DNA from: Gammaproteobacteria bacterium
Lineage (GTDB): Bacteria; Pseudomonadota; Gammaproteobacteria; Arenicellales; UBA868
Reading direction: 5' to 3'
NCBI GenBank assembly: GCA_014239575.1
Contig: JAAZYQ010000010.1
Coordinates: 1 to 33,759 of the forward strand
Length of the DNA stretch: 33,759 bases
Part shown: in pieces, positions 1 through 33,759 of the stretch
Layout: the number at the start of each line of letters is the position of its first letter
Numbering within the stretch: the first letter of the stretch is position 1
Program-made: the position numbers and the translations under genes
Notes under the pieces: model-generated
What the model saw: only the letters and a program-made list of their open reading frames with translations
The model's database searches: none
What the model was told of the DNA's origin: nothing

Positions 1-381
1 ACCGTGATGGTGTGCGTAATAAAATGTCTGGAACATCCCGTGATGCTTGATGATCCAGTAGGTTTTTTCAGTGACAAACGGACGTAATACGGCTGCCGCC
101 ATCTCGCTGTGCGACAGCGGGGCAAGCATATCACCGATATCGTGCAGCAGCGCCGCCACAACCATCTCTTCGGTCTCTCCGGCACGGTGTGCCCGGGTCG
201 CCGACTGTAGTGAGTGCGCTAATCGGCTGACGCGATATCCTGAAATCGACTGATCCAGCGACCGCAGCTGTACAAAAATTCGATCTGGCAACCCATCAAC
301 GAACTCTCGCTCCATTTTGTCTAAAAACTCATACTCCTCGCGGGATCCGTTAGCCATTTGGGTAAAATCTACAACCTTCAT
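1..381 (-). CDS. HD-domain protein, PhnZ/MIOX-like HD superfamily (partial, continues beyond the left edge)
   Basis: Reverse-strand reading from ATG at 381 gives 127 codons without a stop: MKVVDFTQMANGSREEYEFLDKMEREFVDGLPDRIFVQLRSLDQSISGYRVSRLAHSLQSATRAHRAGETEEMVVAALLHDIGDMLAPLSHSEMAAAVLRPFVTEKTYWIIKHHGMFQTFYYAHHHG. It has the HDIGD motif and extra histidines, and an SD-like GGGAGGG upstream. Not in the ORF track because it is truncated. Confidence 0.8.
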   Translation of the reverse strand, partial: MKVVDFTQMANGSREEYEFLDKMEREFVDGLPDRIFVQLRSLDQSISGYRVSRLAHSLQSATRAHRAGETEEMVVAALLHDIGDMLAPLSHSEMAAAVLRPFVTEKTYWIIKHHGMFQTFYYAHHHG

Positions 382-496
382 CACTTCCCTCCCGGGGTCG
401 CGCCCCGATTAGCTTTTGTAAAAGTATGGCTGAGATCACCGGCGATTGGTAGTATCACTACTCAGTATTCCGCCATATGGGAAGTTAACGCCGTAA

Positions 497-1275
<779 letters not shown>

Positions 1276-1917
1276 TCAGGCCGTTGGCAGTTCGATATCC
1301 AAACACCGCCATAGATACCAGGTCGCAACGGATCGATAGGGTTGCCAACGCCTGCCGGCCCGTGCCAATCGTGAGGGTTTTGGCAATGTCGCCAGTCGGC
1401 GCATTTTCTGGTAGCCCTTGAGTACGCCCAGGTCCCGGGTTGGAAGCACATCCGCGCGACCCAGATAAAAAATAAGCAGCATCTGCACCGTCCATTCGCC
1501 CACACCACGCACCTCGCTCAGGCGCTCGATAATCAACTCATCACTCATCGTGTGCAAAGCCCGAGTATCCGGTAACTGACCAGCGGCACCGCGGCCGGCC
1601 AAGTCTAAAAGGGCAATACATTTAGACCGCGAAAGCCCTGCCGCCCGCAACCGTTCGACGGGCATGGCCAGTAACTGTCCCGGAGCGACCCGCCGACCCG
1701 GAAACAGGTCCAGCAATCGCCCATGGATGGTAGATGCGGCTTTGCCGCTCAGTTGCTGATAGACGATAGAGCGACACAAATACTCGAAGACTGACCGATT
1801 GCGACGCACCTCGAGTTGCAAGTCACCCACTCCAGCCATGATTCGAGCCAAACCCTTATCGCGCTGGGCCAGGTAGGCGCAAGCGACCGCTGGATCAAAT
1901 TGTTGAAGGCGGCTCAT
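1276..1917 (-). CDS. DNA-3-methyladenine glycosylase 2 family protein (HhH-GPD)
   Basis: HhH-GPD motif LSEVRGVGEWTVQMLLIFYLGRADVLPTRDLGV, with the catalytic Asp of the family. Confidence 0.9.
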   Translation of the reverse strand: MSRLQQFDPAVACAYLAQRDKGLARIMAGVGDLQLEVRRNRSVFEYLCRSIVYQQLSGKAASTIHGRLLDLFPGRRVAPGQLLAMPVERLRAAGLSRSKCIALLDLAGRGAAGQLPDTRALHTMSDELIIERLSEVRGVGEWTVQMLLIFYLGRADVLPTRDLGVLKGYQKMRRLATLPKPSRLARAGRRWQPYRSVATWYLWRCLDIELPTA

Positions 1918-2509
1918 CAGATGCTATCCGTAATCGGCCGGTGGAGCACTTGCGATCCAAATCCCACAGATCGATCTCATCGTTGTCTTGGCGAAACGAA
2001 TTCAGGCATTCCCGAGTAAAGCAGTGACTCAGTTGGGCTTTGATTGCCATGTTGACCCCCTGGTGACCAACCAGCAGTATATCGCCGACGCTGTCATCCA
2101 AGTTAGCCGCAAAGTCCTTAATCCGACAAGCGACATCACGGATCCCCTCCCCCCCGGGCGGAGGTTTAAGATAGCATCCTTGGCGCCAGTCATCATAGGC
2201 ATCGCTGTCACCGGCCCGAATCTCTGATTCGAGGCGACCTTCGTAATCCCCCAGATCAAGTTCAACCAGGGCGGACTCAACCGCAACATCGAGTCCCAGC
2301 GTTTGCCCGAGAATCGCCGCGGTTTCCCGCGCCCGCTCAAGCGGTGATGAAAACATCTGAATCGGGACGAATCCACGAGCCTTCAATAAATCGCCCAGTT
2401 TTTTAGCTTGCTGATAGCCCAGGGCATTCAAGGGGATATCACTTCGAGACTGCCAACGGTGGGCGACATTCCAATCAGTCTGTCCATGACGGGCAATTAA
2501 CAGGGCCAT
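1895..2509 (-). CDS. Histidine phosphatase family protein (phosphoglycerate mutase-like)
   Basis: MALLIARHGQTDWN (RHG motif) at the internal Met at 2509, which fits better than the upstream in-frame start at 2557. Later GHQGVN motif. Overlaps the glycosylase start by 23 nt. Confidence 0.9.
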   Translation of the reverse strand: MALLIARHGQTDWNVAHRWQSRSDIPLNALGYQQAKKLGDLLKARGFVPIQMFSSPLERARETAAILGQTLGLDVAVESALVELDLGDYEGRLESEIRAGDSDAYDDWRQGCYLKPPPGGEGIRDVACRIKDFAANLDDSVGDILLVGHQGVNMAIKAQLSHCFTRECLNSFRQDNDEIDLWDLDRKCSTGRLRIASDEPPSTI

Positions 2510-2648
2510 TAGACACTCCGGCAATAAGGCTGAGGCAAGATTCTTGCCCAAGCCCATAGTTTTTGCTTGAATAAATTCCCAACCGTACTGGCAATGACCG
2601 CGCCCTTAACTGAGTCGATGAAAAAACGGGATAGTTTGTGATCCGATG

Positions 2649-2677
2649 TTGACATGTTTTAGGGGTCTGGGTATTAT
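2649..2677 (+). promoter_or_regulatory. Sigma70-type promoter driving an orphan short transcript
   Basis: TTGACA (2649-2654), 17-nt spacer, TATTAT (2672-2677). Predicted TSS around 2684. Confidence 0.75.
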
Positions 2678-2683
2678 GTATAC

Positions 2684-2766
2684 AGAATTTGTGCATTGCA
2701 CGATTCTTTTCTCATATCCTCCTCCTTAGATTAATCCCGTCACACTCTTGTGACGGGATTTTTTTT
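2684..2766 (+). ncRNA. Candidate small regulatory RNA (~83 nt) with anti-Shine-Dalgarno tract
   Basis: Near-consensus promoter directly upstream. 5' stem-loop GAAT-tt-GTGC-att-GCAC-g-ATTC (2685-2706), pyrimidine-rich TCCTCCTCCTT (2717-2727), terminator hairpin plus T-run (2734-2766). No ATG-initiated ORF inside. Confidence 0.65.
2734..2766 (+). terminator. Rho-independent terminator
   Basis: ATCCCGTCAC-actctt-GTGACGGGAT (10-bp perfect stem, 6-nt loop) followed by a T-run. Confidence 0.93.
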
Positions 2767-2788
2767 CATAATATTTATAATAATTCTT

Positions 2789-2807
2789 TATTAACAGTCT
2801 GTTAATA
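2789..2807. promoter_or_regulatory. 19-nt inverted repeat, candidate operator
   Basis: TATTAACAG-T-CTGTTAATA, perfect 9-bp arms with a 1-nt centre, in the AT-rich region upstream of the FabD-like gene. Confidence 0.45.
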
Positions 2808-3127
2808 GATATTCACTACTTAAATATTGGTTCATATCTTATATTTTTTAGGATTTGATAGGCATTCTCTATCATTAATAAATTAATATTAATTTGCTGC
2901 AGTGCACTATTTTAGATCGAATACACTGTTATCTTAGATCATCAACCCAAGCCGACAACATATCGTTTTCTCAGGCCAGCCCTACCCTTTAAAGACTCTC
3001 CTACTCAATTTAGGTGTGGATCTCCAACACCTGTTCGCCGCTTGCGCACCAGTACAAGCCGTTGAGGCAGACGATACAATCGGCTCGCCCTGCACCGCGT
3101 AGCGCCTATCCTAAAAAGTGAGATTTC

Positions 3128-4105
3128 ATGGCAACTTCCCCAATCCTTTTTGTTTTTCCGGGTCAAGGATCACAATATCCAGGCATCGGTAAAGATCTAT
3201 TTGACGCATTCGAGTCGGTACGGCAACTCTATGGCGAGGCCAGCGAGGTCCTAGGTTACGACCTTGCGCAACTATCCTTTGAAGACCCTGAAGGGAAAAT
3301 CAACCTGACCCGCTATACCCAGCCGGTCTTGTTGACACACTCTCTTTCCTGTCTTCAGGCATTCCAGGAAATGACCAACGGCAAAGTTAGCCCAGGTCTA
3401 ACCGCCGGCCATAGCCTGGGAGAGTATTCCGCGCTGGTTGCAGCTGGCGCTTTGGATTTTCCTTCTGCTCTTCAATTAGTAAAAACCAGAGGTCAACTTA
3501 TGGGAGATCTGGGAGATGGCGAGATGGAGGCCCTGCCATTACCCATTGAAAGCGCTCAGGAGTTGGCTGAACAGCATTACTGTGCCGTAGCAGCATGCAA
3601 CCTGCCCGACCAAACCGTTGTTGGGGGGCGCGCCGAGGATTTGGATGCTCTGGTCAATGACCTCCAGGAGCGCTACCCCGGAAAACGCACCGCGCGACTC
3701 AAAACCGAAGGTGCGTTTCACACTTTCTACATGATCGAGGCCGCCCTACAATTCCGCGAAGCTCTGAGTGGTACACCTTTTTCCTCGCCGGCCATCGAAG
3801 TACTCTCCAACAGCTCCGGCGTCTTTCACCGCAAAGACTCAAACAGTATCCGGGCAGGGCTTTTTTCGCAGCTCTTTAACCCGGTGCAGTGGCATGGGAA
3901 TCTCATGCACGCCGCGACCCAAGGTTGCGACACCATTATTGAGTTCGGTGGCGGCATCGGCAAAGGTGAAACAGCCGCCGAGAAAAAACCCAATCTCGCC
4001 AGCATCATCAAGAAGTCGTTTCGCCGCCAGCCAAACCCGCCGCGCTACCTAAGTGTGATCAACCAGGAAACTCTGTCAGAAGCTGCATCAGTCTTTCGGC
4101 CGTAG
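3128..4105 (+). CDS. ACP S-malonyltransferase-like acyltransferase (FabD-like, standalone)
   Basis: FVFPGQGSQYPGIG, nucleophile elbow GHSLGEYSALVAAG, KTRGQLM arginine, AFHTFYM histidine motif. No fab cluster around it. Confidence 0.88.
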   Translation: MATSPILFVFPGQGSQYPGIGKDLFDAFESVRQLYGEASEVLGYDLAQLSFEDPEGKINLTRYTQPVLLTHSLSCLQAFQEMTNGKVSPGLTAGHSLGEYSALVAAGALDFPSALQLVKTRGQLMGDLGDGEMEALPLPIESAQELAEQHYCAVAACNLPDQTVVGGRAEDLDALVNDLQERYPGKRTARLKTEGAFHTFYMIEAALQFREALSGTPFSSPAIEVLSNSSGVFHRKDSNSIRAGLFSQLFNPVQWHGNLMHAATQGCDTIIEFGGGIGKGETAAEKKPNLASIIKKSFRRQPNPPRYLSVINQETLSEAASVFRP

Positions 4106-4174
4106 ACGCTACCATCAGGTTACGGTAGTGCAATCTACGCGATTCAACGTCAGCGGTCGCGACGGGAGAGACCG

Positions 4175-5074
4175 TTGAACACAGCGTCACTGTACCTTGT
4201 GACTGTGCTGATCTGGGGCTCAAGCTGGCTGGCTATCCGGTACCAGATTGGAATCGTAGCGCCAGAGATTTCCCTGGTATACCGATTTGCACTGGCCACC
4301 GTGGTGCTGGTGCTGTGGTGCACAGCGCGCGGAATTTCGCTCCGTTTTCGGTTACGAGATCATCTATATCTGGCCTTACTGGGGCTTTGCCTTTTCTCAA
4401 TGAACTACCTGTTGTTCTACCACGCCGCTTTCAATCTCACGACAGGGCTATTGGCTGTGATCTTCTCAACGATGACGGTAATGAATATCGTCAACAGTGC
4501 TGTATTACTGGGCCGAAAAACTGAAAAACAGACTATTCTGGGCGCGTGCCTTGGTCTTACTGGAATGGCGTTAGTCTTTTGGCCACAAATTCAGCAAACC
4601 GGGACAACGGCATTTGCGGCAGTCGTTATCAGTGTCATTGCAACCTACCTCGCATCAATCGGTAATATCCTATCGGCCCGCAACCAGATGCATGGCTTGC
4701 CTGTGGTCTCGGCAAATGCAATCGGTATGGCCTACGGTACCTGCTTTTTGTTGCTCTACAGTTTGTGGTCTGGCGCTCCCTTTACGTTCGATACAGCCGG
4801 CTCCTATATCGGCTCACTCGCCTTTCTCGCACTTTTTGCCTCGGCGATCGCCTTTGGCTGCTATCTCACTCTAGTCGGCCGGATCGGTCCAGAAAAAGCA
4901 GCCTATGCCACAGTGTTGTTCCCAATCGTGGCTCTTGCGTTATCCACGTGGGTCGAAAACTTTCAGTGGCAAGATCGGACCATAGCGGGAGTCAGCCTGG
5001 TCCTGTGCGGCAACGTCATCGTGCTCCTGGGACAAACACACTTCGACGCCCTGATCAGGCGGCTGCGCCGGTAA
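4175..5074 (+). CDS. EamA/DMT family transporter
   Basis: 299 aa, about 10 hydrophobic segments, VTVLIWGSSWLAIRYQIG start typical of EamA proteins. TTG start. Confidence 0.88.
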   Translation: MNTASLYLVTVLIWGSSWLAIRYQIGIVAPEISLVYRFALATVVLVLWCTARGISLRFRLRDHLYLALLGLCLFSMNYLLFYHAAFNLTTGLLAVIFSTMTVMNIVNSAVLLGRKTEKQTILGACLGLTGMALVFWPQIQQTGTTAFAAVVISVIATYLASIGNILSARNQMHGLPVVSANAIGMAYGTCFLLLYSLWSGAPFTFDTAGSYIGSLAFLALFASAIAFGCYLTLVGRIGPEKAAYATVLFPIVALALSTWVENFQWQDRTIAGVSLVLCGNVIVLLGQTHFDALIRRLRR

Positions 5075-5093
5075 AACTCAAGGACTTGAAGAA

Positions 5094-6275
5094 TTAATCG
5101 GTTTGTCTGCGCCGGCCCAGCCACAAAACCGACCCCAGAGCCAACAGCACCGCAGGAAGTACCGAGTAATTCAGCGCTCGCCAACCCAGCCACTCGTGCA
5201 AAACGCCGGAGCTGAGCGCGGTCAGTGCAACCATGCCAAATACCAGTAGATCGTTAAGACCCTGGGCCTTGGCCTTTTCCGGCGCGGTATATGTCTCGGT
5301 GAGAAGCGTAGTCCCGCCTATGAAGAGGAAGTTCCAACCCAATCCCAATAACACCAGTTCAAAAAGAAAATGGAACACACTAGTCCCGCTAAGACCAATC
5401 AAAATACTGGCGAACAGCAATATGGCTCCCACGCTCATGACGCGGGTTACGCCGAATCGAACAATTAGATTTCCGGTAAAAAACGATGGCGCAAACATGG
5501 CGAGCACATGCCACTGGATGACGAGTGCCGTATCAGAAAATTCGTGATCGTGACTGGCCATTGCCATCGGTGTCGACGTCATTACCAGATTCATTACGCC
5601 GTACGCGATCATGGCGCCGATCACCGCTACCAGGTATTTGGGTTGCCTGGCAATCTGCGCCAAAGGCCGCTGCTCGCCCGAACGCTCGCGCTCTCCCGGT
5701 ACCGCTATCTGGATCTGTGAAACCAAGAGTATCGATAACCCATACAAAATCAACAGACTGGCATAACTTCCAACAAAAGGAATTCCCATGAATATATCCC
5801 GGGAATAGCTGGCAAGATTAGGCCCGATAAACGCCGCCATGATTCCCCCGGCCAGCACCCAGGAAATCACCCGGCCACGATACGCTTCACCACTGATATC
5901 CGCTGCTGCGAAACGGTAATACTGGCCAAAGCCGTTCAGGATCCCGATCAAAAAGGACCCGGCTGCAAAGGCAACAAAATTGTGGTTCACAATAGCCCAC
6001 GTGGCGACCATGGCGCCCGCAAACCCGACCATGAGGCCGATCATAAAACCGGCACGTCGCCCTATCCGTTTCATCAAAACCGAAGCGGGAAAAGTCACCA
6101 TGAGTGTTCCGATAAACATGCACGCCACCGGTAACGTCGCGAAGGTCGCCTCCTTCGACAGCGCCAGTCCAACCAATGCCGAAGTCGTGATAATGAGGGC
6201 ACTGCCAGACATCATCAGCGCCTGACAGACAGCGAGAATCAGTACATTGCGCCGTAGCGCCCCTACAAAAGGCAT
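5094..6275 (-). CDS. MFS transporter
   Basis: 393 aa with 12 predicted hydrophobic segments and loop motifs such as MKRIGRRAGFMIG. Confidence 0.88.
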   Translation of the reverse strand: MPFVGALRRNVLILAVCQALMMSGSALIITTSALVGLALSKEATFATLPVACMFIGTLMVTFPASVLMKRIGRRAGFMIGLMVGFAGAMVATWAIVNHNFVAFAAGSFLIGILNGFGQYYRFAAADISGEAYRGRVISWVLAGGIMAAFIGPNLASYSRDIFMGIPFVGSYASLLILYGLSILLVSQIQIAVPGERERSGEQRPLAQIARQPKYLVAVIGAMIAYGVMNLVMTSTPMAMASHDHEFSDTALVIQWHVLAMFAPSFFTGNLIVRFGVTRVMSVGAILLFASILIGLSGTSVFHFLFELVLLGLGWNFLFIGGTTLLTETYTAPEKAKAQGLNDLLVFGMVALTALSSGVLHEWLGWRALNYSVLPAVLLALGSVLWLGRRRQTD

Positions 6276-6377
6276 AGTGCTATCTTGTCCGTTCGTCCTA
6301 AGACTTGGCTTACTGATCCAGCACGCCTATGCCCGTCAGAACATGTAAAGGTGGTGGGTGCGGCAGGCCTCGGGAAC

Positions 6378-9300
6378 TCACATGCCGCGGCGATATTTTC
6401 CACCCACTTGAAAAAACGTGTCAGTCAGTTGGCCGAGGGAACAGCACCGAGCCGCCTCCATAAGTGGGTAAAAAACATTCTCTCCATGCAAAACAGCGTA
6501 TTTGACGGCGTCAAGTGCCGGGCCGGTCTGGTTTTCATGACGGTGCTTAAAATCGGCAAGTCGGTCCAGCTGGCCCTGTTTTTCCGTTTCGGTGCCTCGA
6601 GCCAACTCGACATCGGCTGATGTGCCAACCGCATCCCTGACAAAAGAGTTAACACCGATAATCGGGTAACTGCCGTCATGTTTGCGGGTTTCATAATACA
6701 AAGACTCTTCTTGTATCTTGCCTCGCTGGTAGCCGGTTTCCATCGCTCCTAAGACCCCGCCGCGCTCTGCCAGACGATCGAACTCTGCGAGTACCGCCTG
6801 CTCAACCAGATCGGTAAGCTCCTCGATGATGAAACTGCCCTGATGGGGGTTTTCGTTGCGTGCCAGCCCCCATTCACGATTGATGATCAACTGTATAGCC
6901 ATCGCCCTTCGCACTGAATCTTCGCTAGGCGTTGTGACTGCCTCATCATGGGCATTGGTATGCAAACTGTTGCAATTGTCGTAAACCGCGATCAAAGCCT
7001 GAAGTGTGGTACGAATATCATTGAAACCCATCTCTTGTGCATGCAAAGAACGACCCGAAGTCTGGATATGGTATTTCAGTCTCTGGCTGCGGGCATTCGC
7101 ACCATAGCGCTCCCGCATGGCAACCGCCCAGACCCGTCGCGCGACGCGCCCCATCACGGTGTACTCGGGGTCCATGCCATTGGAAAAAAAGAAAGACAGG
7201 TTTGGTGCAAAATCATCGATCTCCATACCACGGGCCAGGTAGGATTCCACATAGGTAAAGCCGTTTGCCAGGGTGAGTGCGAGCTGGGTGATCGGATTAG
7301 CACCTGCCTCGGCAATGTGATAGCCGGAGATGGAGACCGAGTAGAACTTACGGACCCGGTTATCAATGAAGTACTGCTGAATATCACCCATCATGCTCAA
7401 ACTGAAATCAGTGGAAAAAAGACAGGTGTTTTGCCCCTGGTCTTCCTTGAGGATATCGGCCTGGACCGTGCCACGGACATTTTCCAGCGTCCACGACCGA
7501 ATTTTGGATAGCGCCTTTGCGTCCGGATCCCGGCCGTGCTCCTCACAAAATCGCTCGACCTGTTGATCAATGGCCGTGTTGAGAAAAAATGCCAGGACAG
7601 TCGGTGCCGGACCGTTAATGGTCATGGATACCGATGTGGTCGGGCTGCAAAGGTCAAAACCCTGATAGAGCGTCCGCATGTCCTCCACGGTCGCGATAGA
7701 AACACCAGAGGTGCCGACCTTGCCGTAGATATCCGGGCGTAGTGCCGGGTCGGATCCATACAGGGTCACTGAATCAAAAGCCGTAGATAGGCGTTTGGCC
7801 TCGGAATTAGCAGACAAAAGCTTGAAACGACGATTGGTGCGCGAGGCGTCACCCTCCCCGGCAAACATACGGGTCGGATCTTCGTTCTCGCGTTTGAAAG
7901 GGAATACCCCTGCGGTAAATGGAAATTCTCCCGGCACGTTTTCCAGCAACTGCCAGATCAAACGATCCCCAGCGTCGGTATATCGAGGCAGGCTGACACG
8001 GGGAATCCGAGTGCCAGACAAAGAGGTATAACTGAGTGTCTGCTCCCGCACTTTACCGCCCACGCGAATACTCAGGCTATCCTGACAGTAGCGTTCAATC
8101 AAAGAATCGAATCCATTGATCTGTTCCAGCATTTCTTCGCCCAGCTTCTCCGCCACATCCTCAGCCAGCGCCTGAAGTGTCTCGGTCGGCTCTTCTGCCG
8201 CTGCAAGCAGATCGATACAACTGTTCAGATGCTGGTATCGACGCGCCAAAACCGCCTGACTTTCCACCGCCTCGTGGTAGAGGCGAACAGCATTGGATAT
8301 CTCAGACAGATAACGCTCACGACCAACGGGCACTACATCGGCCTGCTTCAAATTCAGCTGTGGGTCAGGCAGCAACCCAAGGCTCGGGGTCAGTCCATAC
8401 GCCACCAGAGCGGTATTAAGGGCCCGATACAGTGCGGTGACACCCTGGTCATTAAAATGCGATGCCGTGGTTGTGTATACCGGCATAGCCGTGGGCTCCA
8501 CACTGAAGTCACCCCGGTTCCGCTGTACCTGCTTACGGACGTCTCGCAAAGCGTCCTCGGCACCTTTGCGATCACACTTGTTGATTGCGATGAAATCCGC
8601 ATGATCCAGCATTTCGATCTTCTCAAGCTGTGACGGGGCGCCAAATTCCGGTGTCATGACATACAGTGCACAATCCACCTGAGAGACGATGCCGGCGTCA
8701 CCCTGGCCGATGCCAGGGGTCTCTATGATGATCAGGTCAAAGCCAGCACACTGGCAGGCAGCGAGGATATCCCCGATCTGCGGCGGTATCTCGGCGCTCG
8801 CACCGCGGGTCGCCAGGGAACGAAAAAATACGGCGTCTCCGTCAATCGCATTCATGCGGATACGATCTCCAAGCAAAGCGCCGCCGGTCTTGCGTCGAGT
8901 TGGGTCCACGGCAAGTACTGCCAGGCGCAGGCGATCACCATAATCCATACGCCAGCGCAGAATCAGCTCATCGGTCAATGAAGATTTACCCGAGCCGCCA
9001 GTGCCAGTGATCCCCAAAATCGGTACCCGGCACTCTTCACGAGCCGCACCCGCGCGGACCTGACGCAGAATAAGTTCACTGGCAGTCCCATTTTCGATCT
9101 CGGTAATCAGCCGAGCCAGTGGCCCGCCATCATACCCATCCAGTCCGTCCAGATTCTCTTTACCCTGATCGCCAGGATAAAAATCGGCTTGCGTCATCAT
9201 GTCATCGATCATGCCCTGTAAGCCAAGGCGCTGGCCATCCTCTGGCGAATAGATACGACAGACCCCGTAATCGTGCAGTGCACGGACCTCTTCGGGAACG

Positions 9301-9653
9301 ATCACCCCGCCGCCGCCGCCGAAGACGCGTATATCTCCCCGGCCGCGTTGGCGCAGCATATCGACCATGTAGGAGAAGAACTCACTGTGGCCGCCCTGGT
9401 AGGAACTAACCGCAATGCCCTGCACATCTTCTTCGATAGCCGCATCCACAATTTCCTGGACACTGCGATTGTGGCCAAGGTGAATGACCTCTGCACCAGA
9501 GGCTTGTAGCAAGCGGCGGATGATGTTGATGGAAGCATCATGTCCGTCGAACAAGCTCGCCGCCGTAACAAAACGGATTCGGTAGCCCGGATCCGGGTCG
9601 GATCGGGTTTCTGGACTGAACAGGGGGGGTGCACTCTGACTCATCGCTACCAT
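6378..9653 (-). CDS. icmF: Fused isobutyryl-CoA mutase/GTPase
   Basis: 1091 aa: N-terminal B12-binding domain (DGHDASINIIRRLLQASGAEVIHLGHNRS), MeaB-like GTPase with GTGGSGKSSL Walker A, C-terminal methylmalonyl-CoA-mutase-type barrel (TTSVSMTINGPAP; RVARRVWAVAMRERYGA; QTSGRSLHAQEM). Confidence 0.96.
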   Translation of the reverse strand: MVAMSQSAPPLFSPETRSDPDPGYRIRFVTAASLFDGHDASINIIRRLLQASGAEVIHLGHNRSVQEIVDAAIEEDVQGIAVSSYQGGHSEFFSYMVDMLRQRGRGDIRVFGGGGGVIVPEEVRALHDYGVCRIYSPEDGQRLGLQGMIDDMMTQADFYPGDQGKENLDGLDGYDGGPLARLITEIENGTASELILRQVRAGAAREECRVPILGITGTGGSGKSSLTDELILRWRMDYGDRLRLAVLAVDPTRRKTGGALLGDRIRMNAIDGDAVFFRSLATRGASAEIPPQIGDILAACQCAGFDLIIIETPGIGQGDAGIVSQVDCALYVMTPEFGAPSQLEKIEMLDHADFIAINKCDRKGAEDALRDVRKQVQRNRGDFSVEPTAMPVYTTTASHFNDQGVTALYRALNTALVAYGLTPSLGLLPDPQLNLKQADVVPVGRERYLSEISNAVRLYHEAVESQAVLARRYQHLNSCIDLLAAAEEPTETLQALAEDVAEKLGEEMLEQINGFDSLIERYCQDSLSIRVGGKVREQTLSYTSLSGTRIPRVSLPRYTDAGDRLIWQLLENVPGEFPFTAGVFPFKRENEDPTRMFAGEGDASRTNRRFKLLSANSEAKRLSTAFDSVTLYGSDPALRPDIYGKVGTSGVSIATVEDMRTLYQGFDLCSPTTSVSMTINGPAPTVLAFFLNTAIDQQVERFCEEHGRDPDAKALSKIRSWTLENVRGTVQADILKEDQGQNTCLFSTDFSLSMMGDIQQYFIDNRVRKFYSVSISGYHIAEAGANPITQLALTLANGFTYVESYLARGMEIDDFAPNLSFFFSNGMDPEYTVMGRVARRVWAVAMRERYGANARSQRLKYHIQTSGRSLHAQEMGFNDIRTTLQALIAVYDNCNSLHTNAHDEAVTTPSEDSVRRAMAIQLIINREWGLARNENPHQGSFIIEELTDLVEQAVLAEFDRLAERGGVLGAMETGYQRGKIQEESLYYETRKHDGSYPIIGVNSFVRDAVGTSADVELARGTETEKQGQLDRLADFKHRHENQTGPALDAVKYAVLHGENVFYPLMEAARCCSLGQLTDTFFQVGGKYRRGM

Positions 9654-9677
9654 TTTCGTCGTTAGATCGGGCGAAAC

Positions 9678-9719
9678 ATTTTAGTTTCCGTTTACGTAAA
9701 CGTCAATTGAAGTTATACT
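9678..9719. promoter_or_regulatory. Overlapping divergent icmF/merR promoters with shared palindromic operator
   Basis: Palindrome CGTTTACGTAAACG (9689-9702). Minus strand: TTGACG (9701-9706)-N17-TAAAAT (9678-9683). Plus strand: TTTACG (9691-9696)-N17-TATACT (9714-9719). Confidence 0.7.
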
Positions 9720-9725
9720 GACATT

Positions 9726-10142
9726 ATGGCCATGATGATGCAAACCAACCCTTCCAGTGACGCTCACAATACTGCCTACTCGATCTCGGATCTGGCCCGA
9801 GAATTCGGGGTGACCACTCGGGCGATTCGGTTTTACGAAGACGAAGGGCTGCTACGGCCTGGGCGATCCGGCCGACAGCGGGTTTATCGTACACGCGATC
9901 GTGTGCGCCTGAAACTGATTCTACGTGGCAAACGCCTGGGCTTTTCGCTAAACGAGGTGGGCGAGATTATCAATATGTATGACTCCAATCCTGGAGAGGC
10001 GGGCCAATTGCGTTATTTCCTGGAGCAAATCCGTCAGCGCCGCGAGACCTTAAAGCAACAGCACCACGATATTGACGTAACTCTGCAAGAGCTAGATACC
10101 ATAGAAGCTCAGTGCCAGGACCGTCTGACCACCCTCAGCTGA
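9726..10142 (+). CDS. MerR family transcriptional regulator (LiuR-like)
   Basis: YSISDLAREFGVTTRAIRFYEDEGLLRPGRSGRQRVY MerR HTH plus a C-terminal coiled coil. Divergent from an acyl-CoA catabolic gene. Confidence 0.92.
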   Translation: MAMMMQTNPSSDAHNTAYSISDLAREFGVTTRAIRFYEDEGLLRPGRSGRQRVYRTRDRVRLKLILRGKRLGFSLNEVGEIINMYDSNPGEAGQLRYFLEQIRQRRETLKQQHHDIDVTLQELDTIEAQCQDRLTTLS

Positions 10143-10194
10143 CCTCTCCCAGGGTATCATCCTCTTTGGTCTTATTTCGCAAAGCGAACCGTAC

Positions 10195-11247
10195 GTGCTG
10201 ACAACTCAAAATTCCAGTACTGGAACCCAGGTACTCCTGGTGCTTGCCTGCTTGGTGATCGTGATCGCCGGCCTGAAAGCGGCCAGCAGCATCGTAATCC
10301 CCCTATTGATGGCTATTTTTCTAGCCATTATTGCCTCAGCCCCCTTACAGTGGTTACGCCGGCGTGGATTACCCACCTGGGCCGCCCTGACCCTGATCCT
10401 GCTACTGCTGGGCAGTGTACTCATCAGTATCGGATCACTAATTAGCGCTTCTATTGATCAAGTCAGTAATACCCTACCGCGTTACGAAACCCAACTGCGC
10501 ACTCTGATCGACAACGTAACGCTATGGGCCAGCGGCCTTGGCTTCACGCTGCCACCGAGCGGTCTTGAAGAGTTGATCGATCCGGCGGCAGCGGCCCAGT
10601 TGTTCGGGCGTCTGGTCAGTGGATTCGGCGGCCTGCTGGCTAACAGCATGCTGATCATCTTCACCGTGCTGTTTTTGATGGTGGAATCAGCCACGATTCC
10701 CGACAAGCTGCGTGCGATTTCAGCGGACCCCGAAAAAACCATCGGTAACCTATCTGCGTTTATGGAGTCGGTGAACAGTTACCTTGTCATCAAGGCGTTG
10801 ATGAGTTTTATCACTGCGCTGGCAATCACAGTCTACCTGCTGGTACTGGGTGTGGACTTCGCGGTCCTTTGGGGCGCCATCGCCTTTTTCATGAATTTCG
10901 TACCCTATATTGGCTCGATTATCGCTGCCGCTCCGGCGGTGACCCTGTCATTGATTGATGCTGGACCGGCGATCGCATTAGCAGTTGGGGCCGGCTTCCT
11001 CGTGGCAAACATCGTCGTCGGGAGCCTTCTCGAGCCGCGCTACATGGGGCGGGGGCTCGGGCTTTCGACTCTAGTGGTATTCGTTTCCTTGCTGTTCTGG
11101 GGTTGGGTCTTCGGGCCGGTCGGCATGTTCCTGTCGACCCCGCTAACCATGCTGGTGAAGATTGCTTTGGAAAGCGACCCGCGCAGCCGCTGGATCAGTG
11201 TACTACTCAGCGCTCAGGCACCAACCAAATCCTCGAACCCCTCCTGA
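10195..11247 (+). CDS. AI-2E family transporter (PerM-like permease)
   Basis: 350 aa, multiple TM segments, FMNFVPYIGSIIAAAPAV and PLTMLVKIALE motifs of the AI-2E/UPF0118 family. GTG start. Confidence 0.9.
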   Translation: MLTTQNSSTGTQVLLVLACLVIVIAGLKAASSIVIPLLMAIFLAIIASAPLQWLRRRGLPTWAALTLILLLLGSVLISIGSLISASIDQVSNTLPRYETQLRTLIDNVTLWASGLGFTLPPSGLEELIDPAAAAQLFGRLVSGFGGLLANSMLIIFTVLFLMVESATIPDKLRAISADPEKTIGNLSAFMESVNSYLVIKALMSFITALAITVYLLVLGVDFAVLWGAIAFFMNFVPYIGSIIAAAPAVTLSLIDAGPAIALAVGAGFLVANIVVGSLLEPRYMGRGLGLSTLVVFVSLLFWGWVFGPVGMFLSTPLTMLVKIALESDPRSRWISVLLSAQAPTKSSNPS

Positions 11248-11327
11248 ACCGCAACCCATTATCTTTCCTTACAACGATAAGGTAAGCGGGTTGCCCCCGG
11301 AAACGGCCCCGAGCCAAGGGGGTTGAA

Positions 11328-12566
11328 ATGAAATTCGACGCCCTGCGATCACCACGCTACCGACGTTTCTGGCTTGGATCCATCGGCTCCACTGGAGCGA
11401 CACAGTTGTATTTTGTCGGCATGGCGTGGCTGGTTTTCGAACTCAGCGGGTCTGCGCTGGATCTTGGCCTGCTGGGGGGTGCCATGGCCGTTCCCACCAT
11501 TATCGCCACACTCGCAGGTGGGTTAGTTGCCGACCGCGGCAACCGCCGTAAAGTGCTGCTGATTACCTCCACGCTTGCCGGCGTAGCGCTGGCCATCCTC
11601 GCGCTACTGGATGCGTCCGGATCGGTTGCCGTATGGCATGTACTGGTAATTGCGGCCGTACTCGGCCTGATCTCCGGCTTTGACATGCCAGCCCGGGTCT
11701 CGTTCTTTCCTGCCCTGATTGAGCCAGAGCAGATGATGAGCGCGGTGGCGCTGAATTCAATCCTCTGGCAAGGCACACGAATGATATTACCGGCTATCGG
11801 TGGAATCCTGATCGCCGTTAGCGATACTTCGATCATCTTTGCCCTATGTACTGTTGGCTTTGCAGTCATGGCATTCATCCTCGTCAGACTCCAGGTAAAC
11901 CCGACCACTGGCGTACCGGCCGAAGGGGGCCGGGGGCTTATGCCAGCCTTGCGCTTTATTCGGCAGGAACGCTTGTTCGCCGTTCTGATCACGCTAACCT
12001 GGATCCTAATGTTCTTTGGGACATCGTACGTTCAGATCATGCCGGTATTCTCAGAACTGTTGGGCGGAGGCGAAAAAGGCTATGGCCTGCTGATCTCCGC
12101 AACCGGTGTCGGCTCAGTAACAGGCACACTATTGGTCGGGCGATTACAACGATCCGCGAAACTGGGGCGCATCATGTTGGGTGGCGCTCTGGTTTTCGCC
12201 TTGGCCCTGATCTGTTTTGCCCTCGTCACCCAAAACGCCAATAACCTGCAATGGGCTTTCGTTGGGGCATGCCTTTTTGCCACACTGGCGAGCATTGGCG
12301 CATCATTCTTCCTCATCAGTTCAATGACAGTCATGCAGCTTGCAGTACCGGATGCCCTGCGAGGCCGGGTCATGGGCATCCACAGCATCACCTTCAGTCT
12401 GATTGCGCTCGGTGGTCTGGTACTGGGCCCCTTGGCAGAACTTTATTCACCACCAACCGCCGTGATCTGTGGCGCATTGGTAGTCGGCGTGAGTGTTGCT
12501 GCAGTTTCAGCCAGCTTTTCGCACATCTGGCACCTGGATGGGGGCAAACTCGAGACATCCTCTTGA
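11328..12566 (+). CDS. MFS transporter (EntS-like subfamily)
   Basis: RSPRYRRFWLGSIGSTGATQLYFVGMAWLVFELSGSALDLGLLGGAMAVP, with GLVADRGNRRKVLL motif A. Confidence 0.9.
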   Translation: MKFDALRSPRYRRFWLGSIGSTGATQLYFVGMAWLVFELSGSALDLGLLGGAMAVPTIIATLAGGLVADRGNRRKVLLITSTLAGVALAILALLDASGSVAVWHVLVIAAVLGLISGFDMPARVSFFPALIEPEQMMSAVALNSILWQGTRMILPAIGGILIAVSDTSIIFALCTVGFAVMAFILVRLQVNPTTGVPAEGGRGLMPALRFIRQERLFAVLITLTWILMFFGTSYVQIMPVFSELLGGGEKGYGLLISATGVGSVTGTLLVGRLQRSAKLGRIMLGGALVFALALICFALVTQNANNLQWAFVGACLFATLASIGASFFLISSMTVMQLAVPDALRGRVMGIHSITFSLIALGGLVLGPLAELYSPPTAVICGALVVGVSVAAVSASFSHIWHLDGGKLETSS

Positions 12567-12633
12567 GTCGGATCATCAGTTTAAGCCCGAGTTTTGCCTT
12601 TACGGGCCTTCTCAAAACAGATGCGTTTCATAG

Positions 12634-14112
<1,479 letters not shown>

Positions 14113-14155
14113 CTTTCCGGGCAAGCCTGCGTTAGCCGGGATCCGGCTGTCCAAA

Positions 14156-14863
14156 TTGATGGCGCAGCAAGGTCTGTGCTCGCGGCGCGAGGCCGATCGG
14201 CTGATCGCCTCGGATCGCGTGCTGGTCGATGGCGTGGTGGTTAATCAACTGGGCACACGGGTAAACCCCGATGCCGATATTCGCCTTAGCGCTCAAGCGG
14301 CGCGGCAAAGGGAAACCTTGGCGACCATCTTGCTGAATAAACCGCCAGGGTACGTCTCCAACATGCCCGAGAAAGGCTACCCCGAAGCCGTCTCTTTGGT
14401 TCGACGTGAAAATCAACACAGAGCCAAGCCCGGCCACGGCAATGATTCTGTACCCGCAGCGTCGACGTTGAACGTCGCGGGACGATTAGATATCGATTCC
14501 AGCGGCCTGCTCGTTTTGACACAAAACGGCAGTATAGCCAGGCGGCTGATTTCTCCCGACAGTCGGGTTGAAAAGGAGTATCGGGTACGAGTTTCCGGCA
14601 CTTTGGATGCCCACACCATTGCCCAGCTTTGTCACGGCCTGTCGCTGGATGGCCGCGTACTGCGTCCCGCCCGCGTCACACAGCACGGGGCTCACCAACT
14701 CATGTTTATTCTGACCGAAGGGCGCAAACGCCAGATTCGACGCATGTGTGAGCTCGTTGGGCTTAAGGTCAGCAATCTGACCCGGACCCGAATCGGTGGC
14801 GTCGCCCTGGATCGCCTGCCTCGCGGGCAATGGCGCTACCTTGAGTCTGGAGAACAGTTCTGA
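14156..14863 (+). CDS. RsuA/RluB-family rRNA pseudouridine synthase
   Basis: S4 domain (MAQQGLCSRREADRLIASDRVLVDG) and catalytic AGRLDIDSSGLLVLTQNG. The true start is uncertain because homology appears to begin slightly upstream. Confidence 0.9.
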   Translation: MMAQQGLCSRREADRLIASDRVLVDGVVVNQLGTRVNPDADIRLSAQAARQRETLATILLNKPPGYVSNMPEKGYPEAVSLVRRENQHRAKPGHGNDSVPAASTLNVAGRLDIDSSGLLVLTQNGSIARRLISPDSRVEKEYRVRVSGTLDAHTIAQLCHGLSLDGRVLRPARVTQHGAHQLMFILTEGRKRQIRRMCELVGLKVSNLTRTRIGGVALDRLPRGQWRYLESGEQF

Positions 14864-15903
14864 TGCTGGATTGGTATTCACCGCTACGCCGGATACTGTT
14901 CAATCTCGATCCTGAGACGGCTCACCGGATTGCGCTTGTTGCCATCGGCACGCTGGGACGATTGGTTCCACTGAACCAGCACATGACTGGCGCCCGGCGT
15001 GGCACCCTGCCCTCACACCCGGTTGAAGCGATGGGTTTGCACTTCCTTAACCCGCTCGGCCTCGCCGCAGGCCTGGACAAAAATGCTGTAGCCGTTGACG
15101 GACTGGAAACCCTGGGGTTTGGCTTTCTTGAACTGGGTACCGTGACACCTTTGCCTCAGTATGGAAATCCACGGCCGCGGATGTTCCGTCTAACCGGTGC
15201 GCAGGCGCTGATCAATCGAATGGGCTTTAACAGTGCTGGTCTGAACCAATTTCTGGCTAATCTGGCCCGCCACAGCCCGCAGGTGAGAATTGGAATCAAT
15301 ATCGGCAAGAACGCCACTACGCCTAACGAGCAGGCCCAACGTGACTACATCACTGGCCTACGCGCCGTTTATGCCGTGGCAGACTACGTCACCGTCAATA
15401 TTTCCTCCCCCAACACGCCGGGTTTGCGTGACTTGCAGGAGCGCCAGGCCCTGAAACAACTGCTCTTCTCACTTAAAGATGAGCAGGCCAAACTTGCCGA
15501 CCGCCATGGCCGCTATACCCCGATTGCGATCAAGATTGCACCAGATCTTGACGAGGAGGCCATCGCGCAGATCGCCGATGCGTTGCTCGTACAGGGTGTT
15601 GATGGCGTAGTCGCTACCAACACCACCACGACCCGACCACTGAACCCCATCCGTTACCCCCTATCATCCGAGGCGGGTGGCCTAAGCGGTGCGCCCTTGG
15701 CAGTACTTTCACAGCAGGTTGTTGCCAAACTCAAGAGTTATACCGGTAACGACCTGTCGATCATTGGTGTTGGTGGTATCACTGACGCGGCCTCAGCGCA
15801 GGCGATGCTTTTAGCAGGCGCATCCCTCATCCAGGTATACACCGGCCTGATCTACCAGGGTCCAAGGCTTATCCGGGAAATTCTTGAGGCCCTAGAGCAA
15901 TAA
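14863..15903 (+). CDS. pyrD: Dihydroorotate dehydrogenase (quinone), class 2
   Basis: NPLGLAAGLDKNAVAVDGLETLGFGFLELGTVTP and NISSPNTPGLRDLQ. The ATG overlaps the upstream stop (TGATG). Confidence 0.96.
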   Translation: MLDWYSPLRRILFNLDPETAHRIALVAIGTLGRLVPLNQHMTGARRGTLPSHPVEAMGLHFLNPLGLAAGLDKNAVAVDGLETLGFGFLELGTVTPLPQYGNPRPRMFRLTGAQALINRMGFNSAGLNQFLANLARHSPQVRIGINIGKNATTPNEQAQRDYITGLRAVYAVADYVTVNISSPNTPGLRDLQERQALKQLLFSLKDEQAKLADRHGRYTPIAIKIAPDLDEEAIAQIADALLVQGVDGVVATNTTTTRPLNPIRYPLSSEAGGLSGAPLAVLSQQVVAKLKSYTGNDLSIIGVGGITDAASAQAMLLAGASLIQVYTGLIYQGPRLIREILEALEQ

Positions 15904-15921
15904 AACCCAGCAAGGCTGACT

Positions 15922-16572
15922 TTAATCTTCGCAGCGGGTAAAGCACAGTGAACGATTGTTTGATGGCATTGGCAAATCCAAACACAAATCAAATGCGTTG
16001 GACACGGCCAGATCTCGTACCGTATCGAAATCACGCACACCGCTCAGGGCATCACGAGCGGTGAGCCAGCGGTCGAACTCCTCGTTACTAGCCTCAAATG
16101 GTCGATCAGCGTAACGGTAGGGGCCATAAAGGTACAGGATCTGCCCTGGTGAAAGACAATCCCGCGCCGCCTTGAAGAGATTCTGAACCCCAGCCCAAGC
16201 CACAATATGGACGGTATTGATACAGACGATGGCATCCGAGCGCGGCAAGGACAATGATGCGAGCAGTAGATCAATGGCGACTGGTGCCAGACACTTATCG
16301 CTGTTCGATTGATCGCACCACTGGGCTATTCCCGGCAATCGGGACGGTAAGTCACTGGGTAACCAATGTAGATGAGGCAGTGCAGCGGAAAAATAGGCAG
16401 CGTGTTGTCCGGTGCCACTGCCGATCTCCAGGACTTGTCCCCGTTCAGGAAGAACTCGGCGCAAAACCGCAAGGATCGGATCTCGGTTTCGGTCACACGC
16501 AGGCGCATAGGGCTTTGGCCCAGACTCATACCCTGATTTCACGGGCACCTGTAAAGTCGGCTCGCCTTGCAC
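15922..16572 (-). CDS. DUF938 family protein (SAM-dependent methyltransferase-like)
   Basis: VLEIGSGTGQHAAYFSAALPHLHWLPSDLP and YGPYRYADRPFEASNEEFDRWL, typical of DUF938. Confidence 0.88.
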   Translation of the reverse strand: MQGEPTLQVPVKSGYESGPKPYAPACDRNRDPILAVLRRVLPERGQVLEIGSGTGQHAAYFSAALPHLHWLPSDLPSRLPGIAQWCDQSNSDKCLAPVAIDLLLASLSLPRSDAIVCINTVHIVAWAGVQNLFKAARDCLSPGQILYLYGPYRYADRPFEASNEEFDRWLTARDALSGVRDFDTVRDLAVSNAFDLCLDLPMPSNNRSLCFTRCED

Positions 16573-16589
16573 CCTTGGGATCCTGCTGC

Positions 16590-17528
16590 TCAGGCCATCA
16601 TACCAGCCAGAATATGACGCAAGGCAAGCTGATAATGATCAACCAGCATCAGGGCAAAGAGCATAGCCAGATACTGAATCGAAAAACTGAAGGTTTGACG
16701 AGACAGGTCGTCGCTGTAGTTACGATAAAGCCGGACAACGTACCTCAAAAAAGTGCCGCCTAACACCAGCGCGCCGACAAGATACATCCATCCTGACATA
16801 CCAGTGGCAAAGGGCAACATACTTACAGCAAGCAACAGCACGGTATAGAGCAGCATTTGCAATAAGGTGTGCTTCTCGCCGTGAGTGACCGGCAGCATCG
16901 GAATATTCGCAGCCGCATATTCTTCGCGGCGGTACAACGCAAGCGCCCAGAAATGAGGCGGTGTCCAACAAAAGATAATCAGAAACAGCACTAAAGCATC
17001 CGGCGCAATATTTCCAGTCACAGCTGACCAGCCAAGCATCGGCGGCATAGCGCCCGCCGCGCCGCCAATCACGATATTCTGAGGGGTCGCATGCTTCAGC
17101 CAAACGGTATAGACCACGGCATAACCGATCATGGAAGCAAAAGTCAGCGCCGCTGTCAGGGTGTTGATCTGCGTCACCAGTAACACCATTGATATCACAG
17201 CCAACGCACTGGCAAACATCACTGCGCGCGGACCATTAACCGTGCCACTAGGCAAAGGCCTTCGAGCCGTGCGGGCCATCACCTGGTCCGCACGGCGATC
17301 CAGCAAGTGATTAAAGGCAGCACCAGATGCTGCCGAAAGCCCAATACCCAAAGCACCAAAAATGAGGGTCGGCAAAGGCACCATACCGTCAACCGATAGA
17401 AACATACCTACGATCGCCGTAAATATAATCAACGCGACCACTCGCGGCTTGGTCAACTCGTAGTAGGCCAATAAGATCTGTGCCGGGGATGCCGGTGCGC
17501 GTGACTGGGACGAGACCTGGGCCTTCAT
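16590..17528 (-). CDS. cyoE: Heme O synthase (protoheme IX farnesyltransferase)
   Basis: YYELTKPRVVALIIFTAIVGMFL, FNHLLDRRADQVMARTARRPLPSG, and prenyltransferase UbiA-type motifs. Confidence 0.96.
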   Translation of the reverse strand: MKAQVSSQSRAPASPAQILLAYYELTKPRVVALIIFTAIVGMFLSVDGMVPLPTLIFGALGIGLSAASGAAFNHLLDRRADQVMARTARRPLPSGTVNGPRAVMFASALAVISMVLLVTQINTLTAALTFASMIGYAVVYTVWLKHATPQNIVIGGAAGAMPPMLGWSAVTGNIAPDALVLFLIIFCWTPPHFWALALYRREEYAAANIPMLPVTHGEKHTLLQMLLYTVLLLAVSMLPFATGMSGWMYLVGALVLGGTFLRYVVRLYRNYSDDLSRQTFSFSIQYLAMLFALMLVDHYQLALRHILAGMMA

Positions 17529-17563
17529 AACAGTAATGAATTATTCGGGATCAAAGAAGTCTC

Positions 17564-17701
17564 TTAGCCAATACGTGATGCGTGCAACAACCGACTGATG
17601 CCTTTATCCAAATCCACCAACTCAGCATCTATGGGATAACTCATCATCGGATTGCCCGGAGGGTTCAGCAGATAAATCTGCAGCTCACCTGCCAAAGGGG
17701 G
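17564..17701 (-). pseudogene. 5'-truncated remnant resembling the conserved small protein encoded between surf1 and ctaA in cox clusters
   Basis: Minus-strand reading between an in-frame TAG and TAA: PPLAGELQIYLLNPPGNPMMSYPIDAELVDLDKGISRLLHASRIG*. It resembles the C-terminus (IYLxDPxGNLMMRYPxxADPxxxxKDLxRLLxxSxIG) of that family. No start codon and no upstream homologous sequence. Confidence 0.6.
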
Positions 17702-17864
17702 CTATGAGTCAAGGAAAACTGGCGCGAACACTATCATAGGACCGGCCGAATCATCAAGCATGATCCCCTTATTGGCTCCTCAAAATAGTATTCCCTGGCA
17801 CTGGCAACTCGTCGGCTCCCAGGGCTTTGGACGGCAGGGGAGCCGCCCAAAGCCGAGATTCGCT

Positions 17865-18710
17865 TCAGGAAGGCTGGGGTATGGACACCTGAATACTGGA
17901 GCCATTACCACTCGAACCTGACTTGGCCCAGGCTATGGCATAAACCAGCTCGAAAGTCGCGCGTATCCTGCCCCCATCAGTCTGGCGAAAGGGATAGGCG
18001 CATTTAAAGGTATCCCAAAGATCCTTGCCGGTCAACGTACGCCGCCGGGTCGTCAGAGCATTGGTGCCACCTAGAGCACGTAGATCCCTGACCAGTCCCT
18101 GGATATCCGAAAAAGTCAGGCCAAGCATCTGCACATCCATCACCGGCTCCACAAAGCCATGGTGTATCAGAGCATCCCCCAGATCATGCATGTCAGTGAA
18201 ATCATGCACGTGAGCAAAGGTATCGACATGATCCCAGGCGACTCGCGCCTCGCACAGGGTATCGGGGCCCAAAGTGGCGAACACCAATGCGCCACCCGGG
18301 CACAATACCCGGGCAACCTCACCCAACACGTTGTCGACATCACACCAGGGTAATAACAGGTTGGATACCACCAGATCAAAAACCCCATCCGGGTACGGCA
18401 AGTGGCCGGCATCACCCATGGTTGGTAAAAAGGATCGGCAAGGGCGGCCTTTAAATAACGGTGCACCACAGATATCAAGGCCCACAACCACAGCACCTGG
18501 ATAGCATTGAGTCAACAGATCGGCTTCGACCCCTGCCCCGCACCCCAGATCAAGAATGATCCTGGGGGTTAATGTCAGCAGCGATAGTCGTTCGAGCAAT
18601 TCCTTGCCGGTATGGCGAGCCAGTACGTTATCGGCAGGATCAAGATCGGCGGCGCGCTGTGTTGCCTGCTGTACAGCACTTTCTTCAAGATACGGAAAAT
18701 CGTTTTTCAA
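17865..18710 (-). CDS. bioC: Malonyl-ACP O-methyltransferase
   Basis: ILDLGCGAGVEADLL SAM motif and the BioC-like HVHDFTDMHDLGDALIHHGFVEPVMDVQMLGLTFSDIQGLVRDLRALGGTNA segment. Confidence 0.88.
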   Translation of the reverse strand: MKNDFPYLEESAVQQATQRAADLDPADNVLARHTGKELLERLSLLTLTPRIILDLGCGAGVEADLLTQCYPGAVVVGLDICGAPLFKGRPCRSFLPTMGDAGHLPYPDGVFDLVVSNLLLPWCDVDNVLGEVARVLCPGGALVFATLGPDTLCEARVAWDHVDTFAHVHDFTDMHDLGDALIHHGFVEPVMDVQMLGLTFSDIQGLVRDLRALGGTNALTTRRRTLTGKDLWDTFKCAYPFRQTDGGRIRATFELVYAIAWAKSGSSGNGSSIQVSIPQPS

Positions 18711-18760
18711 AGGGAGTACACCTGACTGGGCCCAAGAGCCAATCTTTGGATGTTAACGCG

Positions 18761-18786
18761 CTGGCTGTGAAAAATGACACAGCCAG
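18761..18786. repeat. 9-bp perfect inverted repeat in the bioC/comF divergent intergenic region
   Basis: CTGGCTGTG-aaaaatga-CACAGCCAG. Confidence 0.8.
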
Positions 18787-18815
18787 AGGCGTAATTCACA
18801 AGCATCATTGGAATC

Positions 18816-19568
18816 ATGCCCGATCCATGTGCGACCCCAAACCGCCCGGCCTGGTTAATCGGGATCAAGTCAGTCCGAGCTACAGCCCTGTCACTGCTGG
18901 AATGGGTTGCGCCACCGTGCTGCCTTTTGTGTCGTTTAGGAGTCGAATACCGCCACGGCCTTTGCCAGGATTGCTGGGCCAAGTTACCCGTTAACCAGAC
19001 TTATTGCGAGCGCTGCGCTTTACCCATGTCACATAAAAGCCTTTGCGGGCACTGCCAGCGCTGCCCGCCCGTCTTTGACAGCGTTATTGCGCCGCTGCGC
19101 TACCAGGATCCGATAGATCAGATGTTGTGTGCCCTGAAGTACCACCAACAGCTGTCTTTTGCCCGGACCGCGGCAGGGTTGATAGCCGACATGGTCAGTG
19201 AATCTGACAGGCCAAAACCTGATCTGCTGGTCGGGGTACCGATGACCCAGCGAGCGGTACGCAAAAGAGGACTCAATCAGGCCGTCTTTTTGGCGCGACT
19301 GATAGGCCGACAACTCGACATACCCGCCAAAAGCTCACTGATAAAAAAGCTACGGGAAACTGATCGTCAATCCACATTGAACGCATCTCAAAGACAACAC
19401 AACCTCAAAGATGCCTTTCACTGTAAAGGGTCGCTCGAGGGCAAACATATTGCCCTGGTGGATGACATCCTCACCACCGGCGCCACTGCCAACGGGATCA
19501 GTAGAGTGCTAAAAGCTGCCGGTGCTAATCGTGTTGATATCTGGGTTTGTGCACGTACGCCTGAGTAA
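18816..19568 (+). CDS. comF: ComF family protein (phosphoribosyltransferase domain)
   Basis: CCLLC...CQDCWAKLPVNQTYCERCALPM...CGHCQ zinc motif and the PRTase motif IALVDDILTTGATANG. Exact start uncertain. Confidence 0.93.
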   Translation: MPDPCATPNRPAWLIGIKSVRATALSLLEWVAPPCCLLCRLGVEYRHGLCQDCWAKLPVNQTYCERCALPMSHKSLCGHCQRCPPVFDSVIAPLRYQDPIDQMLCALKYHQQLSFARTAAGLIADMVSESDRPKPDLLVGVPMTQRAVRKRGLNQAVFLARLIGRQLDIPAKSSLIKKLRETDRQSTLNASQRQHNLKDAFHCKGSLEGKHIALVDDILTTGATANGISRVLKAAGANRVDIWVCARTPE

Positions 19569-19651
19569 GCGCCAACTTGTTATGGTCACGAAGCCCATAG
19601 CGGCTGACCTATACTGCTTCCGATTGAATCCAGACGCTCAAAGTTGTGGCC

Positions 19652-19684
19652 AAAAAAATACCCTCCGAAGAGGGCATCTTTTTT
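19652..19684. terminator. Bidirectional Rho-independent terminator between convergent comF and pilA
   Basis: AAAAAAATA-CCCTC-cgaa-GAGGG-CATCTTTTTT. Confidence 0.85.
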
Positions 19685-19701
19685 AAAAGCCATTCGGTGC
19701 G

Positions 19702-20136
19702 CTAGCAATAATTCGCAGCACACCCGGTGCCTGTGGCCGCCCATGAAATAGGCGATGCCGCACCATTAGGAGTAAAGATATAGGTTAACCCCGCCAGTGC
19801 CGTTCCATCAGCGGCCCAAGTAATGGTGATTACGCCGTCGGCCACTGAGCTGCCATTTAAGAGGGCTGTTGCTACGATAGCGGCTGGAATCGAGCCTGCA
19901 CCACTGTCTGCAGCAGTGAGGGCGGTTAAGCCATTAGTTTGAATGTAAGTGACCACATCAGTTTTCAAAGTCGAAGCCGCCAACACCGCCTCAGTGAATC
20001 TGGCTTTTTGCGTATAAGTTGTATAAGCCGGTATCGCAATCGCCGCCAGAATGCCGATGATCGCTACCACGATCATCAACTCGATTAAAGTAAAACCACC
20101 CTGTTTTCTATCAGTGCTGTCATTCGTTTGTTTCAT
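19702..20136 (-). CDS. pilA: Type IV major pilin
   Basis: Class IVa prepilin signature G^[37 protein letters not shown]-terminal Cys pair (CAANYC). Confidence 0.95.
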
Positions 20137-20211
20137 TTAATTTCCCTTCCTTTGTTTATCTGGCACTTGCCGTAGTGTAACTGATATTCTATTCAACCCA
20201 GGGACGTCGTG

Positions 20212-20231
20212 AATGTGATGGCGGTCACGTT
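20212..20231. promoter_or_regulatory. CRP/Vfr-like binding site
   Basis: AATGTGATGGCGGTCACGTT: TGTGA-N6-TCACG, one mismatch from the core TGTGA-N6-TCACA, between divergent pilA and pilB. Confidence 0.55.
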
Positions 20232-20396
20232 TAACCGTGCTTTTATCTAAGGCTGGACTTCTATCGCTGCACTTTGGTTAACATAATCTGTTACAGTTTC
20301 GTTTATATTTATAGTGCAAAGATCGCTTGGCGGCCTAGTCTAAAGGATTAACTCTACGAAACCTTCTCCTCTGGACGACACCACCAGATACTTGTT

Positions 20397-22124
20397 ATGG
20401 AAAATAGCCAAGCCACGTACTCGATTGCCGTCAAGGGTGCCACTTTAAGTGGGCTGTCACGTCGCGTGGTGGAACGGCAATTGGTCACACGTGAGCGTTC
20501 ACGTGAGATCCATGATGCCTCGCAAAAAAATCGCCACTCTTTTTTGCGTGAAGCCCTGGCCCAGCCAGAGATCGACCGTGGGCGATTACTGTGCTATGCC
20601 TCCGAGGAATCAGGTATGCCGCTCATGGATTTGGCGGCGTTCGATCTTAGCCAGCGACCCCTGGATTTAGTCGATACCGGTTTTCTGGAAACTCACGGGG
20701 TACTTCCACTTTTTCAACGTGACTCAAAGGTCTTTCTCGCCGTATCTGATCCTGCCGATATCACTGGACTCGATGCCTTTACCTTTCAGACCGGTTTTGG
20801 CGTAGAGGCCATCCTGGTTGATGCTGATCTGCTCAACAAGGTTATCCGTGACATTGTCAGCGGCATCAGTTCAGAACTGGCCGACCTCAATCAGGATGAC
20901 AATCTCGACAGCATAGCTGGAGAAGATTCGAAAGTCCCGGGCGCTAAAGATGCCGAGGTCGATACCCCGGTGGTGCGCTTTGTAAACAAAATTTTCATGG
21001 ATGCGATCCGCCAGAAAGCATCCGACATACACATCGAGCCGTATGAAGAAAAACTCCGAATTCGTTACCGACTCGATGGCGTACTCCACGAAATCGCAAC
21101 CCCGCCACTATCTCTTAGCGCCAGAATCACAGCGCGTATCAAGATACTGTCACGCCTGGATATCGCTGAACGGCGGATGCCCCAGGACGGGCGGATGAAA
21201 CTGCGGTTGTCCAAGGATCACCAGATCGATTTTCGCGTCAGTACGCTGCCCACCCAGTTTGGCGAAAAAGTTGTCATCCGCGTGCTCGACAGCAGCGGTA
21301 GCAATCTGGGGTTGGAAGCGTTGGGCCTGGAGCCCGAACAATTCAGCCTTTACGAAGCCGCAATCCGTAAACCCTACGGCATGATACTGGTCACCGGGCC
21401 TACCGGCAGTGGTAAGACAATATCGCTGTACTCAGCGCTGTCCACACTGAATTCACCAGTGGTCAACATCAGCAGTGTCGAGGACCCCATTGAAATCAAC
21501 CTTCCGGGCATTAATCAGGTCAATATCAATGAAAGAGCTGGCCTGACCTTTGCCACAGCGCTGCGCTCCTTTTTACGCCAGGATCCCGATATCATTATGG
21601 TTGGTGAGATTCGCGATCTGGAAACCGCTGATATCGCAGTGAAAGCCTCGCAAACCGGGCACCTGGTGCTATCTACCCTGCACACCAACGATGCACCAGC
21701 CACCGTGGTTCGGCTATTGAATATGGGTGTCGAGCCTTTCAACGTCGCGTCTTCAGTCCACCTGATCATGGCACAACGACTGATCCGCCGACTGTGTAGT
21801 ACTTGCCGTAAACTGACCAAATACCCAGAAGAGGTGCTGCTCAGCGCCGGGTTCTCACTGTCGGGAGATCACAAGAAACTAGAGTTGTTTGGGCCTAACG
21901 GCTGTGACGAATGCACTGGTGGTTACAAGGGCCGTACCGGAATTTTCCAGGTGATGCCTGTCAGTGAAGCCGTTACCAGCCTGATTATCCGTAACGCCGG
22001 CCAGGATGAAATAGAGCAACAAGCTGTAAGCGAGGGTGTAATGAACCTACGCCAGGCCGGGCTGGTCAAAGTGCGTTCGGGCATCACCAGTCTAGATGAA
22101 GTGCTGCGAGTCACCAGTACCTGA
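20397..22124 (+). CDS. pilB: Type IV pilus assembly ATPase
   Basis: GPTGSGKTISLYSAL Walker A, RQDPDIIMVGEIRD Walker B, CSTCRK...CDECTGGYKGRTGIFQVMP zinc motif. Confidence 0.96.
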   Translation: MENSQATYSIAVKGATLSGLSRRVVERQLVTRERSREIHDASQKNRHSFLREALAQPEIDRGRLLCYASEESGMPLMDLAAFDLSQRPLDLVDTGFLETHGVLPLFQRDSKVFLAVSDPADITGLDAFTFQTGFGVEAILVDADLLNKVIRDIVSGISSELADLNQDDNLDSIAGEDSKVPGAKDAEVDTPVVRFVNKIFMDAIRQKASDIHIEPYEEKLRIRYRLDGVLHEIATPPLSLSARITARIKILSRLDIAERRMPQDGRMKLRLSKDHQIDFRVSTLPTQFGEKVVIRVLDSSGSNLGLEALGLEPEQFSLYEAAIRKPYGMILVTGPTGSGKTISLYSALSTLNSPVVNISSVEDPIEINLPGINQVNINERAGLTFATALRSFLRQDPDIIMVGEIRDLETADIAVKASQTGHLVLSTLHTNDAPATVVRLLNMGVEPFNVASSVHLIMAQRLIRRLCSTCRKLTKYPEEVLLSAGFSLSGDHKKLELFGPNGCDECTGGYKGRTGIFQVMPVSEAVTSLIIRNAGQDEIEQQAVSEGVMNLRQAGLVKVRSGITSLDEVLRVTST

Positions 22125-22128
22125 GCTC

Positions 22129-23343
22129 TTGGCCACTAAAGCCAAAAAAACACTGACAACCTTCACCTGGTCGGGCACCGACCGCCAGGGCAAGAAAGTC
22201 TCGGGTGAACTGGAAGCGCAGGGGCCCGCTTTTGTGCGTAGCACTCTGCGCCGTGAAGGCATCAGCGCCAAAACGATTCGCAAGAAACCCAAACCGCTTT
22301 TTAGTAAGAAGATCAAACCCAAAGATATTTCCATTGCCAGCCGACAGGTAGCCACCATGCTCGGTGCCGGCATTCCGATCGCCCAATCATACAAGGCCAT
22401 CGCCGTTGGCACCGATCACCCGGGGATTCGGGATGTCTTTGACCGCATTCGTGCCGACGTAGAAAGTGGTACCAACCTGAGCGAAGCGTTGACAAAGTTT
22501 CCCCGCCAGTTCGACGAGCTTTATACCAGCCTTGTGGCTGTAGGTGAGCGCTCCGGCAACCTGGACGATCTGATGGACAAAGTCGCCACCTACATGGAAA
22601 ACCTGGAGGAGATTAAATCCAAGGTTAAAGGCGCCATGTGGTACCCGACGGCCGTTATGGTGGTGGGCTTTGTCGTCACGGTACTGCTGCTGGTGTTTGT
22701 TATTCCCCAGTTTGAAGATCTATTCGCCGGGTTTGGTGCCAGCCTCCCTGGGCTGACTGCAGCGGTGATTGATCTATCCAGAAGCTTTCGGGATTACTGG
22801 ATACAGGTATTTGTCGTTATCGTCGGCGCCTTCATGGCAATGTCTGTGGTCTATCGCCGTTCGGCAGCTATGCGCCATGGGGTCGATCGCCTGTCGTTGC
22901 GCTTGCCGGTTTTCGGCGGGATCCTGCGCAAGGCTGCGATTTCACGCTACGCACGCACGCTGGCCACTATGTTTGGCTCCGGCGTTCCCCTGGTCGAGGG
23001 GCTCCAATCGGTCGCTGGTGCCACCGGCAACCGTATCTACCATGATGCCTGCTTGGAGATCCGCGAGTCGGTCAGTACCGGCCAGGCCCTTTCTACCGCA
23101 ATGGCGCAGACGGGTCTGTTCCCGGCCATGATTCTGCAGATGACCACAACCGGTGAGGAATCCGGTGAACTGGAGAAAATGCTCGATAAAGGGGCGGAGT
23201 TTTACGAGCGCGAAGTCCGCGAATCAGTGGATAACATGAGTAAACTGATTGAGCCCATCATGATCTCCGTGCTCGGCGTCATCGTCGGCACCCTGGTGGT
23301 TGCGATGTACCTGCCTATCTTTAAAATGGGATCGGTGGTCTAA
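22129..23343 (+). CDS. pilC: Type IV pilus inner-membrane platform protein
   Basis: FTWSGTDRQGKKVSGELEA and T2SSF domains (VATMLGAGIPIAQSYKAIA; TLATMFGSGVPLVEGLQSV). Likely TTG start at 22129; the ORF track starts at 22096, overlapping pilB. Confidence 0.95.
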   Translation: MATKAKKTLTTFTWSGTDRQGKKVSGELEAQGPAFVRSTLRREGISAKTIRKKPKPLFSKKIKPKDISIASRQVATMLGAGIPIAQSYKAIAVGTDHPGIRDVFDRIRADVESGTNLSEALTKFPRQFDELYTSLVAVGERSGNLDDLMDKVATYMENLEEIKSKVKGAMWYPTAVMVVGFVVTVLLLVFVIPQFEDLFAGFGASLPGLTAAVIDLSRSFRDYWIQVFVVIVGAFMAMSVVYRRSAAMRHGVDRLSLRLPVFGGILRKAAISRYARTLATMFGSGVPLVEGLQSVAGATGNRIYHDACLEIRESVSTGQALSTAMAQTGLFPAMILQMTTTGEESGELEKMLDKGAEFYEREVRESVDNMSKLIEPIMISVLGVIVGTLVVAMYLPIFKMGSVV

Positions 23344-23372
23344 AGCCAACCCACCTGACCGACTAAACAAAG

Positions 23373-24221
23373 GTGGGCACCGAACTGGCCTTGATGCTGG
23401 AACAGGATTTGATACTGTCGATCATCACGATAGTGTTTTCTCTACTCATAGGCAGTTTTCTCAATGTCGTGATCATACGCCTGCCAAGGAGAATGCACTG
23501 GCAGTGGGAAAAAGATGAGCAAGGTGCCACGCCGCCCCCTGGCATTGCCTGGCCACCCTCGCACTGCCCAAGTTGCGAGCATACGCTGAGCTGGTGGGAG
23601 AATCTGCCTCTGCTGAGTTACCTGCTACTACGCGGGCGCTGTCGCGCCTGTAGAGCGGGTATCTCTTTACGCTATCCTCTGGTCGAGGGGCTTACCGCCT
23701 TGTTGTCGCTGGTTGTGGTTCTGACATTAGGACCACAATGGTCCACTGTTGCCGCGCTGGGACTAACCTGGGCGTTGATCGCACTAGCCTTTATCGACCT
23801 TGAGCATTTTTTGCTGCCGGACCGGATTACCCTGCCGCTGCTGGCCGTGGGACTATTGGTTAACACGATCGGTGGTTTTACTGATCCACTGTCCGCACTG
23901 ATTGGCGCGGTATCCGGCTACGGCATACTCTGGGCGGTATACCATGCTTACCGGGCGCTGACCGGGCGTGAAGGATTTGGCTACGGTGATTTCAAGTTAT
24001 TGGGAGCCCTTGGCGCCTGGCTGGGCTGGCAACTATTGCCGCTGGTTATCCTGTTGAGTGCAGGCGTGGGCGCGGCTATCGGGATCACATTGATCCTGCT
24101 GCGCCGCCACCAACGCAGCGAACCTTTGCCTTTTGGGCCTTTCCTGGCGGGAGCAGGCTGGCTGGTTCTGTTGTGGGGGCAAAAATGGAATACGATTTAT
24201 CTCAACATCGCTGGGCTCTAG
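23373..24221 (+). CDS. pilD: Prepilin peptidase
   Basis: GSFLNVVIIRLP, CPSCEHTLSWWENLPLLSYLLLRGRCRACRAGIS and GYGDFKLLGALGAWLGW (GxGD aspartyl protease). GTG start. Confidence 0.96.
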   Translation: MGTELALMLEQDLILSIITIVFSLLIGSFLNVVIIRLPRRMHWQWEKDEQGATPPPGIAWPPSHCPSCEHTLSWWENLPLLSYLLLRGRCRACRAGISLRYPLVEGLTALLSLVVVLTLGPQWSTVAALGLTWALIALAFIDLEHFLLPDRITLPLLAVGLLVNTIGGFTDPLSALIGAVSGYGILWAVYHAYRALTGREGFGYGDFKLLGALGAWLGWQLLPLVILLSAGVGAAIGITLILLRRHQRSEPLPFGPFLAGAGWLVLLWGQKWNTIYLNIAGL

Positions 24222-24230
24222 CGTAGGCCG

Positions 24231-24824
24231 ATGCTGAGGATCGCACTAACCGGCGGGATTGGCAGCGGTAAGACCGCCGTGACTCAACACCTGGCCGCCC
24301 TGGGTGTGCCGGTTCTCGATGCGGATGAGTTTTCTCACCAGGCTACCCGCGCCCAAGAACCCGCAGTCGCACAGATCGCTAAAGTTTTTGGCCCGGAGGT
24401 CCTCAGTGCTTCAGGCGATCTGGATCGGGCCGCCCTGCGACAGATGATCTTTGCCGACGAAGCTAAGCGCAAGCAACTTGAGGCAATTTTGCATCCTGAA
24501 ATACGCAAACGCATGAATGAAGCCGCCAGCACCCTTGACGCGCCCTATGCCGTATTCTCGATCCCACTACTGATAGAAACCGGTCAGGCCGCCAACTTTG
24601 ACCTCGTACTGGTTATTGAGGCTCCTGCAGCGCTACGCGCCCAGCGGGTCGGCGAGCGCAGCGGCCTTTCAGCAGAAGCTTTTCGAGGCATCACCGATGC
24701 ACAGGCCAGTGACGCGCAACGACGCCAAGCGGCAGATGAGGTCATCATTAACGATGGATCACTGCAAGCCCTGCACGCCCAGGTGGAGGCACTGCACCGC
24801 AGGCTCCAGAGCCTCGCGCAATAG
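24231..24824 (+). CDS. coaE: Dephospho-CoA kinase
   Basis: IALTGGIGSGKTAVTQHLAALGVPVLDADE P-loop. Confidence 0.96.
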   Translation: MLRIALTGGIGSGKTAVTQHLAALGVPVLDADEFSHQATRAQEPAVAQIAKVFGPEVLSASGDLDRAALRQMIFADEAKRKQLEAILHPEIRKRMNEAASTLDAPYAVFSIPLLIETGQAANFDLVLVIEAPAALRAQRVGERSGLSAEAFRGITDAQASDAQRRQAADEVIINDGSLQALHAQVEALHRRLQSLAQ

Positions 24825-24984
24825 CCCGCTGAGCGGTACAACGCGGCAAAAACCTGGCCATTCAGACAAAGCCCGGCAGATGCCTCGCGCGTCTTCAGTT
24901 AACTCGCAAGCCCGGTGTCCGAAAAACACCCTCGCTCTACACGGATACAATCGTTATGCTCAAGGGTAACCAGATTCGGGGTAG

Positions 24985-25626
24985 TTGATCACCTTCATGC
25001 AAGATTTCTCACAGCTTAAACAACAAGTCCGTCAGAATATTGGCCGGCTAGATGAACTACCCAGTGAAACCGAAGGTCTGATCCGCGCGGCCGTCAGTAT
25101 TGTGATCATACCTGTGCCAACAAATCACCAAGCAGCTATCCTGCTGACTCGGCGCTCAAAGAGTCTGCGACGACATGCTGGCCAGTATGCCCTGCCGGGT
25201 GGCCGTCTCGATGAAGGTGAATCGATTACCCAGGCAGCGCTTCGCGAATGCGAAGAAGAAATCGGTCTAACCCTGCACGACGATCAGGTGATCGGAGTGC
25301 TGGATGATTTTGTTACCCGATCGGGTTTTTGCATCACGCCGGTGGTGGTCTGTGCTGATGCGGGACTAACCCCGGTTCCCAATCCTGGCGAGGTTGAAAA
25401 AATCTTCTTTATCCCGGTTGATGAACTCGCTGGCGCAGAAGTGGATACCTCAGAACCCAAAAATGACGAATCGCTGCGTGATGGCTTCTCGATAATGCTG
25501 CCGACAATAGGGCATAAGATTTTCGCCCCGACGGCGGCAATGCTTTACCAGTTCCGCGAGGTCGCCTTGCTGGGCCGGGTCACCCGAGTTAAAGAACTGC
25601 GACAACCGCGCTTTGCCTGGCGCTGA
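24985..25626 (+). CDS. NUDIX hydrolase, CoA pyrophosphatase-like
   Basis: LLTRRSKSLRRHAGQYALPGGRLDEGESITQAALRECEEEIGL; the LRRHAGQ(I/V)(A/S)xPGG context is typical of CoA pyrophosphatases. Confidence 0.87.
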   Translation: MITFMQDFSQLKQQVRQNIGRLDELPSETEGLIRAAVSIVIIPVPTNHQAAILLTRRSKSLRRHAGQYALPGGRLDEGESITQAALRECEEEIGLTLHDDQVIGVLDDFVTRSGFCITPVVVCADAGLTPVPNPGEVEKIFFIPVDELAGAEVDTSEPKNDESLRDGFSIMLPTIGHKIFAPTAAMLYQFREVALLGRVTRVKELRQPRFAWR

Positions 25627-25652
25627 AAGGCGGTATCCAGCTTAAACTCTGT

Positions 25653-26075
25653 CTAGCTGCTCACCAGTACGCAGATCCGCCCAAGCAGAGAACGATTGCC
25701 CTTAAGAAAATCAAGTGATCGCAAATCTCTCGGGCTAACCCACCGCAGTTCCTGGCCTTCCAGGCCTCTCGCCTCACCGCGAAAGTCGGTCACCTGCCAA
25801 AGGTGCAACTCGACCTTACGATCAGGATAGTTGTGCAAACAGGAAAAAAGTGGCCGAGCTGACAGGACTTCAAGACCCAGTTCTTCGCTAAATTCACGTA
25901 CCAACGCCTGGTAATCCGTCTCACCAGGCTCGAGTTTGCCACCGGGGAATTCCCACTGGCCTGCATAGGCTTTGCCTACAGGCCGCTGGCCCACGAGCAG
26001 GCGTCCCGACGGATCAACCGCAACCCCTACCGCAACCCCTACCACCAGCGCCTCATCACGTACGATAGTCGGCAT
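25653..26075 (-). CDS. mutT: 8-oxo-dGTP diphosphatase
   Basis: GKAYAGQWEFPGGKLEPGETDYQALVREFSEELGL Nudix box. Internal Met at 26075 chosen (MPTIVRDEALVVGVAV). Contains a 12-bp tandem duplication. Confidence 0.88.
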   Translation of the reverse strand: MPTIVRDEALVVGVAVGVAVDPSGRLLVGQRPVGKAYAGQWEFPGGKLEPGETDYQALVREFSEELGLEVLSARPLFSCLHNYPDRKVELHLWQVTDFRGEARGLEGQELRWVSPRDLRSLDFLKGNRSLLGRICVLVSS

Positions 26076-27291
26076 TAATCCGGATATATTCGTGGGTAAG
26101 GTCGCAAGTCCAGACCCGTGACCGAGCCCTGCCCACTCCCAGATCCACTGAAATCGATATATTTTCTCCCTTAAGGTGCCCAAAGACCTGTGTTTCGTCG
26201 TAATCCGCAGCGCGCTCTCCGTGATGTGCAATAAGGACTCCGCCCATGGCAACCGATAACCGGCTCTGATCAAGCCGCACGCCGGATTTACCAACCGCCA
26301 TCACGACCCGACCCCAGTTGGCATCTTCTCCCGCAATGGCTGTCTTGACCAAAGGAGAATTGGCAATGGCCAACGCTGCCTTGTGTGCACTACCCGTTGA
26401 AGCGGCCCCAGTGACATCAACGGTAATGAATTTGCTTGCGCCCTCACCATCGCGCACAACCTGGATCGCCAGGTCGGTGAGTAGTTCATTTAGCGCGCGG
26501 CGAAAATCCTTCAACTCACTCGCCGCTAACGATTGAGGCGGTCGATTGCCTGCCTTGGCGGTAGCGGCGAGTACCATCGTATCGCTGGTCGAGGTATCGC
26601 TATCCACCGTAATGCAGTTAAACGATCTAGCCACTCCGTCCTGTAGTAGAGCCTGCAGCACAGGTGCGGGTAATTGGGCATCAGTAAATACAAAGGCCAG
26701 CATAGTGGCCATGTCCGGTGCAATCATGCCTGAGCCCTTGGCGATGCCGCACAGAGTGACGATTGTGTCACCGATGCGCGCCTCTCGCGTGCCGCCCTTG
26801 GGATAAGTATCCGTGGTGCCAATGGCGCGGGCGGCCTGCAGCCACGAGGCCTTTGTTGTCTGTCGACCCATTCGTGGTAGTGCCTGCTCGAAACGCGCAA
26901 CCGGCAAGGGTTCACCAATCACGCCGGTAGATGAAATCAATACGTCGCGAGGTCGGCAACCGATAGTCTTGGCAGCCATGGCAGCGGTGGCCTTTACATC
27001 GGCCATACCCTGGGCCCCGGTAAAGGTATTCGCGTTACCGCTGTTGACTAACATCGCCCGGGCCCGCCCCGTCCCTGCCACCTGCCGGCTCCATTGCACG
27101 GGGGCAGAGGCTGTTGTTGAGCGGGTAAATACGCCAGCTACGGCCGTTCCACGATCGAATTCAACCAGCAGCAGGTCATCACGTCCTGCATATTTGATAC
27201 CAGCACGGGCCGTGCGCAGGTGCAGACCTTTCACGGCTGGCAGCCGTGGAAAACGTGCGGGTGCGAGTGGGGAGCGTTTAATGGTCGACAT
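26056..27291 (-). CDS. argJ: Bifunctional glutamate N-acetyltransferase / amino-acid acetyltransferase
   Basis: Internal Met MSTIKRSPLAPARFPRLPAVKGLHLRTARAGIKYAGRDDLLLVEFDRGT, with the AKGSGMIAPDMATML self-cleavage motif. The 612-aa ORF extension upstream overlaps secA and is not coding. Confidence 0.95.
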   Translation of the reverse strand: MSTIKRSPLAPARFPRLPAVKGLHLRTARAGIKYAGRDDLLLVEFDRGTAVAGVFTRSTTASAPVQWSRQVAGTGRARAMLVNSGNANTFTGAQGMADVKATAAMAAKTIGCRPRDVLISSTGVIGEPLPVARFEQALPRMGRQTTKASWLQAARAIGTTDTYPKGGTREARIGDTIVTLCGIAKGSGMIAPDMATMLAFVFTDAQLPAPVLQALLQDGVARSFNCITVDSDTSTSDTMVLAATAKAGNRPPQSLAASELKDFRRALNELLTDLAIQVVRDGEGASKFITVDVTGAASTGSAHKAALAIANSPLVKTAIAGEDANWGRVVMAVGKSGVRLDQSRLSVAMGGVLIAHHGERAADYDETQVFGHLKGENISISVDLGVGRARSRVWTCDLTHEYIRINADYRT

Positions 27292-27316
27292 ACCCGCCAG
27301 GGTCAGTCCCGCTGGG

Positions 27317-30094
27317 CTACAACTTGCCGTGGCATTGCTTGTACTTTTTGCCCGAACCACATGGGCAAGGATCATTACGGCCGACCTTGGGCGTATCGCG
27401 AACGAACGGCTGAACCGCCCGCCCTGTGTGATCATTGGCGGTACGCGTATCGACTCCCTGCCCCGGGCCTGATGGGTCAGGAGAAGCGGGCTCCTCAGAA
27501 TCAGGGTGTAGGAATTGTCGGCCTTCCTGACCCCTCTGGCGTTGTTGGTTCTCCATGTCCGTGACTTGATCTTCACTTTGCACCTGCACCTTTGCCAAAA
27601 TGCCCACGACTTCGTGCTTGGCATGTTCCAGCATCGCTGAGAACATCTCAAAAGCCTCGCGCTTGTATTCCTGTTTGGGATTTTTTTGTGCATAACCACG
27701 CAAGCCAATGCCCTGACGTAGGTGATCCATCTGCGCAAGATGGTCTTTCCATTGTTCGTCCAGGGTTTTAAGCATGACCGCTTTTTCCAGGTGACGCATG
27801 ACCGGCTCACCAATCGACTGCACCTTAGCCTCATAGGCGCTCGCGACATCAGCCGCGATACGCTCGCGTAGCGTCTCCTCATGGAGATTGTCATCTCCTG
27901 TCAGCCACTTTCCAACAGGCAGCGACTGGCCAAATTGGGATTCAAGTTCTTTTTCCAGACCCGGCACATCCCACTGCTCTTCAAGACTTTCCGGGGGAAT
28001 ATATCGGTCAATAATCTCGCTGATCACCTCATCACGGGCTATCCCTATAGTCTCGGAGATATCATCTACTGCCATCAGGGTATTTCGCTGATCATAAATA
28101 ACTTTGCGCTGCTCATTGGCCACATCGTCATATTCCAACAACTGCTTGCGCATATCGAAATTACGACCCTCTACCTTCTTTTGAGAATTCTCGATCGCAC
28201 GCGTTACCCAGGAATGTTCTATCGCCTCGCCTTCTTCCATCCCAAGTTTTTCCATCAGTCCCGCAACCCGGTCGGAACCAAAAATACGCAGTAGGTTGTC
28301 CTCAAGCGAGAGATAAAAGCGACTGGTACCGGGGTCGCCCTGGCGTCCGCAACGCCCCCGCAACTGGTTATCCACCCGCCTTGATTCGTTGCGCTCTGTA
28401 CCCAGCAGGTAGAGCCCGCCGGATGCCACCACCAGGTCGTGCCTTGCCTGCCAGTCACGCTTGATAGTCTCGGTCTGATCCTGCTCGATTTCACCAAGCG
28501 CCGCCAACTCCATATCCATATTTCCACCCAATACGATATCGGTACCGCGACCCGCCATATTGGTGGCAATGGTTACGGCTCCGGGCTTGCCTGCCTGGGC
28601 AATAATGTGCGCCTCACGCTCATGCTGCTTGGCGTTCAGTACCTCGTGTGCGATATTTTCTTTACCCAGTAGATTAGAAAGATATTCAGAGGTCTCGATA
28701 GATGCTGTACCCACCAGCACCGGCTGCTCACGAGACCCACAAGATTTGATATCGACGATGATCGCATCGTATTTCTCTTTTTGCGTACGGTAGACCAGGT
28801 CAGAAAAATCATCCCGAACCATCGGCTGGTTCGTGGGGATAACGACCACCTCCAGACCATAGATTTGCTGAAACTCCGCCGCTTCAGTATCTGCGGTACC
28901 CGTCATGCCAGACAATTTGCCATACAGGCGGAACAGGTTCTGAAAGGTTATCGACGCGAGGGTCTGGTTTTCCTGTTGAATCGCAACCCCTTCTTTTGCT
29001 TCAACCGCCTGATGCAACCCCTCTGACCAGCGCCTGCCTGGCATCATGCGTCCAGAAAATTCATCGATGATTACGATCTGATCGTTGCTGACAATGTAAT
29101 CAACATCACGCTGAAATAACGTGTGCGCCCGCAAGGCGGCGTAGAGGTGGTGCAACAGACTAATATTGGTGACGTCATAAAGGCTGGATTCAGCATCCAA
29201 CAGACCGGACTCAGACAGCAACCGCTCAGCGTTTTCATGTCCCGCCTCAGTCAGGGATACCTGGCGGTTTTTCTCATCCACACTGAAGTCTCCCGGACCC
29301 TCCTCTTCGTCCTCGGCCTCACTGGGTTCACCCTCGATCGGAGATTGGCGCTCAAGTGAGGGAATGATTTTGTCTATCCGGGCATACAGATCGCTACTGT
29401 CCTCGGACGGTCCGGAAATGATCAAAGGAGTACGAGCTTCGTCAATCAGGATCGAGTCCACCTCGTCAACGATGGCAAAATCAAGCGAACTCTGCGCCCG
29501 GTCTTCGGCGCTGAACGCCATGTTGTCGCGCAGATAATCAAAACCGTACTCGTTATTTGTCCCGTAGACAATATCGCAGGCATAGGCCTCACGCTTGGTC
29601 GTGCCATCCTGCCCTGAGACCACTACGCCGACCGTTAGTCCCAAAAAACGATAAATCCTACCCATCCAGTCGGCATCGCGCCGGGCTAGATAATCGTTCA
29701 CGGTGATCACATGAACCGTATTGCCACAGATCGCATTAAGGTACGCTGGCAAGGTCGCCACCAGGGTCTTGCCCTCACCCGTTCGCATTTCCGCGATCTT
29801 GCCGTCATGGAGCACCATGCCGCCAATCAACTGCACATCGAAATGTCGCATCTTCAATACGCGTTGGGAGGTTTCGCGAACCACGGCGAATGCCTCGACC
29901 AGCATGGACTGTGCGTCCTCACCGTTAGCCGCTCGCTCTCGAAACTCGGCAGTCTTAGCCGCAAGCGCTTCGTCGGAAAGGGTCTGGAGCTCGGGCTCAA
30001 GCTCGTTGATCTCCTTGACCTGCTTGCTCATCTTGCGCAAAAGGCGCTGATTACGACTACCGAAAACTTTGGTGGCTACCTTACTAAACATCAA
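27317..30094 (-). CDS. secA: Preprotein translocase ATPase
   Basis: [43 protein letters not shown]-terminal [19 protein letters not shown]. Confidence 0.98.
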
Positions 30095-30165
30095 ATAGAT
30101 CTACCAAGAATAGGGTTAAAAGACAGGCTATACCCCTGTTACTGGGTACGCCGCGGGGCTACACT

Positions 30166-30669
30166 GTGTTAGACAGCAACGATGATGAATGGGCGCAACC
30201 GAATAATTTTATCATGGCTGAAGACACCTTCACCCGACTAGGCCAATTAATCGGCAAAATCCAGGGCCTGCCCAATGGAGTCCATACCCAGGACCTCAGC
30301 GGCGAAAAACGCGCCTGGCGCTTGGCGGCTGGCGACGAGATTGCCAACCACACCGCGGTGCAACCCACGGCTGATGACTGGGTGATCATCGCTGATGGGC
30401 CGGTATGGGGCCATGCCGTCATCCAGCGCCAACAAGAAATCCTGACCGCTCTCGCCCAAACCGACCACCATCCACAAGCTCTGAAAGTCAAGGTGCGACC
30501 GCGATCAACCCCCTTCGATGTCGGCGAATCGCGACAAGCCAGCCCGGTCAAGCCATTAGACTCCCAAAGCGCGGACCTTCTTGTCGAAACCGCTGATAGC
30601 CTGAAATCCGACAGCCTGGCACAGGCGCTCAGACGGCTCAGTCGCCATCGACCAAAAGAGTCTAGCTGA
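30166..30669 (+). CDS. dciA: DciA/DUF721 family protein (putative replicative helicase loader)
   Basis: WRLAAGDEIANHTAVQPTADDWVIIADGPVWGHAVIQRQQEILTAL, a DUF721-like pattern. Neighbour of secA as commonly seen. Start could be 30166 (GTG) or the internal Met at 30214. Confidence 0.75.
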   Translation: MLDSNDDEWAQPNNFIMAEDTFTRLGQLIGKIQGLPNGVHTQDLSGEKRAWRLAAGDEIANHTAVQPTADDWVIIADGPVWGHAVIQRQQEILTALAQTDHHPQALKVKVRPRSTPFDVGESRQASPVKPLDSQSADLLVETADSLKSDSLAQALRRLSRHRPKESS

Positions 30670-30682
30670 GCACTATCTACCC

Positions 30683-31606
30683 TTAACGCCCTTCCCGATC
30701 CATTTTTTCCAGATGCGTTTGCGCCAACACAGCGGCCGGATGTCCGGGAAAATCCTGCAGCAGTACATTCAAAATCTGGTGCGCCTTGGCATCGTCACCC
30801 AACTCGTAATAAATATAACCAACCTTGAGCCGCGCTGAAGGTTGCCGGGGGCTCTTGGGAAAATATTGCAGCACGGTACTCATAGCGGCCAACGCATCAT
30901 TGAACTCGCCCATGATGTAGCGCGATTGGCCAAGCCAATACCAGGCATCATCAGCCAACGGGCTTTGTGGATAACGGCGTAAAAAGGCTACAAAGGCGTA
31001 AGTCGAATCCAGAGTACGGCTACGCCTGAAAAGGTCAAAGGCTGCATCGTAAGCCGCCTTTTCACCAAGGCCTCTCGGTTCGGCCTGACTGGGGGTGGCG
31101 AGCTCGACTGAGACAACAGTAACCGTCTCGCTGGTGCCAGAACCGTCGCCTACGACGATCGATGTGACTGGGCTTTGAAGTTTGACGGCTACGTCGGCCA
31201 ACTTGGAGTCAGATGCCTCAAGGGATGTTGTATTCACCCCGTTCTGGACAAAGCGGGGAGCCGTTGTGGTCCACTCCAGATAACGGCAGCCGTCTAGTTG
31301 CTGATACAACCCCTGTTGAGGGTGTTTCAGTTTCTTTACTTTAGAGGGTTGACTATCGGGATAACTGTCTAAATGATTGATTTCACGGTTCAAACTCATT
31401 AATTCGCGCTCGCCCGAACAAGGTAATCCAAAGGCGGGGGCAAAAACGACTGAGGCATCGAAGAGATCTTCAATTGACGCCGGAGCCGATGAGTGTACCA
31501 GCGTCGTGGTCTGACTATCCGCCTCGGCGGGAACCGGGCCGCCGCAAACACAAGCCAGAACTAAGGCGCATACCGCGTGGTAACCGGTATACGCCCGTGA
31601 GCCCAT
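30683..31606 (-). CDS. cpoB: Tol-Pal system protein CpoB/YbgF-like (C-terminal TPR)
   Basis: C-terminal YDAAFDLFRRSRTLDSTYAFVAFLRRYPQSPLADDAWYWLGQSRYIMGEFNDALAAMSTVLQYFPKSPRQPSARLKVGYIYYELG TPR, located after pal. N-terminal half atypical. Confidence 0.85.
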   Translation of the reverse strand: MGSRAYTGYHAVCALVLACVCGGPVPAEADSQTTTLVHSSAPASIEDLFDASVVFAPAFGLPCSGERELMSLNREINHLDSYPDSQPSKVKKLKHPQQGLYQQLDGCRYLEWTTTAPRFVQNGVNTTSLEASDSKLADVAVKLQSPVTSIVVGDGSGTSETVTVVSVELATPSQAEPRGLGEKAAYDAAFDLFRRSRTLDSTYAFVAFLRRYPQSPLADDAWYWLGQSRYIMGEFNDALAAMSTVLQYFPKSPRQPSARLKVGYIYYELGDDAKAHQILNVLLQDFPGHPAAVLAQTHLEKMDREGR

Positions 31607-31680
31607 CAGACTCCCTTAAATCGAGTGACGACCAGTGAGAGCAGTGAGATGCCAACCGCGCTGGCTTGGATCCTATGCCG

Positions 31681-32256
31681 TCAGTAAAGAATCTCTACGC
31701 GACGATTCAAAGACCAGGCACTCTCGTCCTGGCCCATCGAAACCGGTCGCTCTTCGCCATAGGAGATCGTGCGGATGGCATCGGGCGCAACACCCAGACT
31801 TTGGAGAATTTCGTTGACTGTATTGGCACGATGCTCACCGAGTGCCAGGTTGTATTCGCGGGTGCCACGCTCATCAGCATGACCTTCTAACACCACTGCC
31901 ATACCCGGATTGCCTGCCAGGTACTGTGCATGTGCTTCGACTACCCGCTGTGCCTCGGGAGTGAGATTAGAGCTATCGAAATCAAAGTAGATCACCCGCT
32001 GTCCCAATGGATCATCCAGCTCAGTACTATCTTCGCTGATCGCAATAATTTGCCCTGCGGTCGCGTCTTCTGCGCTGATTGCCGATGATGCTGCATCAGT
32101 CGAGACAGCGTCGGTGGTATCGGAAATTGTCGCGTCTTCCACTTCGACTCCCCCGCTTTTTTTCTTGGTCGCTGCGCAACCCGCCAGTGCCACGCCCAAA
32201 AAGAGCACTAGGAAAACCGTTCCAAATCTACGCATCATCAATCTCCTGTAATTCAA
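31681..32256 (-). CDS. pal: Peptidoglycan-associated lipoprotein
   Basis: Lipobox LAGCAA; OmpA-like YFDFDSSNLTPEAQRVVEAHAQYLAGNPGMAVVLEGHADERGTREYNLALGEHRA. Confidence 0.97.
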   Translation of the reverse strand: MNYRRLMMRRFGTVFLVLFLGVALAGCAATKKKSGGVEVEDATISDTTDAVSTDAASSAISAEDATAGQIIAISEDSTELDDPLGQRVIYFDFDSSNLTPEAQRVVEAHAQYLAGNPGMAVVLEGHADERGTREYNLALGEHRANTVNEILQSLGVAPDAIRTISYGEERPVSMGQDESAWSLNRRVEILY

Positions 32257-32272
32257 AAACTTTTACTGGCTA

Positions 32273-33595
32273 CTACCGGCTTGCTGCCCAGGCCGGTTCT
32301 CGCACTTCTCCATCATGCATTTTCAGTATCTGTCGTACACGGCCGTCGGCCGACACTGCGGCAAGAACGCCATCCCTGCCCAAACGGGTAGCATACAGAA
32401 TCATCGCACCGTTTGGCGAAAAAGTTGGTGATTCATCGAGCGTGCCATCAGTCAGCAATTCCATCTCGCCACTAGCCAGAGAGAATACACCAATCTGGTA
32501 TCCCGCGCCTGCACCGCGGTTGGTCACCATCACCAGCTTTTTGCCACTGGGATTGTATGATGCCCGAGCGTTTTCCTTCCCCTCCCGTGTCAGCCGTTCG
32601 ACCTCGCCACCGTTGCGGCCAATACGGTAGATCTGTGGCCGGCCGCTACGATCAGAGGTAAAAACCAAGTGCCGGCCGTCAGGGGACCAGGCAGGCTCGG
32701 TGTCGATGGCCGGGTGACGCGTCAATTGCCGAATGCCGCCGGACGCTACCTGGAGCACGTAAATATCCGTGTTGCCCTTGGCCGAAATCGTCAGTGCCAA
32801 CCACTTGCCGTCCGGGGACCAGGCCGGCGCACTCGCCGTCCCTTCGACCTGCGCAATCGTCCGGCGATTGCCAGAGTTGATATCCTGCAGCCAGATGTTG
32901 GCGCCAGAAGTGGCATTGGAGAACGACACGTAGGCCAACCATTCACCATTGGGCGACCAAGCCGGTGACAATACCGGCAAATTGGTTGTCTGTAGAATCT
33001 GTTGGGGGTCGTGGCCATCCGAATCGGCCACCATTAACCGATACAGGCGGTCGCTGTTATCCTGCTGATTCATGGTCACATAGGCAATACGGGTATCGAA
33101 AGACCCGCGAATGCCCGTCATCTCATAAAAGATCCGGTCGCTGATCTGGTGCGCTACCTGGCGAAGTTGCGCCGCACTGGCAGAAAAGCGCAGGCCAAAC
33201 TTGATTTTTTCACGGTAAACATCCAGCAACTGAAAGCTGACCTCAAACTGATCGGGCCCTTTTTCTATCACCCGGCCAATCACCAATGCTTCCGCTTTGA
33301 TCAGACGCCAATCCTTGTAGCGAACCTCAGTGATCTCGCTGGGCTTAGAGAGAAAATCAGCCGTTGGCAATAAATCGAAACGACCTGAGCGGTGCAGGTC
33401 TGCCGCAATGATTGCGCGAATATCTTCAGGTGGCTCGCCGTCACCATGCCAACGAAATGGGACTGCAGCAATCGGGGTGCCTGAAGCCTCGCCCTGGGTA
33501 ATTTCAATAGTAAGGGCTGCGAACACAGAGGTAGGAAACAACACCACGCACCCGGCCGACAACGCCAGCAACATTCTCGCAACAAGCCTTCTCAT
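32273..33595 (-). CDS. tolB: Tol-Pal system beta-propeller protein
   Basis: Repeated SPAWSPNGEWLAYVSF / APAWSPDGKWLALTIS / EPAWSPDGRHLVFTSDRSG blades, with a signal peptide. Confidence 0.97.
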   Translation of the reverse strand: MRRLVARMLLALSAGCVVLFPTSVFAALTIEITQGEASGTPIAAVPFRWHGDGEPPEDIRAIIAADLHRSGRFDLLPTADFLSKPSEITEVRYKDWRLIKAEALVIGRVIEKGPDQFEVSFQLLDVYREKIKFGLRFSASAAQLRQVAHQISDRIFYEMTGIRGSFDTRIAYVTMNQQDNSDRLYRLMVADSDGHDPQQILQTTNLPVLSPAWSPNGEWLAYVSFSNATSGANIWLQDINSGNRRTIAQVEGTASAPAWSPDGKWLALTISAKGNTDIYVLQVASGGIRQLTRHPAIDTEPAWSPDGRHLVFTSDRSGRPQIYRIGRNGGEVERLTREGKENARASYNPSGKKLVMVTNRGAGAGYQIGVFSLASGEMELLTDGTLDESPTFSPNGAMILYATRLGRDGVLAAVSADGRVRQILKMHDGEVREPAWAASR

Positions 33596-33615
33596 CGTGG
33601 TTATTTTCCTAAGGG

Positions 33616-33759
33616 TCAGGGTTTAAAGACAAAATTAAATTCTTTCAGGTACTCGTAATAACGTGGCTCAGTGGGAAATGGCAAAGGAGAGGCCTTGAAA
33701 ATAGCATTTTCGGCCGATTCATCCAGACGTGCGTCCCCACTTTCTTTAGTAATAGTCAC
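33616..33759 (-). CDS. tolA: TolA C-terminus (partial, continues beyond the right edge)
   Basis: Minus-strand reading VTITKESGDARLDESAENAIFKASPLPFPTEPRYYEYLKEFNFVFKP*, directly upstream of tolB, with the typical TolA C-terminal pattern. Confidence 0.85.
   Translation of the reverse strand: MTITKESGDARLDESAENAIFKASPLPFPTEPRYYEYLKEFNFVFKP

Follow-up and report, generated by a model that had tools for sequence, protein, structure and literature searches.

A conserved candidate sRNA gene with an anti-SD linker and a predicted PhaR operator in uncultured marine Gammaproteobacteria

MmgR (alpha-r8, RF00519 'suhB') of Sinorhizobium meliloti is a short Hfq-type sRNA in which a CUCC anti-SD core is followed by UAGA and a terminator, an arrangement shared by the locus described here. 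PhaR (AniA) represses MmgR, an Hfq-dependent anti-SD sRNA, via a TGC-N3-GCA site (PMC12542648, PMC7143759). The published PhaR motifs are TGCRNYGCASMA (PMC6201568) as well as TG[N]TGC[N]3GCAA and CTGC[N]3GCAG (PMC3206438), and the Sinorhizobium phaP1 site reads TTATTGTGCACTGCACAAATT (PMC12542648). Other described RNAs resemble the locus in further respects. The RF02278 'Betaproteobacteria toxic sRNA' family (ncS27/bdhR1, Bordetella S17) likewise has a CU-rich anti-SD motif and a U-tailed terminator, occurs as siblings within one genome and has predicted carbon and transporter targets (PMC5688073, PMC11722255). NmsRA/NmsRB of Neisseria (RF02877) are siblings with a single-stranded anti-SD region between stem-loops 1 and 2 (PMC5362039); SisA-D of Caulobacter crescentus are four siblings with a common anti-SD 10-mer (PMC12559287); and alpha-r14/NfeR1 (RF02344) of the Rhizobiales combines an CCUCCUCCC anti-SD motif with transport targets (PMC3927594, PMC7143759). 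Judged by its sequence conservation, the feature reported here is a real non-coding sRNA gene that carries a promoter and a terminator of its own.

Layout and conservation of the locus

The window, meaning the whole 33.8-kb stretch of DNA that was analysed, contains the predicted gene and its surroundings as follows:

1895-2557, minus strand: histidine phosphatase gene (PF00300; alternative ATG at 2509), the upstream divergent neighbour, syntenic in the genus
2649-2654, plus strand: -35 element TTGACA; TTGAC invariant in 19/19 aligned homologues
2672-2677, plus strand: -10 element TATTAT, conserved, 17-nt spacer from the -35
2684-2766, plus strand: predicted sRNA of ~83 nt, hit by covariance model R1
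2689-2703, no strand assigned: palindrome TTGTGCATTGCACGA, predicted PhaR operator (~+6 to +20) and 5' stem-loop of the RNA; strict match to TGCRNYGCASMA
2712-2732, plus strand: single-stranded linker with predicted anti-SD seed UAUCCUCCUCC (2715-2725)
2733-2766, plus strand: rho-independent terminator, 12-bp stem and T8
2893-2916, no strand assigned: second conserved TGCRNYGCA, predicted second PhaR site; strict match on the minus strand at 2895-2906
3075-3080, plus strand: TACAAT, probably the -10 of a separate promoter for the FabD-like gene; TA(A/C)AAT equivalently placed in most genus members
3128-4105, plus strand: FabD-like acyltransferase gene (PF00698), the syntenic downstream neighbour

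The promoter TTGACA-N17-TATTAT, named in the original prediction, holds up with 11/12 consensus matches, and transcription is predicted to start at about 2684, 7 nt 3' of the -10. The terminator hairpin and T-run also stand, with a stem (2733-2760) of 12 bp and not the 10 bp given previously, followed by T8 at 2759-2766. Compared with shuffled sequences, the predicted 83-nt RNA has a much more stable fold (-27.4 kcal/mol vs -10.2 +/- 2.5, z = -6.9). It would begin with a palindrome spanning 2684-2707, followed by a linker whose mean unpaired probability in the fold computation is 0.99. Promoter-like matches in the 3-kb region numbered 4 vs 2.8 expected, which is not beyond chance, so the reality of the gene rests on its conservation; terminators in the same region numbered 7 vs 3.0 expected. 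Elsewhere in the window (6378-9653), B12-binding, MeaB and methylmalonyl-CoA-mutase domains are fused in one protein, an IcmF-like layout.

A blastn search recovered the gene in 18/20 same-genus genomes, and covariance model R1 gave hits in 18/20 genus genomes and in three genomes of another family (f7; Arenicellales by one record title). Promoter, linker and terminator are all kept among the homologues of both groups. Against diverging surroundings, the alignment retains TTGAC, the -10, the core of the palindrome, T-TCCTCCTCC and the terminator, whose stem shows compensatory UA/GC and CG/UA changes; TCCTCCTCC is identical in 19/19 aligned homologues. The conserved single-stranded linker reads U-UCCUCCUCC in the RNA, and positions 2715-2725 of the window read TATCCTCCTCC at the DNA level. 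In all genus contigs that extend sufficiently, the sRNA lies between the histidine phosphatase and FabD-like genes; another genus of its family (g4) has the same arrangement, and in f7 the sRNA lies upstream of FabD. The two genus genomes in which it is missing are incomplete assemblies and also lack the neighbouring FabD gene. R1 also picks up weaker relatives in two more genera of the same family; under stricter filters, its one match among 369 class genomes is the window itself, and a scan of viral contigs found nothing. Public records that match the sRNA are marine MAGs titled Gammaproteobacteria, Acidiferrobacteraceae or Arenicellales, among others.

The 5' palindrome and PhaR-like sites

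All homologues of the genus and f7 (21/21) have a strict TGCRNYGCASMA operator at the sRNA promoter, on one strand or both; those of two more genera (L049, L050) lack it. Two strict matches are present in the window, both in this intergenic region, against about 0.26 expected for random bases. The second PhaR-like element is found ~130 nt past the terminator, with some 220 nt separating it from FabD; 16 genus sequences share it, three of them with one mismatch. Searching for TTGTGCANNGCACAA with one mismatch allowed returned more matches than the reversed control in most genus genomes, many of them between genes. In genus genome G012 a perfect copy of the palindrome and a second TGATGCACTGCAAC form a tandem site before a phasin gene. 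G015, also a genome of the genus, encodes PhaR (TIGR01848 at 151.7 bits vs a cut-off of 109.5; also PF07879 and PF05233) within a phasin-phaA-phaB-phaR cluster, where TATTATTGCACCGCACAATAA precedes phaR and TTATTGTGCACTGCAACAAAT precedes the phasin gene; the incomplete genome to which the window belongs yielded no PhaR. In many genus genomes (L181-L187, L190-L192), the intergenic region separating a TauD-like from a nitrite/sulfite-reductase-like gene has TTTTGCANYGCACAAAA beside a palindrome, TATCCCCTTGGGGATA, possibly another PhaR target.

As to the structure of the palindrome itself, every member has A at the first loop position and Y at the third, the second being variable, and this invariant A-N-Y loop fits an operator and not a free triloop. 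Among 18 sequences, 3-6 have disrupted outer pairs in the 5' stem, and the claim that the stem is proven by covariation is weakened, the two-sided change in f7 fitting an operator equally well. An RNA copy of the 5' stem-loop described originally would indeed fold; the palindrome is nevertheless better explained as a PhaR operator in DNA than as an element conserved for the RNA. Because the operator overlaps the 5' hairpin, constraints on DNA and RNA are not fully separable.

The linker, its predicted targets and rival explanations

The reverse complement of the linker, GGAGGAGGATATGA, resembles an SD followed by a start codon. When the linker core was paired computationally with 286 gene starts from a ~0.4-Mb sample of the window's genome, the energies showed one clear dip, at -10 (mean -4.1 vs ~-2.1 kcal/mol), which only 3/60 permuted linkers matched. 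Hfq is encoded in 20/20 genus genomes, once in each relative and twice in the window's own genome (G000:C311:7585-7770 and G000:C163:297-482), where the doubling is perhaps due to a strain mixture in the assembly. The locus has the sequence features of Hfq-dependent trans-acting sRNAs: its own promoter, a U-tailed terminator, an unpaired seed and Hfq in the genome. As the linker pairs with SDs, siblings of the motif exist and every genome has Hfq, the trans-acting, SD-occluding mode of action proposed at the outset is supported as the best inference.

The siblings are further anti-SD loci of the genus that keep the motif in different flanks, likely making the linker the working part. Two types of these RNA-like loci, B and C, recur near one another, some hundreds of nt apart:

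L140:1501-1515 (G000:C317:6891-6905), minus strand: type C, AUCCUCCUUCCUCCUCGG and a terminator; also in L131-L145
L140:1784 (G000:C317, ~7174), plus strand: type B, UAUCCUCCUCC or ACUCCUCCUCC and a terminator, without a 5' hairpin

Type C is present in 15/20 genus genomes, the window's own included, and lies upstream of a gene that by its look resembles an FMN-reductase/flavodoxin-like protein. Type B, of the form UAUCCUCCUCCUAAAUAUUGACCCCGG and a terminator, is also found in L051, L101, L104, L120, L121, L124, L125 and L129. A separate RNA of the window's genome (G000:C329:9171-9229; L146:1501-1559) scores 50.1 bits for RF02278 against a cut-off of 50, so that RF02278, or something close to it, exists beside this sRNA. 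It lies upstream of an apparent rplM, placing a betaproteobacterial family in a gammaproteobacterium.

Target predictions were made from crude gene starts. When 1239 G015 gene starts were ranked by pairing, 11 of the top 50 belonged to secreted proteins 240-620 aa long vs 2.1 expected (p = 2e-6), many of these proteins being solute-binding by the look of their sequence, and phaA ranked 25; this ranking correlates at 0.73 with that of a generic anti-SD probe, and the enrichment may therefore only reflect the strong SDs of abundant proteins. The solute-binding predictions agree with the transporter targets reported for Bordetella S17 and NfeR1. No mRNA in the window's genome is perfectly complementary, the exact 13-mer GGAGGAGGATATG occurring there only in the sRNA gene itself; one perfect-match gene start was found in G019. 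The FabD and histidine phosphatase starts are poor candidates (-6.6 to -7.9 kcal/mol) and phasin starts are weak ones (-11 to -12); both sets were discarded.

The most probable interpretation, drawn from sequence comparison, is an anti-SD sRNA that would be repressed by PhaR, released by polyhydroxybutyrate (PHB) and lower the translation of strong-SD mRNAs. PhaR, a repressor that senses PHB granules, would bind at ~+6 to +20 and block transcription of the sRNA; accumulating PHB would titrate PhaR, and the sRNA would be made. It would then pair via UAUCCUCCUCC, probably with Hfq, to the SD of strong-SD mRNAs and reduce their translation. Periplasmic solute-binding proteins are likely targets and phaA a possible one, by which uptake and storage would be balanced. 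Expression, PhaR binding and targets are all predictions.

Several rival explanations have to be weighed against this circuit. The flanking genes had been described as both reading away from the spot, with neither needing the terminator; FabD does read away from the phosphatase, but it is codirectional with the sRNA, and the statement therefore required testing. A cis-acting leader or attenuator, in which the hairpins and terminator control read-through into the FabD-like gene, would account for where they lie: ahead of FabD and on its strand in the genus, g4 and f7. However, the gap is ~200-370 nt in most genus members, with little conserved in it except the second PhaR-like element, and ~760-970 nt in f7; FabD has its own likely -10 3' of the terminator, no alternative antiterminator pairing was seen, and the sibling anti-SD loci do not adjoin FabD. 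Gap lengths and the separate -10 led to its rejection as the main reading, and we consider it very unlikely. A minus-strand small protein, suggested by a reverse complement that reads GGAGGAGGATATG (SD and ATG, literally so in most genus members), is barely conceivable: the ATG is absent in L017 and L019 and shifted in L008, peptide length and frame vary among homologues, and the minus strand has no T-run terminator. It was rejected as well.

The two remaining rivals both retain an anti-SD RNA. The palindrome could merely be a protective 5' stem-loop of an sRNA that is free of PhaR control; it folds as a hairpin in 11/11 homologues folded, and the f7 change from TTGTGC..GCACAA to TGCTGC..GCAGCA keeps the pairing. 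Against this, the fixed loop A and Y are needed by TGCRNYGCA and not by a triloop, and the same palindrome recurs between genes and before phasin and phaR. Absence of PhaR control is improbable. Slightly better placed, though still unlikely, is a broad translation inhibitor of the 'toxic' RF02278 type, slowing growth through no specific targets. The linker is similar to the tail of 16S, RF02278 leads the sub-threshold families, and the same genome has the RNA above the RF02278 cut-off; yet the sRNA itself scores 31.4 bits, short of the gathering score of 50, and its linker lies between the hairpins and not in the first one.

If the PhaR-controlled sRNA exists as proposed, the PhaR site at its promoter points to a connection of carbon storage with nutrient uptake that had not been described before. 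A literature search found no paper on an Arenicellales sRNA, and this would be the first described sRNA circuit for the uncultured marine lineage as far as that search reached. PhaR control of an anti-SD sRNA, known from Sinorhizobium, would then also occur in Gammaproteobacteria, raising the testable question of whether the PHB regulator commonly lowers nutrient uptake via an sRNA when storage is full. Model R1 can be used to seek the sRNA in ocean metatranscriptomes.

Comparison with described families

The Rfam scan gave no family at threshold, the best sub-threshold ones being RF02278, VrrA, anti-hemB, ar14 and RF00519 MmgR. Besides its score, RF02278 membership fails on structure: the CU-rich motif of that family lies in the first of two hairpins, with CU motifs before and inside it, whereas the linker here is unpaired between two hairpins. 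RF00519 suhB/MmgR is likewise rejected (21.7 bits in the window, 27.1 in L056 and 31.9 in L006 vs 41), as is RF02344 (23.9 bits vs 58.8), and VrrA and JA04 are both below threshold. The original description of an undescribed sRNA is therefore accurate with respect to Rfam, where the RNA falls outside every family at threshold, but the kind of RNA was already known.

In alpha-r14/NfeR1 the motif is repeated in three hairpin loops. NmsRA/NmsRB have two anti-SD regions and three stem-loops, and the part of the source available reports no PhaR site (PMC5362039). SisA-D are alphaproteobacterial and under other control. MmgR is also alphaproteobacterial, and its operator lies at ~-33 to -13 as calculated from coordinates, whereas here the operator is 3' of the start and would be transcribed. 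Since the RF00519 scores fall short, the claim is that the sRNA would work like MmgR of Sinorhizobium, not that it is MmgR. There is about an even chance that one palindrome is both a PHB-responsive operator at the DNA level and, once transcribed, the 5' stem-loop, in a gammaproteobacterial counterpart of MmgR through which stored PHB feeds back post-transcriptionally on the uptake of solutes and on its own synthesis. As the RNA and its neighbourhood differ from those of MmgR, such a PhaR/anti-SD circuit would either be ancient or have arisen twice. The sRNA is a new family of an already known kind, alongside the RF02278 double-hairpin RNAs, MmgR, NmsR and SisA-D.

Follow-up and report, generated by a model that had tools for sequence, protein, structure and literature searches.

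The 33,759-nt stretch of DNA analysed here (the window) carries, at positions 2684-2766 of the plus strand, a small-RNA gene of about 83 nt in which a C/U-rich tract forms an unpaired linker. We consider its product likely to be a trans-acting small RNA (sRNA) of the PhaR regulon that blocks selected Shine-Dalgarno (SD) sequences upon PHA accumulation, and as storage polymer fills the cell it would probably silence certain mRNAs at the level of translation. What appears to be new is that the 5' hairpin of the RNA doubles, in the DNA, as a putative operator for the repressor PhaR, which senses PHA granules. Our sequence analysis covers gene anatomy, conservation, the predicted exposure of the seed, the identity of the operator by sequence and the presence of PhaR in the genome.

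Results

The tract almost certainly belongs to a genuine small-RNA gene. A near-consensus sigma-70 promoter, TTGACA-17-TATTAT (2649-2677, plus strand), matches at 11 of 12 positions and keeps its register in congeners, and an intrinsic terminator with a 12-bp stem followed by T8 (2733-2766, plus strand) shows compensatory stem changes; the 5' end of the RNA was placed from the -10 box and the 3' end from the T-tract. The 5' hairpin (2689-2703, plus strand) sits between the promoter and the U-rich linker, which contains the seed UAUCCUCCUCC (2715-2725, plus strand), a putatively single-stranded anti-SD sequence. The RNA folds with a z-score of -7.5 relative to shuffled sequences, the gene reaches 93 bits (E 4e-18) with the covariance model, and in the predicted fold the mean unpaired probability of the tract is 0.99 in this sRNA and 0.83-1.00 across 21 of 21 orthologues. 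A U8 tail and a U-rich stretch, features relevant to Hfq, are present; a motif search of the partial genome sequence found no Hfq ORF. The divergent gene upstream, of the histidine-phosphatase family (PF00300; 1895-2557, minus strand), is a neighbour only.

The initial annotation had singled out positions 2717-2728, which read TCCTCCTCCTTA, and within them eight nucleotides identical to the 3' tail of 16S rRNA; this octamer, CCTCCTTA, does occupy 2721-2728 (plus strand) exactly. Its occurrence alone was rejected as significant, since chance predicts 0.62 copies for the window, and a copy was present in 46 of 100 shuffled sequences. The tract is noteworthy not for the rarity of the octamer but for a setting that goes beyond chance, namely promoter, terminator, fold, exposure and conservation. 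The proposal of a small RNA with an exposed anti-SD seed was borne out, the tract being both conserved and, by prediction rather than by structure probing, unpaired.

The gene is conserved in marine bacteria of the order Arenicellales: orthologues with strong model scores occur in 18 of the genus's 20 genomes, and each of the three genomes sampled from a genus in another family has one as well. Besides the invariant part of the linker, the two halves of the 5' stem (TGC...GCA) and the terminator are conserved. In the orthologue alignment, two pairs of the terminator and two of the 5' stem have changes on both sides, which supports an RNA structure.

The 5' palindrome would tie this RNA to PHA storage, through an identity that the initial annotation missed: in DNA it is a putative PhaR operator, TTTGTGCATTGCACGAT (2688-2704, unstranded; core TGCATTGCA, 2692-2700), and once transcribed these same positions make up the 5' hairpin. 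We scored sites with a 17-bp operator matrix trained on the pha promoters of other genomes, the organism's own genome being left out. With this matrix the two sites of the sRNA/fabD locus take the top two ranks within the 33.7 kb window, the best being a second putative operator, TTGCTGCAGTGCACTAT (2894-2910, unstranded; 19.5 bits), between the sRNA and a fabD-like gene, followed by the sRNA palindrome at 15.9 bits. Because simulated sequence also yielded 9 sites of at least 15.9 bits in 2.5 Mb, it is position, together with conservation in every orthologue, that carries the case for the operator. At the second site, TGC-N3-GCA is kept in nearly all congeners. When 1.34 Mb of the congener G015, also left out of matrix training, was scanned, the best sites were those of phaP (22.8 bits), the sRNA (21.6), an SDR gene (21.2) and phaR (20.2), and every intergenic match above 13.5 bits fell at the pha locus, the sRNA/fabD locus or that one SDR gene. 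The site in the SDR-family gene promoter (L293:980-996, G015:C79) is the sole intergenic one above 13.5 bits outside the pha and sRNA/fabD loci in this sequence.

PhaR itself is encoded in the organism's genome (PF07879, 96.6 bits, at G000:C66), as is a complete class III pha locus with phaC, phaE, phaP, phaA, phaB and phaR. The TGC-N3-GCA palindrome recurs in the promoters of its phaP, phaE and phaR genes, as it does in about 16 congeners; in the congeners phaE is preceded by the palindrome and phaP by two copies, and at phaR it comes immediately after the -10 box. In the second family the motif is present in phasin promoters, and no PhaR-type palindromes were found at phaC or phaR. On sequence comparison, the motif at our locus is the same as that of the PhaR sites defined by experiment, CTGCNNNGCAG in Rhodobacter and YGCRNYGCR in S. 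meliloti (PMC12542648); in the latter species gel shifts show binding of PhaR to the site CAATTGTGCACCGCAGCATTA of the mmgR promoter, and mmgR is repressed by PhaR (PMC12542648). A putative operator with a TGC-N3-GCA core and AT-rich arms lies in the promoter region of the sRNA gene, in a genome that encodes PhaR, and we consider it very likely that PhaR controls the sRNA gene. The PhaR profile found no match in three sRNA-bearing congeners (G004, G012 and G013, drafts that are 60-88% complete), and two PhaR-bearing congeners (G007 and G009) gave no strong sRNA match.

The arms of the sRNA palindrome form 6-9 pairs, G-U counted, in all orthologues, whereas the median for pha operators is 3 (p ~2e-10, for sequences that are related). 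Moreover, the organism's own clade keeps a G-U pair at a position that breaks the symmetry of the DNA, and in the second family the 5' stem is lengthened with different bases. These three features suggest that selection acts on the RNA hairpin besides the operator, and the palindrome seems to be doubly used, as a DNA operator and as the 5' hairpin of the RNA. It could be argued instead that this is a constitutive anti-SD sRNA of the RF02278 kind, whose palindrome is a mere RNA hairpin with an accidental likeness to a PhaR operator; the predicted pairing of the hairpin in all orthologues, the covariation of the arms beyond the operator core and the many RF02278-type sRNAs that have no such palindrome are all compatible with this. 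We regard it as improbable, given that the core scores from 15.9 to 21.6 bits on an independent pha-promoter matrix, that another conserved operator follows 200 bp further downstream, that the position is like that of the phaR operator, just behind the -10 box, and that anti-SD sRNAs of unrelated lineages also have PhaR-type sites.

The downstream gene encodes a fabD-like malonyl-CoA:ACP acyltransferase (3128-4105, plus strand; PF00698; TIGR00128 at 217 bits, below the cut-off of 261), whose closest solved relatives are DisD and FabD. It adjoins the sRNA or stands about 1 kb off in most orthologous loci, a synteny with which the second operator agrees. The fabD-like gene is a probable member of the PhaR regulon alongside the sRNA, and the locus resembles a small island under PhaR control. 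A gene for a fused isobutyryl-CoA mutase, IcmF (1804 bits; 6378-9653, minus strand), lies near it. That the fabD-like gene is on the same strand, about 360 bp downstream, in a synteny kept in most orthologous loci, would also suit a 5' leader or attenuator of that gene in place of a trans-acting RNA. Such a role is very improbable, however: the terminator is strong and no alternative fold was seen in the folding analysis, the separate PhaR operator before the fabD-like gene suggests that it has its own promoter, the downstream gene is unrelated in G012, an oppositely oriented gene intervenes in the other family, and conservation falls on the seed, not on the spacer.

Within the linker, only TCCTCCTCC is invariant, and the bases that follow it vary (TTA, AAAT, AATT or TATA). 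Among the first 20 orthologue sequences collected, 19 contain TATCCTCCTCC and the remaining one TTTCCTCCTCC; UCCUCCUCC is invariant among orthologues, whereas UUA, the last three bases of the octamer and the rest of its 16S-tail match, varies. Judged by this alignment, conservation concerns a seed complementary to the SD and not a 16S-tail copy, and the 16S mimicry appears to be incidental because UUA is not conserved. The identity pointed out in the initial annotation is hence exact in the organism's own sequence but does not extend beyond CCUCC in orthologues, and the variable UUA argues against competition with 16S rRNA, which had also been put forward, as a selected function.

We think it quite likely that the sRNA acts by SD blocking, as the anti-SD sRNAs NmsR and S17 repress by pairing with ribosome-binding sites (RBSs) (PMC5362039, PMC11722255). 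A global decoy, a 16S-tail mimic that titrates ribosomes or 16S function as a growth brake, is less probable even than a leader. Although CCUCCUUA equals the 16S tail and overexpressed RF02278 relatives inhibit E. coli growth (PMC5688073, PMC11722255), the conserved seed is unlike the 16S tail on the upstream side of CCUCC, UUA varies, and a 16S-like copy would compete for SDs and not pair with the 30S subunit, which is the SD-blocking model anyway. A small peptide encoded on the minus strand is hardly credible, and we rejected this micro-ORF: in the organism's own genome the reverse complement does read as a strong SD (GGAGGAGGATATG), an ATG, 12 codons and a stop, but the ATG and frame are not conserved, several orthologues having none and others being frameshifted, and the T-tract is on the plus strand.

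The 11-mer seed occurs in one to three copies per whole genome, the sRNA counted, in nearly all congeners, and no perfect 11-mer target was found in the organism's own genome besides the sRNA itself. Target prediction matched the seed AUUCAUAUCCUCCUCC against RBS regions in 1.34 Mb of one congener, G015. The best 75 duplexes include, among the families listed, at least four SBP_bac_5, at least two SBP_bac_8, at least four ABC_tran and at least three BPD_transp_1, and ABC-transport families make up at least 13 of the 75 predicted targets against at least 3 of 75 in a control set ordered by pairing with 16S (Fisher p 0.015). Part of this signal may come from the strong SDs of highly expressed genes. 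Three periplasmic-binding proteins appeared among the families listed for that control, and random genes gave no family in more than one copy among those listed. On these predictions, ABC-type uptake genes are our best guess for the targets, but the lean towards ABC transporters is no more than suggestive and, in our view, rather less likely than not to be real. This lean agrees with the candidate targets of S17 of Bordetella, which include 32 transporter-related genes or operons (PMC11722255), and with S. meliloti, where many transport genes fall upon loss of PhaR (PMC12542648). The pha genes were not supported as conserved strong targets, the phaA duplex being predicted at -13.3 kcal/mol in G015 and at -3.3 kcal/mol in the organism's own genome, and the phaP RBS offers, by eye, only GAGGA/AGGA-type pairing with the seed.

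Discussion

In Rfam, the sRNA reaches no family's gathering score. The nearest functional precedents, which the initial annotation missed, are MmgR and the RF02278-type RNAs. MmgR of Sinorhizobium (alpha-r8, RF00519 'suhB') has the same architecture of about 80 nt, with a 5' hairpin, a C/U-rich linker containing CUCC and a terminator, and its promoter has a PhaR (AniA) operator and is PhaR-repressed (PMC12542648, PMC8401924). However, the operator here lies inside the predicted transcribed region, unlike that of MmgR; mmgR is also controlled by NtrC; MmgR acts on phasins, whereas phaP is no obvious target here; and the RF00519 match is weak, one orthologue (L020) scoring 28.9 bits where the threshold is 41 and the organism's own RNA not being listed. 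The toxic sRNAs of Betaproteobacteria in RF02278 (bdhR1, ncS03/05/27/62, and their relative S17) are likewise short RNAs with a CUCCUCC anti-SD sequence, a terminator and RBS pairing, and the candidate targets of S17 are rich in transporters (PMC11722255). Our sRNA scores 31.4 bits with that model, under the gathering threshold of 50. It has no counterpart of the first RF02278 hairpin, which encloses a second CU motif and is left unpaired in the alignment; it has one seed where RF02278 has two, and it adds the 5' operator-hairpin. By analogy, the sRNA would work like MmgR, yet it is no scored member of RF00519 or RF02278.

NmsR/RcoF of Neisseria also has a UC-rich single-stranded anti-SD region and represses metabolic mRNAs, but it has two such regions and three stem-loops, and PhaR control is not reported in the available text of that paper (PMC5362039). 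The likeness to cuckoo RNAs is, as the initial annotation had cautioned, at motif level only. Alpha-r14 (NfeR1) shares the anti-SD-type CCUCCUCC motif, but each of its three hairpins carries CCUCCUCCC (PMC10746234), whereas our sRNA has a single CCUCCUCC in its linker, without the final C, and not in several hairpin loops.

Of the 369 genomes sampled from the class, 103 gave RF02278-type CUCCUCC RNAs at a relaxed threshold, and across the class these RNAs showed no co-occurrence with PhaR beyond chance (p 0.37). PhaR-type palindromes lie near the promoter or 5' end of L173 and L187 (G195), L192 (G318), L175 (G215) and L144, the last a betaproteobacterial RF02278 member at 61 bits. Genome G195 thus has two anti-SD sRNA genes with such palindromes (L187 at G195:C114, L173 at G195:C38), and also PhaR and three phasin matches. 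The organism's own genome has a second anti-SD sRNA, L176 (G000:C329:9171-9229, plus strand), an RF02278 member at 50.1 bits that carries no PhaR-type palindrome; neither does a sibling sRNA of congeners (L060 and L057, with L061 by model score) of the form GCGC...TATCCTCCTCCTA(A/T)(A/G)TATTGACCCCGG-terminator. Twelve RNAs from many gammaproteobacterial families (L178, L181, L183, L184, L186, L189, L193, L194, L196, L200, L202 and L203) have a distinct promoter/5' element in common, TTGACA, then about TATTAGA, then CATACTGATT or CATACGCTGATT, which suggests one separately regulated RF02278-type subfamily below the Rfam threshold. Tandem RF02278-type copies 130-220 bp apart were seen at G369:C3:217943-218301, G252:C83:5201-5393, G284:C27:1129-1336 and G390:C3:141779-142057.

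The titration of PhaR by PHA granules has been demonstrated in other bacteria. For the sRNA described here, transcription, PhaR binding, the direction of regulation and the targets can, as we infer them, be joined in a simple circuit. In cells without PHA, PhaR bound to the palindrome at about +5 to +20 would block transcription of the sRNA. As PHA accumulates, the granules would titrate PhaR away, and its release would allow the sRNA to be made together with phasin. The exposed UAUCCUCCUCC linker would then pair with the SD regions of selected mRNAs, whose translation would stop. The palindrome would serve in the gene as a DNA operator and in the RNA as a stable 5' hairpin.

More tentatively, and with somewhat less than even confidence, we suggest that a circuit of PHA granules, PhaR and an anti-SD sRNA might be widespread in Proteobacteria, such that a full store translationally shuts uptake genes, and that the operator has been co-opted as a stabilising 5' hairpin. 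Such a reading, about which we are equally reserved, would span the Arenicellales, the family of G195 and G318, the betaproteobacterial RF02278 locus and alphaproteobacterial MmgR, with sRNAs that are unrelated or very distant. An uncharacterised anti-SD sRNA would thereby gain a concrete trigger, PHA granules acting via PhaR, and a testable role. The MmgR-type circuit, reported only from rhizobia in the literature that we found, would be extended to marine gammaproteobacteria, and an inducing signal may be suggested for at least some of the 'toxic' RF02278-type sRNAs.
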